Source of the DNA: Martelella limonii
Lineage (GTDB): Bacteria > Pseudomonadota > Alphaproteobacteria > Rhizobiales > Rhizobiaceae
DNA: 64,000 bases
Direction of reading: 5' to 3'
Assembly: GCF_013344475.1 (NCBI RefSeq)
Contig: NZ_JABUOU010000001.1
Location: forward strand, 868,001 to 932,000
Under the pieces are notes generated by a model that did not search any database, was not told the DNA's origin, and saw only the letters and a list, made by a program, of their open reading frames with translations. Below are positions 1 to 64,000 of this stretch, one piece after another. The position numbers were made by a program, and so were the translations under genes. Position 1 is the first letter of the stretch. Each line of letters opens with the position of its first letter.

Positions 1-2
1 AC

Positions 3-305
3 GCCGCGAAAGCCGTATTTCCGTCGCTTTCGACAGCGCCCTTCGCGGAATTCGAATTGCGCGATGCGGCGGAAATGTCCGAGATGATGAAAGCGCTCAA
101 CATCGATCCGGTGGAAGCGGAGTTTCAGTATCGCAGGCTTTATTATGGGATGGAAGCGAACTGCGCCGGCTGCCGTGACAAGAAACGCTGCCGCACGGAC
201 CTTGCCCATGGGCAGGCTTCCGAAAATTTCCGCGACTACTGCGAAAATGAAACCCTTCTGAACGAGATGCGCGCAGACCCCGACGTGCTGCTTCAGGACG
301 TCTGA
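3..305 (+). CDS. DUF6455 family protein (5' truncated by window edge)
   Basis: Small protein whose reading frame is open back to the first bases of the window with no in-frame stop, so the true start probably lies upstream; an internal TTG at 57 would give 82 residues. The visible part has a helical first half and a cysteine cluster (CAGC, then a second Cys after KKR, then DYCEN near the end) typical of the DUF6455 family, perhaps metal-binding. The function of the family is unknown. The gene ends 93 bp before a convergent gene for a CoA-binding protein. Confidence 0.6.
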   Translation, partial: AAKAVFPSLSTAPFAEFELRDAAEMSEMMKALNIDPVEAEFQYRRLYYGMEANCAGCRDKKRCRTDLAHGQASENFRDYCENETLLNEMRADPDVLLQDV

Positions 306-398
306 AGCGGCGTCACACTCGAAGGACAGCAAAGGCAGCGCCGGCTTGCGCGCAACTTTCAGGAGGCAAAGCCGAGTCCCGCTCGGCCGTACCTCGGC

Positions 399-830
399 TC
401 AGGCGCCGATCAGACGCGGATATTCGATCGCGGGACAACGGTCCATGATCACCGTCAACCCCTTTTCCTTGGCGCGCGCAGCTGCCTCATCGTCGCGAAT
501 GTCGAGCTGCATCCAGATGACACGGGGAAGCGGCGACAATGCCAGCGCCTCATCAACCACGCCGCCCACAAAGGAAGAGGCGCGGAAGATATCGACCATG
601 TCGATAGGGCCGTCGATTTCGGCAAGACTGCCGCACACAGCCTGTCCGTGGATCGACTTGCCGGCGAGGCCCGGATTGACGGGCACGACGTCGTAGCCCT
701 TGGACAGGAGAAATCCCATGACACGATAGCTCGGTCGTTCCGGTTTCGGGGACGCGCCCACGAGCGCAATGCGCTTCACCGATTTCAAAACATCAACAAT
801 TGTTGAATCATCCACTTGAAGTTGCACCAT
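399..830 (-). CDS. CoA-binding protein (YccU-like)
   Basis: A 143-residue single-domain protein with a Rossmann-type CoA-binding fold: the N-terminal ALVGASPKPERPSYRVM loop (the nucleotide-binding GASxxPxRPS pattern) and the later VNPGLAGKSIHGQ and MVDIFRAS segments match the YccU/CoA_binding_2 family, which is usually 130-150 residues. Family members bind CoA but have no defined enzymatic role. The open frame extends to 911, but the ATG at 830 gives the family-length N terminus. It diverges from the small exported protein gene at 898, so the 67 bp between them must hold both promoters. Confidence 0.85.
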   Translation of the reverse strand: MVQLQVDDSTIVDVLKSVKRIALVGASPKPERPSYRVMGFLLSKGYDVVPVNPGLAGKSIHGQAVCGSLAEIDGPIDMVDIFRASSFVGGVVDEALALSPLPRVIWMQLDIRDDEAAARAKEKGLTVIMDRCPAIEYPRLIGA

Positions 831-897
831 GACTGAAACAATTTCCTTGTTACAATGGTTTAGTAGAAAACCAGGGAGACCACGAGGGTTTGGGACC

Positions 898-1254
898 ATG
901 AAACAACTCATTACGGCAAGTGTTTTTCTCGCATCACTTGGTGCCGCTCAAGCACAGGAACCCGTCAATCGCTACGACATCCAGAATTTGACCTGCAATC
1001 AGGTGCTCACGATCCTGAACCAGCAGGGCGCCGCGATCCTGCGTTATCCCGCACCGAATGGCAGTGGACGCATTCTTTATGACCGTTACGTGGCAAGCCC
1101 GGCCATTTGCTTCGGTGAAGCCGGACACGCCATCCGCCGCGAAATCCCGACAGCGGACACGAATGCCTGTCCCACCTTGTCTTGCAGGCCCGGCCCGCCG
1201 GATTGCGACGATGACGGGATCGCCTTCGACATGTTCGCCTGCTACGACAACTGA
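898..1254 (+). CDS. small exported cysteine-rich protein, function unknown
   Basis: A 118-residue protein. Residues 1-19 form a signal peptide (MKQL, a hydrophobic stretch, then AAQAQ cleavage site). The mature part has six cysteines, three of them in the short C-terminal segment around SCRPGPPDCDDD, which suggests disulfides in the periplasm or outside the cell. The open frame begins at 829, but the ATG at 898 directly precedes the signal peptide. No family is recognised. A strong rho-independent terminator follows 25 bp downstream, so it is probably a one-gene transcript. Confidence 0.75.
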   Translation: MKQLITASVFLASLGAAQAQEPVNRYDIQNLTCNQVLTILNQQGAAILRYPAPNGSGRILYDRYVASPAICFGEAGHAIRREIPTADTNACPTLSCRPGPPDCDDDGIAFDMFACYDN

Positions 1255-1278
1255 GACGGCACTCCGTCTTCCCTCATC

Positions 1279-1308
1279 AAGCCCCGCAGATCTTGCGGGG
1301 CTTTTTTT
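1279..1308 (+). terminator. rho-independent terminator
   Basis: A perfect 10-bp stem (AAGCCCCGCA / TGCGGGGCTT) with a 4-nt GATC-type loop is followed by seven T residues. It ends the transcript of the small exported protein gene and isolates it from pstS. Confidence 0.9.
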
Positions 1309-1644
1309 GTGTTTACAGATCCCAAGCCTTCAGATGGGCGGGTTGTCTCCCTCATCTTAAGGCGTCGCGGCGGAATTCAGGATCTCTGCCCCGGCGAAAA
1401 GCATCGTCCGCGCCATCATCGTGCGCGACAATAAAATGCGCAAACCCAAATATTGCATTCGCTTTAAGCAAGCATACCCATGCCCATCCCCGAGCATGAC
1501 ACTTTTATGACAGTCATGTGAATTTTGGATAAATAGAAACAAATAGTTTTCGAGAAATATGAAATTTTTACAACAATATATGCTTTCTAGACTTTGATTG
1601 GTATAGCACTCCCGTTTTCAACCAAACCTCAAAAGGGCTATCTG
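1309..1644. other. 336-bp AT-rich pstS upstream region
   Basis: No credible gene is seen. The right half is distinctly AT-rich compared with the rest of the window, contains the Pho box at 1496-1513, and has -10-like sequences such as GGATAAAT just after it. A 61-codon minus-strand frame covers part of the region but has no family resemblance or clear ribosome binding site. This is most simply the regulatory region of the pst operon. Confidence 0.6.
1496..1513 (-). promoter_or_regulatory. Pho box (PhoB site) upstream of pstS
   Basis: The minus strand reads CTGTCATAAAAGTGTCAT: two 7-bp half-sites CTGTCAT and GTGTCAT spaced by AAAA. This differs by one base from the classical enterobacterial Pho box, and half-sites 11 bp apart are the PhoB signature. 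It lies 131 bp before the pstS start. The direct-repeat orientation points away from pstS, which is unusual, so either PhoB acts in this orientation here or a minus-strand transcript exists. Confidence 0.7.
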
Positions 1645-2682
1645 ATGAAAATCGGAAATTTTTCCAAGGGCGCTAAGGTTGCAGTCGTTGCCGCCGCCAT
1701 GGTCTTCTCCGGCACCATTGCAAATGCTGCCGACACGTCGCTGACCGGCTCGGGCGCCTCCTTCCCCTTCCCGCTCTACTCGGCCTGGTTTAAGGATTTT
1801 GGCCAGAAGACCGGCATCGAAGTCAACTACCAGTCCAAGGGCTCGGGCGCTGGCATCGAAGACTTTACCAACCACGTTGTTGACTTCGCAGCTTCCGACG
1901 CTGCCATGAGCGACGAAGAAATCGCCAAGATCGACGGCGGCGTGATCCTGCTTCCGATGACGGCCGGCGAGATCGTTCTTGCCTACAACATCGATGGCGT
2001 CGAAGACATCAAGCTGCCGCGCGACGTTTACCCGAAGATCTTCCTCGGTGAGATCACCAAGTGGAACGACCCGGCCATCGTTGCCGCCAACGAAGGCGTT
2101 GATCTTCCCGACGAAGACATCACCGTAGTCGTCCGCGCCGATTCCTCGGGCACCAACTTCAACTTCACCAACCACCTCGCTGCCATCAGCCCCGAATTCG
2201 ACAGCGCTGTCGGCTCCGGCAAGACGGTTTCCTGGCCGAAGGCTGCCAATTTCATCGCCGCTCCGGGCAACCAGGGCATCACCGCGACGGTCAAGCAGAC
2301 CCCCGGCGCGATCGGCTACATCGAGTACGGCTACGCCCAGCAGACCAAGACGCCTTTCGCCATGCTGGAAAACCAGTCCGGCAACTTCGTCAAGGCTGGC
2401 GCTGAAGCCGGCAAGGCTGCGCTCGCTTCGGCCGAGTTCGACGACATGAACCGCGCCTTCATCACCGACCCGAAGGGCGAAGAAGCCTATCCGATCGCAA
2501 CCTTCACCTGGCTGCTCTTCTACAAGGAAGGCCAGGATGCCGATACGGTTGCTGCCCTGAAGGAAATGGTCAACTACGCCCTGACCGAAGGCCAGGAAAT
2601 GGCTGACAGCCTCGGCTACATCCCGCTTCCGGAAAACGTCATCGAACTCGACAAGAAGTCGTTCGCTGACATCGGAATGTAA
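1645..2682 (+). CDS. pstS: phosphate ABC transporter, substrate-binding protein PstS
   Basis: Periplasmic phosphate-binding subunit of the high-affinity PstSCAB importer, 345 residues. The signal peptide ends at AIANA|AD-like sequence around residue 29. The mature N terminus carries LTGSGASFPFPLYSAW, the phosphate-contacting loop of PstS, and RADSSGTNF supplies the second binding motif. The start is the ATG at 1645 behind AAAAGGG; the frame opens earlier at 1594 without a ribosome binding site. It heads the pstSCAB operon, is followed by pstC after 114 bp, and is preceded by a Pho box, consistent with induction by phosphate starvation. Confidence 0.97.
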   Translation: MKIGNFSKGAKVAVVAAAMVFSGTIANAADTSLTGSGASFPFPLYSAWFKDFGQKTGIEVNYQSKGSGAGIEDFTNHVVDFAASDAAMSDEEIAKIDGGVILLPMTAGEIVLAYNIDGVEDIKLPRDVYPKIFLGEITKWNDPAIVAANEGVDLPDEDITVVVRADSSGTNFNFTNHLAAISPEFDSAVGSGKTVSWPKAANFIAAPGNQGITATVKQTPGAIGYIEYGYAQQTKTPFAMLENQSGNFVKAGAEAGKAALASAEFDDMNRAFITDPKGEEAYPIATFTWLLFYKEGQDADTVAALKEMVNYALTEGQEMADSLGYIPLPENVIELDKKSFADIGM

Positions 2683-2796
2683 TAATAGATCGTTAATGAT
2701 CTGGGCCGGGACGCAGCTTATGCGCCCCGGCTTTTTGACATGAAGCCTACCTCTTTCGATCGCGACCGCGCCGATCAACGACAGCAGGAGCCTTTG

Positions 2797-3768
2797 ATGG
2801 CCGATAGAACGAATACCAACCTGCCCGCCGAAGGCAGCGTTTCTCGACCGCCAACGCCATTCGAATACACCTACGACAAGTCGTTCCGCATGCTCACGCT
2901 CGGTGCGGGTATCCTGACGGTTCTTCTGCTCGTCTATATTTTCTGGAAGATCGGCGGCCAGGCTGCCCCCGCGATGCGCGAATACGGGCTCTCCTTCCTC
3001 ACCACGGTCGAGTGGAACCCGGGCAAGAACCAGTTCGGCATTCTGGCCGAAATCTGGGGCACGCTCTATTCTTCGCTGCTGGCGCTGCTGTGCGGCGGCG
3101 TGCTCGGCATTGCCGTCGCGATCTTCCTTACACAGGGCTTCCTCAATGCCCGCCTCGCCTGGGTCTTCCGTCTGATCGTCGAGATGCTCGCTGCCATCCC
3201 TTCAGTGGTCTACGGTCTCTGGGGTATCTATGTGCTCATCCCCGCGATCCGTCCGATCGCCAACTGGCTGCATGACACGGTTCCCTTCATTCCCTTCTTC
3301 TCCACGAAGCTTGCAGGTCCCGGCATGTTCCCCGCCATGATCGTGCTGTCGATCATGATCCTGCCGACGGTTGCCGCAATCTCGCAGGACGCCTTCCGCG
3401 CCATTCCGATGAAGATCCAGGAAGCGGCCTATGGGATGGGCACCACCAAGTGGGAAGCAATCCGCAAGGTCATCATCCCAACGGCATCGGGGGGCATCTT
3501 CGCCTCGCTGGTGCTTGGCTTCGGCCGCGCGCTCGGCGAAACGATGGCGCTTGCAATGCTGATCGGCAACTCGCAGCAGGTCTCCCTGTCGCTGTTTTCG
3601 CCCGCAACGACGCTTGCCTCGCTGCTCGCCTCGACCTTTCCGGAAGCCGGTGCAAACCAGATCGGCCCTCTGATGTATGCCGCCGTCGTCCTTCTGGTGA
3701 TCACCATGGCCGTCAACATCATCGGCACGATCATCATGAACTACACCACGCGCCAGACCGTCACCTGA
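2797..3768 (+). CDS. pstC: phosphate ABC transporter, permease PstC
   Basis: Inner-membrane permease of the phosphate importer, 323 residues, near the usual length of about 320. It has a cytoplasmic N terminus, a first membrane span around residues 30-55, and a binding-protein-dependent transport domain. The EAA loop that docks on PstB is visible as EAAYGMGTTKWEAIRKV. The start is the ATG at 2797 behind CAGGAG; a longer frame from 2740 is unlikely. pstA follows after only 4 bp, so the two permeases are translated together. Confidence 0.95.
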   Translation: MADRTNTNLPAEGSVSRPPTPFEYTYDKSFRMLTLGAGILTVLLLVYIFWKIGGQAAPAMREYGLSFLTTVEWNPGKNQFGILAEIWGTLYSSLLALLCGGVLGIAVAIFLTQGFLNARLAWVFRLIVEMLAAIPSVVYGLWGIYVLIPAIRPIANWLHDTVPFIPFFSTKLAGPGMFPAMIVLSIMILPTVAAISQDAFRAIPMKIQEAAYGMGTTKWEAIRKVIIPTASGGIFASLVLGFGRALGETMALAMLIGNSQQVSLSLFSPATTLASLLASTFPEAGANQIGPLMYAAVVLLVITMAVNIIGTIIMNYTTRQTVT

Positions 3769-3772
3769 GACA

Positions 3773-4693
3773 ATGGACAAAGACACCATGACAACGACGA
3801 CGGATCAATCCTTCATGAACCCCGAGGCCGTCGCCCTCGGCGATCCCGATCTCAGCTTCTCCTTTGCCGAACGCCGCACGCTCTGGAATTTCATCCAGAC
3901 ACTCATTCTGTGGCTGCTGGCCGGCGTAGCGGCCATCCCGCTGATCTCGGTTCTGTGGATGCTGATCAGCCGCGGCGGGCTTCGGCTCAGCCTCGCCATC
4001 TTCACCGAATTGCCTCCTGCCCCGTTTGAACAGGGCGGAGGTATCGGCAACGCCATTCTCGGCACGCTGGTCATGGTGGTGATTGCAGCCGCAATCTCCA
4101 TCCCGATCGGCGTCCTCGGCGGCATCTACACCGGTCTGCTTAACCCCAACGGCAAGCTCTCCGCTCTCATCCGCTTCGTCGGCAAGGTGCTGACAGGCTT
4201 CCCGTCGATCCTGTCCGGCGTGTTCGTCTATGCCTGGCTGGTGGTGGTGATGAAGACCTATTCGGCGCTTGCAGGCGGGGTTGCACTCTCGATCCTGATG
4301 CTCCCTACAATCCTTCTGACCGCCGAACAGGCCTTTCGCATGGTGCCGCAGCGGATGAAGGATGCGGCCTATGGAATGGGCTGCAATTCTACCCAGGTCG
4401 CCACCAAAATTGTTTTGCCGACGGCGCTTCCCGGTGTTATGACCGGCGTCATGCTGGCAGTGGCGGGTGCATCGGGTGAATCTGCTCCTCTGCTGTTTAC
4501 AGCGTTGTTTTCGAATTACTGGATCGGAAGCTTCACGGAGCCGACAGCATCATTGTCGATCTTGATCTACAATTTTTCGGCAATGCCATATGAAAACCAG
4601 ATTGAACTTGCCTGGACAGCATCGCTTGTGCTTGTGCTCATCGTGCTCGTCTTCAACATCCTGAGCCGATCCTTCGGCACGCGCCGGGTATAG
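3773..4693 (+). CDS. pstA: phosphate ABC transporter, permease PstA
   Basis: Second inner-membrane permease of the phosphate importer, 306 residues with about six membrane spans. The EAA-type coupling motif is [20 protein letters not shown], parallel to that in PstC, and [15 protein letters not shown] near the C terminus is typical of PstA. An alternative ATG lies at 3788. pstC ends 4 bp upstream and pstB begins 17 bp downstream, giving a compact pstCAB block. Confidence 0.95.
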
Positions 4694-4710
4694 GAAAAAG
4701 GTCGAAAGAT

Positions 4711-5532
4711 ATGTCAGCCACCATGGAAATGAACAGCATCCAGAACGCGCCGGAAACCGGCGACGTCGCAATCGGCGTCAAGATCGAAAAGATCTTCTAC
4801 GGCGATTTCCTGGCCGTGCGCGATGCCAACGTGAATATCGAAAAGGGCAAGATCACCGGCTTCATCGGCCCTTCGGGCTGCGGCAAGTCGACGGTCCTGC
4901 GCTCGCTGAACCGTATGAACGATCTGATCCCGTCCTTCAGCCTTGAAGGCCACGTGCACTTCCTCGGCCAGGATGTCTATGCCAAGAACGTCGATCCGGT
5001 GGTTGTGCGCCGCCATATCGGCATGGTTTTCCAGCAGCCCAATCCGTTCTCGATGAGCATCTTCGAAAACGTCGCCTTCGGCCTGCGCCTCAACGGCTTC
5101 AAGGGCGACATGCATGCCCGCGTCGAAAAGGCGCTCCGTCGCGCAGCGCTCTGGAACGAGGTGAAGGACAAGCTGAAGCAGAACGGCCTGTCTCTTTCCG
5201 GCGGCCAGCAGCAGCGCCTTTGCATCGCCCGTGCGATCGCCACCGAGCCGACCGTGCTTCTGATGGATGAGCCCTGCTCCGCGCTTGACCCGATCGCGAC
5301 CCGTCAGATCGAAGAGCTGATGCTGGAGCTGAAGAAGGACTACACGGTTGCGATCGTGACCCACAACATGCAGCAGGCGATCCGCGTTGCCGACAAGACC
5401 GCCTTCTTCTCCGTCGACATGTCGCAGGGCGGCCGCACCGGCTTCCTCGTCGAAGTCGGCGAGACCAAGCAGATCTTCGAAAACCCGAAGCAGCAGTTGA
5501 CCAAGGAATACCTCTCGGGCGAGTTCAGCTGA
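4711..5532 (+). CDS. pstB: phosphate ABC transporter, ATPase PstB
   Basis: ATP-hydrolysing subunit of PstSCAB, 273 residues. Seen directly: Walker [10 protein letters not shown] (residues 53-61), Q-loop [11 protein letters not shown] signature LSGGQQQRL and Walker [13 protein letters not shown]. An AGGAAAAAGG purine tract precedes the ATG. In most rhizobia pstB is followed by phoU and phoB; here a hairpin terminator and an unrelated gene follow instead, so signalling by this transporter must involve regulators encoded elsewhere. Confidence 0.97.
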
Positions 5533-5562
5533 TCAGGCTGTCGTTCGAAATCGAAGCGTTGC

Positions 5563-5592
5563 GGGCGGCTTCTTCAGGGATGCCGCCCTTTT
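5563..5592 (+). terminator. terminator after pstB
   Basis: A 7-bp GC stem (GGGCGGC / GCCGCCC) with a 12-nt loop is followed by TTTT. It lies 30 bp past the pstB stop and likely ends most pstSCAB transcription. Confidence 0.65.
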
Positions 5593-5671
5593 GGTATCAT
5601 GCGCCTGCGCGGCGGCGCACGTGACCATGATGATAGCCTCAAGCCCGAGGAATGGCTGAGCGGAACTGACG

Positions 5672-6349
5672 ATGTTCAAACACGTACTGGACCTTCAGAA
5701 GATCGAACAGAAGCTGCGCGATACCCAGCGCCAGTTCGATCGCATCAATGCACAGTTGACCATGCGCCGGGACGGCATGCCCGACAGCGTGATCGAGCAC
5801 ATGATGGAAGGTTACGGCTATGTCGACAAGCTTTTGCGCGACAATGTCGACATATTGCGCATGGGCCAGTTCCACCATCTGCTGGAGCTCAATCACCTTG
5901 TGCTGTGCGGGTCCTCGAAGGCGCGGCGCGATGAGTTCCGCAATCATCTCGAACGCACCGAAGCGCATTTCTATGACCGGGAATATGGCGACATCGGCGG
6001 ACTTGTCGAATGGTATCAGCGCCATGCCGGCAAGCCTGTGCGCAAGCGCGCGGCAGGCGTCTATGTCCGGGTCCTCAGCCGCCCGCAGCTCTTCATCGAA
6101 GGCAACCACCGAACAGGCGCCCTGATCATGAGCTACATTCTCGGCCGGGAGGGAAAGCCGCCTTTCGTGCTGACACCCGAAAACGCGGAGGCCTACCTGA
6201 ACCCCTCCACGCTTGTGCGCGACTCACACAAATACTCGCTCGACGAGCTCATCAAGATTCCGAAGTTAAAGCGCTATTTTGCTGAATTCCTGAAGGAAAA
6301 TGAAGACGACAGCCTAATCGCCAAGCCTGAAAGCGTCGAGGCCGGCTGA
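5672..6349 (+). CDS. Fic-fold-like protein with degenerate active site
   Basis: A 225-residue soluble protein. Residues 1-35 are a charged, probably coiled-coil helix. Residues 130-175 resemble the core of Fic/Doc proteins: the motif region reads RPQLFIEGNHRTGALIMSY, followed by a PPF segment as in Fic proteins. Against the canonical HPFx[D/E]GNGRxxR, the F, E143, G144, N145 and R147 positions are kept, but the catalytic His is Gln139, the Pro is Leu140, the second Gly is His146 and the last Arg is Ala150. Known Fic enzymes need that His for AMP transfer, so this is either a pseudoenzyme or has different chemistry. It lies downstream of pstB but behind a terminator, so it may have its own promoter. 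Family assignment comes from motif reading only. Confidence 0.6.
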   Translation: MFKHVLDLQKIEQKLRDTQRQFDRINAQLTMRRDGMPDSVIEHMMEGYGYVDKLLRDNVDILRMGQFHHLLELNHLVLCGSSKARRDEFRNHLERTEAHFYDREYGDIGGLVEWYQRHAGKPVRKRAAGVYVRVLSRPQLFIEGNHRTGALIMSYILGREGKPPFVLTPENAEAYLNPSTLVRDSHKYSLDELIKIPKLKRYFAEFLKENEDDSLIAKPESVEAG

Positions 6350-6388
6350 CGCCCACAGCACTTCGCCTACCTTGAAAGATCGATCCCG

Positions 6389-6838
6389 TCAGGCCTTCTT
6401 CTGCCAGCGACCACCCTCGCCCTGCTGCCAGTATGTCAGGCTGTGGTCGCCCTGCTTCAACCGCTTCCATTCGGCTCTCGCCGCGGCGAGCTCATCGCTG
6501 TCGTGGCCGTCGAACATCACCACCACGCGCTGATAGTCCTCGACACCGGCCACCGCAGCGCCTTCCACGAAGAAGCGGATATCCGCCTTGCCGGGATTGC
6601 CAGATGCGGTTGTCAGCAGCACGGGCTGGCGCTCTGCTCCATCTTCATCGTCCCGGCCATGAGGAATGAAGCTGTCGGCGCGGAAGGTCCAGAGCAGCTC
6701 ATCGAGACGATCGCGCTCTTCCTCGCTCGCCGTCTGGATCGCGACCCGCCAGCCGCGCTCCAGGCTTTTCTCCACGAGCGGCGGCAGTGCCGCCTCCCGC
6801 AGAGATTCCGTCAGATGGTAAAACAGGATTTCCGTCAT
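6389..6838 (-). CDS. holC: DNA polymerase III chi subunit
   Basis: A 149-residue HolC-family protein, the chi subunit linking the clamp loader to single-stranded-DNA-binding protein. It shows the typical opening EILFYHLT, the conserved GWRVAIQ and LDELLWTFRADSFIPHG segments (the latter is the most conserved HolC motif), and VVVMFDG. It starts 15 bp after the pepA stop, so pepA and holC form one minus-strand operon, a common alphaproteobacterial pairing. Confidence 0.92.
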   Translation of the reverse strand: MTEILFYHLTESLREAALPPLVEKSLERGWRVAIQTASEEERDRLDELLWTFRADSFIPHGRDDEDGAERQPVLLTTASGNPGKADIRFFVEGAAVAGVEDYQRVVVMFDGHDSDELAAARAEWKRLKQGDHSLTYWQQGEGGRWQKKA

Positions 6839-6853
6839 CGCTTCTGCGTTTCG

Positions 6854-8329
6854 TCAGTCCCGCGCCTCGTAATGCGACCGCACGAGCTCATCGAGCAGAC
6901 GCACGCCAAAGCCAGAGGCCCAGCTGCGGTTGATCTCGCTTTTCGGCGCGCCCATGGCCGTGCCGGCGATATCGAGATGCGCCCATGGCGTGTCGCCGAC
7001 GAAGCGCTTCAGGAACTGGGCAGCGGTGATCGATCCGGCAAAGCGCGAGCCACCGGTATTGCGCATGTCGGCAAAGCGGCTGTCGACCATTTTGTCATAT
7101 TCATCGCCAAGCGGCATGCGCCAGACATGCTCCTGCGTCGTCTCGGCAGCTTCCGCAAGTGCCGCCGAAAGCGCGTCGTCATTCGAAAACAGGCCGGCAC
7201 GGTGCGCGCCGAGCGCCACCATCACGGCTCCGGTCAACGTGGCGAGATCAATCATGAAACGCGGCTTGAAGCGTTCCTTGCAATACCAGAGCGCATCGGC
7301 GAGCACCAGGCGGCCTTCCGCGTCGGTATTGATGACCTCGATGGTCTGGCCCGACATCGACGTCACGATATCGCCTGGTCGCTGGGCATTGCCGTCCGGC
7401 ATGTTTTCAACGAGCCCCAGAATACCCACGACATTGACATTGGCCTTGCGGGCGGCAAGCGTATGCATCAGCCCGATGACGGCGGCTGCACCGCCCATAT
7501 CGCCCTTCATGTCTTCCATGGAAGCGGCAGGCTTGATCGAAATGCCGCCGGTATCGAACACCACGCCCTTGCCGACGAAAGCGATCGGCTGCTCATCGCC
7601 CTGACCGCCGTCCCAGCGAATGACAGCGAGATAAGGCGGGCGCACGGAGCCCTGCGCCACGCCGAGCAGCGCGCCCATGCCAAGTTCTTCCATCTGGTCG
7701 CGATCGAGAATTTCCACCTTGGCGCCGAGTTCGGAAAGCGCTTCGGCCTTGTCAGCGAATTCGCGCGGGCCAAGAATGTTTGCGGGCAGGTTCACAAGTT
7801 CGCGCGCAAGGAGAACGCCCTCTCCGACGGCCTGGCGATCGGCAAAGGCCGCTTCTGCCGAGGCGACATGGCTTGCAAGGATTTCGACGGTGACCTCGCC
7901 CTCATCCTCATCGCGGCCCTTGGTCTTGAAACGGTCGAAGGCGTAGCCGCCAAGAATCATGCCGAGTGCGAAATCTGCGATATCCGAAGCAGCCGCAGCG
8001 TAATCGGGATAGACCACCAGCTTCTTTGCCTTGCCGGCAAGCGATGCGGCCTTGCCGCCAGCCCTCAGCCAGCTGTCGGCCTTGCGCTCGTCCGCTTCGC
8101 CCAGCCCGATGACCACGATCCTGTCCGCCTCGCTTTCGGCAGGCGCCAGCAGATCCAGCGATGAACACAGTTTCGCCTTGAACCCTGCGGTCGCAGAAGC
8201 CTTGCGATAGAGCGTTTCGCTTAACCCGATGGCCGCAAGACCTGCGGGCGTCTGTGCCTCGCCTGCGATTACAATCGCCGTAGCGCCAGCGCTGTCGGCC
8301 TTGTCGACAAAGGAAATCGAGAACTTCAT
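6854..8329 (-). CDS. pepA: leucyl aminopeptidase (M17)
   Basis: Cytosolic two-metal aminopeptidase that removes N-terminal residues from peptides, 491 residues, the usual length. The M17 signature [14 protein letters not shown] is present, as is the metal-binding stretch [17 protein letters not shown] with its lysine and aspartate ligands, followed by [12 protein letters not shown]. It is the first gene of a pepA-holC operon. It diverges from the PAP2 phosphatase and lpt cluster, separated by 136 bp. Confidence 0.96.
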
Positions 8330-8465
8330 TTCATGCTCCGGGTAAGGGTGTCACGGAATTGACAGGATGAGGTGGGAAAGAAATCTACCCCTTATTAACG
8401 CAACCGGCCAAGAATGGTTGACCCGATCCTCATAACACTTAAAACGGCAGAATTGGAAACGGTGT

Positions 8466-9293
8466 GTGCGCCGCGCCGTCAACGAAACCGGAATATCCGC
8501 ATTGCAGCTCCCGCACCAATGGCCTGAAACCCTGCCCTTCGGGCTCGGCAAGATGCCGTGGCTCAAGGCCGTGTTCGTCATGTCCTTCGGGCTGTGGTGG
8601 GTGTTGCTGGCCATTTTCTGGTTGTTTCCGGACATGGATATCGCAGCGTCCAAGGCATTCTTTCATCAGACGGCCTGCCAGGCGGATGCCGTTCCCGGCC
8701 GTATATGCGGCAGCTTCCCGATCGCCGGCGACGCCATGCTCGGCATGCTCCGGGAAGTGATCTTCTATCTTCCGATCATTCTGGGCCTCACCCTGATCTA
8801 CCGCCTGATCCTTGCCTGGTCCCATCACGGCGCGACCTATGACAGGGCGCTCGCCCAGCGGCTGCTTGCCGGTCTCATTGCCCTGATCGTCGGACCGGGC
8901 CTCATCGTCAACGCGATGCTGAAGGAAATTTCGCATCGGCCGCGACCGCGCAACACCGATTTCTTCGGCGGCGACCTGAGCTTCGTGCCGGCCGGGGACT
9001 TCTCCGGCGCCTGCGGCTCCAACTGCTCGTTCGTATCCGGCGAAGCCGCGGGTGCAGGCTGGCTGTTCTGCTATGCGATCTTTCTCCTGCCGGCACGCTT
9101 CCGCATCCTGCTGATGCCCCCGCTGATCGCGCTCTCATTCGCCTCTCCGGCGATGCGGCTCGCCTATGGCGGACACTATCTGTCGGATATCACTCTCGGA
9201 TGGCTTGCGTCCGTGGTGGTTTTCACTGGAACATTGTATCTGTTTACCAGAAAGGAACATGTCGGCCCCAAAATGATCCGCGATGCCCGCTGA
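8466..9293 (+). CDS. PAP2-family membrane phosphatase, possibly acting on lipid A
   Basis: A 275-residue integral membrane protein with about six spans and the three-part PAP2 phosphatase signature: K153-x6-R160-P161, a serine-glycine motif at 191-192, and R231-x5-H237-x3-D241. The middle motif reads VSGEAAG, with Glu193 where the classic PSGH has His. It ends 37 bp before lptF, so it probably leads the lpt transcript, which suggests a lipid A or undecaprenyl-phosphate substrate (an LpxE-like role); this is inferred from context. The start is the GTG at 8466 behind GGAAAC; an ATG at 8553 is an alternative. Confidence 0.8.
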   Translation: MRRAVNETGISALQLPHQWPETLPFGLGKMPWLKAVFVMSFGLWWVLLAIFWLFPDMDIAASKAFFHQTACQADAVPGRICGSFPIAGDAMLGMLREVIFYLPIILGLTLIYRLILAWSHHGATYDRALAQRLLAGLIALIVGPGLIVNAMLKEISHRPRPRNTDFFGGDLSFVPAGDFSGACGSNCSFVSGEAAGAGWLFCYAIFLLPARFRILLMPPLIALSFASPAMRLAYGGHYLSDITLGWLASVVVFTGTLYLFTRKEHVGPKMIRDAR

Positions 9294-9330
9294 GCGCGGC
9301 AACCGGAACAAGCGACGACATCCCATCGGC

Positions 9331-10491
9331 ATGAAGATACTGGAACGCTACATATTGGCCCGCGTTGTGCGCATGTTCCTGGCAACCTTGTTGCCGGTGC
9401 TGGCCGTGCTGTGGCTGACGCAGGTTCTCGGCCGAATCAATCTGGTGACCGATAGCGGGCAGTCGATCCTCTCCTTCCTGACGCTCGCAACGCTGATCCT
9501 GCCGACCGTGATCCCGACGGTCCTGCCCTTCGGCATCGTTCTCGGCACGGCGCAGACGCTGACGGCCATGAACAATGATTCGGAACTTGCCGTGATCGAT
9601 GGCGCAGGCGCCACCCGCGCGATCATCTACAGACCGATCCTTATGTTTGCGGTCGTGCTCTGCGCCTTTTCCTTCGTGCTCGACAATTACATCGAACCGC
9701 GTTCCCGCGCCGAAGCCCGTCTCCTGATCGCCTCCGTCTATGCCGACCTGCTGTCGACGGTGATCGAGGAAAAGTCGTTCCGGGAAGTGGAGGACGGCCT
9801 CTACATCCAGATTTCGGAGCGCCTCTCCGGCCGCGTCCTGAAGGGGCTGTTCGTGGCTGATTATCGCGAACCGGACAATTCCTACATCTATTACGCCAAG
9901 GAAGGCGCCGTCGACGAGAGCGGCAGTCAGCTGATCATGCGCGACGGTCAGGTGCAGCGGGAAAATCAGCAGGGCGAAGTTTCGATCGTCCAGTTTGATT
10001 CGTACAGCTTCGACCTGTCGGAACTGACCAGCGGCAAGAGCCAGACCCACCGCCGCGCTACCGACCGGGGGCTTGCCTACCTGCTGAACCCGCCACAAGA
10101 CGATCCGGATTATCTCGGTAATCCAGGCTCTTACCGCGCCGAACTGACGCGCCGCCTGACCGACTGGACGCTTCCTTTTATCTACGCGATCTTCACGATT
10201 GTCATCGTCGGCGACGCGCGCTCTCACCGTGAACGACGCGCGCCCCCGATGGCGACGGCTTTCGGCTTGACGCTGCTGCTGAGACTGCTGTCGCATTTCA
10301 GCTCCAACCAGGCCGAAAACGATCCCGTCTTCGTCTATGTGTCCTATGCGATCATCTTGGTTTCGCTTGCAGTCGGTCTCTACCTTCTGCTTCGCCCGCG
10401 CCGGGCGCGGCGCGGAACCGGGCCGCTCGGCCGCTTGGCATCATCGCTGCCGCGTCTGTCGCGAAAGACCAATGACGGGGGTGCTGCATGA
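9331..10491 (+). CDS. lptF: LPS export ABC transporter permease LptF
   Basis: Inner-membrane subunit of the LptB2FG complex that extracts lipopolysaccharide from the membrane, 386 residues. YjgP/YjgQ-family layout: two N-terminal spans, a periplasmic beta-jellyroll domain (roughly residues 100-270) and C-terminal spans ending in a short arginine-rich tail. The start MKILERYIL at 9331 is typical of the family. Its stop overlaps the lptG start (ATGA), so the two partners are translationally coupled. lptD lies just beyond. Confidence 0.93.
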   Translation: MKILERYILARVVRMFLATLLPVLAVLWLTQVLGRINLVTDSGQSILSFLTLATLILPTVIPTVLPFGIVLGTAQTLTAMNNDSELAVIDGAGATRAIIYRPILMFAVVLCAFSFVLDNYIEPRSRAEARLLIASVYADLLSTVIEEKSFREVEDGLYIQISERLSGRVLKGLFVADYREPDNSYIYYAKEGAVDESGSQLIMRDGQVQRENQQGEVSIVQFDSYSFDLSELTSGKSQTHRRATDRGLAYLLNPPQDDPDYLGNPGSYRAELTRRLTDWTLPFIYAIFTIVIVGDARSHRERRAPPMATAFGLTLLLRLLSHFSSNQAENDPVFVYVSYAIILVSLAVGLYLLLRPRRARRGTGPLGRLASSLPRLSRKTNDGGAA

Positions 10492-11558
10492 TCAGCTCCG
10501 TCCTCGGCCGCTATTTCTTCATGCGCTATCTGATCACGGTCGGCTGGTTCCTGTTCGGCGTGGTGTCGATCATCTATCTGATCGACTTCAGCGAAGTCGT
10601 CGGCAACATTTCCGAATCGGCGGGTCAGAACCTGTTTGACGCCCTGATCATCACGGCGCTGCGCTTGCCCTACATTCTGCAGCAGACGATCCCGTTCATC
10701 GCGCTGTTTTCGGCGATGGTGACACTGATCGCTCTCAACCGGCGCCATGAACTGGTGGTGGCGCGCGCTGCCGGCATTTCGGTCTGGCAGTTCATCATGC
10801 CCTTCGTCATCGGTTCAGCGCTTCTTGGCGCTTCCGCCGTGCTCGCGCTCAACCCGCTTGCATCCTGGAGCCAGAAAAAGGCGCTGGGGCTGGAGGCGGT
10901 CGGCGGCAAGCAGGACCAGGTGGTGCCGTGGCTGCGCCAGATCACCGATGGCCAGGACACCATCATCGGCGGTCGCGGCATTGCGGAGAACGGCACGGAG
11001 CTCATCGATGCCGTCGTGATCTACTTCAACGATCAGAATGGAATCGCAAAACGTCAGGACGCAGAACGCGCGGTGCTGAGCGAGGGCTGGTGGACGCTCC
11101 ATAACGTCACCCAGACGGAACTCGGGGAATTATCCACACATATGGACGAAGTGCGGGTCAAAACCAATCTGGAACAGGACTTCGTCCAGCAGCATCTGGC
11201 CCAGCCCGATCTTGTCAGCTTTTTTGCCCTGCCGCGACAAATCGCGCTGGCGAAACAGTTCCAGACATCGACCAGCGCTCTAGAAACGCAGTATAACTAT
11301 CTGCTTTCATTGCCATTCCTGCTCGTCGCTATGACACTGATCGCAGCAACGGTCTGCCTTAAGTTCTCGCGCTTCGCGCAATCTCCCACGGTTATTTTAG
11401 GTGGCATCCTGTGCGGCTTTCTGCTTTATGTTTCGAGTGTTCTTGTAAAGGCGTTTGGCAGTAGCGGCACACTCTCCCCGCTTCTCGCAGCCTGGATTCC
11501 GGTTGTCGTGGCGATGGCGTTGGGTTTGACGATATTACTGCATCAGGAGGACGGCTAG
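10488..11558 (+). CDS. lptG: LPS export ABC transporter permease LptG
   Basis: Partner permease of LptF, 356 residues with the same YjgP/YjgQ architecture: opening YFFMRYLITVGWFLFG, a short cytoplasmic coupling region ALNRRHELVVARAAGIS, a central periplasmic domain and C-terminal spans. It overlaps lptF by 4 bp and lptD by 1 bp. A perfect DnaA-box sequence at 11130-11138 inside the gene is probably a coincidence. Confidence 0.93.
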   Translation: MISSVLGRYFFMRYLITVGWFLFGVVSIIYLIDFSEVVGNISESAGQNLFDALIITALRLPYILQQTIPFIALFSAMVTLIALNRRHELVVARAAGISVWQFIMPFVIGSALLGASAVLALNPLASWSQKKALGLEAVGGKQDQVVPWLRQITDGQDTIIGGRGIAENGTELIDAVVIYFNDQNGIAKRQDAERAVLSEGWWTLHNVTQTELGELSTHMDEVRVKTNLEQDFVQQHLAQPDLVSFFALPRQIALAKQFQTSTSALETQYNYLLSLPFLLVAMTLIAATVCLKFSRFAQSPTVILGGILCGFLLYVSSVLVKAFGSSGTLSPLLAAWIPVVVAMALGLTILLHQEDG

Positions 11559-13888
11559 TGGTTCGGCGCATGACGGGCACATATCGCCTTGCCGGGCTGC
11601 TGGCTCTTGCCACTGCATTGACCCCGCCGGGAATGGGCTTCATCCAGACAGCCTCTGCCCAGGAGGTCGGCTTGCCGTCCGCTCCCACGGGCGATGAAGG
11701 GCCGATGCTGCTCAGCGCCAACGAGCTCGTCTACAATCATGACAGCCAGCAGGTCTACGCGCTTGGCGGCGTGCAGATCTATTACGCGGGCTACCGTATG
11801 GTCGCCAACAAGGTCGAATACGACCAGAAGGCCGGAAAGCTGATGGCCTTCGGCGGTATCGAGGTCATCGACCCGGACGGCAACCGTCTGCGCGCCGAGA
11901 AGCTCGACGTGACAGACGATTTCGCCAACGGCTTCCTCGATGCCATCAGCGTGCGCACGCCCGACAATATCGCGATGGCTGGCGAGCGCGCGACGCGCAT
12001 CGACAATGACGTGATGGTTCTGGAGGACGGGGTCTACACGGCCTGCATACCCTGCGCCGAAAATCCCGAAAAGCCGCCCTTCTGGCAGATCCGCGCCGAG
12101 CGCGTGATCCAGAACGGCGTTACCAAGACGGTGCGCCTCGAGCATCCCCGCTTCCAGCTGCTTGGACATACCATCGCCGTGCTGCCCACGGTTACGGTTC
12201 CCGATGGCAGCGTGAAGCGCAAGCGTGGCTTCCTGTTCCCCTCCATGAGCATGGAGGAAAATCTCGGTTTCGGGCTTTCGGTCCCCTACTACATTCCGCT
12301 TGGCCCAAGCTCTGACGTCACCATCACCGCGACGGGCTACACGCTGCAGGGCGTTCTGCTGGAAGGCGAATACCGCAAACGCTATCGCAACGGCCAGCAC
12401 ACGCTGCGCGTTGCGGGCATCGACCAGCAGGGCAGCGACCGCTTCGCTGCGGGCACCAGCGACGCTGACAACGATGCGCGCGGCATGATTGCTTCGACTG
12501 CCCAGTTCCAGATCAATCCGCGATGGGTGTTCGGCTGGGATGTGATGGCCCAGAGCGACACCAATTTCGCCCGCACCTACTCCATCGACGGCCATGACGA
12601 CCGGATCTTCAACAACCAGGTCTATCTTGAGGGGCTCGGAAAGCGGAGTTCGCTTTCGATCAAGGGCAACTACTTCGATGTGCAGGATGCCAACAGCCAG
12701 AACGCCAGCGAAGATGAGCAGGCGATCGTGGTTCCGGGAATCGATTACGACTACATTGCGCCGCGCCCGTTCGCCGGAGGCCAGCTTTCGGTCACCAACA
12801 ACCTGACCAACATCGTTCGCCAGAAGAACGACATCGACGTCACATCGGTCAATGATCGCTTCCTCGGCCTTCAGGGCAACAGCACGCGGCTGACGAGTGA
12901 GGTCGAGTGGAAGAAAACCTACACCTCGCCCCAGGGGCTGCAGCTCACCCCGATCCTTGCCGCACGGGCGGACGGCTATCTGCTGAATGTCGACGATCCG
13001 AACTCGATCGATCCCGGAGTCCTGAACTATACCGGCAATTTCGTCGATCAGGATTCGGCCGCACGTGCCATGCTGACGGCGGGTATGGAAGTCAACTACC
13101 CGATGCTGATCACCAACGGTTTCAGCTCGCACGTCTTCGAACCGATCGGCCAGCTTTATGTTCGCAACGACGAGCAATATGCCGGCGGCCTGCCCAATGA
13201 AGACGCCCAGAGCTTCGTCTTCGACGCGTCAACACTGTTCGATCGCGACAAGTTCTCCGGTTATGACCGCGTCGAGGGCGGCACCCGTGCCAATGTCGGC
13301 TTCCGCTACCGCGGGGTTTATGACAATGGCATTCTGGTCAACGGCTTGTTCGGCCAGTCGTTCCAGCTTGCCGGTGCCAATTCGTTTGCCTCGCCGGACC
13401 TCGTCGGCGTCGGACTGGAATCGGGCCTTGAAAGCAGCCGCTCCGACTATGTTGGCGCCGGACAGATAACCCTGCCCTTCGGCGTCGGCATCAACGCCTC
13501 GGGCCGTTTCGACAAGGACGACTTCTCGTTGCAGCGCACCGATCTGGGCATCACCTATGCTTCGTCGCGCTTCGATACTGCGCTTGACTACACCAATGTT
13601 TCCGCCCAGCCGGGCTATGCCTACGAGCAGGAAAACAGCGAGATCAAGTCCACCAGCACGCTGCGCTTCAACGAGAACTGGGGCATTTCGGGCTCGTTGA
13701 CCTACGATCTCACCAACAATGTGCTGACGCGGCGTTGGGTGGGCCTGAGCTACGAGGACATCTGCACCTCGTTCTCGATCACCTATCAGGACAATTATGA
13801 TACAGATAACACCAATGGCGTGGATTGGACCATTGGCGCGCGACTGACGCTGCGCACGCTGGGCGATATCGCGATCGGCAGCAATTAA
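11558..13888 (+). CDS. lptD: LPS-assembly outer membrane protein LptD
   Basis: Outer-membrane translocon that inserts lipopolysaccharide into the outer leaflet, 776 residues. A signal peptide ends near TASAQE; an OstA/LptA-like beta-jellyroll domain follows (about residues 45-160, with LSANELVYNHDSQQVYALGG), then the LptD barrel to the C terminus. Cysteines in ACIPC and near the C terminus (DICTSF) could form the inter-domain disulfides LptD needs. The GTG at 11558 overlaps the lptG stop; an ATG at 11570 is an alternative start. Confidence 0.94.
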   Translation: MVRRMTGTYRLAGLLALATALTPPGMGFIQTASAQEVGLPSAPTGDEGPMLLSANELVYNHDSQQVYALGGVQIYYAGYRMVANKVEYDQKAGKLMAFGGIEVIDPDGNRLRAEKLDVTDDFANGFLDAISVRTPDNIAMAGERATRIDNDVMVLEDGVYTACIPCAENPEKPPFWQIRAERVIQNGVTKTVRLEHPRFQLLGHTIAVLPTVTVPDGSVKRKRGFLFPSMSMEENLGFGLSVPYYIPLGPSSDVTITATGYTLQGVLLEGEYRKRYRNGQHTLRVAGIDQQGSDRFAAGTSDADNDARGMIASTAQFQINPRWVFGWDVMAQSDTNFARTYSIDGHDDRIFNNQVYLEGLGKRSSLSIKGNYFDVQDANSQNASEDEQAIVVPGIDYDYIAPRPFAGGQLSVTNNLTNIVRQKNDIDVTSVNDRFLGLQGNSTRLTSEVEWKKTYTSPQGLQLTPILAARADGYLLNVDDPNSIDPGVLNYTGNFVDQDSAARAMLTAGMEVNYPMLITNGFSSHVFEPIGQLYVRNDEQYAGGLPNEDAQSFVFDASTLFDRDKFSGYDRVEGGTRANVGFRYRGVYDNGILVNGLFGQSFQLAGANSFASPDLVGVGLESGLESSRSDYVGAGQITLPFGVGINASGRFDKDDFSLQRTDLGITYASSRFDTALDYTNVSAQPGYAYEQENSEIKSTSTLRFNENWGISGSLTYDLTNNVLTRRWVGLSYEDICTSFSITYQDNYDTDNTNGVDWTIGARLTLRTLGDIAIGSN

Positions 13889-14146
13889 TTCGGCAGAGCA
13901 TTCTCGGTAGCCTGCAACATCGAATCTTTGCAATGCCTTGCTTTTGCCTCCGAAATAGACAAAACATTTCCTTGAAAACGCGGGATCGGCATGGGACGCG
14001 GCGCATGGCCTCACATGTCTCCTGAAGGATTGAGGACACGGTGCGTCCGTGCGTTACGCCCGCAGGCGTTCGCTCAGCCAGGCCGCGAAACGAGATTGGG
14101 ATGCGGCCGCGACGGCTTTGTCGCCCGGCCGGGGAAAGGAAAGAAC

Positions 14147-15097
14147 ATGAACGCCGCCAGATTTTCCGTGACTGCCCTTGCCGCCGTGATGATTGCCACG
14201 GCCTCGCTCATTGGCGCGCCCGCGGCTCCGGCCTTCGCCAAGACCGTCGACATAGCGGTGATCGTCAACAACGTTCCGATCACCAATGATGACATCACCA
14301 AGCGCAAGAACCTTCTGCGCCTGATGGGCGAGAGGGGCGCAAGCGACTCCAAGGCGCGGGAGGCGATGGTCGATCAGGCGCTGAAACAGTCGGAAATCGC
14401 GCTGCGCGGCGCATCGGTCAGCCAGGCTGAGGTCGATGCCGCCTTTGCGAACTTTGCCGCCGGCAACAAGATGTCGGTCGCCCAGATGAGCAACATTCTC
14501 AATCAGGCAGGCGTTGGCCCGGATCACTTCAAATTCTTCATGGCCGTCAGCATGAGCTGGGGCCAACTCGTGCGGGCGCGCTACGGCAGCAGCACGATGC
14601 TGCCCGACAAGGAGTTCATTCCGCAGCTCGAGGCGGCCGAGAAGGCAGGCAAGAAGCCGGAGACCACCGAATATCTCCTGAAGCGGATCATCTTCGTGGT
14701 GCCGGAGAAGGAACGCGGCGCCCTGCTCGGCAAGCGCAAGTCACAGGCAGAGGCAGCACGCAAGTCGTTTCCCGGCTGCGACCAGGCCATTGCCTTCGCC
14801 GCCGGCCAGAACGACGTCGCCGTCGTTGATCTCGGTCGCTTTCTCGAGCCGCAGCTTCCCGACCAGTGGAAGAGCGCCGTTGTCAAATCCACCGGTAACA
14901 CCACATCGGTGATCACGACGCCCGCAGGCGCGGAGTTCCTCGCCGTCTGCGAGCGCAAGACCGCGACCGACGATTACGCCGCGCGCCTCGTTCTGAGCGC
15001 CAAGGAAGATTCGGCAGAGGTCGACATGGATGCCGAGAGCGACAAGTATCTCGAAGAGCTGCGCGCAAAGGCACAGATCGTCAAACCGGGCAACTAG
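14147..15097 (+). CDS. surA: SurA-like periplasmic chaperone / peptidyl-prolyl isomerase
   Basis: A 316-residue exported protein with a signal peptide (residues 1-32, ending APAFAK), then a SurA N-terminal chaperone domain beginning IAVIVNNVPITNDDITKRKNLLRL, and a degenerate parvulin-like region around residues 165-280 (LLKRIIFVVPEKE onward, with DVAVVDLGRF). SurA guides outer-membrane proteins such as LptD, and lptD-surA-pdxA-rsmA is a conserved order from enterobacteria to rhizobia. The ATG at 14147 follows GGGGAAAGGAAAG; a longer frame from 13991 has no signal peptide. Confidence 0.85.
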   Translation: MNAARFSVTALAAVMIATASLIGAPAAPAFAKTVDIAVIVNNVPITNDDITKRKNLLRLMGERGASDSKAREAMVDQALKQSEIALRGASVSQAEVDAAFANFAAGNKMSVAQMSNILNQAGVGPDHFKFFMAVSMSWGQLVRARYGSSTMLPDKEFIPQLEAAEKAGKKPETTEYLLKRIIFVVPEKERGALLGKRKSQAEAARKSFPGCDQAIAFAAGQNDVAVVDLGRFLEPQLPDQWKSAVVKSTGNTTSVITTPAGAEFLAVCERKTATDDYAARLVLSAKEDSAEVDMDAESDKYLEELRAKAQIVKPGN

Positions 15098-15115
15098 TCC
15101 TTGGAAAAGCATGAC

Positions 15116-16117
15116 ATGGTGCCGCTGGCACTGACCCAGGGCGACCCGGCGGGCATAGGTCCGGAGATCGCACTGAAAGCCTGGAACAGGCGACGTGAGA
15201 CCGGCACGCCAGCCTTCGTCTATGTCGGCGATCCAGCTGTCCTTGCAGCCCGGGCGGCCATGATGGCCATCGATGTGCCAATCAGATCCAGCACGCCGGA
15301 GGACGCGTCCGCCTTATTCGACGAATCGCTGCCCGTGATGGCGCTTCCGAGCGCAGGTGCGGTCTCACCGGGCACGCCCGACCCCGCGACTGGTGCCGGT
15401 ACCATTGCCGCCATAGAAATGGCGGTGCAACTGACCCATGAGGGAAGAACGCGCGCGGTCGTCACCAATCCGATCGCCAAGTCCGTGCTCTACAGCGCAG
15501 GCTTTGCCCATCCCGGCCATACCGAATTTCTGGCAGCGCTTGCGGAGCGCGCAACGGGGGAAGCCTTCCGGCCAGTGATGATGCTCTCCTGCTCCAAGCT
15601 TCGCGTCGTGCCGGTTACCATCCACATTCCGCTGAAGGACGTCGCAGAAGCGCTGACGGAATCGCTGATCGTCGACACGATCCGCATTACCCATCGCGAT
15701 CTGATCGCGCGCTTCAAGCTTGCCGCGCCGCGTCTGGCGGTTGCGGGCCTCAATCCCCACGCCGGCGAACAGGGAACCATCGGGCGCGAGGATGAGGCAA
15801 TCGTTCGCCCCGCAATCGCGCGGCTGCGGGCAGAAGGCATCGACGCCGTCGGCCCGCTTCCGGCAGACACCATGTTCCATGCCGCAGCGCGTGCCCGCTA
15901 TGACGCAGCAATCTGCATGTATCACGATCAGGCGCTGATCCCGGTCAAGACGCTCGGTTTCGAGGAGGGCGTCAACGTGACGCTGGGCCTGCCCTTCGTG
16001 CGCACCTCGCCCGATCACGGCACGGCGTTCGACATTGCCGCAAAGGGCGTTGCCGATCCGCGCAGCCTAGAAGAGGCGCTGCAGCTCGCCGACCGGCTTT
16101 CCAGGAGCCCCGCATGA
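15116..16117 (+). CDS. pdxA: 4-hydroxythreonine-4-phosphate dehydrogenase
   Basis: NAD-dependent enzyme of the DXP-dependent pyridoxal 5'-phosphate pathway, 333 residues. Diagnostic stretches: [15 protein letters not shown] at the N terminus, the metal-binding histidine in [19 protein letters not shown], and [13 protein letters not shown] with [15 protein letters not shown] near the end. The ATG at 15116 is chosen because GGAAAAG lies 6 bp before it; an upstream TTG at 15101 is less likely. Its stop overlaps the rsmA start in an ATGA junction. Confidence 0.96.
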
Positions 16118-16941
16118 GCCAGATCGACGACCTTCCGCCGCTGCGCGAGGTGCTTGCCACCCATGAACTCAACGCCAAGAAGGCGCTCGGACAGAATTTC
16201 CTGCTCGACCTCAATCTGACGCAGAAGATCGCGCGCACGGCAGGTGATCTTCAAGGCGCGCATGTGGTGGAGGTGGGCCCGGGCCCTGGCGGCCTGACGC
16301 GGGCGATCCTGTCGCTGGGTGCCGCGCGCCTCACCGTGATCGAGCGCGACGAGCGCTGTATGCCAGCCCTTGAGGAAATCGCCGCCCACTATCCGGGCCG
16401 GCTCGAGATCATCAGCGGCGACGCGCTCAAGACGGATTTCGCGGCGCTTGGTGCTGACAGGCCCGTCAAGATCATTGCCAACCTGCCCTATAATGTTGGT
16501 ACCCAGTTGCTGGTCAACTGGCTGCTTCCCGAGAGCTGGCCGCCCTATTGGGAATCGCTGACCCTGATGTTCCAGAAGGAAGTCGCCCAGCGCATCGTCG
16601 CGGAGGCCGGGGACAATCACTACGGACGGCTCGGCGTTCTGGCGGGCTGGCGGACCGAGGCGCGCATCGCCTTCGATGTCCCTCCCCAGGCCTTCACGCC
16701 ACCGCCGAAAGTAACCTCGAGCGTCGTGCATCTGACACCGCGGCAGACGCCTTTGCCGGTGGCAGCACCAGCCCTTGAAAAGGTGACCCAGGCTGCATTC
16801 GGCCAGCGCCGCAAGATGCTGCGCCAGAGCCTCAAGAGCCTTGGCGGCGAGGCGCTGCTGGCCAAGGCGGATATCGACCCGACCCGTCGCGCCGAGACGC
16901 TGAGCATCGCCGAATTCTGCACGCTCGCGGAAAACCTCTGA
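16114..16941 (+). CDS. rsmA: 16S rRNA dimethyladenosine transferase RsmA/KsgA
   Basis: Dimethylates two adjacent adenosines near the 3' end of 16S rRNA during small-subunit maturation, 275 residues. Seen: [11 protein letters not shown] near the N terminus, the SAM-binding loop [14 protein letters not shown], the catalytic NLPYNV motif, and [12 protein letters not shown] in the C-terminal domain. It is the last gene of the lpt-surA-pdxA-rsmA run and is followed by a bidirectional terminator. Confidence 0.97.
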
Positions 16942-16981
16942 AGAACGCGGTTGTATGGCCTTTCGCACGGTCATGAATGCA

Positions 16982-17010
16982 AAAGGCCGGGTGCTGAGCC
17001 CCCGGCCTTT
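16982..17010. terminator. bidirectional terminator between rsmA and the phytase-like gene
   Basis: A 10-bp perfect stem (AAAGGCCGGG / CCCGGCCTTT) with a 9-nt loop. T and A residues at both edges let it serve the convergent transcripts of rsmA on the plus strand and the gene ending at 17029 on the minus strand. Confidence 0.8.
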
Positions 17011-17028
17011 CAGTAAGACGGACCCCAC

Positions 17029-19224
17029 CTAGTTCAGCGGAACGGTGAAGAACAGCGTCTCGCCCGAGCTGTCGTCGACACCGTCATTGTCGGTCACGGC
17101 ATAGGCTGTGCCATCGGCGGCGATGGCAAAGCCTTCGATCTTGTCGACGACGAAGCCATTGGAGGCCGACTTCATCAGCGGCAGAAGATCGGCGGCTTCC
17201 TGCTTTTCTACAACAGGGAGATCAGAGCCGATCGGGGCAGGCTGCATGTCGGAGAGCGCGACCTTGTAGAGCTTCTTGAGCTTTGCCGCTTCGCCGATCT
17301 GGTTGTCGCGCTCGACGATGTAGGCAAAATCGCCGCTGGCGGTGATCTCGGAAAGGCCGACCCAGCCGCTTTCGGCTGCATCCAGAGGATAGGCGACAGC
17401 GCCCCATTCCTTGGTCGCGGGCGTGTAGGCCAGCAACTTCACGAAGCCCTTGTCGTCATCGGCCCATTCGCGCTGGACGGCCATCCATAGCGTCAGGTCA
17501 TCGCCTTCGCCGACCGTGGTGATGCCTTCCATGCCGAACCGGGTCTGGCCCGTAAGCAGCGCTTCGGGAAGCTCGATGGTGTCAACGATCGCGCCCGTGC
17601 CATCAACATGGTAGACGGCGTGCGGAACTTCCTTTTCCGGGTTGCCTTCGGAGGCGAGCCAGAAACCGCCCTTGCCATCGGTCACGATGCCTTCAAGATC
17701 GAGCTTTTCGGCCGGAGCGCCGTCACGGGTGACGCGGATAACATCGGTGATCATCGCCGGCTTCTTGGAGGCATCGATCATGAAGATCGACGGCTGTGCG
17801 GAATAGAAGCTGTCATTGACGGCATAGAGCCTGGTGGCATCCGACGGGTCGGCCGCAAGACCGGACAGCGCGCCGAACCCGATCAGCGGATCGCGCGAAA
17901 CATCGGACAGGATCTGCGGATAGTTCGGCTCCGCGTCCTCATAGGCATAGAGCATCACATGCGCCCGCACGCCGCCATCCGGACCGAGATCGGTCTCGTT
18001 GGCCGTCACCAGCAGGTTGCGATCCGAAATGGCGACGCCGCTTTCCGGCGACAGGCCGGATGGCAGCAGCTGCACGAGTTCAGGCGCATTCCCATCGCTG
18101 TCGTCATAGACGCCGACGACGGAACCACGCTCCGACAGGACAAACAGGTAATCGGTACCGCCGAACGTGCCCTTGATCATGCCTTCGGGCTCGACGCCCT
18201 TCTTGCCGGCGCGCTTGTCCGGGAAGTGGCCGATGGAAGCGACGGCGCGCTCGAAGGAGTTGCCGGAATCGTAAAGCAGTTCGCCGGTATCGGAGAAGAT
18301 CGAGAAGCCACGCGAGCCGCCCTTGTAATCGCCTTCGTTGGAGATGGCGAAACGGTCATTGTCGAGCCACTTCACGCTATCGGGTTCGCGGGCGATACCG
18401 GAAAGCGAGCCGGTGAAATCAAGCTTGCCATCCTTCTCGGTGTCGACGCCGCTGATATCGACGGTGCCAGCCGAGAAGTGGTTCTTTACTTCACCGGTAT
18501 TGCCGTCGATGATGGCGATGCCGTTGTTTTCCTGAAGCGTCAGCACGATCTCGTTGTCGGCATTGATATCGACGAATTCCGGTTCGGGATCGGTGGGCGC
18601 CACCATTTCGTCAAAGCCGGTCATGACGACATGCTTGATCGTGCCGCAATCAGCCACGCCGTCTTTCAGAGAAATGATCACCAGATCGCCGCCGGGCATC
18701 TGCGGCAGTTCGCCGTCGTTCAACTCCTCATCGCGCTCGTTCTCGATGGCGATGGCCACCATCGAGCCATCCGGCGACACGGCAACCGAATCGGGCTGGC
18801 CGCCAAGATCGCACTGGCTTTCGAGCGTGCGCGAGGCGATATCGACCACGCCGAGGAAACCCGACGGCGCGGTGTAGCTTTCAGACGTGTTGACGCCGAC
18901 CAGCGCCTTTGCGCCGGCAACGGCAACCGAGGTCGGCTCGCCATCGAGCTTGGTGATGCCGAGCGCGGCAGGCGCTTTCGGATCCGTGATGTCGACGAAA
19001 CCGAGCGCGCCGAGCGGGCTGTCGGTATAAACCAGCGTGTTGCCGTCTTCGCTCGCGGCAATGATTTCTGCCGAGGTTTCCGTCGCCGGGTCCATGTCGG
19101 CGGGCAGGTTGCCGGCAACGCTGAAGACCGAGATACGGTTGAAGACCGGTTCGGCGGATGCCGGGAATGCGGCCGAGGCAAGAAGCGCGGCAGTCACGGC
19201 CGCTCCGGTAAGACGGAATCGCAT
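17029..19224 (-). CDS. secreted phytase/esterase-like beta-propeller protein
   Basis: A 731-residue exported protein with a signal peptide of about 26 residues (FPASAEP cleavage). Residues 30-430 look like a seven-bladed beta-propeller of the choice-of-anchor-I / LVIVD type (repeated VDI, VAVSPDGSMVAIA, LLVTANE strands). Residues about 440-730 match the 'esterase-like activity of phytase' domain (GFGALSGLAADPSDATRLYAVND, ... LEGIVTDGKGGFWLASEG, ... FGMEGITTVG). Phytase activity is known only for some relatives, so the substrate is open. The ATG at 19224 has GAGGGG upstream. A four-unit Pho-box array lies 51 bp before it, so phosphate-starvation induction is likely. Confidence 0.8.
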   Translation of the reverse strand: MRFRLTGAAVTAALLASAAFPASAEPVFNRISVFSVAGNLPADMDPATETSAEIIAASEDGNTLVYTDSPLGALGFVDITDPKAPAALGITKLDGEPTSVAVAGAKALVGVNTSESYTAPSGFLGVVDIASRTLESQCDLGGQPDSVAVSPDGSMVAIAIENERDEELNDGELPQMPGGDLVIISLKDGVADCGTIKHVVMTGFDEMVAPTDPEPEFVDINADNEIVLTLQENNGIAIIDGNTGEVKNHFSAGTVDISGVDTEKDGKLDFTGSLSGIAREPDSVKWLDNDRFAISNEGDYKGGSRGFSIFSDTGELLYDSGNSFERAVASIGHFPDKRAGKKGVEPEGMIKGTFGGTDYLFVLSERGSVVGVYDDSDGNAPELVQLLPSGLSPESGVAISDRNLLVTANETDLGPDGGVRAHVMLYAYEDAEPNYPQILSDVSRDPLIGFGALSGLAADPSDATRLYAVNDSFYSAQPSIFMIDASKKPAMITDVIRVTRDGAPAEKLDLEGIVTDGKGGFWLASEGNPEKEVPHAVYHVDGTGAIVDTIELPEALLTGQTRFGMEGITTVGEGDDLTLWMAVQREWADDDKGFVKLLAYTPATKEWGAVAYPLDAAESGWVGLSEITASGDFAYIVERDNQIGEAAKLKKLYKVALSDMQPAPIGSDLPVVEKQEAADLLPLMKSASNGFVVDKIEGFAIAADGTAYAVTDNDGVDDSSGETLFFTVPLN

Positions 19225-19275
19225 GGAAAAACCCCTCTGATGCAAAGATCTCTGCGAGGGTTCTGAGCGAGATGT

Positions 19276-19315
19276 GTGACAGCAGGATTACGCAGACGTT
19301 ACAGGACGGTGACAA
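19276..19315 (-). promoter_or_regulatory. tandem Pho-box array
   Basis: Read on the minus strand, four 7-bp units stand exactly 11 bp apart: TTGTCAC, CTGTAAC, GCGTAAT, CTGTCAC, with spacers CGTC, GTCT and CCTG. Three of the four match the PhoB half-site CTGTCAY closely. Two side-by-side Pho boxes in the correct orientation 51 bp before the phytase-like gene predict PhoB activation. Confidence 0.75.
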
Positions 19316-19322
19316 CCCGCAA

Positions 19323-20204
19323 TCAGCGCTCGCGGCGGCGCTCGATCAGCATGATCGAGAGCGACGCGCAGAGGATCATGACCCCGCCAAGCCAGAACAG
19401 GCCGTCCGGCGCATAGCCGAACACCAGCCAGCCGCCCAGCACGTTGAGCGGAAGCTTGAGGTCGTCAAAAGGCTGGACATAAGCGGCATCGGCGCTGGAA
19501 TAGGCAAGCGTCAGGAAATACTGCGCCAGCGCCGTCAGCAGGCCGAGCGCCAGCATGATCCAGATCACCGCGCCGGCCGGCACGGCGAAATCCCCGCTCA
19601 CCGCGACCAGAAGATTGATCGGCGTCAGCAACATCAAGAGCCAGACCGTGATAGATTCCGGTTTCTCGTGCTCGGTCAGGCGCTTCGTGATCAACGAGGT
19701 GGCGCCCCACAGAAGCGCCGAAGCCACCGGCAAGAGCGCGACCCATGTGAAGGTTTCCGACCAGGGCTGAAGGATCAGGAGCGCGCCGGTGAAGCCGACA
19801 GCCGTCGCCATCCACCGCGATAGCCCGACACGTTCGCCCAGAAAAAGCTTGGCCCCGACGATGATGAAGAAGGGCGACGTCATCACCAGCGCGATCGCCT
19901 GGCTGATCGGAACCGAGGCAAGGCCGATCACCCACGCCTGAACGCCCAGCGCGGAAAAGGCAACCCGGATGATGTGCTGCCAGGGATGGCTGGTGCGCAT
20001 CACCGAAAGCCCGGTGCGCCAGAGATAGGGCACGGCAAACACCAGCGCGATGCCATACTGCCAGAAGGCGACCGACGAGGCGGCAAACCCCATATTCATC
20101 GTCACCTGCTGGATGAGAACATTGCCGGCGGCATAGACCACGCCTGCAAGCACCATCCAGAAGGCGCCGGTCAGAGCCGGCGAGCGATAGATTGCCTTTG
20201 CCAT
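19323..20204 (-). CDS. EamA/DMT-superfamily transporter
   Basis: A 293-residue protein of about ten hydrophobic spans in two EamA repeats (residues roughly 10-140 and 150-285), the drug/metabolite transporter layout. Conserved pieces include SQAIALVMTSPFFIIVGAKLF in the first repeat and a C terminus ending in a basic cytoplasmic tail. The substrate cannot be read from sequence. The ATG at 20204 gives the family N terminus; the frame opens at 20267. It lies 75 bp after the LysR gene on the same strand and may be co-transcribed with it. Confidence 0.85.
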   Translation of the reverse strand: MAKAIYRSPALTGAFWMVLAGVVYAAGNVLIQQVTMNMGFAASSVAFWQYGIALVFAVPYLWRTGLSVMRTSHPWQHIIRVAFSALGVQAWVIGLASVPISQAIALVMTSPFFIIVGAKLFLGERVGLSRWMATAVGFTGALLILQPWSETFTWVALLPVASALLWGATSLITKRLTEHEKPESITVWLLMLLTPINLLVAVSGDFAVPAGAVIWIMLALGLLTALAQYFLTLAYSSADAAYVQPFDDLKLPLNVLGGWLVFGYAPDGLFWLGGVMILCASLSIMLIERRRER

Positions 20205-20279
20205 AAGCGCATCAAGTCCTTCTGAGCGAACGAAATCGTGGCAAAGAGGTAGAGAAGTTGCCGCCATTCGGCAAGCACT

Positions 20280-21179
20280 TCATAAGGGTCTAACCCGCGT
20301 GACATAGGCTTCGAAGAAATCCGAAAACCGTGCGACGCGGATCGGCAGGCGCTCATAGGGCGGATAATAGAGGGTGAGCCAGAGTTCCGGCGGCGTCCAG
20401 TCTGGAAGAACCTGGACGAGCCGCCCGGCGGCAAGCGCCTCCTCGACGATGAAATGCGGGAGCATCACCACGCCCTCGCCGTTCTCCGCAAGCCTTGCAA
20501 GAAGCTCACCATTATTGCCGGCAAGAACGGCGCCTGCACGCAGACGGCGTCGTCTGCCGGCACTCGTGAGCTCCCAGTTTTCGCCCGCGGCCTCCGCATC
20601 GAAGGCGAGACAGGCAGCGGCCGGCAGATCATCCGGGGTTTCGGGGACGCCGTTGGCGGCAAGAAAGCCGGGCGAGGCAACCAGGACCCGCCGGATCGGG
20701 CAAAGCTTGCGCCAGATCGTGGACTTGTCATCCGGCGGCCCGGAAATGCGGATCGCGAGATCGTATGGCGCCGTGACGATATCGACAAAACTGTCGGTCA
20801 GAGTGACGGCGAGGGAGATGGCGGGATTTTCCGCACGGAACCCCGAGAGGACATCCGGCAGAATCTGCTGGCCGAGCGACAGTGGCGCATTAAGCCGGAT
20901 CAGACCGCTGATGGCGCTCTCCTGCGCGCGCACCTCCTCGGCCGCATCGTCGAATGCCTTCAGCAGAGGCCCCATCCTGGCAGCATAAACCGCACCGGCA
21001 GACGTCAACGACACCTGGCGCGTGGTGCGCACGAAGAGCTGCACGCCAAGCCGTTCCTCGAGTGCGCCGACGGCCCTCGTCACGCTGGGCGGGGTCATGG
21101 CGAGCGCGCGCGCGGCCGCTGCGAAACTGCCGAGCGCTGCGACGCTCAGGAAAACGCGAATGTCCGAAAGATCCTTCAT
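20280..21179 (-). CDS. LysR-family transcriptional regulator
   Basis: A 299-residue regulator with an N-terminal winged helix-turn-helix (residues 1-60, GSFAAAARALAMTPPSVTRAVGALEE as recognition region, split here by description) and a LysR substrate-binding domain (about 90-290). It is transcribed divergently from the dioxygenase-hydrolase pair beginning 120 bp away. In LysR systems that arrangement usually means the regulator controls the divergent genes, so a role in sensing quinones or related electrophiles is inferred. Confidence 0.93.
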   Translation of the reverse strand: MKDLSDIRVFLSVAALGSFAAAARALAMTPPSVTRAVGALEERLGVQLFVRTTRQVSLTSAGAVYAARMGPLLKAFDDAAEEVRAQESAISGLIRLNAPLSLGQQILPDVLSGFRAENPAISLAVTLTDSFVDIVTAPYDLAIRISGPPDDKSTIWRKLCPIRRVLVASPGFLAANGVPETPDDLPAAACLAFDAEAAGENWELTSAGRRRRLRAGAVLAGNNGELLARLAENGEGVVMLPHFIVEEALAAGRLVQVLPDWTPPELWLTLYYPPYERLPIRVARFSDFFEAYVTRVRPL

Positions 21180-21206
21180 CCGCCCATTATTACGCTCACT
21201 GCAACA

Positions 21207-21222
21207 ATAAATTCAATTTTAT
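21207..21222. promoter_or_regulatory. candidate LysR operator
   Basis: An imperfect AT-rich dyad (ATAAATTC / AATTTTAT) sits in the 120-bp divergent intergenic region, 28 bp before the LysR start. Its spacing is one base off the usual T-N11-A LysR box, so this is only a candidate. Confidence 0.25.
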
Positions 21223-21299
21223 TTCGCTTCACGTCTCCAAACGCAGCCATCATATTATTTCCAGAAACGAGGCAACGGCCCCGTAGGACAAGGAACACC

Positions 21300-22235
21300 A
21301 TGATGTTACAGCAGATCAAAGGCCTGCATCACATCACCTCGATGGCGGCAGATGCACAGACGAACAACGATTTCTTCACCGGCACGCTCGGTTTGCGGCG
21401 CGTGAAGAAGACCGTCAACTTCGACGCGCCCGATGTCTATCACCTCTATTATGGCGACGAAACCGGCACGCCGGGCTCGGTCATGACCTATTTCCCCTTC
21501 CCGCATATCGCCGCCGGCAAGCCCGGCACGGGCGAAGTCGGCGAGACGCTGTTTGCGGTTCCGAAGGGTTCGCTCGGCTTCTGGAAGGAGCGCCTCGCAG
21601 GCCTCAATGTCGGCAAGATCGCAGAGAGCGAAGTTTTCGGCGAAAAGCGCCTTCATTTCGCAGGACCCGACGGCGACGGCTTTGGCCTTGTCGAAGTCGA
21701 CAATGACGACCGTGCGGGCTTTCTGAAGGGCGACATTGCGGAAGCGGAAGCGATCCGCGGTTTCCACGGCGCCAGCATGCGCCTCAGGGACAGCGGCGCG
21801 ACCGCCGAACTGCTCGGCTTCATGGGTTACGAGAAGGTCGACAGCAATGATGACTGGACCCGCTATGCGATCGGCAATGGCAATGGAGCGGATGTGATCG
21901 ATATCCAGACCCTGCCATCGGCCAATGCCGCCCGCCAAGGCGCGGGTTCCGTCCACCACATCGCCTTTGCCGTGGAAGATCGGGCAGCGCAGCTCGAAGT
22001 CCGCAAGCAGCTGATGGATACGGGCTACCAGGTCACGCCGGTCATCGACCGCAACTACTTCTGGGCGATCTACTTCCGCACGCCGGGTGGCGTCCTGTTC
22101 GAGATTGCGACCAATGAGCCCGGCTTCGATGCCGACGAGGACACCGCCCATCTGGGTGAAGCGCTTAAGCTACCGCCGCAATACGAGCAGCACCGCGCCC
22201 GGATCGAGCAGATCCTGACGCCGATCAAGGACTGA
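21300..22235 (+). CDS. VOC-family ring-cleaving dioxygenase (MhqO-like)
   Basis: A 311-residue protein with two vicinal-oxygen-chelate modules. Metal ligands are visible as HHITS at the start of the first, HHIAF in the second, and the Glu in LFEIATNEPGF. The family includes MhqO/LinE-type hydroquinone or catechol dioxygenases. The ATG at 21300 (or 21303) follows AAGGA; the same frame is open to 20454, but that part is antisense to the LysR gene and is not coding. A hydrolase follows after 83 bp, as in the mhqO-mhqD pairing known from Bacillus. Confidence 0.85.
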   Translation: MMLQQIKGLHHITSMAADAQTNNDFFTGTLGLRRVKKTVNFDAPDVYHLYYGDETGTPGSVMTYFPFPHIAAGKPGTGEVGETLFAVPKGSLGFWKERLAGLNVGKIAESEVFGEKRLHFAGPDGDGFGLVEVDNDDRAGFLKGDIAEAEAIRGFHGASMRLRDSGATAELLGFMGYEKVDSNDDWTRYAIGNGNGADVIDIQTLPSANAARQGAGSVHHIAFAVEDRAAQLEVRKQLMDTGYQVTPVIDRNYFWAIYFRTPGGVLFEIATNEPGFDADEDTAHLGEALKLPPQYEQHRARIEQILTPIKD

Positions 22236-22318
22236 GTGTGGGAAGGCGCGCGTTCCAGCCGAGCGCGCGCTAACCGCCAATAAAACCGGCCGGGTCCGCC
22301 CTGCCGAGGGAGAACACC

Positions 22319-22924
22319 ATGACCGAAGAAACCTATCAGGCATTCACCAGCAACGGCGCACCGGACCAGCCGCTGGTCTTCAGCTTTCACGGCACGGGCG
22401 GCAATGAAAACCAGTTCGTTCCGCTCGTCACCGAGCTGCTGCCCGGCGCGGCTATCGTCTCCCCGCGCGGCGATGTTTCGGAACATGGCGCGCTGCGCTT
22501 CTTCAGGCGCACCGGCGAAGGCGTCTACGACATGGACGACCTTGCCACCCGCACGGAGAAGATGCGCCGTTTCATCGCGAAGCATCGCAGCGACAATCCC
22601 GGCCGCGCGGTCTACGGCATCGGCTATTCAAACGGCGCCAACATCCTCGCCTCGGTGCTGTTTCAAAGCCCGGACCTGTTCGATCGCGCCGCCCTGCTCC
22701 ACCCGCTGATCCCGTGGACGCCGGACGACAATGCCGGACTTGAGGACAAGCGCGTGCTGATCACCGCAGGCGAACGCGACCCGATCTGTCCGCCTTCAGG
22801 CACCCACGCGCTGATTGAATATTTCGGATCGCAGAAGGCGGATCTTACGACCCAGTTTCATCCGGGCGGCCACGAGATCCGGCAGGAAGAGATCGACGCG
22901 GTTGCCCGCTTCCTGCGCGGTTGA
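22319..22924 (+). CDS. alpha/beta hydrolase, carboxylesterase/MhqD-like
   Basis: A 201-residue cytosolic serine hydrolase. It has the oxyanion-hole segment FSFHGTGGNENQF, nucleophile elbow GYSNGAN (Ser at the centre), the acid residue in AGERDPICP and the terminal histidine in HPGGHEI. The size and motifs match the phospholipase/carboxylesterase family that includes MhqD, which works with MhqO in resistance to quinones in Bacillus. The neighbouring dioxygenase supports the same role here. Confidence 0.87.
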   Translation: MTEETYQAFTSNGAPDQPLVFSFHGTGGNENQFVPLVTELLPGAAIVSPRGDVSEHGALRFFRRTGEGVYDMDDLATRTEKMRRFIAKHRSDNPGRAVYGIGYSNGANILASVLFQSPDLFDRAALLHPLIPWTPDDNAGLEDKRVLITAGERDPICPPSGTHALIEYFGSQKADLTTQFHPGGHEIRQEEIDAVARFLRG

Positions 22925-22942
22925 GAGCCTCGAAGGCCTGAA

Positions 22943-22996
22943 TGAAAACGCCGCATGGCCGCCCTTGCTTATCGCTCCGGGCGGCCATGCGGCGTT
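22943..22996 (-). terminator. terminator after gmk
   Basis: An 18-bp perfect inverted repeat (22947-22964 and 22979-22996) with a 14-nt loop. On the minus strand the stem is followed by TTTTC, so it ends the gmk transcript. No T tract follows on the plus strand, but so long a stem could also protect the 3' end of the hydrolase mRNA. Confidence 0.8.
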
Positions 22997-23019
22997 GCTG
23001 TCCGTCGGGAAGAAGCGGC

Positions 23020-23664
23020 CTATTCGGCGAGCAGGCGCGACACGTGATCCGGGATTACGGTTTCATAGTCGCGTTTGGCCCGTTCGGCCCTCAGGATCGA
23101 TCTGACGAGATCATAAGCATCTTCCAGGTCATCGTTGACGACGACGTATTCGTAATCGCGCCAGCGCGCGATCTCGCCTGTGGCATTCTTCAGGCGCACA
23201 TCCATCGCCGCCTTGCTGTCTTCGGCGCGCGCCATCAGACGCGCCCGCAGCGCCTCCATCGACGGCGGCAGGACGAAAATACCGACAACGTCGCGCGGCA
23301 TCGACTGTTTCAGCTGCTCGGCGCCCTGAACGTCGATATCGAAGAGCACGTCGCGGCCTTCGGCGAGCGACTTTTCAACGGCAGCCTTTGGCGTCGCGTA
23401 GTAGTTGCCATGCACTTCGGCCCATTCCAGAAAGGCGCCCGCGTCCCGCTTCTTCAGAAAGCCTTCCGGATCCATGAAGAAGTAATGCACGCCCTCGCGT
23501 TCGCTGGCGCGGATCTGGCGCGTGGTGGCGCTGATCGAAAGGTCGATCATAGGATCTTCGGCGAGAAGCCTGCGCGCAATCGTCGATTTGCCCGCGCCCG
23601 AAGGTGCGGCCAGCACCAGCATCACGCCGCGCCTTTTGCCGGAACCGCTCACATCGTCTGCCAT
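23020..23664 (-). CDS. gmk: guanylate kinase
   Basis: Phosphorylates GMP to GDP, 214 residues. The P-loop APSGAGKST lies at about residues 20-28, followed by the GMP-binding region SISATTRQIRASEREGVHYFF and the GNYYATPK segment. The ATG at 23664 is favoured because GGAG precedes it by 5 bp; a GTG at 23670 overlaps the yicC stop. It forms a mltG-yicC-gmk series on the minus strand, with yicC ending 2 bp upstream. Confidence 0.96.
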   Translation of the reverse strand: MADDVSGSGKRRGVMLVLAAPSGAGKSTIARRLLAEDPMIDLSISATTRQIRASEREGVHYFFMDPEGFLKKRDAGAFLEWAEVHGNYYATPKAAVEKSLAEGRDVLFDIDVQGAEQLKQSMPRDVVGIFVLPPSMEALRARLMARAEDSKAAMDVRLKNATGEIARWRDYEYVVVNDDLEDAYDLVRSILRAERAKRDYETVIPDHVSRLLAE

Positions 23665-23666
23665 GG

Positions 23667-24554
23667 TCACTCCAAATTCTGTACCTGTTCGCGAAACTGA
23701 TCGATCACCGTTTTCAATTCAAGGCCGGCAGTGGTGACAGCCACAGAATTGGACTTGGAACAGATCGTATTTGTTTCGCGGTTGAATTCCTGCGCCAGGA
23801 AATCGAGCCTGCGCCCGCATGGCGCACCTTCGGCGAGAAGCTTGCGCGCTGCCGCCACATGGGCGTGAAGCCGGTCCGTTTCCTCGCGGATATCCGCCTT
23901 GGTGGCAAGAAGCACCGCCTCGGCATAAAGCCGCTCGCCATCAAGTGCGGGCGCGGCCTCGATCAGGCGCTGGACCTGTTCGGCGAGCCTTGCCGCAATC
24001 ACCGCGGGCTGCCGGGACGGATCGGCCTCGATCGAAGCGGTCAGCGTCTCGATCTGATCGATCTGCTCGCCAAGCATGGCAACGATCTTTTCGCCTTCCT
24101 CGGCGCGCATGGCGGCAAGATGTTCGACAGCTACGCCAAGATCAGCAAGGATCAGCGACTCGCGCGATTTCAGAGCCTCGCCCTGCTCCTCCGCCTCGCG
24201 CAGTTCCGCAATGCCGCGCATGACAAGCAGACCCTCAAGCGTCAGCCGCGAATCATCGAGTTGAGACGCAAGCCGGGACTTGAGCTCCATGACCGCCTTC
24301 AGCGCCGTTTCGTTGACCACCAGTTCCAGCTTGCTGTCGGAAACGCTGACATTCAGCACCACCTGTACATTGCCGCGTTGCAGCCTTGCGCTGATCTGCT
24401 TTCTGATCGCACTTTCCAGATGATCGAAACCCTGCGGCAGCCTCAGGCGCAGATCGAGACCCTTGCCATTGACGGACCGCAACTCCCAGCTCCAGCGAAA
24501 ACGGTCGCGATGGCCGCTGCTTCTGGCAAAGCCTGTCATCGATTGCTGCGTCAT
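23667..24554 (-). CDS. yicC: YicC-family endoribonuclease-like protein
   Basis: A 295-residue protein of the YicC/YloC family. It opens with SMTGFARSSG, the family hallmark, and ends in the DUF1732 domain with EGAPCGRRLDFLAQEFNRE and NTICSKSN. E. coli YicC has been described as an endoribonuclease; that role is carried over by homology only. It is coupled to gmk, the usual arrangement in proteobacteria. Confidence 0.93.
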   Translation of the reverse strand: MTQQSMTGFARSSGHRDRFRWSWELRSVNGKGLDLRLRLPQGFDHLESAIRKQISARLQRGNVQVVLNVSVSDSKLELVVNETALKAVMELKSRLASQLDDSRLTLEGLLVMRGIAELREAEEQGEALKSRESLILADLGVAVEHLAAMRAEEGEKIVAMLGEQIDQIETLTASIEADPSRQPAVIAARLAEQVQRLIEAAPALDGERLYAEAVLLATKADIREETDRLHAHVAAARKLLAEGAPCGRRLDFLAQEFNRETNTICSKSNSVAVTTAGLELKTVIDQFREQVQNLE

Positions 24555-24681
24555 GATCCCTCGCTGTCGCTTCCGGCGCCGAGCCTACAGGATTTGAACC
24601 GCAGCCGGAACGCCACATATCCTCAATCGCACCGGTTTTTGAGGTTGAAACCGATGCGTGTTCCGGATGCATCCGGGCGGT

Positions 24682-25815
24682 TCAGTTTGACGAACGCTCG
24701 GCCTCTACCTTGCGCCACTTGCGGACATTGGCGTTGTGCTCATCGAGCGTCTTGGCGAAGGCGTGGCCGCCTGTGCCATCGGCGACGAAATAGAGCGCAT
24801 CGATCGGCGCGGGGTTTGCGACCGCTTCCAGCGCATCCCTGCCCGGATTGGCGATCGGACCCGGCGGAAGGCCGTTGATGCGATAGGTGTTGTAGGGCGT
24901 TTCCTTGTCGAGATCGGAACGATAGATCGGCCGGTCCGAGGGTTTGCCCTCGCCGCCGAAAATGCCGTAAATCACGGTCGGATCGGATTGCAGGCGCATG
25001 CCGCGGCCGAGCCTGTTCAGAAAGACGGCAGCAACCTGCGGCCGCTCATCAGGAACCCCGGTTTCCTTCTCGACGATCGAGGCGAGCGTCACGAACTCGT
25101 CCTTGTTCTCGATCGGCAGATCCTTTTCACGGGTCAGCCAGATCTCGTCGATCAGCGCTTCCTGCCCGGCACGCATCTGTTCAAGAATGTCCGTCCGCGG
25201 CGTGCCGCGCGCAAACGAGAAGGTCTGCGGCATCAGGCTGCCCTCGGGCGGCAATTCGTCCGGCAGGTCGCCGGAGAGATTGGGGTCTGCTGCAAGCTTG
25301 TCGAAGATCTGGCGAACGGTCAGCCCCTCGGGAAAGGAAATGCTGAAGAGGATCGATTTCCCAGATTCGAAGAGGTCTGCAATCTCCTGCATCGATGCAC
25401 CGGCCTCGATCTCGTAATCGCCGGCCTTGATGGTTTCACCATCGCGGAAACGGGCGGCCGTAACATAGCGGAAAATCCGCGAGTCGGAGATGATCCCCTC
25501 GCGCTCGAGGTCCACGGCGATAGTTGCGAGGCCAGCGCCACTGCGCACCTTGAACTCCTGCGCGGCCTCAAGCGGACCCGGATCCTGATAGCGCGACATG
25601 GTATAGTAATAGACGCCAATCGCCCCGACGCAGCAAAGAACCAGAAGCGTCATCATGAAGTTCATGAAAACCACGACAGGGCTTCTCGCCTTCTTCGAAC
25701 GCGGCCTCGGCTGGGGTACACGTTCGGGCCTCAGCGCCTGCTTTGCGGATTTTACCGAGGCAGGCCTGCGTTCCGGCGCGTTTGCGCGCCCATTATCCTG
25801 ATCCGAGCCGCTCAC
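24682..25815 (-). CDS. mltG: endolytic peptidoglycan transglycosylase MltG
   Basis: Membrane-anchored lytic transglycosylase that cleaves nascent glycan strands and sets their length, 377 residues. A basic, proline-rich cytoplasmic segment is followed by one membrane span (VVVFMNFMMTLLVLCCVGAI) and a YceG domain with the catalytic Glu in ASIVEKETGVPDERPQVA and LQSDPTVIYG. The frame opens at 25986, but the GTG at 25815 is preceded by AAGGGGG at good spacing and gives a normal N terminus. It lies downstream of fabF, separated by a terminator. Confidence 0.92.
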   Translation of the reverse strand: MSGSDQDNGRANAPERRPASVKSAKQALRPERVPQPRPRSKKARSPVVVFMNFMMTLLVLCCVGAIGVYYYTMSRYQDPGPLEAAQEFKVRSGAGLATIAVDLEREGIISDSRIFRYVTAARFRDGETIKAGDYEIEAGASMQEIADLFESGKSILFSISFPEGLTVRQIFDKLAADPNLSGDLPDELPPEGSLMPQTFSFARGTPRTDILEQMRAGQEALIDEIWLTREKDLPIENKDEFVTLASIVEKETGVPDERPQVAAVFLNRLGRGMRLQSDPTVIYGIFGGEGKPSDRPIYRSDLDKETPYNTYRINGLPPGPIANPGRDALEAVANPAPIDALYFVADGTGGHAFAKTLDEHNANVRKWRKVEAERSSN

Positions 25816-25985
25816 CGGACCCCCTTGTCGCATTTTCCGTGCGGACATCGCGATGCCCGCTTGACCCATGTCTTGCCGAAGCCGTTGCTCGGCCCCGCCA
25901 TTGCCGGCGCGCCAATAGCGCTGCCGATCCACGCCCGCCATCGAATCGTCCCGGGCGGGACGCGGCGAGCACAGGCTGTCGTTCA

Positions 25986-26023
25986 ATAAAAAAACGGCTG
26001 CAAAATGTCAGCCGTTTCTTTTT
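25986..26023. terminator. terminator after fabF
   Basis: A 9-bp stem (AAACGGCTG / CAGCCGTTT) with an 8-nt loop. On the minus strand it is followed by seven T residues, ending the fabF transcript; a T-rich run on the plus side makes it potentially bidirectional. Confidence 0.85.
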
Positions 26024-26040
26024 CAGATGTGACGCCGGCC

Positions 26041-27303
26041 CTAGCCGGCGAAGCGCTTCAAGACCAGCGAGGCGTTCGTCCCGCCGAAGCCGAAGGAATT
26101 CGACAGGGCGATATCGATATTGCGCTTGCGCGCAACCTTGGGCACCAGGTCGATCTGCGTCTCACGCTCCGGATTGTCGAGATTGAGCGTCGGCGGGGCG
26201 ATATTGTCGCGGATTGCAAGCGTCGAGAAGATCGCCTCGATCGCGCCTGCAGCACCCAGAAGATGGCCGGTCGCGGATTTGGTAGACGACATTGAGACCT
26301 TGCTCGCCGACGAGCCCAGAAGCCGCTCAACCGCACCGAGTTCGATTGTGTCCGCCATGGTCGAGGTACCATGGGCGTTGATGTAATCGACCTCCGACGG
26401 CGCGATGCCGGCCCGCTTCAGGGCCGCCGTCATGCAGCGGAATGCGCCCTCGCCGTCTTCGCTCGGCGCGGTGATGTGGAAGGCGTCGCCGCTCATGCCG
26501 TAGCCGACAACCTCGGCATAGATCTTCGCGCCGCGGGCCTTGGCATGTTCCAGTTCTTCAAGCACGACAATGCCGGCGCCCTCGCCCATGACGAAACCGT
26601 CGCGGTCGACATCATAGGGGCGCGAAGCGCGCTGCGGATCATCGTTGAAATCGGTCGAGAGTGCCTTGCAGGCCGCAAAGCCGGCGAGCGCAATCCGGCA
26701 GATCGGCGATTCGGTACCGCCGGCAACCATCACATCGGCATCGCCGAAGCCGATGATGCGGCTGGCATCGCCGATCGCATGCGCGCCGGTGGAGCAGGCG
26801 GTCACGACCGAATGGTTCGGACCGCGGAGCTTGTGGCGGATCGAAACCTGGCCGGACGCCAGATTGATCAAACGGCCGGGAATGAAGAACGGAGACACGC
26901 GGCGCGGACCACGGTCCCGCAGGGTGTAGCCGGCCTCGACGATGCCGTTGAGACCGCCGATGCCCGAGCCGATCAGGACGCCGGTCGAGATCTGGTCGTC
27001 GTCGGTTTCCGGATGCCAGTCGGCATCAGCAAGCGCCATGTCGGCCGCTGCCATCGCATAGGTAATGAAGGGATCGACCTTGCGCTGTTCCTTCGGCTCC
27101 ATCCACTGATCGGCATTGAAGGTGCCGTCGCTGCCATCGCCAAGGGGAATGGAGCAGGCAATTTGCGCGGGAAGGTCGTCAACTTCGAACGCCGTGACCC
27201 TGCTTGCGCCATTGACGCCTTCCAGCAGACGTTTCCAGGTGACCTCGGCCCCTGAGCCGAGCGGTGTGACCATGCCCAGACCGGTGATTACGACACGCCT
27301 CAT
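26041..27303 (-). CDS. fabF: 3-oxoacyl-ACP synthase II
   Basis: Condensing enzyme that elongates acyl-ACP in fatty acid synthesis, 420 residues. Catalytic triad: Cys170 in TACSTGAHAIG, His in NAHGTSTMADT and His in SATGHLLGAAG. The C terminus NSFGFGGTNASL is typical. The start MRRVVITGLG at 27303 has GGGGGCGAT upstream. It lies downstream of acpP, separated by a terminator, as in other rhizobia. Confidence 0.97.
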   Translation of the reverse strand: MRRVVITGLGMVTPLGSGAEVTWKRLLEGVNGASRVTAFEVDDLPAQIACSIPLGDGSDGTFNADQWMEPKEQRKVDPFITYAMAAADMALADADWHPETDDDQISTGVLIGSGIGGLNGIVEAGYTLRDRGPRRVSPFFIPGRLINLASGQVSIRHKLRGPNHSVVTACSTGAHAIGDASRIIGFGDADVMVAGGTESPICRIALAGFAACKALSTDFNDDPQRASRPYDVDRDGFVMGEGAGIVVLEELEHAKARGAKIYAEVVGYGMSGDAFHITAPSEDGEGAFRCMTAALKRAGIAPSEVDYINAHGTSTMADTIELGAVERLLGSSASKVSMSSTKSATGHLLGAAGAIEAIFSTLAIRDNIAPPTLNLDNPERETQIDLVPKVARKRNIDIALSNSFGFGGTNASLVLKRFAG

Positions 27304-27450
27304 TGGTGGATCGCCCCCCATTCCTTCAAAAGATTCCTGTCATGACGCCGATAGACACGGCTTTCTCCGAGCCATTCTGAATCGGTCAGCGCCAGACTAT
27401 AAACGCAGTTTCAGACAGCGCAAAACGTCAGCGCAGCGAAACTCCGGACA

Positions 27451-27477
27451 AAAAAATGGCCCGAATGACCGGGCCAT
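27451..27477 (-). terminator. terminator after acpP
   Basis: An 8-bp stem (ATGGCCCG / CGGGCCAT) with a 6-nt loop, followed on the minus strand by a T7 tract. It lies 52 bp past the acpP stop and explains separate, high expression of acpP relative to fabF. Confidence 0.85.
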
Positions 27478-27528
27478 GAAAGGCTTGCTTCAGGCTATGC
27501 CCGAATGCCGCCCGGAATTTTCACGAAA

Positions 27529-27765
27529 TCAGGCCTGGGCCTTTTCGATGAACTTGATGGCGTCGCCAACCGTCAGGATCGAATCGGCGGCATCGTCAGG
27601 GATTTCAACACCGAATTCTTCTTCGAAGGCCATGACCAGCTCGACGGTGTCGAGAGAGTCGGCGCCGAGATCGTCGATGAAGCTTGCGCTTTCGACAACC
27701 TTGTCGGCATCCACGCCCAGGTGGTCAACTACAATTTTCTTAACGCGTTCTGCGATATCGCTCAT
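27529..27765 (-). CDS. acpP: acyl carrier protein
   Basis: A 78-residue acidic four-helix protein that carries fatty acyl chains. Ser37 in [11 protein letters not shown] is the phosphopantetheine attachment site. The start is [10 protein letters not shown] at 27765, with the frame opening only slightly earlier. The 279-bp gap to fabG and its own terminator indicate an independent promoter. Confidence 0.98.
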
Positions 27766-28044
27766 GTCGGTTTCCTCGACCTGTCTCAAGTTCTACCGGA
27801 TGTCATAAACATCCGCTATGTGGAAGCCGCCTTCTTTCCAACAGGGAAGATGCCGCGGCAGATATGTGAACCAAAGCCCACTTAAATCGAAATCCCGGCC
27901 GCAAGACCGGGGTTCGCTCGCTGGACTGTTCTTGGCAGTCCCGGCCCGCTTACCATGCTTTGTTGTGGCCGCAAAGCCCTAAAAGCATAGGATTGCCGGT
28001 CTCTCCAGCATTTTCAACGGCACGCATAGCGCGTGCCGTCATCT

Positions 28045-28782
28045 TCAGATCATGGCCATGCCGCCATTGATATGCAAGGTCTGGCCCGTCACGTAGCCGG
28101 CCTCGTTGGACGCAAGATAAGCCACGGCGGCCGCAATGTCATCACCGCTTCCCATCCGCTTCATCGGCACGGCGCCGAGGATCGCTTCCTTCTGCTTGTC
28201 GTTGAGCTTGTCGGTCATCGCGGTCTCGATGAAACCGGGCGCTACGCAGTTGACGGTGACGTTGCGCGGCGCGACTTCCTGCGCCAGCGACTTGGAGAAA
28301 CCGATCATGCCTGCCTTGGCCGCGCAGTAGTTGGCCTGGCCCGGATTGCCGGTGACGCCGACGATCGAGGTGATGTTGATCACCCTGCCGAAGCGGCGGC
28401 GCATCATCGGATGCATGATCGAGCGCGTCAGCAGGAATGCGGCGGTGAGATTGACCTCCAGCACGCTTTCCCAGTCGGCATCGCTCATGCGCACGAACAG
28501 GCCATCCTTGGTGATGCCGGCATTGTTGACCAGGATGTCGACGCCGCCGAGATCGGCCTCGGCCTTTTCGCCAAGCGCCTTGACTGCATCCCGATCGGAA
28601 AGGTTGGCGGGAAACACATGCGCGCGTTCGCCGAGCTCGCCGGCAATCGCCTCAAGCTTCTCGGCCCGCGTGCCGTGCAGGCCAACGGTTGCACCCTGTG
28701 CGTGAAGCATGCGGGCAATCGCCTCGCCAATGCCGCCGCTGGCGCCGGTAACAAGCGCCTTGCGGCCGTTTAGATCCAACAT
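28045..28782 (-). CDS. fabG: 3-oxoacyl-ACP reductase
   Basis: NADPH-dependent reductase of fatty acid elongation, 245 residues, a classical SDR. The nucleotide motif is TGASGGIGE; NNAG is at 86-89; catalytic Ser139, Tyr152 and Lys156 lie in the INITSIVGV and NYCAAK segments. It follows fabD by 48 bp on the same strand, so fabD-fabG are co-transcribed. Confidence 0.97.
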   Translation of the reverse strand: MLDLNGRKALVTGASGGIGEAIARMLHAQGATVGLHGTRAEKLEAIAGELGERAHVFPANLSDRDAVKALGEKAEADLGGVDILVNNAGITKDGLFVRMSDADWESVLEVNLTAAFLLTRSIMHPMMRRRFGRVINITSIVGVTGNPGQANYCAAKAGMIGFSKSLAQEVAPRNVTVNCVAPGFIETAMTDKLNDKQKEAILGAVPMKRMGSGDDIAAAVAYLASNEAGYVTGQTLHINGGMAMI

Positions 28783-28830
28783 GTCATAACCTCGTCAGAT
28801 GAATGCCCGCAGAAGCGGGCCGTTTCGGGT

Positions 28831-29775
28831 TCAGCCCTTGATCGCCTTCAGCGCGGCATCGATGTCGCCCGGGGCATTGATCGCAACGCCATTCAAGGAG
28901 CGTTCGATGCGCCGCGCAAGACCGGTCAGGACCTTGCCGGCGCCGACTTCATAGAGCGTTTCGATTTCGTTTGCCGCAAACCAGCTCACCGTTTCGCGCC
29001 AGCGCACCCGGCCCGTAACCTGCTCGACCAGAAGCCTCGCAATCTCGTCAGGATCGGAAACGGGGGCGGCGCGGACATTGGCGATGACCGGCACCACCGG
29101 TTCGCCGCGACGGACCTCTGCCAGTGCCTCTTCCATGGCATCGGCGGCGGGCGCCATCAGCGCGCAATGGAAGGGTGCGGAGACCGGCAGCATCAGCGCC
29201 CGCTTGGCGCCTTTTTCGGTTGCGATCGCAACCGCCTTCTCAACGGCTTCCTTCTCGCCGGAGATCACCACCTGTCCTCCGCCATTGTCGTTGGCGATCT
29301 GGCAGACGCCGGTGGCAGACGCCTCGCCGCAAAGGGCGTCGACATCGTCGAACTCAAGCCCGATGATCGCCGCCATCGCGCCCTTGCCCACCGGCACGGC
29401 GCGCTGCATGGCGTTGCCACGAATGCGCAGAAGCCGCGCGGTATCGCCAAGCGAGAAGGTGCCGGCAGCGCAGAGCGCCGAATATTCGCCGAGCGAATGT
29501 CCGGCGACATAGGAAATGTCCTTGCCGAGATCGAGGCCTTCGGCTTCCAGCACCCGCACGGTTGCAAGCGACACCGCCATCAGCGCCGGCTGGGCGTTTG
29601 CCGTCAGCTGCAGCTGGTCTTCCGGGCCTTCCCAGATGACGGCGGAGAGTTTCTCGCCCAGCGCATCGTCGACTTCCTCGAACACCAGCCGCGCGGCAGT
29701 AAATTCGTCAGCCAGCGCCTTGCCCATGCCGACAGTCTGGCTTCCCTGTCCGGGAAAGGTGAATGCAACGCTCAT
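28831..29775 (-). CDS. fabD: malonyl-CoA:ACP transacylase
   Basis: Loads malonyl groups on ACP, 314 residues. N-terminal FTFPGQGSQTVGMGKAL, the nucleophile Ser94 in AGHSLGEYSAL and the later SAPFHCALM histidine segment are all typical. The start at 29775 gives MSVAFTFPGQ; an upstream in-frame ATG at 29850 would add 25 atypical residues. It is the first gene of the fab cluster and diverges from the aldo/keto reductase. Confidence 0.97.
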   Translation of the reverse strand: MSVAFTFPGQGSQTVGMGKALADEFTAARLVFEEVDDALGEKLSAVIWEGPEDQLQLTANAQPALMAVSLATVRVLEAEGLDLGKDISYVAGHSLGEYSALCAAGTFSLGDTARLLRIRGNAMQRAVPVGKGAMAAIIGLEFDDVDALCGEASATGVCQIANDNGGGQVVISGEKEAVEKAVAIATEKGAKRALMLPVSAPFHCALMAPAADAMEEALAEVRRGEPVVPVIANVRAAPVSDPDEIARLLVEQVTGRVRWRETVSWFAANEIETLYEVGAGKVLTGLARRIERSLNGVAINAPGDIDAALKAIKG

Positions 29776-29997
29776 CTCGATCAGCCTCTTAGCGGTGAAA
29801 CCTCCCCGCGCGTTCCTTGTTTGGTGGAATGCGGCGGTTTCGTTCTCCATTTGACGTTTCGGACGGGCAAGTCAAGGGCGACGGGGTTTTCGCCCATCCA
29901 GGAAAGTTGCAGGAAAACGCGGCATCACGCTTGCGCGACCGACGCGAGCGGCTAAAGTCGCCCCATTGTCACGCCAGCCGTTTCTCAAGGTAAATTC

Positions 29998-31041
29998 ATG
30001 AAAATCAAAAGTTTGGGCCGCACCGGCATCAAGGTATCCGAAATCTGTCTTGGCACCATGACCTGGGGCACACAGAACACGCTGGACGAGGCGTGCGCCC
30101 AGATGGACTATGCCGTGGAAAACGGCGTCAACTTCTTCGATACCGCAGAGATGTATCCCGTCACCCCGATCGGCCCGGAAACCTATGGCCGCACCGAGGA
30201 ATATATCGGCAAATGGCTGAAGGCGCGCGGCAGGCGCGACGACATCGTGCTCGCAAGCAAGGTGGCGGGTCCCGGCAGGCCGTGGGTGAGAAACGGCGAG
30301 CCGCTGACGCCCAATGCCATCCGAACCGCGCTCGACCAGAGCCTGAAGCGGCTCAACACCGATTATGTCGACCTCTACCAGGTGCACTGGCCGAACCGGA
30401 ACCACTTCCACTTCCGCAATTCCTGGTCCTATTCCCCCTTCGGCCAGGACCGCCACCAGGTCCGCATCGACATCGCCGAAACGCTCGACACGCTGGACGA
30501 TCTGGTGAAGGCCGGCAAGATCCGCGCGATCGGCCTTTCCAATGAAACCGCCTGGGGCACGATGAAATATCTGGCGCGGGCCGAGGCGAAGGATCGCGTG
30601 CGGGTCTCGACGATCCAGAACGAATACAACCTCCTCTACCGACACCATGATCTCGACATGGCAGAGCTTGCCCATCACGAAGATGTCGGCCTGCTGGCCT
30701 TTTCGCCGCTTGCGACCGGGCTGCTGACCGGCAAGTACCGCAATGGCCGCCGCCCGGAAGGCTCACGCATCACGATCTCGCCCGATCTCGGCGGGCGGAT
30801 GCAGGAGTACCAGGAACCGGCGGTCGACGCCTATTGCAAGCTGGCAGAGCAGCATGGCCTCGACGCCGCGCAGATGGCGCTCGGCTTCGTTCTGTCGCGC
30901 CCGTTCGTGACCGCCGCCATCATCGGCGCCACGACGATGGAACAGCTTGCGACCAACATCGCCGCTGCCGATATCGCAATGACAGATGACATTCTCGGCG
31001 ATATCGCCAGGGTGCACCGGGCGTTTCCCGCGCCGATCTGA
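29998..31041 (+). CDS. aldo/keto reductase (Tas-like)
   Basis: A 347-residue NADPH-dependent oxidoreductase with an (alpha/beta)8 barrel. The AKR catalytic tetrad is complete: Asp48 and Tyr53 (NFFDTAEMYP), Lys88 (ASKVAG) and His130 (YQVHWPNR). The long insert with HFHFRNSWSYSPFGQDRHQ is characteristic of the Tas group. The substrate is not evident. In related rhizobial chromosomes fabD lies close to rpsF, so this gene marks the start of inserted material. Confidence 0.92.
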   Translation: MKIKSLGRTGIKVSEICLGTMTWGTQNTLDEACAQMDYAVENGVNFFDTAEMYPVTPIGPETYGRTEEYIGKWLKARGRRDDIVLASKVAGPGRPWVRNGEPLTPNAIRTALDQSLKRLNTDYVDLYQVHWPNRNHFHFRNSWSYSPFGQDRHQVRIDIAETLDTLDDLVKAGKIRAIGLSNETAWGTMKYLARAEAKDRVRVSTIQNEYNLLYRHHDLDMAELAHHEDVGLLAFSPLATGLLTGKYRNGRRPEGSRITISPDLGGRMQEYQEPAVDAYCKLAEQHGLDAAQMALGFVLSRPFVTAAIIGATTMEQLATNIAAADIAMTDDILGDIARVHRAFPAPI

Positions 31042-31398
31042 AGCGGCTCCGCATAGCCCTGCAAAGGCCCCTTGCGAAGGAGACGCGGTTTGTTGAGAAA
31101 GTCCGCTTTGTCCTCTGCCGTTATGCTCGGACTTGACCCGAGCATCTCAACACGGATCAGCACGACAGGCGTCTCGGACAAGAAAGTTGGACAGGATACG
31201 ACGTATTCCAGGCCACCCACTCCGCCCGAAATGTGACTAGCTCCTCGGGACAAGCCCGAGGATGACGGCCCGTGGAGGAGGATGGGCTACCATGTTCTGA
31301 AAACACATGGCTCCCCTGCCGTTTTCCTGCCCCGCACATTGTCTCCCGCGCTGGAGCCCCCATATGCCCAGAGACATTGGCGGCAGGGGAAGCAGGAC
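31042..31398. other. intergenic region with palindromic repeat
   Basis: 357 bp without a supported gene. The antiporter frame is open to 31282, but the upstream codons (from MGYHVLK) overlap or abut repeat sequence and show no homology to antiporters. The region contains the bipartite palindromic element at 31121-31266. Confidence 0.5.
31121..31266. repeat. palindromic intergenic repeat, split copy
   Basis: The left palindrome is ATGCTCGG-ACTTGAC-CCGAGCAT (31123-31145). The right palindrome is CCTCGGG-ACAAG-CCCGAGG (31243-31261), followed by ATGAC. The arms match those of the 79-bp elements at 35991 and 48558 but are pushed apart by about 95 bp of unrelated sequence, so this is a split or composite copy. 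Confidence 0.65.
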
Positions 31399-32319
31399 TT
31401 GGATTTTCTTTATATCGCGCTCGGGCTCGTCGGGCTTTATTTCGGGGCGGAGTGGCTGGTTGCGGGCGCGGTGGCAACGGCGCGCAGGCTCGGCATATCG
31501 CCCCTCATCGCCTCCATCGTCATCGTCGGCTTCGGCACATCCCTGCCGGAACTGCTGGTCTCGGTGCGCGCAGCGCTGACCGGATCGCCGGGCATTGCGC
31601 TGGGCAATGTGGTCGGCTCCAACATCGCCAATATCCTGCTGATTGTCGGCGCGGCGGCGGTGATCTTTCCGATTTCCGGCTGGGACAGGAATGTCCGCCG
31701 CGACGCCGCCGTGATGACCGGCTCGAGCGTTTTACTGCTGTTTCTGGTACAATATGAAATCATCGGCCGGGTGGCCGGCCTCGTCCTGCTGGCGCTGCTG
31801 GCGCTCTTCCTGTTCAGAACCTACCGGTTTGCCGTTGCCAGTGACACGACGCCCGAACTGCCGGAAGATGGCGCAAGCCCGGTCTGGAAGATGACGCTTC
31901 AGATCGCAGCCGGGTTGCTGGCGCTGATTGCCGGCGCGGAACTGCTCATACGCGGCGCGACCGAACTGGCGACCCATTTCGGCATTTCCGATGCGGTGGT
32001 CGGGCTGACGGTGGTGGCGCTCGGCACCAGCCTGCCGGAACTTGCGACCGCAATCGTCGCCGCCGTCAAACGCCATTCCGATGTCGCGATCGGCAATGTC
32101 ACCGGCTCCTGCATCTTCAACATCCTCTGCATCCTCGGCGCCACTGGGGCCATCGCGCCGCTGCCGGTGCCTGAAGGGTTCGCCACCTTCGACGTGCCGG
32201 TGATGCTGGCCGCAACCGTGTTCTTCACCGCCATGCTGTTCTTCGCCCCGAAATTCCACCGGGCGACGGGGGCTGCGATGCTGGTGGCTTACGGCGGCTA
32301 TATCTGGGCTTTGGTGTAG
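31399..32319 (+). CDS. calcium/sodium antiporter family protein (YrbG-like)
   Basis: A 306-residue membrane protein of the CaCA superfamily with about ten spans in two inverted halves. Each half carries an alpha-repeat with the ion-binding acidic residue: GFGTSLPELLVSV plus GNVVGSNIANILL in the first, and ALGTSLPELATAI plus GNVTGSCIFNILC in the second. The start is inferred as the TTG at 31399, where AGGAC precedes and the first membrane helix begins at once. It is probably a single-gene unit. Confidence 0.85.
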   Translation: MDFLYIALGLVGLYFGAEWLVAGAVATARRLGISPLIASIVIVGFGTSLPELLVSVRAALTGSPGIALGNVVGSNIANILLIVGAAAVIFPISGWDRNVRRDAAVMTGSSVLLLFLVQYEIIGRVAGLVLLALLALFLFRTYRFAVASDTTPELPEDGASPVWKMTLQIAAGLLALIAGAELLIRGATELATHFGISDAVVGLTVVALGTSLPELATAIVAAVKRHSDVAIGNVTGSCIFNILCILGATGAIAPLPVPEGFATFDVPVMLAATVFFTAMLFFAPKFHRATGAAMLVAYGGYIWALV

Positions 32320-32356
32320 CAGCACGCGCTGACTGGCGATCCCGATCATGCCTCCT

Positions 32357-32371
32357 TGACATCAAATGTCA
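32357..32371. promoter_or_regulatory. iron-responsive operator (RirA-type IRO box) 1
   Basis: A perfect dyad TGACAT-CAA-ATGTCA, which also fits the TGA-N9-TCA rule of rhizobial iron-responsive operators. It overlaps a consensus -35 hexamer TTGACA (32356-32361), a layout suited to repression by RirA when iron is plentiful. Confidence 0.55.
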
Positions 32372-32387
32372 GCGTCATTGCAAAACA

Positions 32388-32402
32388 TGATACTTATAGT
32401 CA
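32388..32402. promoter_or_regulatory. iron-responsive operator (RirA-type IRO box) 2
   Basis: TGA-TACTTATAG-TCA, a second match to TGA-N9-TCA, centred 31 bp (three helical turns) from the first and ending 10 bp before the start of the siderophore-interacting protein gene. Confidence 0.5.
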
Positions 32403-32412
32403 TATTAAAACG

Positions 32413-33192
32413 ATGAACAAACGACCAGAACCAAAACTCTTCGACGTCCTCTCCGCAGAACAGATCACCCCCAACATGCGCCGCGTCACCATTGGCGGAC
32501 CTGCCATGACGACGTTTCCCGCCGGGCAGGATGGCGGCTATGTTAAGCTGATGCTGCCCGGCGCGGATGAAAAGCCGGTGGTGCGGACCTACACGATCCG
32601 CCGCCAGAGCGCCGATGCGCTCGACATCGATTTCGCACTCCACGGCGATCACGGCAGCGGCGGCCCCGCTGTTTCATGGGCGAAGACCGTGACGCCCGGC
32701 GAAACCATCCGAGTCGGCGGACCGGGACCGGCAAAGCCCCTTGCCCCCGGCGCCGACTGGTATCTTGCAGCCGGCGACATGACCGCCCTTCCCGCGATCG
32801 CCGTCAATCTGGAGGCGCTGCACGAAGACGCGGTCGGCGATGCCGTGATCGAGATCCAGAGCGAGGCCGACCGGCAGAACCTCCTCCACCCCGAAGGCAT
32901 CCGCCTCCATTGGGTGATCAACCCAGAGCCCGGCCATCATCCGCAAGCCTTCGATGAAGCCGTACGCGCCATCGAATGGCGCAAGGGCCGCGTCTACGCC
33001 TGGTGCGCCACGGAATTTGAAACCATGCGGCGCGTGCGTGCTTATCTTAGAGAAGAACGCGGGCTTGGGCCGAATCAGCTCTATGTTTCAAGCTACTGGA
33101 AACAGGGGCTGGGGGAGGATCAGCATAAGGTTTTGAAGAGAGCGGATGCCGAGGAGAAGACATTGGGACCGGTGAGCGCCGCTCCGATATAG
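32413..33192 (+). CDS. siderophore-interacting protein (FAD ferric-siderophore reductase)
   Basis: A 259-residue cytosolic flavoprotein that would release iron from imported ferric siderophores using NAD(P)H. An FAD-binding barrel is at the N terminus (RTYTIRR flavin motif, about residues 65-71), then the GGPGPAKPL loop and a SIP domain ending in the family hallmark YWKQGLGEDQHK. The ATG at 32413 begins MNKRPEPKLF; the open frame from 32356 runs through operator sequence. Two IRO boxes upstream predict derepression under iron limitation. No siderophore receptor gene is adjacent. Confidence 0.9.
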   Translation: MNKRPEPKLFDVLSAEQITPNMRRVTIGGPAMTTFPAGQDGGYVKLMLPGADEKPVVRTYTIRRQSADALDIDFALHGDHGSGGPAVSWAKTVTPGETIRVGGPGPAKPLAPGADWYLAAGDMTALPAIAVNLEALHEDAVGDAVIEIQSEADRQNLLHPEGIRLHWVINPEPGHHPQAFDEAVRAIEWRKGRVYAWCATEFETMRRVRAYLREERGLGPNQLYVSSYWKQGLGEDQHKVLKRADAEEKTLGPVSAAPI

Positions 33193-33680
33193 GCCAAACA
33201 GCGCCATTGGCCCGACGCCGCAACCAGCACTGTGGCCGCACCGCTGGAACGTCAATATCATCGCTTTCCGCACTGTACCGCGCAACAATGCGGTGTCTGG
33301 TTTCGGTCCCTTCGGCGCGACTTTGATGCGGATGGCTTCAGTGGGGCCATCCAGTCATCTGATCTTGCAATAGCCGCATCCGTAAGCGCGGACGGACACT
33401 TCGGAACTATTGAGGCGCTATCGATCGGTGATTCCGAATCTGATGAACCGTTGCGCATCCACTTCAGCCGAACCGTGCGGAACCGGCTGCCGGACTGCCC
33501 CTCGCTCGTTCCATTTGGCAAAATATCCAGGTATTGCCGCAGCATTTTCCGGTAAATCTGCCTGTGCAGCAAGGGGCGGAGACTGCAGGTAATTTAATTG
33601 TGGCTTGCCCATAACGGACGACACCTGCTATTTTCGGTTCTCGCCTGTTTTTAGGCGTGGTTGAGAAAGCCTCAAAAACC
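33193..33680. other. 488-bp region without a recognised gene
   Basis: Frames of about 100 codons are open on both strands (plus 33232-33555, minus 33258-33572), but neither has a good ribosome binding site or recognisable domain, and they overlap almost fully. The composition looks less GC-rich toward the right end. It may be a decayed gene or an intergenic repeat of the rhizobial chromosome. Confidence 0.4.
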
Positions 33681-34874
33681 ATGTCATCGCATCTGGTTTC
33701 GCTTGTTAACTTTGCTGGGATGATGGCGCTAACTGCTGTCGCGTTCGCCGTGATATTGAGGAATGTATCCGGCCACTTCAGCAGACAGGTCATCTTCGGC
33801 CTGACACTCGGTCTGGGCGCGACGCTCGTTTCGCTCCAGCCAATCATGTCTGTCAATGGACTGCAGATAGACCCCCGCAACCTGTTCGTTGCCTGTGCGG
33901 GCGCTTTCGGCGGGCCGCTGGCGGCTGCGATCAGCTTTGTGATGGCTGCGATCACGCGGTATCTCGAAGGGTACGAGTACGCTTATGTTTGCATACTTTC
34001 TCTGTTCCTCGCCAGCTGCGCTGGGCTGGCATGGAGGCATTATACCCGCAACCACAGCCACATCGAACCCGCGCATCTCGTCCAACTGGGACTGTTCATC
34101 AGCCTGTCCTATCTTTGTACCTTCCTTCTACCGAGACAGGACTGGTCCACCATCTTCCTGAAAGCCGTCCCTTTCCTGACCATGACGAATGTTGTCGGGA
34201 TGATGATTTTGGGTGGATATCTGGAGTGGGAACGTCAGCGGAAGATCCGCGAGCGCAATCTTCGGGATCAGGCATCGGTCGATTCCCTGACCGGTCTTCG
34301 AAACCGGCGTGCCTTCGAGCTGGAATATAATCAGTCTGTGCTGCAAGACAGCGCTAACGGGACTGCGTTCCTTCTGATCGATCTCGACCACTTCAAGAAG
34401 ATAAACGACAGCTTCGGACACGCCACCGGCGACGCCGTGCTGCTGGATGTCTCCCAGAAAATCTCTGACAGTATCCGCAGCGTGGACCTGGCAGCCCGGT
34501 ATGGCGGCGAAGAGTTCGCGGTTTTGCTGCGTAACGCCAGTCGCGTTCAGGCGATGGCCATCACGCAGAGAATACTGGACGCGATCGCGACAGCCGGAGA
34601 CGCCGATGCCGGCTTGACCGTCACCGCCAGTATAGGCCTGTTTTGTTCAGAGCAAACCGAAGCGCTGGAGACGGCCTTCAAATTCGCCGACCAAGCGCTT
34701 TACCAGGCAAAGGTCGCCGGCCGGAATCAGATTGTGGTTGCCGGCGCGCCGACTCCCTCGGCGATTACCGCAACCCCCGCACGCACCAGCCGCCACGCAT
34801 GGCTGGCATTGAAATCTCAAGGTGGGGACGTCCTGCTCAGGAAAAATCCCGGGCCCGATCCCGAACTGCAATGA
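33681..34874 (+). CDS. membrane diguanylate cyclase (5TM-LYT sensor + GGDEF)
   Basis: A 397-residue signalling enzyme that makes cyclic di-GMP. Residues 1-180 contain about five to six membrane spans with the NGLQIDPRNLFVACAGAFGGPLAA stretch (here abbreviated) typical of 5TMR-LYT receptors. A linker helix leads to a GGDEF domain (about 195-365) with DSLTGLRNRR, IDLDHFKKINDSFGHATGD and active site GGEEF at 275-279. The inhibitory I-site R266-x2-D269 sits five residues before it, so product feedback is expected. No EAL domain. The ligand is unknown. It is the last gene before the ribosomal block and looks accessory. Confidence 0.9.
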   Translation: MSSHLVSLVNFAGMMALTAVAFAVILRNVSGHFSRQVIFGLTLGLGATLVSLQPIMSVNGLQIDPRNLFVACAGAFGGPLAAAISFVMAAITRYLEGYEYAYVCILSLFLASCAGLAWRHYTRNHSHIEPAHLVQLGLFISLSYLCTFLLPRQDWSTIFLKAVPFLTMTNVVGMMILGGYLEWERQRKIRERNLRDQASVDSLTGLRNRRAFELEYNQSVLQDSANGTAFLLIDLDHFKKINDSFGHATGDAVLLDVSQKISDSIRSVDLAARYGGEEFAVLLRNASRVQAMAITQRILDAIATAGDADAGLTVTASIGLFCSEQTEALETAFKFADQALYQAKVAGRNQIVVAGAPTPSAITATPARTSRHAWLALKSQGGDVLLRKNPGPDPELQ

Positions 34875-35200
34875 AGCGCAGCCCTTTCGCAGGCCCCTCC
34901 AAGCAGGTCTGCGACAGCGTGTTTGGCAATGCTCGAAAGGGGACGACGCCCTCGTCTTGCCCGCGGCCCTTGCCATCCTGCCAAAACTGTGTATAAGCCG
35001 CTCATCCAAAGGTCCGGTCTTCAGGCTGGTGGCTGAACGGAGGGCTTATAGCCTGGCGCGATAAAAGCGCCTGCCTCCCGTGTCGCCGCTCTCGACCGTC
35101 TCGTCATAGCGCTTTTCTTGCTGGGTTCGCCCTCAGGAGCAGTCGTTGAGGCTTAGCCGCCGAATTCCGGGTCCTGGAAACGCAAGAAAGGCACATATCA
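34875..35200. other. rpsF promoter and long leader
   Basis: 326 bp without a protein gene. A near-consensus promoter lies at 34970-34997, which leaves an untranslated leader of roughly 200 nt before rpsF. Its last 120 nt contain CCG-bearing foldable segments (around 35158-35175) that could be the S6:S18 autoregulatory element, but I could not draw a convincing consensus structure. Confidence 0.45.
34970..34997 (+). promoter_or_regulatory. sigma-70 promoter for rpsF operon
   Basis: TTGCCA (5 of 6 to the -35 consensus) and TATAAG (5 of 6 to the -10 consensus) with a 16-bp spacer. It is the best promoter-like pair in the region upstream of rpsF. Confidence 0.55.
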
Positions 35201-35650
35201 ATGGCACTTTACGAACACGTGTTCCTGGCCCGCCAGGACATCACGGCCCAGCAGGTTGACGCCATCGTCGAGCAGTACAAGGGACTGATCGAAGAGAACG
35301 GCGGCAAGGTTGGCCGTATCGAAAACTGGGGCCTCAAGTCCCTCACCTACCGCATCAAGAAGAACCGCAAGGCGCATTACGCCCTGATGGACATCGATGC
35401 CCCTGCTGGCGCGATCCACGAGATGGAACGCCAGATGCGCATCAATGAAGACATCCTGCGCTACATGACCATCAAGGTCGAAGAGCACGAGGAAGGCCCG
35501 TCGGCCATGATGCAGAAGCGCGACCGCGACGACCGTCCCCGCCGTGACGGCGGACGCGATGGCGGCCGCGACAACCGTGGCGGCGACCGTGATCGCGGCG
35601 ACCGCGGCGATCGTGGTGGTGACCGCGGCGAACGCCGCCCGCGCTTCTAA
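35201..35650 (+). CDS. rpsF: 30S ribosomal protein S6
   Basis: Primary 16S-binding partner of S18 in the small subunit, 149 residues. The conserved core occupies about residues 1-100 ([42 protein letters not shown]). From about residue 105 to the end is a low-complexity tail of Arg, Asp and Gly repeats, a lineage feature that makes it longer than the 131-residue E. coli protein. AAGAAAGG precedes the start. First gene of rpsF-rpsR-DUF2232-rplI. Confidence 0.97.
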
Positions 35651-35680
35651 TCGCGCTTACGAGATAAAAGGATCAATACA

Positions 35681-35929
35681 ATGGTAGCCATCGCTTCTAT
35701 CCCGACGCGTCGCCCGTTCAACCGCCGTCGCAAGACCTGCCCCTTCTCCGGTGCCAACGCTCCGAAGATCGACTACAAGGACGTGCGTCTGCTGCAGCGT
35801 TACATTTCCGAACGCGGCAAGATCGTGCCTTCGCGCATCACCGCCGTCAGCCAGAAGAAGCAGCGTGAACTGGCCCGCGCCATCAAGCGCGCCCGCTTCC
35901 TCGGCCTTCTGCCCTACGTCGTTTCGTAA
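35681..35929 (+). CDS. rpsR: 30S ribosomal protein S18
   Basis: An 82-residue small-subunit protein that binds S6. It has the basic N terminus, [35 protein letters not shown] and [17 protein letters not shown], all canonical. It lies 30 bp after rpsF. A 12-bp GC hairpin 14 bp downstream (35944-35979) and a palindromic repeat separate it from the DUF2232 gene. Confidence 0.98.
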
Positions 35930-35943
35930 GGTTTTTTGACTTT

Positions 35944-35979
35944 GGCGGGCGGGGCACGCTTTCATGCGCCCCGCCCGCC
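35944..35979. repeat. 12-bp GC-rich inverted repeat after rpsR
   Basis: A perfect stem GGCGGGCGGGGC / GCCCCGCCCGCC with a 12-nt loop. No T tract follows, so it is not a standard terminator. It may attenuate read-through or stabilise the rpsF-rpsR mRNA end. Confidence 0.6.
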
Positions 35980-35990
35980 GCCTACTCTGC

Positions 35991-36069
35991 GTCATCCCCG
36001 GGCTTGACCCGAGGATCCAGGCAAGGCTTTCCGGGCGTTATGGATGCTCGGATCAAGTCCGAGCATGAC
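35991..36069. repeat. 79-bp palindromic intergenic repeat, copy 1
   Basis: Begins GTCAT and ends ATGAC as outer inverted repeats. It contains two stem-loops: a left arm with GGGCTTGACCC in the centre and a right arm ATGCTCGG-ATCAAGT-CCGAGCAT. It is the same length as the copy at 48558-48636 and near-identical in both arms. It lies between rpsR and the DUF2232 gene. Confidence 0.8.
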
Positions 36070-36174
36070 GCATGAGAGATTGGCTCCGGCGCGGTGGGCG
36101 CGCAGCAGCCGAATAGAAAACCCAGGTTGGGAAACTCAGTTTTCCCTAACTGCTTGGACAAGCAGGACAGCGAG

Positions 36175-37158
36175 ATGAAAACGCTTACCGCAAGAACATT
36201 GCTGATCGGTGTGCTTTCCGGCGTGGCCGCCTTTGCGCTGGCCTATGGCGCGGGTGTCACCGTGTTGTTTTCGACGCTGCTTGCCGCCGCCTCGGCGCTT
36301 CCCATTCTGATTGCAGGTCTTGGCTACGGGCTGGTCCCGGCGATTATCGGCATCGTGGTCGCAGGCGCGCTAGGCCTTGCGCTCGCCTCGCCCTTTTTCG
36401 CGCTCTACACGCTTGCTGTCACGCTCATACCCGCCGGCTGGCTCAGCCATCTCGGCAATCTCGCGCGCCCGGCCTCCGAGATCGGCGGGCCGGAAGGGCT
36501 GACCGCATGGTATCCGCTTTCCGATATCATGCTGCATCTCTGCTTTGCGGTCACCGCCGCGCTGATCGTGGTCGGCGCCGTTGCCGGTTACGGACCGGAC
36601 ACGACCGGCCAGATCATCGATGCCTTTACCGCAGCGCTTTCCGAGCAGAACCCCGAGCTTGCCACCGATGCGGCGATGATTGCCCAGTACAAGGCGATGT
36701 TTTCGCTGATGCTGCCGATCGTGCAGGGCGCAACCTCGGTGATCCTGCTGTTCGTCGCCTTCCATTTTGCAAGCCGCATCGCCATTTCGTCCGGGCTCTC
36801 CACCCGCCCGCGCGAGGATGTGGCGCAGTCGCTCAGGATGAGCACCAACGCGATCTACGTGTTTCTGGCGGCACTCGTCATCACCTTCTTCGGCGGCACG
36901 ATCGGCCTGATCGGCGCTGCCTGCCTCGGCGCCTTTGGCGGCGGGTTTCTTCTCGCCGGTCTCGCCCGCATGCATCTTGCCGCCCGCGGCAAGAGCTGGG
37001 GCGTGCCGGTGATCATACTGTCCTACCTGTCACTGATATTCACCTTCCCGGCCCTGGTGTTCATCACCATGGGTCTTCTCGATACCAGACGGGCCATCGC
37101 GCTTTCGCCGTCGGCCCGCAATCCCAATGATGATGAAAGGAATGAACCATGGACGTAA
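36175..37158 (+). CDS. DUF2232 membrane protein
   Basis: A 327-residue integral membrane protein with about eight hydrophobic spans covering most of its length. It matches the DUF2232 family often found between rpsR and rplI in alphaproteobacteria; its function is unknown. The ATG at 36175 starts [10 protein letters not shown] after an AGGACAGCGAG tract; the frame opens at 36094 within sequence next to the repeat. Its last codons overlap the rplI start by 10 bp, so L9 translation may depend on it. Confidence 0.87.
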
Positions 37159-37766
37159 TCCTGCTTGAACGCATCGCCAAGCTCGGCCAGATGGGCGAAA
37201 CCGTTAAGGTTCGCGATGGCTTTGCCCGTAACTACCTGCTGCCGTCCGGCAAGGCGCTGCGCGCCAACGAGGCCAACAAGGCCCGTTTCGAAGCCGAGCG
37301 CTCGGTTCTCGAAGCCCGCAACCTGGAACGCAAGAACGAAGCCCAGAAGGTGGCCGACGTTCTCGAAGGCAAGTCCTTCATCGCCGTCCGTGCCGCCGGC
37401 GAAACCGGCCAGCTCTACGGCTCGGTTGCCGCCCGTGACGTCGTCGACATCCTGGCTGCTGAAGGCTACAACATCGGCCGCAACCAGGTCGTGCTCAACA
37501 CGCCGATCAAGACCGTTGGCCTCCACAATGTCGAGCTGCACCTGCACGCCGAAGTCGAGATCACCATCGAGCTGAACGTTGCCCGTACCAAGGAAGAAGC
37601 CGAGCGTCAGGCCAAGGGTGAAGACCTCACCTCCGCCGAAGCCATCTACGGCGTTGACGAGGACGCTCTGCGTCCGGAAGACTTCTTCAACCCGGACGCC
37701 GACTACGACCTCGACGACGAAGCTGCCGAAGCTTCGGAAGAAGACGGCGAAGAAGAAGACAAGTAA
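37149..37766 (+). CDS. rplI: 50S ribosomal protein L9
   Basis: A 205-residue large-subunit protein. The N-terminal domain [20 protein letters not shown] and NYLLPSGKA is canonical, as is the long connecting helix. The C-terminal domain ([14 protein letters not shown]) is followed by an extra acidic tail of about 45 residues rich in Asp and Glu, absent from the 149-residue E. coli protein but usual in this lineage. The start lies inside the DUF2232 gene with GAAAGGAATG upstream. Confidence 0.97.
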
Positions 37767-37841
37767 GGCCTTCCGGCCTTGCGGGGCGGACTGCCCGGCC
37801 GTGCGTGAGGCCGCTATGGTTCGCCTTCCTTTCCGTGACGT

Positions 37842-37860
37842 GTCATGCTCGGGCTTGACT
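37842..37860. repeat. truncated copy of the palindromic repeat
   Basis: GTCATGCTCGGGCTTGACT matches the first 18 or so bases of the 79-bp elements and then diverges, so only the left edge is left. Confidence 0.55.
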
Positions 37861-37888
37861 TAGAGAATGGGAAACAGTGCAAAATCCG

Positions 37889-37915
37889 CCCGGCCTTATC
37901 CAAGGCCGGGTTTTT
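37889..37915 (+). terminator. terminator of the rpsF-rplI operon
   Basis: A 9-bp stem CCCGGCCTT / AAGGCCGGG with a 4-nt ATCC loop followed by TTTTT, 123 bp past rplI. Confidence 0.9.
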
Positions 37916-38103
37916 CATTTGCCGGGCTCAGGGTGTATCATCCCTCTGGCGCGACCACGGCGAATCATGTCAAGCGCGCCGGGCCGAGATGCGGCGTTTA
38001 AATTTTCAACCTGTGAATTGGTGTTGAGAACGGCATCTACCCTTCACCGCGAACCTCATTCGTCTATGCTTGAGCGATCCACACGGGAGCTTCCGGAAAA
38101 ATC

Positions 38104-39594
38104 ATGAACGACCTTGCGCCATCCTTCCAAGCCGCCGCACCGCAGCCGCGTGAAGCGCCGAACAATCTGGAAGTCGAACAGGCGCTGCTCGGCGCGATTC
38201 TCGTCAACAATGCCGCCTTCTACCGGGTCTCGGACTTTCTGAAGCCAGAGCATTTCTACGAGCCGCTGCACCGGAAGATCTACGAGCTTGCAGGCGATAC
38301 CATCCGCATGGACAAGATCGCCAATACGATCACGCTGAAGACCCACCTGCCGCGATCGGTGAAGGTGGGCGACCTGACGGTGGCTGAATATCTGGCGCGC
38401 CTTGCGGTCGAGGCCGTCACCATCATCAACGCGGAAGATTATGGCCGTACGATCTACGATCTCGCCATCCGCCGCCAGCTGATCGAAATCGGCGAAGGCG
38501 TGGTCAACACCGCTTATGACGCGCCCATCGACGTGCCGCCATCGGAGCAGATCGAGGAAACCGAGCGCAAGCTCTTCGCGCTGGCCGAAACGGGCCGCTA
38601 CGAGGGCGGATTCCAGACCTTCGAGAATGCGGTTTCGATCGCGATCGACATGGCTGGCAAGGCGTTCGAGAGCGACGGGCATCTCTCGGGCATTTCCACC
38701 GGCATCCATACGCTTGACAACAAGATGGGCGGCCTGCAGCGCTCCGACCTTATCATCCTCGCCGGCCGTCCGGGCATGGGCAAGACCTCGCTTGCGACCA
38801 ACATCGCCTGGAACGTCGCATCGGCCTATGAACCGGAAGTGATGCCGGACGGCACGATCGAGGCCAAGCAGGGGGGCATCGTCGCCTTCTACTCGCTGGA
38901 AATGTCCGGCGAGCAGCTCGCCACCCGTATCATTTCCGAGCAGACCGAAGTGTCTTCATCCAAGATCCGCCGCGGCGACATCACCGAGGCCGATTTCGAC
39001 AAGCTGGTCGCCTGCTCGCAGACCATGCAGAAGGTGCCGCTCTATATCGACCAGACCGGCGGCATTTCCATCGCGCAGCTCTCCGCCCGCGCCCGCCGCC
39101 TGAAGCGCCAGCGCGGCCTCGACCTTCTGGTGGTCGACTATGTGCAGCTCATGACCGGTTCGAAGAAATCGGGCGAAAACCGCGTACAGGAGGTGACCGA
39201 GATCACCACCGGCCTGAAGGCGCTGGCAAAGGAACTCAACGCGCCGATCATCGCGCTCTCCCAGCTCTCCCGTCAGGTGGAAAACCGCGAGGACAAGCGC
39301 CCGCAGCTCTCCGACCTTCGCGAATCGGGCTCGATCGAGCAGGACGCCGACGTGGTGCTGTTCGTCTATCGTGAGGAATATTACGTTCAGAACCTGGAAC
39401 CGCGCGATCCTGACGATCCGGCCTATGATGAGTGGAAGATGAAGCTCGACAAGGTCAAGGGCACCGCCGACGTGATCATCGCCAAGCAGCGTCACGGTCC
39501 GACAGGCACGGCGAACCTCGCCTTCCAGGCCGCCTATACCCGCTTCGCGGATCTTGCGGATCCGTCCTACTCAAACTCGAATTTCGACGAATAA
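38104..39594 (+). CDS. dnaB: replicative DNA helicase DnaB
   Basis: Hexameric 5'-3' helicase of the replication fork, 496 residues. The N-terminal primase-interacting domain (VEQALLGAILVNNAAFY, residues about 20-130) is followed by a linker and a RecA-like domain with Walker A GRPGMGKTS (about 221-229), Walker B LLVVDYVQLMTG, and LSDLRESGSIEQDADVV. No intein is present in the usual insertion sites. The alr gene follows after 62 bp. Confidence 0.97.
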   Translation: MNDLAPSFQAAAPQPREAPNNLEVEQALLGAILVNNAAFYRVSDFLKPEHFYEPLHRKIYELAGDTIRMDKIANTITLKTHLPRSVKVGDLTVAEYLARLAVEAVTIINAEDYGRTIYDLAIRRQLIEIGEGVVNTAYDAPIDVPPSEQIEETERKLFALAETGRYEGGFQTFENAVSIAIDMAGKAFESDGHLSGISTGIHTLDNKMGGLQRSDLIILAGRPGMGKTSLATNIAWNVASAYEPEVMPDGTIEAKQGGIVAFYSLEMSGEQLATRIISEQTEVSSSKIRRGDITEADFDKLVACSQTMQKVPLYIDQTGGISIAQLSARARRLKRQRGLDLLVVDYVQLMTGSKKSGENRVQEVTEITTGLKALAKELNAPIIALSQLSRQVENREDKRPQLSDLRESGSIEQDADVVLFVYREEYYVQNLEPRDPDDPAYDEWKMKLDKVKGTADVIIAKQRHGPTGTANLAFQAAYTRFADLADPSYSNSNFDE

Positions 39595-39656
39595 TTCTGG
39601 GTAAAACGCGTCAATCACGCTATGATTGCCGGAACCACGCAACGAACGGCAGTTTC

Positions 39657-40817
39657 ATGACGGAATATTCGAACGATTTTACCGATCTCAATTTTGACTG
39701 GGCCCCTGCCCGCCTGACCGTCGACCTGTCGGCAATCGTCAGCAATTGGCAGGCGATGCGCGCGCTCTCGGGAAGCGCCCGCACGGCAGCCGTCGTCAAG
39801 GCGGATGGCTACGGGCTTGGCATCGAGGATGTCGGCGAGGCGCTTTACGCAGCCGGTGCGGCCGATTTCTTCGTGGCCGTGCCGGAAGAAGGGGCGACGC
39901 TGCGCCAGTTTGCGCCGGATGCCCGCATCTTCGTGCTCTCCGGCATGTGGCCGGGCACGGAGGAAACCTTCTTCGAAAACGGTCTGGTGCCGGTGCTGGC
40001 AAGCGAGGAGCAGCTTGCCTTCTTCTTTGCAGCGATTGCCGATTATGGCGACTACCCCTGCGCCCTGCAGGTCGATACCGGTTTCAACCGACTGGGACTT
40101 ACGCTTGAAGAGGCGATGAGGCTTGCCGGTGACCTGTCGCGGCCGGCAAGCTTTTCGCCGGTGCTGGTGCTCTCCCACCTTGCCTGCGGCGACGATGCCG
40201 CGGCAAGCATGAACCGAGAACAGCTTGAGCGGTTCCGCACCGTGGCCAACGCATTCGAAGGCGTCGAGGCGAGCCTTTCTGCATCCGCCGGGATTCTTCT
40301 GGGCGCTGACTATCATTTCGATCTGACGCGGCCCGGCATCGCCCTATACGGCGGTGATTCGGCGCCGGGGTCCTCGAAGATGCTGAAACCCGTGGCCACC
40401 GCCGAGGCGCGGATCATCCAGATCCGTCACGCGAAGGCAGGAGAGAATGTCAGCTATGGTGCGACCAAGAGCCTGCAGCGCGACAGCCGGCTCGCCGTGG
40501 TTTCGGCAGGTTATGCCGATGGCTATCTGAGGGCGAAATCTGGCACCGGCGTGCCGCTGCGCGAGGCGATCTCCACCGGCGGCACGGGCTTTTTGGCCGG
40601 TCACCGCGTGCCCGTTCTCGGGCGCATCACTATGGACATGACGATCTTCGATATCACCGATCTCCCGGAAGGCGCGGTGCGGGCCGGCGATTATGTCGAA
40701 CTCTTCGGCAACCATATCGCGCTCGATGATGCCGCCGCTGCAGGCGGCACGATCGGATATGAATTGCTCACCTCCCTTGGCTTGCGCTATAGCCGCCGCT
40801 ATATCCAGCCCGACTGA
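39657..40817 (+). CDS. alr: alanine racemase
   Basis: PLP enzyme that makes D-alanine for peptidoglycan, 386 residues. The PLP lysine is Lys48 in AVVKADGYGLG; the substrate-binding QVDTGFNRLGL and the C-terminal catalytic region with GRITMDMTIFD are present. The frame opens at 39432, but those codons are an alternate frame of dnaB. The start is the ATG at 39657. dnaB-alr-radA is a common alphaproteobacterial order. Confidence 0.96.
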   Translation: MTEYSNDFTDLNFDWAPARLTVDLSAIVSNWQAMRALSGSARTAAVVKADGYGLGIEDVGEALYAAGAADFFVAVPEEGATLRQFAPDARIFVLSGMWPGTEETFFENGLVPVLASEEQLAFFFAAIADYGDYPCALQVDTGFNRLGLTLEEAMRLAGDLSRPASFSPVLVLSHLACGDDAAASMNREQLERFRTVANAFEGVEASLSASAGILLGADYHFDLTRPGIALYGGDSAPGSSKMLKPVATAEARIIQIRHAKAGENVSYGATKSLQRDSRLAVVSAGYADGYLRAKSGTGVPLREAISTGGTGFLAGHRVPVLGRITMDMTIFDITDLPEGAVRAGDYVELFGNHIALDDAAAAGGTIGYELLTSLGLRYSRRYIQPD

Positions 40818-40854
40818 AACCCTGCCCGTCGCAGACATTGACGAAGAAGAGCTC

Positions 40855-42261
40855 TTGGCCAAGGCGAAAACCCAGTTCATCTGCCAGAATTGCGGCGCGG
40901 TCACCCCGCGCTGGTCCGGACGCTGCGATGCCTGCGGGGCGTGGAACACGATCATCGAGGAAAACCCGCTTGCCGGCATTGGTGGCGGCCCGGCCCGCGC
41001 GCCGAAGAAAGGCCGGCCGGTGGCTCTTGTCGCGCTTGACGGCGAAAGCGAGGAAGCCCCGCGCATCGAGAGCAAGATCGCGGAGCTCGATCGCGTCACC
41101 GGCGGCGGCTTCGTGCGCGGCTCGGCGGTTCTGGTGGGCGGCGATCCCGGCATCGGCAAGTCCACGCTTTTGATGCAGGCAGCAGCAGCCCTTTCGCGCC
41201 AGAACCAGCGAGTGATCTACGTTTCGGGCGAAGAGGCGATCGCGCAGGTCAGGCTTCGCGCAAAACGGCTCGGCGCGTCCGACACCAAGGTGCTGCTTGC
41301 CGCAGAGACCAATGTCGAGGACATTCTGGCGACCATTTCCGAAGGCGAGCGCCCCGATCTGGTGATCATCGATTCGATCCAGACGCTGTGGTCCGACCAG
41401 GCGGAGGCGGCGCCCGGCACGGTGACACAGGTGCGCATCGGCGTTCAGGCGATGATCCGTCATGCCAAGCAGACCGGTACTGCCATCGTTCTGGTGGGCC
41501 ACGTCACCAAGGAAGGCCAGATCGCCGGGCCCCGCGTGGTCGAGCACATGGTGGATGCCGTCCTTTATTTCGAGGGCGAGCGCGGACACCATTACCGGAT
41601 TCTGCGCACAGTGAAGAACCGCTTCGGCGCAACCGACGAGATCGGCGTCTTCGAAATGAGCGACAAGGGCCTGCGCGAGGTCGCAAACCCCTCGGAGCTC
41701 TTCCTCGGCGAGCGCAATGAGAAGGCGCCGGGCGCCGCCGTCTTTGCCGGTATGGAAGGCACCCGGCCCGTTCTCGTGGAAATCCAGGCGCTGGTGGCGC
41801 CAACCTCGCTCGGCACGCCGCGCCGCGCCGTCGTCGGATGGGATTCGGCACGCCTGTCGATGATCCTTGCTGTGCTCGAAGCCCATTGCGGCGTCCGGCT
41901 CGGCAATCACGATGTCTATCTCAATGTGGCCGGCGGCTACCGCGTCAGCGAACCGGCTGCCGATCTTGCCGTTGCCGCTGCCCTGATTTCGTCCCTGGCC
42001 GGACTTGCCCTGCCCGCAGATTGCGTCTATTTCGGCGAAGTCAGCCTGTCTGGTGCAATCAGGCCCGTGGCCCATGCCGTGCAGCGCCTGAAAGAGGCCT
42101 CAAAGCTGGGCTTCTCCCGTGCCGTCCTTCCTTCGGGAACAGGCGAAATTGCAACGGGCACGGGAAGCGGGCTAAAAGGCTTCGAGGCCCTGCCGGAGCT
42201 CGTGGCGGACATCGCCGGCGGAAATCTGGCGGCGCGTGAGAATGACAATGGCGACTTCTAG
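40855..42261 (+). CDS. radA: DNA repair protein RadA
   Basis: Branch-migration helicase of homologous recombination, 468 residues. Domains in order: a C4 zinc finger (CQNCG ... CDACG, residues 10-30), RecA-like ATPase with Walker A GGDPGIGKST (about 96-105), the RadA-specific KNRFG motif, and a Lon-protease-like C-terminal domain with VGWDSARLSM. The start is inferred as the TTG at 40855 (LAKAKTQFICQ), matching the family N terminus MAKxKTxFxCQ; upstream codons overlap alr. Confidence 0.94.
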   Translation: MAKAKTQFICQNCGAVTPRWSGRCDACGAWNTIIEENPLAGIGGGPARAPKKGRPVALVALDGESEEAPRIESKIAELDRVTGGGFVRGSAVLVGGDPGIGKSTLLMQAAAALSRQNQRVIYVSGEEAIAQVRLRAKRLGASDTKVLLAAETNVEDILATISEGERPDLVIIDSIQTLWSDQAEAAPGTVTQVRIGVQAMIRHAKQTGTAIVLVGHVTKEGQIAGPRVVEHMVDAVLYFEGERGHHYRILRTVKNRFGATDEIGVFEMSDKGLREVANPSELFLGERNEKAPGAAVFAGMEGTRPVLVEIQALVAPTSLGTPRRAVVGWDSARLSMILAVLEAHCGVRLGNHDVYLNVAGGYRVSEPAADLAVAAALISSLAGLALPADCVYFGEVSLSGAIRPVAHAVQRLKEASKLGFSRAVLPSGTGEIATGTGSGLKGFEALPELVADIAGGNLAARENDNGDF

Positions 42262-42311
42262 GGCCGGCAACGGATCATCCGACCAGGCCCGATAGACGAG
42301 CGGAGCAATAC

Positions 42312-42902
42312 ATGCCACTGACCCTGTTTGACCTGATCGTCGTATTGGTCGTCCTTTTTTCTGCCCTTCTGGCCATGGTCAGGGGCTTTTCGCGCGAAAT
42401 TCTCTCTCTTCTGGCCTGGGGCCTGTCCGCAGCGATCGCCTATCTCGGCTGGCCCTATCTCGCGCCGATGCTCGAGGGCCTGCTCAGCGACACCCGGCTG
42501 ACGATGGCGGCGGCCTTCGCGATCATTTTTCTGATAGCTTTGCTGCTTCTTTCACTGGTGATGACGCGCGTTGCGGACTATATTATCGACAGTCGCGCCG
42601 GTGTGCTCGACCGCTCTCTCGGTTTCGTTTTCGGTTTGGCCCGTGGCATCCTGATTCTCGCGGTCGCTGTCGCGTTCTGGAATTGGCTCGTCGGCGATGC
42701 GCAGAGCCCTGACTGGATCAAGAACGCCAAATCCAAGCCGGCGCTCGATATGCTGGCCGACAAGCTCGAAACGCTTCTGCCGGGCAGCGGCGAAGTTCAG
42801 GCCTCGGCTATGCCATTGGACGGTCGCATGAATGTTGCGGCCGACGGTAAGACGATCGTGATCACAGTGCCTGATGTAAAGGCCTCAACCACCACTATCT
42901 AA
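42312..42902 (+). CDS. cvpA: CvpA family protein
   Basis: A 196-residue membrane protein with four hydrophobic spans in its first 130 residues (FDLIVVLVVLFSALLAMVRG onward, including the conserved RGFSREILSLLAWG loop, described in part) and a soluble C-terminal tail. CvpA was named for colicin V production, but its physiological role is envelope-related and poorly defined. It lies directly upstream of purF, a conserved pairing. Confidence 0.92.
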   Translation: MPLTLFDLIVVLVVLFSALLAMVRGFSREILSLLAWGLSAAIAYLGWPYLAPMLEGLLSDTRLTMAAAFAIIFLIALLLLSLVMTRVADYIIDSRAGVLDRSLGFVFGLARGILILAVAVAFWNWLVGDAQSPDWIKNAKSKPALDMLADKLETLLPGSGEVQASAMPLDGRMNVAADGKTIVITVPDVKASTTTI

Positions 42903-42952
42903 GTCGACTTGAAATTATCGCGGACCTCCCTGCCCCGCACTTTCCGGACCAG

Positions 42953-44446
42953 ATGATGAAAACCAGATTTGACGTGAGTGACGATTTCAGCATTGATGAC
43001 GATACGCTGCATGAAGAGTGCGGCGTATTCGGCATTTTGGGCCACCCTGATGCCGCGGCTCTTACGGCGCTCGGTTTGCACGCGCTGCAGCACCGCGGCC
43101 AGGAAGCCGCCGGCATCGTTTCATATGACGGCCAGCAGTTTCGCTCGGAACGCCATCTGGGCCTTGTGGGCGACCACTTTACCGACCCGGCGATGCTCGA
43201 AAGCCTGAGTGGCTCGATGGCAATGGGCCATGTGCGTTACTCGACCACCGGCGGCACGGTCCTGCGCAACGTCCAGCCGCTGTTTGCCGAACTCGGCGTC
43301 GGCGGCATCGCGATTGCCCACAATGGCAACTTCACCAATGGCCTGTCGATGCGGCGCAAGCTGATTTCCGACGGTGCCATCTGCCAGTCGACCTCCGACA
43401 CGGAAGTCGTGCTGCACCTGATCGCGCGCTCCCGGGCCAAGACCTCGTCGGACCGCTTCATCGACGCCATCGGCCAGATGGAAGGCGGCTATTCGATGAT
43501 CGCGATGACCCGCACCAAGCTGATCGCCGCGCGCGATCCCACGGGCATCCGACCGCTGGTGATGGGCGAGCTCGACGGCAAGCCGATCTTCTGTTCGGAA
43601 ACCTGCGCGCTTGACATCATCGGCGCGAAATTTGTTCGCGACGTGGAAAACGGCGAAGTGGTGATCTGCGAGCAGCAGGCCGACGGAACGATCTCGATCG
43701 ACAGCCGCAAGCCAGCGCTGAAGCAGACCGAGCGCCTCTGCCTGTTCGAATATGTCTATTTCGCCCGTCCTGATTCCATCGTCGGCGGCCGCAATGTCTA
43801 TCAGACCCGCAAGAATATGGGCTTCAACCTCGCCAAGGAAGCGCCGGTGGAAGCCGATGTTGTGGTCCCGGTGCCCGATGGCGGAACGCCTGCGGCGATC
43901 GGCTACGCCCAGGAAAGCGGCATTCCGTTCGAGCTCGGCATCATCCGCAACCATTATGTCGGCCGCACTTTCATCGAGCCAACGCAGCAGATCCGCGCTT
44001 TCGGCGTGAAACTGAAGCACTCCGCAAACAAGGCCGTGATCTCCGGCCGGCGCGTCGTGCTGATCGATGACTCGATCGTGCGCGGCACCACCTCCGTCAA
44101 GATCGTGCAGATGCTGCGCGAGGCGGGCGCCAAGGAAGTGCATATCCGCGTCGCAAGCCCGATGATCTTCTATCCGGACTATTACGGCATCGATACGCCA
44201 GACCGCGACAAGCTTCTCGCCAACAACCACGAAACGCTCGAGGACATGTGCCGGTTCATCGGCGCCGACTCGCTCCAGTTCCTGTCGCTTGAAGGGCTCT
44301 ACATGGCGGTCGGTGGCGAGAAGCGCAACAATGCGCTGCCGCAGTTCACCGATCACCAGTTTACGGGCGACTATCCCACCCGGCTCCTCGACAAGGAGCA
44401 CGAAGGCGAATTTTCGAAGGTCGAGCTTCTGGCCGGAAACGGCTAG
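42953..44446 (+). CDS. purF: amidophosphoribosyltransferase
   Basis: First committed enzyme of purine synthesis, 497 residues. A short propeptide precedes catalytic Cys23 in EECGVFGILG, which must be freed by processing. The glutamine amidotransferase domain includes ALQHRGQEAAGI. The PRPP-binding loop is VVLIDDSIVRGTTS. The first of two adjacent ATG codons is at 42953. It is followed by an SDR gene after 111 bp, as in other rhizobia. Confidence 0.97.
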   Translation: MMKTRFDVSDDFSIDDDTLHEECGVFGILGHPDAAALTALGLHALQHRGQEAAGIVSYDGQQFRSERHLGLVGDHFTDPAMLESLSGSMAMGHVRYSTTGGTVLRNVQPLFAELGVGGIAIAHNGNFTNGLSMRRKLISDGAICQSTSDTEVVLHLIARSRAKTSSDRFIDAIGQMEGGYSMIAMTRTKLIAARDPTGIRPLVMGELDGKPIFCSETCALDIIGAKFVRDVENGEVVICEQQADGTISIDSRKPALKQTERLCLFEYVYFARPDSIVGGRNVYQTRKNMGFNLAKEAPVEADVVVPVPDGGTPAAIGYAQESGIPFELGIIRNHYVGRTFIEPTQQIRAFGVKLKHSANKAVISGRRVVLIDDSIVRGTTSVKIVQMLREAGAKEVHIRVASPMIFYPDYYGIDTPDRDKLLANNHETLEDMCRFIGADSLQFLSLEGLYMAVGGEKRNNALPQFTDHQFTGDYPTRLLDKEHEGEFSKVELLAGNG

Positions 44447-44557
44447 GCGCTCGCCGCCCACCCCTGCCGCCCGCCAAGCCGCGGCGCCACTGAAGACAGG
44501 GCGGATGGCCATCCCCGCATGCCAATCCGCCCCATTGAGAGCATTCCGGAGCATACC

Positions 44558-45301
44558 ATGTCCAAGTCACTCGAAGGACGGCTGGCCGTCGTCACCGGCG
44601 CCTCACGCGGGATCGGCTATTTCACGGCGCTGGCGCTGGCCAAAGAGGGCGCGCATGTGATCGCCTGCGCCCGCACCGTGGGCGGATTGGAAGAGCTTGA
44701 CGACGCGATCAAGGCCGACGGCAACGGCACGGCGACCCTGGTGCCGATGGATCTCTCCGATATGGGCGCCATCGACAGGCTCGGCGGTTCGATCTTTGCG
44801 CGCTGGGGCAAGCTGGACATTCTGGTTGCCAATGCCGGCGTGCTGGGGGTGATTTCCCCTCTGGCCCATGTGGAAGCCAAGGTCTTCGAAAAGGTGATGA
44901 CGGTCAACGTCACGGCGACGTGGCGGCTGATCCGCTCGCTCGAGCCGCTGCTGCTGCAATCGGACGCCGGACGCGCCGTGCTGCTGTCGTCGGGCGTTGC
45001 CCATACCTGCCGTCCTTTCTGGGGCCCCTATGCCGCCTCCAAGGCCGCCGTTGAGGCGATGGCGCGCACTTGGGCCGGCGAAACCGCGCATACCGCGCTG
45101 AAGGTGACCTCCGTCGATCCGGGCCGCACCCGTACCGCCATGCGCGCCCAGGCTGCCCCTGGGGAAGACCCGGCGACCCTGCCCCACCCGAGCGAAGTTG
45201 CAGAAAAGATTGCCGCGCTGACGAAGCCGGACTTCACGGAAAGCGGCAAGCTCTACGTCGTGCGCGAAGACACGCTGAAAACCTACCAGTTGCCGCAATG
45301 A
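44558..45301 (+). CDS. SDR-family oxidoreductase
   Basis: A 247-residue NAD(P)-dependent short-chain dehydrogenase. It has the nucleotide motif TGASRGIGY (13-21), NAG (92-94), and catalytic Ser144/145, Tyr158 and Lys162 (YAASK). The C-terminal half resembles the YciK-like group often found after purF. The substrate is unknown. The start follows CCGGAGC at good spacing; the frame opens at 44519. It overlaps the DUF1349 gene by 4 bp. Confidence 0.92.
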   Translation: MSKSLEGRLAVVTGASRGIGYFTALALAKEGAHVIACARTVGGLEELDDAIKADGNGTATLVPMDLSDMGAIDRLGGSIFARWGKLDILVANAGVLGVISPLAHVEAKVFEKVMTVNVTATWRLIRSLEPLLLQSDAGRAVLLSSGVAHTCRPFWGPYAASKAAVEAMARTWAGETAHTALKVTSVDPGRTRTAMRAQAAPGEDPATLPHPSEVAEKIAALTKPDFTESGKLYVVREDTLKTYQLPQ

Positions 45302-45879
45302 CGGGCACCACGGCGATGCGCCAATGGCTTAACGAACCGGCCGTGTGGGAAGCCGATGACACTACGCTGACGCTGGTTACCGAAAATGTGACGGATTTCT
45401 GGAGGCGCACGTTTTACGGCTTCATCCGCGACACCGGTCATGCCTGGCTGCAGCCGGTTGTAGGCGATTTTTCCGCAAGCGTAACCGTCAGCGCAGACTA
45501 TCAGGCGCTTTATGATCAGGCCGGCATCATGCTTCGGATCGACGAGACCTGCTGGATAAAGGCGGGGATAGAGTTCACCGACGGGATGATGCACTTCTCG
45601 ACCGTCGTCACCCGCGACGTCTCCGATTGGTCCGTCATTCCGCTTGCCGCGGCGACGCCGGAAACACAGGTTTCAATCCGCCTCACGCGTCACGACGATG
45701 CCGTCCGTATCCAGTTCCACCTTGGCGACGAGAAATGGCAGATGGCGCGACTTTGCCCGTTCTCATCCGCAGACGCGATGGTCGGGATCACGGCCTGCAC
45801 GCCGGAACGCGCCGGGCTCAGGGTGCGCTTCGACGGCTTTGAGGTGGGTCCGGCGATTTCCCGCAACCTTCACGACTGA
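45298..45879 (+). CDS. DUF1349 domain protein
   Basis: A 193-residue soluble protein of the DUF1349 family, a concanavalin-like beta-sandwich fold. Diagnostic stretches are TDFWRRTFYGFIRDTGHAWL, DQAGIMLRIDETCWIKAGIE and a terminal GLRVRFDGFEV. No signal peptide, so cytosolic. It overlaps the SDR stop in an ATGA junction, so the two are made together. Function unknown; family members have been linked to sugar binding. A terminator follows. Confidence 0.87.
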   Translation: MTGTTAMRQWLNEPAVWEADDTTLTLVTENVTDFWRRTFYGFIRDTGHAWLQPVVGDFSASVTVSADYQALYDQAGIMLRIDETCWIKAGIEFTDGMMHFSTVVTRDVSDWSVIPLAAATPETQVSIRLTRHDDAVRIQFHLGDEKWQMARLCPFSSADAMVGITACTPERAGLRVRFDGFEVGPAISRNLHD

Positions 45880-45949
45880 CAAGCTGCGGGCCTTCGCTGT
45901 CGATGGATCGCGAAGAACACGCACCTTCGCTTGTCGTGAGCGCACAAAG

Positions 45950-45979
45950 AAGGCCGGATGCTTTCCCATCCGGCCTTTT
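45950..45979. terminator. bidirectional terminator, DUF1349 gene / porin
   Basis: An 11-bp stem AAGGCCGGATG / CATCCGGCCTT with a 6-nt loop and T-rich edges on both strands, placed between the convergent DUF1349 and porin genes. Confidence 0.88.
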
Positions 45980-46000
45980 CGCAATCCAAAGGTGATCTGA

Positions 46001-46705
46001 TTAGAACTTGTAACCGAGACCGACCTTTACGACGCTCTGCTTGGCTTCCATGCTGAAGTTCGGATCCCAGCTGAACGACTTGTCGTATTTCGGGAAGTCG
46101 GTGTAGCGATACTCGATACGGCCGAAGAAGTTGTTGGTGAAGGCATGCTCGATGCCGGCACCCACGGTCCAGCCCAGAATGGTCTGCTCGCCGGTGTCGA
46201 GCGAGTAGAGCGCCGTTGCACCCGTGACCTTGCCGCTGGCGAGTTCGCCGCCGGCAGTACCGTAAATGAGCGTTCTGTCGAAGGCATAACCGAGACGGCC
46301 ACGGAGCGAACCGCCCCAGCCACGCTCGAACTTGCCGACAGCCGGCTCCGGTGCACCGGTGATGATGACCTGCAGCGCCTGGTCGTCAGAATTGCCGAAG
46401 TAGTCTACCTCACCTTCAATACCGAGAACGAGGTCGTTGGCGAACTGGTAGTTGTAACCAGCAAAGACGCCGCCGACCCAGTTGTCGAAATCAAAGCTCG
46501 GATCGACCAGTCGGTAGGTGTTTGCTTCGGCCTGGGTCCAGTGATAACCGGCAACCGCACCGAGATAGAAGCCCGTCCACGTGAAGGTGGGCTGTTCGAT
46601 GATGACAACATCCTCAACGACCGGGGGCGTGTATACCACGTCTGCGGCCTGAGCTCCGATGGCGGGCGCCAGCGCCGCCGCGAGAATTGAAAGTCGCTTG
46701 ATCAT
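46001..46705 (-). CDS. outer membrane beta-barrel protein (Omp25/Omp31-type)
   Basis: A 234-residue outer membrane protein: signal peptide (residues 1-20, AIGAQA|AD), a short periplasmic proline-rich segment, then an eight-stranded barrel starting FTWTGFYLGAVAGYHW and ending in the C-terminal Phe signature VVKVGLGYKF. This is the Omp25/Omp31 (RopB-like) family abundant in Brucella and rhizobia. AGGGG lies 7 bp before the start on the minus strand. Its upstream region is strongly AT-rich. Confidence 0.92.
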   Translation of the reverse strand: MIKRLSILAAALAPAIGAQAADVVYTPPVVEDVVIIEQPTFTWTGFYLGAVAGYHWTQAEANTYRLVDPSFDFDNWVGGVFAGYNYQFANDLVLGIEGEVDYFGNSDDQALQVIITGAPEPAVGKFERGWGGSLRGRLGYAFDRTLIYGTAGGELASGKVTGATALYSLDTGEQTILGWTVGAGIEHAFTNNFFGRIEYRYTDFPKYDKSFSWDPNFSMEAKQSVVKVGLGYKF

Positions 46706-47113
46706 TGCGTACCCCTATTGCGTTCCTAGATTAAACGTAGTGCAGAGGATGCATTTGTATAGTTTAAATTTGATTTATTATTTTCGAAAAGTACACACTG
46801 GTACATAAAAACCACACCATATTTTTCATGCCGCTGATTTTATACGTTTTTTATCGAATTCTAGCTTAAGTAACAAGTGACCAACAATACTACCTTAACA
46901 CGTTTTCTCAGGCCTTCGCCACGCACTTGACGCAGGCCCGGCAAGTCGGCATAACTCCTGGCATGAATACGGCCCTTTGCACGATCTGCATCATTATTCG
47001 CTAGCACCTCGCTGGCCGGCCGCTCTTGTCCTGAAAAACGATAACAGACAAAGCCCCCGGCCCCGGGTGCAGCATTGTTTTGCGATCGCCATGATGAGTT
47101 CAGGAGAGAATAC
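46706..47113. other. AT-rich intergenic region, porin / cysS
   Basis: 408 bp between divergent genes. The first 200 bp next to the porin are the most AT-rich stretch of the window and must hold the porin promoter. The second half holds a promoter for cysS at 46927-46955. An 86-codon minus-strand frame (46861-47121) has no supporting features. Confidence 0.6.
46927..46955 (+). promoter_or_regulatory. sigma-70 promoter toward cysS
   Basis: TTGACG (5 of 6) and CATAAC (4 of 6) separated by exactly 17 bp. It would give a leader of about 150 nt before cysS. Confidence 0.5.
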
Positions 47114-48505
47114 ATGGGCAATGCCCTCAGCCTTTATAATACGCTGACACGCGCCAAGGAGGTTTTCCGGCCCATTGATCCGGAAAATGTGCGCATGTAT
47201 GTCTGCGGGCCGACGGTTTATGATTTCGCCCATATTGGCAATGCCCGGCCTGTGATCGTGTTCGACGTGCTCTACCGTCTGCTGCGCCATCTCTATGGGG
47301 ACGACCACGTCACCTATGTCCGCAACATCACCGACGTCGATGACAAGATCAATGCGCGGGCTAAGCGCGACTACCCGGACCTGCCACTGAACGACGCGAT
47401 CCGCGCCGTTACCGAAAAGACCGCCGACCAGTTCCACGCCGATATCAAGGCATTGGGCGTCCTCCCGCCCACCGCCGAGCCGCGGGCGACCGATCATATC
47501 GACGGCATGGTGGCGATGATCCAGACGCTGATCGACAAGGGGCACGCCTATATCGCCAAGGGGGCAGACGGCAGGGAAGTGTTGTTTGACGTTCCCTCCA
47601 TGCCGGACTATGGCAGGCTGTCCCGGCGCAATCTCGAAGATCAGCAGGCAGGCGCCCGCATCGCCGTGGAAGGCCACAAGAAAAGCCCGGCCGATTTCGT
47701 CCTCTGGAAGGAAAGCGCCGCCGACGAGCCCGGCTGGGAAGCGCGCTTTACCGAAAATGGAGCGCCCACGGTCATCCACGGAAGGCCCGGCTGGCATATC
47801 GAATGCTCGGTCATGTCTGAGCATCACCTCGGAAAGACTTTCGACATTCACGGCGGCGGGCTCGACCTGATCTTCCCGCACCATGAGAACGAAATTGCCC
47901 AGTCCTGCTCCGCCCACGGCAATCATGTGATGGCTAATGTCTGGATGCATAACGGCTTCGTGCAGGTGGAAGGCCGCAAGATGTCGAAATCCGAAGGCAA
48001 TTTCGTCACCATCCATGATTTGCTGGAAACCGAAAAATTCGGCGGCCGCAAATGGCCCGGCGAAGTGCTGCGGCTCGCCATGCTGATGACGCATTACCGC
48101 GAGCCGATCGATTTTTCGGTGAAGCGGCTGGAGGAGGCAGAGAATATCCTGGTGAAGTTGCGCCGAAAGGCGGATGGAGCGGAACCGGGCCGAGATATGC
48201 CCACCTCCTACTCCGAATTACTGGCCGATGATCTGAACACGCCGACCTATATCCAGTCGCTGCTTTCCGCCGACGGATCTGCTCTTCTAGCAGCAGCCGC
48301 AATGATCGGTATCGATCTGAAGCCGCGAGCCGCGGGCTTCGATGTCGCAAGTATCGTCGAGCAACGCCTCGCCTTCATCCGCGACAAGAACTGGGCCGAG
48401 GCTGACCGTATCCGCGATGAACTGGCATCTCAGGGGATCCAGCTAAAGGATTCAAAAGACAAGGAAACCGGCGAGCGCATCACCACCTGGGAGGTGAAGC
48501 GGTGA
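47114..48505 (+). CDS. cysS: cysteinyl-tRNA synthetase
   Basis: Charges tRNA-Cys, class I synthetase, 463 residues. The HIGH-type motif is AHIGNARP near residue 36, preceded by the zinc-site Cys in [10 protein letters not shown]; the second zinc region is [10 protein letters not shown]; the KMSKS loop is KMSKSEGNF. The start at 47114 has CAGGAGAG upstream; an in-frame ATG at 47075 is less likely. It is followed by a palindromic repeat and two GFA genes. Confidence 0.97.
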
Positions 48506-48557
48506 ACACTGTCGCTAGCCTCCTGCCCTTACCAACTTCGGCGCATCCTATTAGCGC

Positions 48558-48636
48558 GTCATCCTCGGGCTTGACCCGAGGATCCAGGCAGCATTTCCCG
48601 AGTGGCCTAGATGCTCGGGTCAAGCCCGAGCATGAC
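48558..48636. repeat. 79-bp palindromic intergenic repeat, copy 2
   Basis: The best-preserved copy. Outer ends are GTCAT and ATGAC. The left stem-loop is TCCTCGGG-CTTGA-CCCGAGGA and the right one ATGCTCGGG-TCAAG-CCCGAGCAT, both perfect. It lies between cysS and the first GFA gene. Confidence 0.85.
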
Positions 48637-48704
48637 TCCGAGAGGGAGAGCACTATCCCCGGCAAGGCGCCTCCTGCACCGATATTCATCCGGAGAGACC
48701 GATC

Positions 48705-49196
48705 ATGAACACCTTCTCCGGCGGATGCCAGTGCGGAGCCGTGCGTTACCGTGTCGAAGGCCCGCTTGCAACGCCGCATCTGTGTCATTGTCGGATGTGC
48801 CAGAAGGCAGCCGGCAATTATTTCATGCCGCTGGCGAGCGCGGAAAACAGCGTCTTTTCGCTGACGCGCGGCGCGCCGCGGTGGTTCTTCTCCTCCGAGC
48901 ATGTCAAGCGCGGCTTCTGCGCGGAGTGCGGCACACCGCTGTTCTTCATGACCGAGGGCGGCGAGCACATCTCGGTGACGCTCGGCAGTCTCGATGATCC
49001 ATCCGCAGTTGTTCCGGAGACGCAGGATGGAGTCGAGGGTCGCATACCCTTCTTCCATGCCCTGCCCCACCTTCCCGAGCGGTCGACCGACCGTTCCGAT
49101 CTTCCCGGCGGCACCATCGGGGTCGCCGCCAGCAATCGCCAGCACCCCGATCACGATACGGACCATTGGCCGAGGGAGACTGACATTGAGCGGTGA
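48705..49196 (+). CDS. GFA-domain zinc protein 1
   Basis: A 163-residue protein of the GFA / CENP-V family (glutathione-dependent formaldehyde-activating fold). The zinc ligands are seen in order: CQCG (8-11), CHCRMCQ (27-33) and CAECGTPL. Many family members are not formaldehyde enzymes, so the function is open. The C-terminal tail HPDHDTDHWP recurs in the next gene, showing tandem duplication. The next gene starts 11 bp before this one ends. Confidence 0.88.
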   Translation: MNTFSGGCQCGAVRYRVEGPLATPHLCHCRMCQKAAGNYFMPLASAENSVFSLTRGAPRWFFSSEHVKRGFCAECGTPLFFMTEGGEHISVTLGSLDDPSAVVPETQDGVEGRIPFFHALPHLPERSTDRSDLPGGTIGVAASNRQHPDHDTDHWPRETDIER

Positions 49197-49656
49197 ACCC
49201 AGTTTTTCAGGCGGTTGCCAGTGCGGGGCGGTCCGGTTTCGCGCCAGCCATTTGGGGCGGCCGTCGATCTGCCATTGCCGGATGTGCCAGAAGGCGTTCG
49301 GGAATTTCTTCGGCGCGCTGGTGACAGCCGATATCGCGCATCTTGAATGGACGCGCGGCAAGCCCAGCATGTTCCGCTCCTCCGCAAAGGTGTTGCGCGG
49401 ATTCTGCGAAAAATGCGGAACGCCGCTGACCTATCAGTTTTCGGGTGGCATCGAGCTTGCAATCGGCGCATTTGACGATCCGGCGCATTTCGAGCCGCAA
49501 ATCCAGGTCAACCACGATCATCGGTTGCCGTGGATCGATACCCTGTTTGAAAAGCCCGGACGTCCGCAGACGCTGGAGGAAAGCGAAATCGTCTCGCGCC
49601 AGCACCCGGACCACGACACAGACCAATGGCCGCCCGAAGACGGCCAGGACGCATAA
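49186..49656 (+). CDS. GFA-domain zinc protein 2
   Basis: A 156-residue paralogue of the preceding gene with the same ligands: CQCG, CHCRMCQ, CEKCGTPL, and the tail HPDHDTDQWP. The start is inferred as the TTG at 49186, six bases after GAGGGAGA, because the product then begins LSGEPSFSGGCQCG in line with its neighbour; the frame is open further upstream but overlaps gene 1. The overlap suggests translational coupling. cimA follows after 49 bp. Confidence 0.82.
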   Translation: MSGEPSFSGGCQCGAVRFRASHLGRPSICHCRMCQKAFGNFFGALVTADIAHLEWTRGKPSMFRSSAKVLRGFCEKCGTPLTYQFSGGIELAIGAFDDPAHFEPQIQVNHDHRLPWIDTLFEKPGRPQTLEESEIVSRQHPDHDTDQWPPEDGQDA

Positions 49657-49705
49657 CAGACCCATAAGAATGGCCGCAAAGGCCGAAAGGGACGGAGACC
49701 CGATC

Positions 49706-51325
49706 ATGTCAGACCGCGAACGCATCTATCTGTTCGACACCACCTTGCGCGACGGCCAGCAGACGCCAGGCGTCGATTTCTCGGTCGAAGACAAGATTGC
49801 GATAGCCAACATGCTTGATCATTTCGGCTTCGACTATGTCGAGGGCGGCTATCCGGGCGCAAATCCCACCGACACGGCGTTCTTTTCGAAGAAGCGCACC
49901 GGCCGTGCCAAGATGACGGCCTTCGGCATGACCAAGCGCGCCGGGGTCTCGGCGTCGAACGATCCGGGCATGGCCGCGCTGATCGCAGCCGCAGGCGACG
50001 CGGTCTGTCTGGTTGCCAAGAGCTGGGACTATCACGTCAAGGTCGCGCTCGGCATTTCCAATGACGACAATCTGCAATGCATCGCGGAAAGCATCGAAGC
50101 GGTTACCGCGGCCGGCAAGGAAGCGATGCTCGACTGCGAGCATTTCTTCGACGGCTACAAGGCCAATCGCGACTACGCGCTTGCCTGCGCCCGGACCGCG
50201 CTCGCTGCCGGCGCGCGCTGGATCGTTCTGTGCGACACCAATGGCGGCACGCAGCCGGATGAGGTCGCGGAAATCGTCGCCGATGTCATTGCAAGCGGCA
50301 TTCCGGGTTCGTCGCTCGGCATCCATGCCCACAACGACACCGGCCAGGCCGTTGCCAACTCGCTCGCTGCCGTGCGCGCCGGCGCGCGGCAAGTGCAGGG
50401 CACGCTGAACGGCATCGGCGAGCGCTGCGGCAACGCCAACATCATCACGCTCGCAGCCACCCTGGCGCTCAAGGAACGCTACAGCAGCCGTTTCGTTCTC
50501 GGCATCGACGCCGAACGGCTGACGGAAATCTCCGCCCTCTCCCACGGCTTTGATGAACTCCTGAACCGCGCACCCGATCCGCAGCTTCCCTATGTCGGGG
50601 CCTCGGCCTTTGCCACCAAGGCCGGCATTCATGCCTCTGCGCTTCTGAAAGACCCGAGAACCTACGAGCACATCGATCCATCATCGGTCGGCAACAGCCG
50701 CAGGGTGATGGTTTCCGACCAGGGCGGAAAATCCAATTTCATCAATGAACTCAAGCGTCTCGGCATCCCTGTTGCGAAAGACGATCCGCGTCTCGACACG
50801 CTGATTTCGATCGTCAAGGAACGCGAGGCAATGGGCTATGCCTATGAGGCGGCCGATGCCAGCTTCGAACTGCTCGCCTTGCGGGAACTTGGCAGCGTCC
50901 CCCATTTCTTCCACGTCGACAGTTTCCGCGTCATGGTGGAGCGCCGCTATGACAGCCATGGCCGGATCAAGACCGTCTCAGAGGCCGTGATCAAGCTTGA
51001 TATAGACGGCAGGCGCGTCATGTCCGTTTCGGAGGGCGATGGTCCGGTCAACGCGCTCGACAAGGCGTTCCGCAAGGACCTCGGGAAATTCCAGGGCGAG
51101 ATCGCCGACCTGAAGCTTGCCGACTACAAGGTGCGGATCCTCAACGGCGGAACCGAGGCGATCACCCGAGTCCTGATCGAAAGCATCGACGATGACGACG
51201 TGCGGTGGTGGACCGTGGGCGTTTCGGAAAACATCATCGAAGCCTCGTTCCAGGCGCTGATGGACTCGATCACCTTCAAGCTGATGAAGAACCGCAAGCT
51301 TGCCGGCCGGGCGGCGGCGGAATAG
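49706..51325 (+). CDS. cimA: citramalate synthase
   Basis: Condenses pyruvate and acetyl-CoA to citramalate, a threonine-independent route to isoleucine, 539 residues. It has DTTLRDGQQTPGVDF at the catalytic entry, the metal-binding HAHNDTGQAVANS histidines, and a C-terminal LeuA dimerisation/regulatory domain (from about residue 400) that would carry isoleucine feedback. The length and motifs fit the CimA/TIGR00977 group better than LeuA. Homocitrate synthase-like activity cannot be excluded. The ATG at 49706 follows GGGACGGAGA. Confidence 0.88.
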   Translation: MSDRERIYLFDTTLRDGQQTPGVDFSVEDKIAIANMLDHFGFDYVEGGYPGANPTDTAFFSKKRTGRAKMTAFGMTKRAGVSASNDPGMAALIAAAGDAVCLVAKSWDYHVKVALGISNDDNLQCIAESIEAVTAAGKEAMLDCEHFFDGYKANRDYALACARTALAAGARWIVLCDTNGGTQPDEVAEIVADVIASGIPGSSLGIHAHNDTGQAVANSLAAVRAGARQVQGTLNGIGERCGNANIITLAATLALKERYSSRFVLGIDAERLTEISALSHGFDELLNRAPDPQLPYVGASAFATKAGIHASALLKDPRTYEHIDPSSVGNSRRVMVSDQGGKSNFINELKRLGIPVAKDDPRLDTLISIVKEREAMGYAYEAADASFELLALRELGSVPHFFHVDSFRVMVERRYDSHGRIKTVSEAVIKLDIDGRRVMSVSEGDGPVNALDKAFRKDLGKFQGEIADLKLADYKVRILNGGTEAITRVLIESIDDDDVRWWTVGVSENIIEASFQALMDSITFKLMKNRKLAGRAAAE

Positions 51326-51423
51326 CCGCGCTCTGGCTTTTGCTGCGCGTGTGATCGCAAGTTTCGTGTGGCGGCGGCGCCTGCCACACGCTATGGCGTC
51401 ATGCCAATATCGAAGGAAATGCC

Positions 51424-52359
51424 ATGTCCGCCGAACCAGTCGCGGTCGCCACACCCGTTCAAGATCAGCAGGGAGACACGCTCAAGGGCTTTGTCCTGGC
51501 CCTGATCGTCTTTCTCCTGTGGGGCGTGCTGCCGCTTTACATGAAGCTCGTGACCCATCTTCCCACCGGCGAAATCCTTGCGCATCGGATCATCTGGTCG
51601 CTACCGTTTGCAGGCGCGATGGTGGCCTATTCGGGCCAGTCGCGCATCGTCACCGGCGTTCTCAGGAAGCCGAAGATGATGGGCCTTGTGCTTCTGTGCA
51701 GCCTGTTCATCACGCTCAACTGGGGCACCTATATCTATGCGGTCGCCACCGCGCAGACCGTGGATGCAGCGCTCGGCTATTTCATCAACCCGCTGTTTTC
51801 GATCGCGCTTGCTGCGCTGATCCTGCGCGAAAAGCTCGGGCGCGGACAGATGCTGGCCGTCGCGCTCGCCTTCTCTGCTGTCGTCATCCTGACTGTCGAA
51901 CTTGGCAGGCTGCCGATGGTGGCGCTGCTCCTGCCGCTCAGTTTCGGCGCCTACGCCTTCCTGCACAAGATCATGCCGGTCGAGGGCACCACCGCCTTTA
52001 CCCTGGAGGCGATGGTGCTGAGTGGACCGGCGCTCGCCTACATCATCTGGCTGGAGGCGACCGGCGCCGGGCATTTCCTGCAATCGCCGGCGACGGCCGC
52101 GCTCCTGATCGGATGCGGTGCGGCAACGGCAATTCCGCTGCTCATCTATGCCAACGCCACCAAGCTGCTCAGGCTTTCGACCATCGGGATCATGCAGTAC
52201 ATCGCGCCAAGCGTGATCTTCCTGATTGCGGTGCTGATTTTCCGCGAACCGCTGGAACCGGCGAAACTTGTCGCCTTCATCCTCATCTGGATCGCGCTCG
52301 TGATCTACACCGCGCCAATGATCCGGCGGAAGCGCAAGGCGCAAGTCTCGACGCACTAA
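51424..52359 (+). CDS. rarD: EamA-family transporter RarD
   Basis: A 311-residue inner-membrane protein with ten predicted spans. The signature LIVFLLWGVLPLYMKL near the N terminus, HRIIWSLPFAGAM and NWGTYIYAVA are characteristic of RarD (chloramphenicol-sensitivity protein). The natural substrate is unknown. It ends 53 bp before the convergent LOG-family gene, with a shared terminator between them. Confidence 0.9.
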   Translation: MSAEPVAVATPVQDQQGDTLKGFVLALIVFLLWGVLPLYMKLVTHLPTGEILAHRIIWSLPFAGAMVAYSGQSRIVTGVLRKPKMMGLVLLCSLFITLNWGTYIYAVATAQTVDAALGYFINPLFSIALAALILREKLGRGQMLAVALAFSAVVILTVELGRLPMVALLLPLSFGAYAFLHKIMPVEGTTAFTLEAMVLSGPALAYIIWLEATGAGHFLQSPATAALLIGCGAATAIPLLIYANATKLLRLSTIGIMQYIAPSVIFLIAVLIFREPLEPAKLVAFILIWIALVIYTAPMIRRKRKAQVSTH

Positions 52360-52390
52360 AAAACCGCCAGACGCAGCGCGGCTGGCGGTT
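52359..52390 (-). terminator. terminator after the LOG-family gene
   Basis: A 9-bp stem AACCGCCAG / CTGGCGGTT with an 11-nt loop, followed on the minus strand by a T6 tract. It lies between rarD and the convergent LOG gene. Confidence 0.8.
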
Positions 52391-52412
52391 CGTGGCATTC
52401 AGCAAGCGCGGG

Positions 52413-53033
52413 CTACATCTTGCTGATGAGGCTCTCCTGCCCGTCAGAGACGGCGCTTTCATTCCAGAGCGCCTCGATCGCCGGGATCATGTCGGAGACA
52501 TGATCGATCAACTGCGGGCGCACCTGGTGGCTGGTGTGGAGGAAACCCTCCTTCAGCATGTGGTCCATCAGCTCGATCATCGGCTGCCAGAACCCGCCGA
52601 TATTGCCAAGGATCATCGGCTTGTTGTGGCGGCCAAGCTGCGCCCACGTCATGATCTCGACGATTTCCTCAAGCGTGCCGATGCCGCCCGGCAGCGCGAT
52701 GAAGGCATCGGCGCGCTCGAACATGGTATGTTTGCGCACATGCATGTCGGGCGTGATCAGAAGCTCGTCAAGCGCCTCGAGCTGATCGCGCGTGGCTTCC
52801 ATATCGACCAGAAACTCCGGGATGATGCCCATCACATGGCCGTTATTTTCCAGAACGCCCTCGGCAACCGCGCCCATGATGCCCTTGGTGCCGCCGCCAT
52901 AGACCAGGCCATAGCCGGACGCTGCGATGGCTTCGCCGAGCGCCTTTCCGGCGCGCATATAGTCCGGATCCACGCCCGGCCTGGAGCCGCAATAGACGCA
53001 GATGCGGCGAATCGTTTGCTCTTGTTTTTCCAT
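52413..53033 (-). CDS. LOG-family protein (cytokinin riboside monophosphate hydrolase-like)
   Basis: A 206-residue Rossmann-fold protein. It has RICVYCGSRPG, YGGGTKGIMG and the LOG catalytic motif LPGGIGTLEE with the following TWAQLG. LOG enzymes release cytokinin bases or other nucleobases from nucleoside monophosphates; plant-associated bacteria can use this for cytokinin production, but the family is widespread in bacteria. The start at 53033 (MEKQEQTIRR) is chosen; ATGs at 53051 and 53075 are alternatives. Confidence 0.87.
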   Translation of the reverse strand: MEKQEQTIRRICVYCGSRPGVDPDYMRAGKALGEAIAASGYGLVYGGGTKGIMGAVAEGVLENNGHVMGIIPEFLVDMEATRDQLEALDELLITPDMHVRKHTMFERADAFIALPGGIGTLEEIVEIMTWAQLGRHNKPMILGNIGGFWQPMIELMDHMLKEGFLHTSHQVRPQLIDHVSDMIPAIEALWNESAVSDGQESLISKM

Positions 53034-53206
53034 GCTCTCAATCAATCCCATTCCCGCGCGCGCGGTCAAGTTCATTGCAATTCGAACACAATCACGCGTT
53101 TACCCTGTTCAAGCTTTGCCCGGACAGCGATTGAAGTCTTGTATATATAGGGCAGTATGGCTAGCGTTTTCAGGCAATTGGCGTCATCGCCTCGCTGGAG
53201 CAATGA

Positions 53207-54649
53207 ATGAAAAGCAAACGGACCGGTATCGTCATCGCCGTCATCCTGCTCGTGTTGATCGCGGCAGGTCTCTTCTTTGTTGCGCGCGAGGGTGAAAAAG
53301 GCACGGATGCCGGAGAGCAAGCGCAGCAGAGCCAGGCGGACGAGCAGCCAGATGTGGCCACGGACGGCCCGAGCAGCGACAGCGATAGCTCAAGCGATCC
53401 GAAAAGCGCGCGCCTGCGGATTCCGACCTTCGACGTGTTGCGCGTCGACCCGGACGGGACGGTGGTGATCGCAGGCGCTGCTGAACCGCTGGGGACGCTC
53501 AGCGTGAAGGAAGGCGATGCGGTGATCACCTCGTCCGAGGTCGACAGCTCCGGCGATTTCGTCGCCATCGTCGAGACCCCGCTGAAGCCCGGTGATCACC
53601 TCATCTATCTCGATGTCACCATGCCCGACGGACGCACGGCACGTTCGCTGCAGACAGCAACGATCTCGATCCCCGAAACGCCGGATGGCGAGCTTCTGGC
53701 GCTGATCACCGAGCCCGGCAAGGCTTCGGAACTGGTCGCCGTGCCGGACGAAGACCCTGACGCCGCAAAAGGCAGCGTGGTCGCAGTCAACCGGTCTGCG
53801 TCCAGCGACGACGACGGCACAGCCGGGGCGGATGAAAAGACCGCAAGGGAGAACGCCGAAGCCTCCACCCAGGGAAACACCGGCGGCGCTTCGGCGCAGC
53901 AGGACGGAAATGCCTCGGGCATGCAGAATGACGGCGACGAGACGCGCCTGCCGACCATCGTGGTCGAAACCGGCGCGGACGACAATCAGCAAGCGAGCGA
54001 GGACCGGCAGACGGACGATGGAAGTTCCCAAATCGTCGCCCTTGTCAGCATCAAGGCGGTGGAGATCGAGGGCGCTCGCCTGTTTGTTGCCGGCGAAGGC
54101 GATCCCGGCGCCACGATCCGTGGATATATCGACGACACGCTGATCGGCGATGCGAAGGTCAATATCGAAGGCAATTACGTTCTCGATGCCGAGATCGACG
54201 TGTCGATCGGTCTGCACACGATCCGGGTCGACATGCTGGCGCGGGACGGAGGCGTGATTGCCCGCGCCGTCGTTCCCTTCGACCGCCCGGCGGGCGATCA
54301 GGTCGCGGCGATCTCCAGCGCGCCCGCGACGGCTGGTGAAGAGCAGGAAGACGGCTTCCAGACCTTTACCCAGCCGCAGCTTGAGGGCAGCGACAATGCG
54401 GTGATCATCCGGCGCGGAGACAATCTCTGGCGGATTTCGCGGCGCATGTACGGGCGCGGCGTGCGCTACACCACGATCTACATCGCCAACGAGCAGCAGA
54501 TCGTCAATCCGAACGTGATCCTGCCCGGTCAGGTGTTTTCCGTGCCGAAGGAACCGATGCCGATCGGCGAGGCCGAGACCATTCATCGTCGCCTTCTGCA
54601 GGGTGAAAAAGTGGGGCCCGAATACGGCTTGCCGGCCGCCGACAGATAG
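53207..54649 (+). CDS. membrane-anchored LysM protein with Ig-like domains
   Basis: A 480-residue protein. A single N-terminal membrane span (residues 7-26) leads to a long acidic, Gln/Ser/Asp-rich periplasmic region with two Ig-like/bacterial-sandwich modules (about 65-150 and 280-360; VVIAGAAEPLGTLSV and RLFVAGEGDPGATIRGY start equivalent strands). A LysM domain closes it (399-447, IIRRGDNLWRISRRMYG ... NPNVILPGQVF). LysM binds peptidoglycan, so it probably tethers the inner membrane to the wall. GGAG lies 6 bp before the ATG. The role is unknown. Confidence 0.87.
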   Translation: MKSKRTGIVIAVILLVLIAAGLFFVAREGEKGTDAGEQAQQSQADEQPDVATDGPSSDSDSSSDPKSARLRIPTFDVLRVDPDGTVVIAGAAEPLGTLSVKEGDAVITSSEVDSSGDFVAIVETPLKPGDHLIYLDVTMPDGRTARSLQTATISIPETPDGELLALITEPGKASELVAVPDEDPDAAKGSVVAVNRSASSDDDGTAGADEKTARENAEASTQGNTGGASAQQDGNASGMQNDGDETRLPTIVVETGADDNQQASEDRQTDDGSSQIVALVSIKAVEIEGARLFVAGEGDPGATIRGYIDDTLIGDAKVNIEGNYVLDAEIDVSIGLHTIRVDMLARDGGVIARAVVPFDRPAGDQVAAISSAPATAGEEQEDGFQTFTQPQLEGSDNAVIIRRGDNLWRISRRMYGRGVRYTTIYIANEQQIVNPNVILPGQVFSVPKEPMPIGEAETIHRRLLQGEKVGPEYGLPAADR

Positions 54650-54925
54650 GCCGTCAAGCGCGCCTTTCTGCTCTGCGCCATTGCAATCATCATCCGGCCA
54701 CCTTATGTCGCGGTCAAAGCGGTATCCTTCGGGTTGCACATTCTTTCGATGAGCCGGTGGCTGCTCGGGCCTGGTCAGATTGCCCGATCAGCTGGCCCTG
54801 CCTGGCGCTCATGCCAGCCGGGACGCTGCCGAGGATCGTCGGAAACCTGCGCCGGTTTCGGACATTTCCGTCTTTTCGGTTTTCAATCTTGCTCGACCTC
54901 CCAGGTCTTGAGCGCGGGGACAAGC

Positions 54926-56812
54926 ATGGCAGAACGCGGCAAAACCGTATCGGCGGATTCATCCAATCCGCTCCACACGATCGTTAACCTCTGGCCCTAT
55001 ATCTGGCCGTCGAGCCGTCCGGATCTGAAGCGCAGGGTGGTGCTTGCCACGATCGCTCTGGTCATCGCCAAGCTGATCCTCCTGCTCGTGCCCTACTCCT
55101 TCAAATGGGCGACCAACGCGCTGACGGGTGAGCTCGAGATCAACCAGATGCTTCCGGCTTTCCTGTTCGGCGCGGTCACGCTGGTGCTGTTCTACAACCT
55201 TGCCCGCATCGGCCAATTGGGCTTCAACCAGTTGCGCGATGCACTGTTTGCGAGCGTCGGCCAATATGCCGTGCGCCGGCTTGCGCACCGGGTTTTCGTC
55301 CACATGCACGAACTGGCGCTGCGCTTTCACCTGTCGCGCAAGACCGGCGGGCTGTCGCGCATCATCGAACGCGGCACCAAGGGCATCGAGACGATCGTTC
55401 GCTTTACGATCCTCGCAACGCTGCCGACGGTCCTTGAGTTCGTCCTGGTCGCGATCATCTTCTGGTGGGGCTACGGGTTCGATTATCTGGCAATCACCGC
55501 AGTCACCGTCGTGCTTTACGTGTGGTTCACGATCAAGGCCAGCGACTGGCGCATCGCTATCCGCCGCGAAATGAACGACAGCGACACAGATGCCAATACC
55601 AAGGCGATCGATTCGCTGCTGAACTACGAAACCGTGAAGTATTTCGGCAATGAGAAGATGGAGGCACATCGCTTCGATACCTCAATGGCGCGTTATGAAA
55701 ATGCCGCGACCCGGATCTGGACATCGCTCGGCTGGCTCAATTTCGGCCAAGGCGTGATCTTCGGCATCGGCATGACCATCATGATGGTGCTCTCGGCCAT
55801 TGCGGTGAAGAACGGCACGCAGACCATCGGCGACTTCGTCTTCGTCAACGCCATGCTGATCCAGCTTGCCATTCCGCTGAATTTCATCGGCTCGGTCTAC
55901 CGCGAAATCCGCCAGGGCCTGACCGATATCGAGCAGATGTTCGACATTCTCGAAGTTGACCTCGAAATCACCGACAAGCCGGATGCGAAGGACCTTGAGA
56001 TCCACCAGGGCGCCATCGCCTTCAAGGATGTGCACTTCTCCTACGATGCTGCGCGGCCTATCCTGAAGGGCATCTCCTTCGAGGTGCCCGCGGGCAAGAC
56101 GGTCGCGATCGTCGGGCCGACCGGGGCGGGCAAATCCACGATTTCCCGGCTGCTGTTCCGCTTCTACGATGTCAATGACGGCGCGATCACCATCGACGGG
56201 CAGGATCTGCGTGACGTCAAACAGGCAAGCCTGCGCGATGCCATCGGCATGGTGCCGCAGGATACAGTGCTCTTCAACGACACTATTGCCTACAATATCC
56301 GCTATGGCCGCACATCGGCGAGCGACGAGGAGGTCAACGCCGCGGCAGAACTGGCTCAGGTCGGCGGCTTTATCCGGCAATTGCCGGAGGGCTTCGAAAC
56401 CCAGGTCGGCGAACGCGGGCTGAAGCTCTCGGGCGGCGAGAAGCAGCGCGTGGCGATTGCCCGCACCATCCTGAAGGCGCCGCCGATCATGGTGCTGGAC
56501 GAGGCAACCTCCGCGCTCGACACGCACACCGAACGCGAAATCCAGGCAGCACTCGATATCGTCTCCCAGAACCGGACGACGCTGGTGATTGCCCATCGGC
56601 TTTCAACGGTGATCGGCGCCGACGAGATCATCGTTCTTAAGGCCGGCCAGATCGCCGAGCGCGGCACCCATGACGATTTGATCGCCCAGAACGGACTTTA
56701 CGCGCAGATGTGGGAGCGTCAGCGCGAAGCGACCCTTGCCGAGGAGCATCTGCGCGAGGTGCGCGAAAGCGACGACATGGGCGTGATCATGCGGCTTGAC
56801 CCCGCCAACTGA
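54926..56812 (+). CDS. Atm1-type ABC exporter
   Basis: A 628-residue half-transporter with six membrane spans (about 30-330) fused to an ATPase. Walker A GPTGAGKST, signature LSGGEKQRVAIARTIL and Walker B IMVLDEATSALD are intact. The membrane-domain segment TKAIDSLLNYETVKYFGNE is the hallmark of the Atm1/HMT family, which exports glutathione conjugates, polysulfides or heavy-metal complexes and supports Fe-S homeostasis. The ATG at 54926 follows GCGGGGAC; a frame from 54734 adds an unlikely N terminus. Confidence 0.93.
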   Translation: MAERGKTVSADSSNPLHTIVNLWPYIWPSSRPDLKRRVVLATIALVIAKLILLLVPYSFKWATNALTGELEINQMLPAFLFGAVTLVLFYNLARIGQLGFNQLRDALFASVGQYAVRRLAHRVFVHMHELALRFHLSRKTGGLSRIIERGTKGIETIVRFTILATLPTVLEFVLVAIIFWWGYGFDYLAITAVTVVLYVWFTIKASDWRIAIRREMNDSDTDANTKAIDSLLNYETVKYFGNEKMEAHRFDTSMARYENAATRIWTSLGWLNFGQGVIFGIGMTIMMVLSAIAVKNGTQTIGDFVFVNAMLIQLAIPLNFIGSVYREIRQGLTDIEQMFDILEVDLEITDKPDAKDLEIHQGAIAFKDVHFSYDAARPILKGISFEVPAGKTVAIVGPTGAGKSTISRLLFRFYDVNDGAITIDGQDLRDVKQASLRDAIGMVPQDTVLFNDTIAYNIRYGRTSASDEEVNAAAELAQVGGFIRQLPEGFETQVGERGLKLSGGEKQRVAIARTILKAPPIMVLDEATSALDTHTEREIQAALDIVSQNRTTLVIAHRLSTVIGADEIIVLKAGQIAERGTHDDLIAQNGLYAQMWERQREATLAEEHLREVRESDDMGVIMRLDPAN

Positions 56813-56908
56813 TCTGCTTGTCCCCAGCCACGCTCGGCTGCCTTGTTCCCAAGGCGGCTGAGAGCCTGTATGTTTAGAGCTCAGATTTGGGCAATGAAGC
56901 GAGGAAAC

Positions 56909-57607
56909 ATGACCATTATCGATTCCATTCGGCAGTCGATGGCGCCGATCCACAAGGAAGGCTACCGCTTCGTCGCGATTTTCCTGGTGGCGACCCTCAT
57001 TCTCGGATGGATTGCCCAGCCCCTGTTCTGGATCGGTCTCATCCTGACGCTTTGGTGCGCCTATTTCTTCCGCGACCCGGATCGCATGGTGCCGCAGGAT
57101 GATGACATGGTCATCAGCCCCGCAGATGGTCGCGTCTCCTCGATCAGCGAGGAAATTCCGCCCGCCGAAATGGGTCTCGGCGCGGAGCCCATGCTGCGCA
57201 TATGCGTGTTCATGAACGTGTTCGACTGCCATGTGAACCGCGCCCCGATGGCCGGCCGGATCGCCGGCATCCATTATCGCCCCGGCAAGTTCCTGAATGC
57301 CGAACTCGACAAGGCGAGCGAGGACAATGAGCGCAATGGCCTCGTCCTCGAGACCGCCCATGGCCGCATCGGCGTCGTCCAGATCGCGGGTCTTGTTGCC
57401 CGCCGGATCGTCTGCTTCTCGGAGACTGGCGACGCCATTGACGCCGGTGAGCGCTTCGGCCTGATCCGGTTCGGCTCCAGGCTCGACGTCTATCTGCCGA
57501 CCAATGCCACGCCGCGCGTTGCCGTCGGCCAGCTTGCCACCGCTGGCGAAACCGTACTGGCTGCCTTCAGCGGTTTTGAACTGCCGGTCGTCGGACGGAA
57601 GATCTGA
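56909..57607 (+). CDS. psd: phosphatidylserine decarboxylase proenzyme
   Basis: Makes phosphatidylethanolamine from phosphatidylserine, 232 residues, the short (archaeal/rhizobial type) form. One or two N-terminal membrane spans (21-53) precede the catalytic domain with [10 protein letters not shown] and [14 protein letters not shown]. Autocleavage at G189-S190 in [11 protein letters not shown] would create the pyruvoyl group. GAGGAA precedes the ATG. It overlaps pssA by 1 bp, so consecutive enzymes of the pathway are coupled. Confidence 0.95.
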
Positions 57608-58494
57608 TGGCGGATGACGATATCAAGCATCCTGTCGAAACGCGGGTGAAGCCCTCCGGCGACAAATCCGGACGTGGTCCGCGGTTGCGCGAAATACCGC
57701 TGCGGCTGATCCTGCCCAATCTGGTAACGGTGCTTGCCATCTGTGCAGGTCTCTCCGGCATCCGGCTCGCGATCGACGGCCAGTTTGCCAAGGCCGTCGT
57801 GATGCTGCTGATCGCCGCGTTTCTGGACGGAATCGACGGCAGGCTCGCACGGCTCCTGAAGGCCTCGTCGAAATTCGGCGAACAGATGGATTCGCTTGCA
57901 GATATCGTCAATTTCGGCATTGCACCGGCGCTTGTCGCCTATACCTATCTGCTGCATGACGGCGGAACGCTCGGCTGGATCGCGGCGCTGATCTACGCCA
58001 TTGCTGCCGCCCTTCGCCTCGCGCGCTTCAACGTGATGGCCGACCGCAAGCGCAAGGCAAGCTGGCAAGGCGAGTATTTCGTGGGCGTGCCTGCGCCGCT
58101 TGGCGCCATCATCATGCTGCTTCCCGTCTATCTCGGATTTCTCGGCATGGAGCTTGGGCGCGGCACGGCACTTGCCTCATCCGCCTACACCGTGCTGATC
58201 GGCTTCCTGTTGATCAGCCGCCTTCCGGTCTGGTCCGGCAAGAGCCTCGGCTTTACCGTACGTCGCGACTTCGCCCTGCCGATGATGCTGCTCGCCGTGC
58301 TCTCGGTCGCGCTCCTGTTTGCCTACACCTGGCACGTGATGATCGCGGGCTGCGCGCTCTATCTCGCAAGCCTGCCGCTCGGCGCGCGTGCCTGGCACCG
58401 CAAATACGGCACGCTGGTGATGGAAGACGATCATGACGAGGACGATGAGGACGACAGCGTCCCACGCAAGAACCGGCTCGATCTCGACATCTGA
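57607..58494 (+). CDS. pssA: CDP-diacylglycerol-serine O-phosphatidyltransferase
   Basis: Makes phosphatidylserine from CDP-diacylglycerol and serine, 295 residues, integral membrane. The CDP-alcohol phosphotransferase motif DGxxARx8Gx3Dx3D is present as DGRLAR ... FGEQMDSLAD near residues 79-101. About eight spans follow. The C-terminal tail is cytoplasmic and very acidic (runs of Asp and Glu) before a basic end. It pairs with psd, which overlaps its start. Confidence 0.95.
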   Translation: MADDDIKHPVETRVKPSGDKSGRGPRLREIPLRLILPNLVTVLAICAGLSGIRLAIDGQFAKAVVMLLIAAFLDGIDGRLARLLKASSKFGEQMDSLADIVNFGIAPALVAYTYLLHDGGTLGWIAALIYAIAAALRLARFNVMADRKRKASWQGEYFVGVPAPLGAIIMLLPVYLGFLGMELGRGTALASSAYTVLIGFLLISRLPVWSGKSLGFTVRRDFALPMMLLAVLSVALLFAYTWHVMIAGCALYLASLPLGARAWHRKYGTLVMEDDHDEDDEDDSVPRKNRLDLDI

Positions 58495-58569
58495 CGCTCT
58501 GCGGCCGGTCCTGAAGCTGAGCCGGACCGCGACCGCATCAGGCCGAAGCAAGGCCCGGGCGTTGCCATC

Positions 58570-59313
58570 TCAGAACAGGTCCATCTGTCCCGGTCCGTTC
58601 TCGTCCGGCGCCCGCTCAAGCGCCGGACCTATCGGCTCTATGAGGTCCGCGCCAAGATTGCGGGCATTGCTGACGGCCTTTGCGACCGGAAACGCCTCGA
58701 AGAAATCAGCGGGCGGCGCCTTCAGAAGATCGGCGACATCGCGGGGTTCGTGGCCCCGGCAGTCAAGCCAGCGCTCGTAGTCTTCCGGCAGGATCACCAC
58801 GGGCGATCGCTCATGAATATGGCTGATGACGCCGCTGGAGGAAGTTGTCAGGATCGTGCCGGTATCGATCTCGGTTCCGTCAGCGCCAAGCCAGGGCGAC
58901 ATCAGCCCGGCAAAGGCGATCAACCCACCCTGGCGCGGCCGGATCCAGAACGGCTCTGCCCCGCCCTTTTCGCCGGTGCGCCGCCACTCGAAAAAACCAG
59001 ACGCCGGCACAAGCGTCCGAAAATGCCGCATCGAGCCGCGAAAGGCAGGCTTTTCGGCCGCCGTTTCGCTGCGGGCATTGAACAGCAGCGAGAAGTCCTT
59101 CGGGTCCTTCACCCAGGCGGGGATCAGCCCCCATCGCACCAGAAGCGCATTGCGCCCCTCGCCGCCTCCGGTCAGCTCCGAGGCGCTGACGATCATCAGG
59201 ATCGGCTGCGACGGCGCGATGTTGTAACGCGGCGGAAACGGGTCCACCGCCGTGATGTCGAAGGCCTCTTCCACCTCTTCCGGGCTTGCTATCAGACCGA
59301 AACGCCCACACAT
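58570..59313 (-). CDS. SRAP-family abasic-site protein (YedK-like)
   Basis: A 247-residue SOS-response-associated-peptidase-fold protein that crosslinks to abasic sites in single-stranded DNA. Catalytic Cys2 follows the initiator Met (MCGRFGL), which fixes the start. NARSETAAEKPAFR, ASGFFEWRR (Glu) and HERSPVVILP (His) complete the active site. It diverges from the Nudix gene across 60 bp; I found no GTTC-N7-GTTC LexA box there. Confidence 0.94.
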   Translation of the reverse strand: MCGRFGLIASPEEVEEAFDITAVDPFPPRYNIAPSQPILMIVSASELTGGGEGRNALLVRWGLIPAWVKDPKDFSLLFNARSETAAEKPAFRGSMRHFRTLVPASGFFEWRRTGEKGGAEPFWIRPRQGGLIAFAGLMSPWLGADGTEIDTGTILTTSSSGVISHIHERSPVVILPEDYERWLDCRGHEPRDVADLLKAPPADFFEAFPVAKAVSNARNLGADLIEPIGPALERAPDENGPGQMDLF

Positions 59314-59373
59314 TGCTTGCAGAAATCCTCACTGAAACCGGAAGCGCTGCTTCCTGAACATCTCTTCCATAGC

Positions 59374-59817
59374 ATGGCTGTCGAACCAAAACCCGCCTCC
59401 TCCGTCATCATCCGGCGGAAAGACACCTTTCTGCTGGTGCGCCGCGCCCATCCTCCGGCAAAAGCCATGTATGCCTTTCCCGGCGGCAAGGCGGAGAAAG
59501 GCGAGACTGCGGAACAGGCAGCGATTCGTGAGCTGAAGGAAGAAACTGGACTAACGATTTCAGAACCAACGCTTTTTGCGATTTACGACCTGATCGACCG
59601 CGATCACGACGGACATGTGACGAGCTTCTACCGGCTCAGCGTCTTCCTCGCGGAAGTCGATAATGAGGCCATTGCTGCGGCCGCAGACGACGCCGACGAT
59701 CTTGGCTGGTTCACGCTTGCCGATATCGAACGCCTCCATGTGCCCTCAAGCGTGCGCGAATGCGCGGAGAAGCTCGAGCAGGCGCGTCTTGCCCGTGTGA
59801 CGAAAGAAACACATTAG
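59374..59817 (+). CDS. Nudix hydrolase
   Basis: A 147-residue pyrophosphohydrolase. The Nudix box is complete: GGKAEKGETAEQAA followed by IRELKEETGL. The short N-terminal strand region SVIIRRKDTFLLVRRAHPP is typical of small housekeeping members acting on damaged or signalling nucleotides; the substrate cannot be told. The frame opens at 58750 antisense to the SRAP gene; the ATG at 59374 is the plausible start. Confidence 0.9.
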   Translation: MAVEPKPASSVIIRRKDTFLLVRRAHPPAKAMYAFPGGKAEKGETAEQAAIRELKEETGLTISEPTLFAIYDLIDRDHDGHVTSFYRLSVFLAEVDNEAIAAAADDADDLGWFTLADIERLHVPSSVRECAEKLEQARLARVTKETH

Positions 59818-59952
59818 CCCCGCGAAATAGGCGCTGCAGCCGGACGATTAACCGGATATTCACTTTTTCGGCCATCCACGCTGACAAAGCACTGAAAAAC
59901 TTGGTAACATGGTGCAAATCAGGACGGATGAAGAAGCCGACAAGGATATGCG

Positions 59953-60210
59953 ATGAAGCCGAACGTCAACGAGATCGACGACATGATCGTGCGCGAGAAG
60001 ATGCAGGTGGCTCTCGAATATCAGAATGAAGCCTGGGCCGATGGCGTCGCCGACGGCATCGAGCCGGAAATCATCGCCGATGCGGCGCTGGCGCTCGCCA
60101 TGCGCGAAACCGTGCGCATGATTGGCGAAGAAGGCGCCGAAGCCATGCTGGAATCGCTGCGCGAACGCATGCTTGCCGGCGAGTTCTCCCCGGACCGCAT
60201 CCTGCAGTAA
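59953..60210 (+). CDS. small helical protein, function unknown
   Basis: An 85-residue acidic, almost wholly helical protein without cysteines, signal peptide or membrane span. Alanine- and glutamate-rich helices (ADAALALAMRETVRMI, AEAMLESLRERM) suggest a small coiled or bundled dimer. AAGGATATGCG precedes the ATG at good spacing, and codon use resembles the neighbours, so it is probably real. No family is recognised. Confidence 0.65.
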   Translation: MKPNVNEIDDMIVREKMQVALEYQNEAWADGVADGIEPEIIADAALALAMRETVRMIGEEGAEAMLESLRERMLAGEFSPDRILQ

Positions 60211-60359
60211 GCTGCCTTCCAGCATTGACGAATCCGCTCCGGCGCGTGACAACACAAAAAACCGCGCGTTGTGCGGGATAGCCTTGCGTCGCGCAGCCCT
60301 TCCCGATCAGAACCCGAAGCGCTGAGCGACCACATGGCGATCAGCCAGAGGAGCCGACC

Positions 60360-61187
60360 ATGGCACAGATTCACCTTGCAGAGCGGGCGATCATCACGCT
60401 CGAGGGCGATGATGCCGAGCATTTCCTGCAGAACCTGATCACCACCGATCTTGAGCGCATCGCCGAAGGCGAAGCCTTTCCCGGTGCCCTGCTGACGCCG
60501 CAGGGCAAGGTCATGTTCGAATTTCTCGCAAGCCGCACCGCGGCAGGCTTCGCGCTTGAGACCCACGCCGCCGATGCCGCAGCGCTGATGCAGCGCCTGA
60601 CGCTCTACAAGCTGCGCGCCAAGGTGACCATCGCCGCGGCCGAAAACGACGGCGTCACCGTGTTTACCGATGGCGAAGCGCCGGAAGACGCTGTAACCGA
60701 CATGCGCTTTTCCCATGCCGGCATGGTGATCAAGCGCCTGCCGGGCAGGCATGGCGAAGCGGATGCGGACGCCTATGCGGCGCTGAGGATTGCCGCCGGC
60801 GTTGCCGAGATGCATGCCGATTATGCCGCGCAGGATGCTTTCCCGCACGATCTGCTTTTCGACAAGAACGGCGCAGTGTCCTTCAGGAAGGGCTGCTATG
60901 TCGGTCAGGAAGTGGTGTCGCGCATGCAGCATCGCGGCACGGCGCGGCGCCGGCTGGTGAAGGTCGAAGGCGCCTCTGCACTGCCCGCTCCCGGCACCCG
61001 CATCGAGGCTGACGGCAAGCCCGCAGGAGAGCTCGGCACGGTGTCTGGAAACACCGCAATGGCGATCGTCAGGATCGACCGTGCGGCTTCGGCGGAGCGC
61101 CTTGCCGTAGGCGGCACTGCCGTCACCGTCACGCCCTATGCGTGGAGCGGCATCACCCTTGAAGCCGCAAGCGAGGACACGGACTGA
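60360..61187 (+). CDS. ygfZ: YgfZ/CAF17-like folate-binding protein
   Basis: A 275-residue GcvT-like protein of the YgfZ/Iba57/CAF17 family, which uses tetrahydrofolate to help assemble or repair [4Fe-4S] enzymes. The family motif KGCYVGQEVVSRMQHRG with its conserved Cys is intact, and the N-terminal FLQNLITTDLERI and LTPQGKVMFEFL segments match. It begins a tight run with the HD hydrolase gene (3 bp gap) and the phosphatase gene (4-bp overlap). Confidence 0.92.
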   Translation: MAQIHLAERAIITLEGDDAEHFLQNLITTDLERIAEGEAFPGALLTPQGKVMFEFLASRTAAGFALETHAADAAALMQRLTLYKLRAKVTIAAAENDGVTVFTDGEAPEDAVTDMRFSHAGMVIKRLPGRHGEADADAYAALRIAAGVAEMHADYAAQDAFPHDLLFDKNGAVSFRKGCYVGQEVVSRMQHRGTARRRLVKVEGASALPAPGTRIEADGKPAGELGTVSGNTAMAIVRIDRAASAERLAVGGTAVTVTPYAWSGITLEAASEDTD

Positions 61188-61190
61188 ACC

Positions 61191-61808
61191 ATGCCGCCCA
61201 AAGCCGACAAGCGCGCCTGGCAGCGCATGCTTTCGGGCCGCAGGCTCGATCTGCTCGACCCCTCGCCGCTCGACGTCGAGATCTCCGATATTGCCCACGG
61301 CCTTGCCCGTGTGGCGCGCTGGAACGGCCAGACGGTGGGCGAGCACGCCTATTCGGTGGCCCAGCACTCGCTGGTGGTCGAGGTGGTCTTCGCGCATCTC
61401 ACCGGCGCCAATCCCGATGATTGCCAGACCGCGCTCCTGCACGACGCCCCCGAATACGTGATCGGCGACATGATCTCGCCCTTCAAGGCCGTGGTCGGCG
61501 GCGGCTACAAGACCGTTGAAAAACGGCTTGAGGCGGCCGTGCATCTGCGCTTCGGCCTCCCGCCCCATCCCCGTCCGGCGCTGAAGAACAAGATCAAGTC
61601 CGCCGACAAGATCGCCGCCTATTTCGAATCGATCACGCTTGCCGGCTTCTCGATTTCCGAGGCGAAGCGCTTCTTCGGTGAGCCAAACGGGATATCGATC
61701 GACATGTTGCCGATCGAGCCGATGCCGACAGCACTTGCTCAGAAGCGGTTTCTGGAGCGGTTTGACGAAATCGAAGCGGCCCGGCTTCCCGCGGGCAAGG
61801 CGAAATGA
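61191..61808 (+). CDS. HD-domain phosphohydrolase (YfbR-like)
   Basis: A 205-residue metal-dependent phosphohydrolase. The HD signature is visible: His52 in GEHAYSVAQHS, His84-Asp85 in ALLHDAPEYVIGD and a downstream Asp in KSADKIAAYFES. These match the YfbR/HDDC2 group of nucleoside monophosphate phosphatases, though the substrate is inferred. It lies 3 bp after the ygfZ stop and overlaps the tyrosine-phosphatase gene in an ATGA junction. Confidence 0.88.
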   Translation: MPPKADKRAWQRMLSGRRLDLLDPSPLDVEISDIAHGLARVARWNGQTVGEHAYSVAQHSLVVEVVFAHLTGANPDDCQTALLHDAPEYVIGDMISPFKAVVGGGYKTVEKRLEAAVHLRFGLPPHPRPALKNKIKSADKIAAYFESITLAGFSISEAKRFFGEPNGISIDMLPIEPMPTALAQKRFLERFDEIEAARLPAGKAK

Positions 61809-62347
61809 GCCGCACCATCATCGTTTCGCCGCTGGAGCGGATCGGTGAAATGGCAGCCCGGCATCACTGCCGGGCGATGATATCCCTGATGGCGGCAAAG
61901 CACGACTTCGCCAAGCCCGGGATCATTGAGCATCATCTCGTGCTGCGCATGAACGACATTGCCTTCGCGGGCACTGGCGACCTCGTGGCGCCCGAGCGAG
62001 CGCATGTAGATCAGATCATAAACTTCGCGCAACGCTTTGAAAATGAAGGGCCATTGTTGATCCATTGCTGGATGGGCGTCTCCCGCTCGCCCGCAGCCGC
62101 CATGATCGCGGCCCTTGCGATAGCGCCTGAAATCGACGACGCCCGGCTCGCGGCATCGTTGCGCGAGGCCTCGCCTGCGGCAACGCCCAACAAGCGGCTC
62201 GCAGCCCTTGGCGACGAGGCGCTGGCACGGAATGGCAGGCTGGAAGCCGCAGTGAAGTCGATCGGTCGCGGGCGCGACTGCCGCACCAACAATCCGTTCA
62301 TGCTCAGCATTGACAACCTTGTCATGGAACCGTTGCGCCATAGGTAG
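61805..62347 (+). CDS. tyrosine-phosphatase-like protein
   Basis: A 180-residue protein with the cysteine-phosphatase loop C88-x5-R94 in LLIHCWMGVSRSPAAAM. A general-acid Asp is not certain. It belongs to the rhizobial tyrosine phosphatase superfamily proteins found next to HD hydrolases. The N-terminal half has SPLERIGEMAARHH, a feature of this group. Translation is coupled to the HD gene, so the two probably act on related substrates. The substrate may be a small phosphate ester rather than a protein. Confidence 0.82.
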   Translation: MSRTIIVSPLERIGEMAARHHCRAMISLMAAKHDFAKPGIIEHHLVLRMNDIAFAGTGDLVAPERAHVDQIINFAQRFENEGPLLIHCWMGVSRSPAAAMIAALAIAPEIDDARLAASLREASPAATPNKRLAALGDEALARNGRLEAAVKSIGRGRDCRTNNPFMLSIDNLVMEPLRHR

Positions 62348-62391
62348 AGTATCCGTAACATTCCAAGCATGAACGACAGAAGGAAGAATTG

Positions 62392-63375
62392 ATGGATTCG
62401 CTAGAGAAGCAAGCCAGTGATCTTTTCAATGCATCGAGCGATCTTGCCGATGCGATCATCGCACTGGTGGTGACCTACGCCTTCTCGGCGATCGGAGCCA
62501 TTGTCCTGCTTATCGTCGGCTGGATCCTCGCAGCGCTGGCGCAGCGTTACGTCAAATCGCTGTTCATGAAGATCGACAATGTCGACAAGACGCTTGCCGG
62601 CTTCTTCGGGGCGATTGCCCGTTATGGCATCCTGACGATCGTGCTGGTGATGGTTCTTGGTCAGTTCGGCGTCAAGACCGCGTCGATCCTCGCTGCCCTC
62701 GGCGGCGCCGCCCTTGCCATCGGCCTTGCGCTTCAGGGCACGCTGCAGAACATCGCGGCCGGGATCATGCTTCTGGTGCTGCGTCCCTTCAAGGTCGGCG
62801 AATATATCTCGACGGGCTCGATTGACGGCACGGTGCTCGAAGTCGGCCTGTTTGCGACCGAACTCAAGACAGTAGACGGTCTCTATCGTCTTGCTCCCAA
62901 TTCGACGCTCTGGAACGTCTCGATCACCAACTACTCGCGCGTGACCCAGCGCATGCACGAACTGGCGATCGGCATCGGCTATGACGACGACATGAAGCAG
63001 GCGCTCGACATCCTGATCGACCTTGCCAAGACCAACGAGAACGTCCTGTCCGACCCTGAGCCCTACGCCTTCGTCAAGGAGCTTGGCGACAGCGCGGTCG
63101 TGATTGCCATTCGTTACTGGGTGCCGGGTTCCCTGTGGTGGAAGACCACCCATGTGATGACGCGCGACGCGAAGCTTGCCTTCGACGAAGCCGGCATCTC
63201 CATCCCGTTCCCGCAGATGACGCTTTCGGCACTCGACGACGACGGATTGCCGCTGAACGGCGAAAAGGCCAAGAAGGTTGAAAAAGCTGAAGACGGCAAG
63301 AATGTCAAAAAGGGTGAAAATGCCGGTCGCTCCGTAGACGGTGCCGACAGCGACGTGACGGAAGCCAAACAGTGA
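62392..63375 (+). CDS. MscS-family mechanosensitive channel
   Basis: A 327-residue small-conductance channel. Three N-terminal spans (about 20-115) include the pore helix GGAALAIGLALQGTLQNIAAG with the Gly/Ala packing pattern of MscS TM3 (given here in part), followed by the beta domain RPFKVGEYI and a mixed C-terminal domain. A Lys/Glu-rich tail of about 40 residues ends the protein. The ATG at 62392 follows AGGAAG. The next gene begins at GTGA across its stop. Confidence 0.93.
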   Translation: MDSLEKQASDLFNASSDLADAIIALVVTYAFSAIGAIVLLIVGWILAALAQRYVKSLFMKIDNVDKTLAGFFGAIARYGILTIVLVMVLGQFGVKTASILAALGGAALAIGLALQGTLQNIAAGIMLLVLRPFKVGEYISTGSIDGTVLEVGLFATELKTVDGLYRLAPNSTLWNVSITNYSRVTQRMHELAIGIGYDDDMKQALDILIDLAKTNENVLSDPEPYAFVKELGDSAVVIAIRYWVPGSLWWKTTHVMTRDAKLAFDEAGISIPFPQMTLSALDDDGLPLNGEKAKKVEKAEDGKNVKKGENAGRSVDGADSDVTEAKQ

Positions 63376-64000
63376 AGGTGTCCGGGCTCACCATCTACCC
63401 GATGAAAAGCGCGCGCGGCATCGCGCTCGACGCCTCCGACTGCGGTCCCACCGGGCTGTCGGGCGATCGCCGCGCGATCCTTGCAAACCCGGACGGAAGC
63501 TTCATCAGCCAGCGCGAACTGCCGGCACTTGCCCGCCTCTCCGCCCGCGCGGAACAAGGCGGGCTGCGCCTTTCGCTCGAAGGAAAAGACGACATCGTGA
63601 CCGGGCCGTCTTCGCAGGACCGGTTCTCCGTGACCGTCTGGCGCGATACTGTGGATGCGGCGGCCAGCACCGGCGATGCCGATGCAACGCTTTCGGACTG
63701 GCTCGACCGGCCGGTGCGCCTTGCCTTTTTCGACGCGGGCGCACGCCGGATCGCCAGCACGGACTGGGTCGGCGATGAAACGCCCGTGACGTTTTCAGAC
63801 GGCTTCCAGATCCTCGTCACCACCACAGCATCGCTTGCAGCACTCAATGAGGATCTGAAGGCCAATGGCTCCGCGACTGTCGGCATGGAGCGGTTTCGAC
63901 CGAATATCGTCATCGATGGCGCCGAAGCCTGGGCCGAGGATGATTGGGCGGCAATCGAGATTGCCGGCATCACCTTCGATCTCGTCAAACCCTGCACCCG
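63372..64000 (+). CDS. MOSC-domain protein (3' truncated by window edge)
   Basis: A reading frame starting with GTG at 63372, overlapping the mscS stop as GTGA, runs open to the end of the window (209 codons). The translation begins VKVSGLTIYPMKSARGIAL, the MOSC N-terminal barrel typical of YcbX-like proteins, and continues into the MOSC domain with TVGMERFRPNIVIDG and VKPCTR, whose Cys is the conserved MOSC cysteine. MOSC proteins bind molybdenum cofactor in sulfur-transfer or N-oxide reduction. The C terminus lies beyond the window. Confidence 0.9.
   Translation, partial: MKVSGLTIYPMKSARGIALDASDCGPTGLSGDRRAILANPDGSFISQRELPALARLSARAEQGGLRLSLEGKDDIVTGPSSQDRFSVTVWRDTVDAAASTGDADATLSDWLDRPVRLAFFDAGARRIASTDWVGDETPVTFSDGFQILVTTTASLAALNEDLKANGSATVGMERFRPNIVIDGAEAWAEDDWAAIEIAGITFDLVKPCT

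Follow-up and report, generated by a model that had tools for sequence, protein, structure and literature searches.

The window, a stretch of 64,000 nucleotides from the genome of Martelella limonii, carries on its minus strand a gene for an exported protein of 731 amino acids, and four short repeats lie between this gene and an EamA-family transporter gene. The features of this region are the following.

19323..20201, minus strand: EamA-family transporter gene, directly upstream of the array and on the same strand
19309..19315, minus strand: predicted PhoB half-site 1, TTGTCAC, 6/7 to CTGTMAY
19298..19304, minus strand: predicted PhoB half-site 2, CTGTAAC, 7/7 to CTGTMAY
19287..19293, minus strand: predicted PhoB half-site 3, GCGTAAT, 5/7 to CTGTMAY, the weakest unit
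19276..19282, minus strand: predicted PhoB half-site 4, CTGTCAC, 7/7 to CTGTMAY, occupying the -35 position
19260..19265, minus strand: -10-like hexamer CAGAAC, 10 nt past the last Pho unit
19232..19238, minus strand: Shine-Dalgarno-like AGAGGGG, 7 nt before the ATG, by eye
17029..19224, minus strand: gene of the 731-aa exported protein, signal peptide at residues 1-25, by eye
17083..17880, minus strand: Phytase-like domain PF13449, residues 449-714, E = 1.3e-57

The four half-sites run from 19315 to 19276 in an exact 11-bp register, and 51 bases separate half-site 4 from the ATG (19224-19222) of the exported protein gene. Direct reading of the sequence confirmed what a sequence-only reading had described, namely four heptamers at this site, on this strand, with 11-bp spacing and 51 bp before the ATG. 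Being matches to a consensus, the units are predicted sites, and the third (GCGTAAT) is weak. The EamA gene is on the same strand and ends before the array, with its stop 7 nt away, so that it is a neighbour rather than a target and the array faces the 731-aa gene alone. The program-listed open reading frame begins further upstream, at TTG 19245; by eye, ATG 19224 was judged the better start because AGAGGGG lies 7 nt upstream of it, and the TTG was judged not to be used.

The four-unit pattern, with up to three mismatches, had one match in the 64-kb window and none in any of 100 shuffles. It remained a single match in the whole 4.54-Mb genome, where the reversed control pattern had none. The two-unit pattern (up to one mismatch) was found twice in the window, compared with a shuffle mean of 0.08, and 17 times in the genome, compared with 7 for the control pattern; two units alone are thus weak evidence, and it is the array of four that carries weight. 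Four units in register are not a product of chance.

The gene was patchily distributed, with an orthologue in 22 of the 61 genomes searched (own, genus, family, and order) and none in the other 39. Within the genus, 9 of 13 genomes (own included) had an orthologue, and none was found in the remaining four. All nine same-genus orthologues kept four units, with scores of 23-26 out of 28, which no mononucleotide shuffle of 95 regions (50 each) reached. Half-site 4 was CTGTCAC in all nine, while half-site 3 in the eight other orthologues was GTGTAAT, GCGTAAT, ACGTAAT or ACGTTAT.

For a wider comparison, 102 upstream regions were collected and 7 were left out (1 masked, 6 near-duplicates), giving 95 non-redundant regions; the named loci from species genomes among them were the best 80 of 536, a choice that favours close relatives. 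In this set, a two-unit box scoring at least 12/14 stood within 200 bp on the gene strand in 80 of 95 regions, and one of at least 13/14 in 53 of 95. At the 12/14 threshold, the controls gave 2/95 on the opposite strand, 0.34% in dinucleotide shuffles and 6/396 before other ORFs, the last being the other program-listed ORFs of at least 200 aa in the kept named loci. Fifteen of the 95 regions fell below 12/14, most scoring 10 or 11: three of the same family (L030, L034, L035), one of the same order (L036), an uncultured Rhizobium, a Hyphomicrobiales MAG, one Aurantimonas, two Pseudochrobactrum, the look-alike L091, Sinirhodobacter ferrireducens, Pseudooceanicola, two Vibrio, and Veronia. Conservation upstream of orthologues had been suggested as a check on the array, and the array came through it both in the genus and in this set with the best 80 of 536 named loci.

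A phylum-wide sample of 299 genomes gave 16 orthologue matches at a strict E <= 1e-150. Leaving out the genome of origin, the box was present in 6/6 same-family regions and in 2/9 outside the family (the start in L143 is uncertain). In a plasmid collection, 32 records had a match, and among the six inspected, those of S. meliloti, Shinella, and Aminobacter passed, while no clear box was seen in those of P. denitrificans, Paroceanicella (annotated start doubtful), and Streptomyces. By these counts, the box is mostly lost outside the family.

The EamA gene was the upstream neighbour in 18 of the 80 named loci (best 80 of 536) and lay directly downstream in two more, with neighbouring EamA proteins 57-68% identical; its linkage with the phytase-like gene is recurrent without a known reason. 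The box was kept in 17/17 loci with EamA upstream and in 48/59 without it (best 80 of 536 named loci), a few loci being too short upstream to reveal an EamA gene (e.g., L067, with 721 bp). Since the box is kept with or without EamA, we rejected the idea that its conservation is a by-product of gene order. One record in the comparison, L091, is titled Bacillus subtilis SK6B4. Its orthologue shares 62% identity with the window protein and begins with the same 12 residues as the two Pseudochrobactrum loci; the assembly is apparently mislabelled or contaminated.

The orthologue regions also revealed a -10-like hexamer. When the regions were aligned on the 3'-most good box, 45 of 80 box-bearing regions (set including the best 80 of 536 named loci) had CAnAAn exactly 10 nt past the last unit, compared with at most 1/80 at each of 26 other offsets tested. 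Over 79 regions, the box held 1.16 bits of information per base, the -10 hexamer 0.58, and the spacer and flanks 0.09-0.23; the box value is inflated by site selection, and the hexamer value is unaffected.

This arrangement resembles PhoB-dependent sigma70 promoters with tandem Pho boxes in its 11-bp direct repeats, in a last unit that stands in for the -35 element and in a -10 at 10 nt. The CAGAAC of the window gene is a poor match to TATAAT. Judged by its letters, the window promoter appears to have the PhoB/sigma70 layout, and the same layout is found before a pstS-type gene of the M. limonii genome. In E. coli, the PhoB box substitutes for the -35 element; of 33 boxes predicted in S. meliloti for which starts have been mapped, 16 sit 22 to 25 nt ahead of the start (PMC3616915). 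Counted by us from the box end, this distance gives a predicted transcription start at about 19251-19254.

A precedent for this regulation comes from S. meliloti. The orthologue in strain Ak57, LZK74_22940, is 64.1% identical over residues 29-728, and the gene order there is lon, hupB, orthologue. Because SMc01905 is listed as LA protease, i.e., Lon (PMC8175422), the orthologue corresponds by numbering to SMc01907; on gene order and locus numbering, rather than on the strain 1021 sequence, LZK74_22940 is probably SMc01907. This gene, a 'putative alkaline phosphatase', was reported to be strongly PhoB-induced under phosphate limitation (PMC3596328). The probable orthologue is thus a known case of PhoB control, and the window gene is a further one. 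The two genes share a Pho box on the gene strand, but the best box in Ak57 consists of two units (CTGTCATCCAGCTGTTAC, at -99), whereas the window gene has four units from -91, and the upstream neighbour is hupB in Ak57 and EamA at the window gene. The Ak57 record CP090106.1 (L146) is titled plasmid pSymB, yet it is 3.7 Mb long and carries clpP-clpX-lon-hupB, and is probably a chromosome mislabelled as a plasmid. Another S. meliloti gene, SMc00620, a 'phytase type of phosphodiesterase' that was called phytase-type by its authors' BLAST and belongs to a phoB co-expression group (PMC8829014), was considered as the orthologue and dropped, as the Ak57 orthologue stands beside lon and hupB.

The exported protein itself has two recognizable parts. 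The PF13449 domain scored 196.4 bits against a curated cut-off of 27.6, and the N-terminal half resembled the choice-of-anchor I family, with PF22494 at 34 bits (slightly above its cut-off of 32) and NCBIfam NF038117 at 117.9 bits (far under its cut-off of 300). The structure model was nearly all beta, with a mean pLDDT of 87.5 for the whole protein and 90.1 for residues 434-731 alone, and as modelled the protein is composed of two beta-propellers, one choice-of-anchor-I-like and a C-terminal one that is Phytase-like. A fold search with the whole model returned generic double propellers among the 50 of 1522 matches listed. With the C-terminal domain, the 50 of 784 matches listed included YncE, paraoxonase and papaya glutaminyl cyclase, none of them decisive; the cyclase had the best TM among the matches listed (0.58/0.68). 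A literature search for 'choice-of-anchor I' together with 'phytase' gave no paper.

The sequence-only reading had further taken phosphate control as support for a phosphatase or phytase role of the C-terminal domain. This claim is weaker than the regulatory one. PhoB control makes phosphorus scavenging likely, and phosphoesterase activity of some kind is the probable function, but such control does not demonstrate a phytase. Run against the PDB with hmmsearch, the family profile gave four chains up to E = 1, none of which was PhoX or a phytase, and 'phytase' is a family name alone, the Pfam name being no evidence of activity. The phytases of three Pseudomonas strains were reported to lie outside PhoBR control (PMC5082522), so Pho control alone does not mean phytase. 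A phytase proper is improbable.

The same search results leave some room for a protein that is PhoB-controlled but serves as a non-catalytic binding or envelope propeller, used otherwise in the starvation response: unrelated propellers alone appeared among the 50 fold matches listed for either query, none of the four PDB chains is a PhoX or a phytase, and the Pfam name says nothing about activity. We consider this alternative unlikely, though it deserves more weight than any other, since the 155 residues invariant across the 22 orthologues, 42 of them Asp or Glu and spread over both halves, fit metal-bound catalysis better than a scaffold. Published annotations also favour an enzyme, as the probable orthologue SMc01907 is a PhoB-induced putative alkaline phosphatase (PMC3596328), and in Nodularia the phosphate-limitation stimulon includes a protein with the product name of the window protein, for which the description is 'atypical alkaline phosphatase (esterase-like activity of phytase family protein)' (PMC9846622).

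The catalytic reading invites comparison with two alkaline phosphatase groups. PhoX is an exported propeller protein. It belongs to another family (PF05787), without a PF05787 match in the M. limonii genome at E <= 0.001 and without a match in the PDB search, and it resembles the window gene in being PhoB-regulated in S. meliloti (PMC3596328). PhoA(aty) proteins share Asp- and Glu-rich motifs (PMC4548154) and were first found in freshwater Synechococcus (PMC11098088). The genome of Synechococcus elongatus, used as a control, had a match to the choice-of-anchor-I family, presumably PhoA(aty), and no PF13449 match; any PhoA(aty) kinship would thus lie in the N-terminal half, and the C-terminal domain would not be shared. 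Drawn from published naming and a family match, the kinship is a lead.

A profile search showed that the M. limonii genome encodes PhoB (344.5 bits, cut-off 296.2). The profile had 31 matches in the genome, indicating many related regulators, and direct repeats with 11-bp spacing are not unique to PhoB, so that another response regulator of the OmpR/PhoB family might act on the repeats. This is very improbable, considering that one regulator alone exceeded the curated PhoB cut-off, that PhoB dependence was reported for SMc01907 (PMC3596328), and that the column-wise orthologue consensus, CTGTCAT-N4-CTGTCAT, equals the E. coli PhoB motif quoted in a review (PMC4415409), although this agreement is partly built in, the sites having been picked by their CTGTMAY score. 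The remaining alternative, a chance match or a functionless relic, draws on the 17 two-unit matches against 7 for the control and is hardly tenable beside the rarity of the four-unit array in both window and genome, the conserved box and the fixed -10 spacing. Chance repeats were rejected on the rarity of the array and on the conservation of the box in orthologues.

Other Pho-related loci of the genome were surveyed as well. A pstS-type gene, under its NCBIfam cut-off, lies ~4.5 kb before phoB on the same 12-kb stretch and is preceded by a Pho box and then, after 10 nt, TAAAAC. A second pstS is accompanied by the following features.

1645-5532, plus strand: complete pstSCAB operon, all four genes above curated cut-offs, pstS ATG at 1645
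1496-1513, minus strand: two-unit Pho box CTGTCATAAAAGTGTCAT, upstream of pstS and in reverse orientation to it

After pstB, an ORF of 225 aa (5672-6349, plus strand) had no NCBIfam match. By eye, two of the two-unit matches in the genome adjoin pstS-type genes, one of them reversed; the first 90 residues of one glycosyltransferase-like protein encoded downstream gave no more than a weak NCBIfam match. The three other PF13449 genes of the genome had no box of 12/14. For the 446-aa PF13449 paralogue at L144:5483-6823, beside ppk- and ppx-like genes (by eye), the 250 bp upstream contained no box of 11/14; SMc00620 probably differs from the window gene in being a shorter paralogue, and going by locus numbering we take this 446-aa gene as its possible counterpart. 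A search of the genome for PhoD was negative. The genome does have a PhoA-type gene, with no unit pair of at least 11/14 in the preceding 300 bp, so the window gene is not the sole phosphatase candidate.

Control of the 731-aa protein gene by PhoB in response to phosphate starvation is therefore the reading that we consider very probable. The box kept in orthologues, the fixed -10, the presence of phoB and the PhoB induction reported for SMc01907 (PMC3596328) all support the earlier prediction that the exported protein belongs to the phosphate-starvation response. We hold with high confidence that a conserved Pho box array with a -10 at fixed distance points to PhoB control within the family, which is ordinary in kind; PhoB binding in M. 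limonii itself is what we infer from these features.

We propose that the gene is a direct member of the PhoB regulon, with the array acting as a tandem double Pho box. When phosphate is scarce, PhoB in its phosphorylated form would occupy units 3-4 at the -35 place and units 1-2 upstream in a head-to-tail arrangement; sigma70 RNA polymerase, recruited by PhoB, would use the poor -10 CAGAAC and start transcription near 19253. Outside the cytoplasm, the exported two-propeller product would then most likely release phosphate from organic phosphate esters. A more specific proposal, which is possible but speculative, is that these proteins form an uncharacterised proteobacterial branch of the atypical calcium-type alkaline phosphatases, with two fused propellers, each having many invariant acidic residues, and a PhoB promoter with a conserved CAnAA(C/G) -10, and that the window gene encodes the main PhoB-controlled phosphate-scavenging esterase of the genome (among the PhoX, PhoD, and PhoA-type genes searched).

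The analysis would firmly assign to the phosphate-starvation response an exported two-propeller protein that is patchy yet widespread in rhizobia and their relatives. The promoters of this family offer a clean model, consisting of a Pho box, a fixed 10-nt gap and a poor -10, with dozens of natural variants. The assignment to the regulon is a clear incentive for enzyme assays on proteins that are 'phytase' in name alone.
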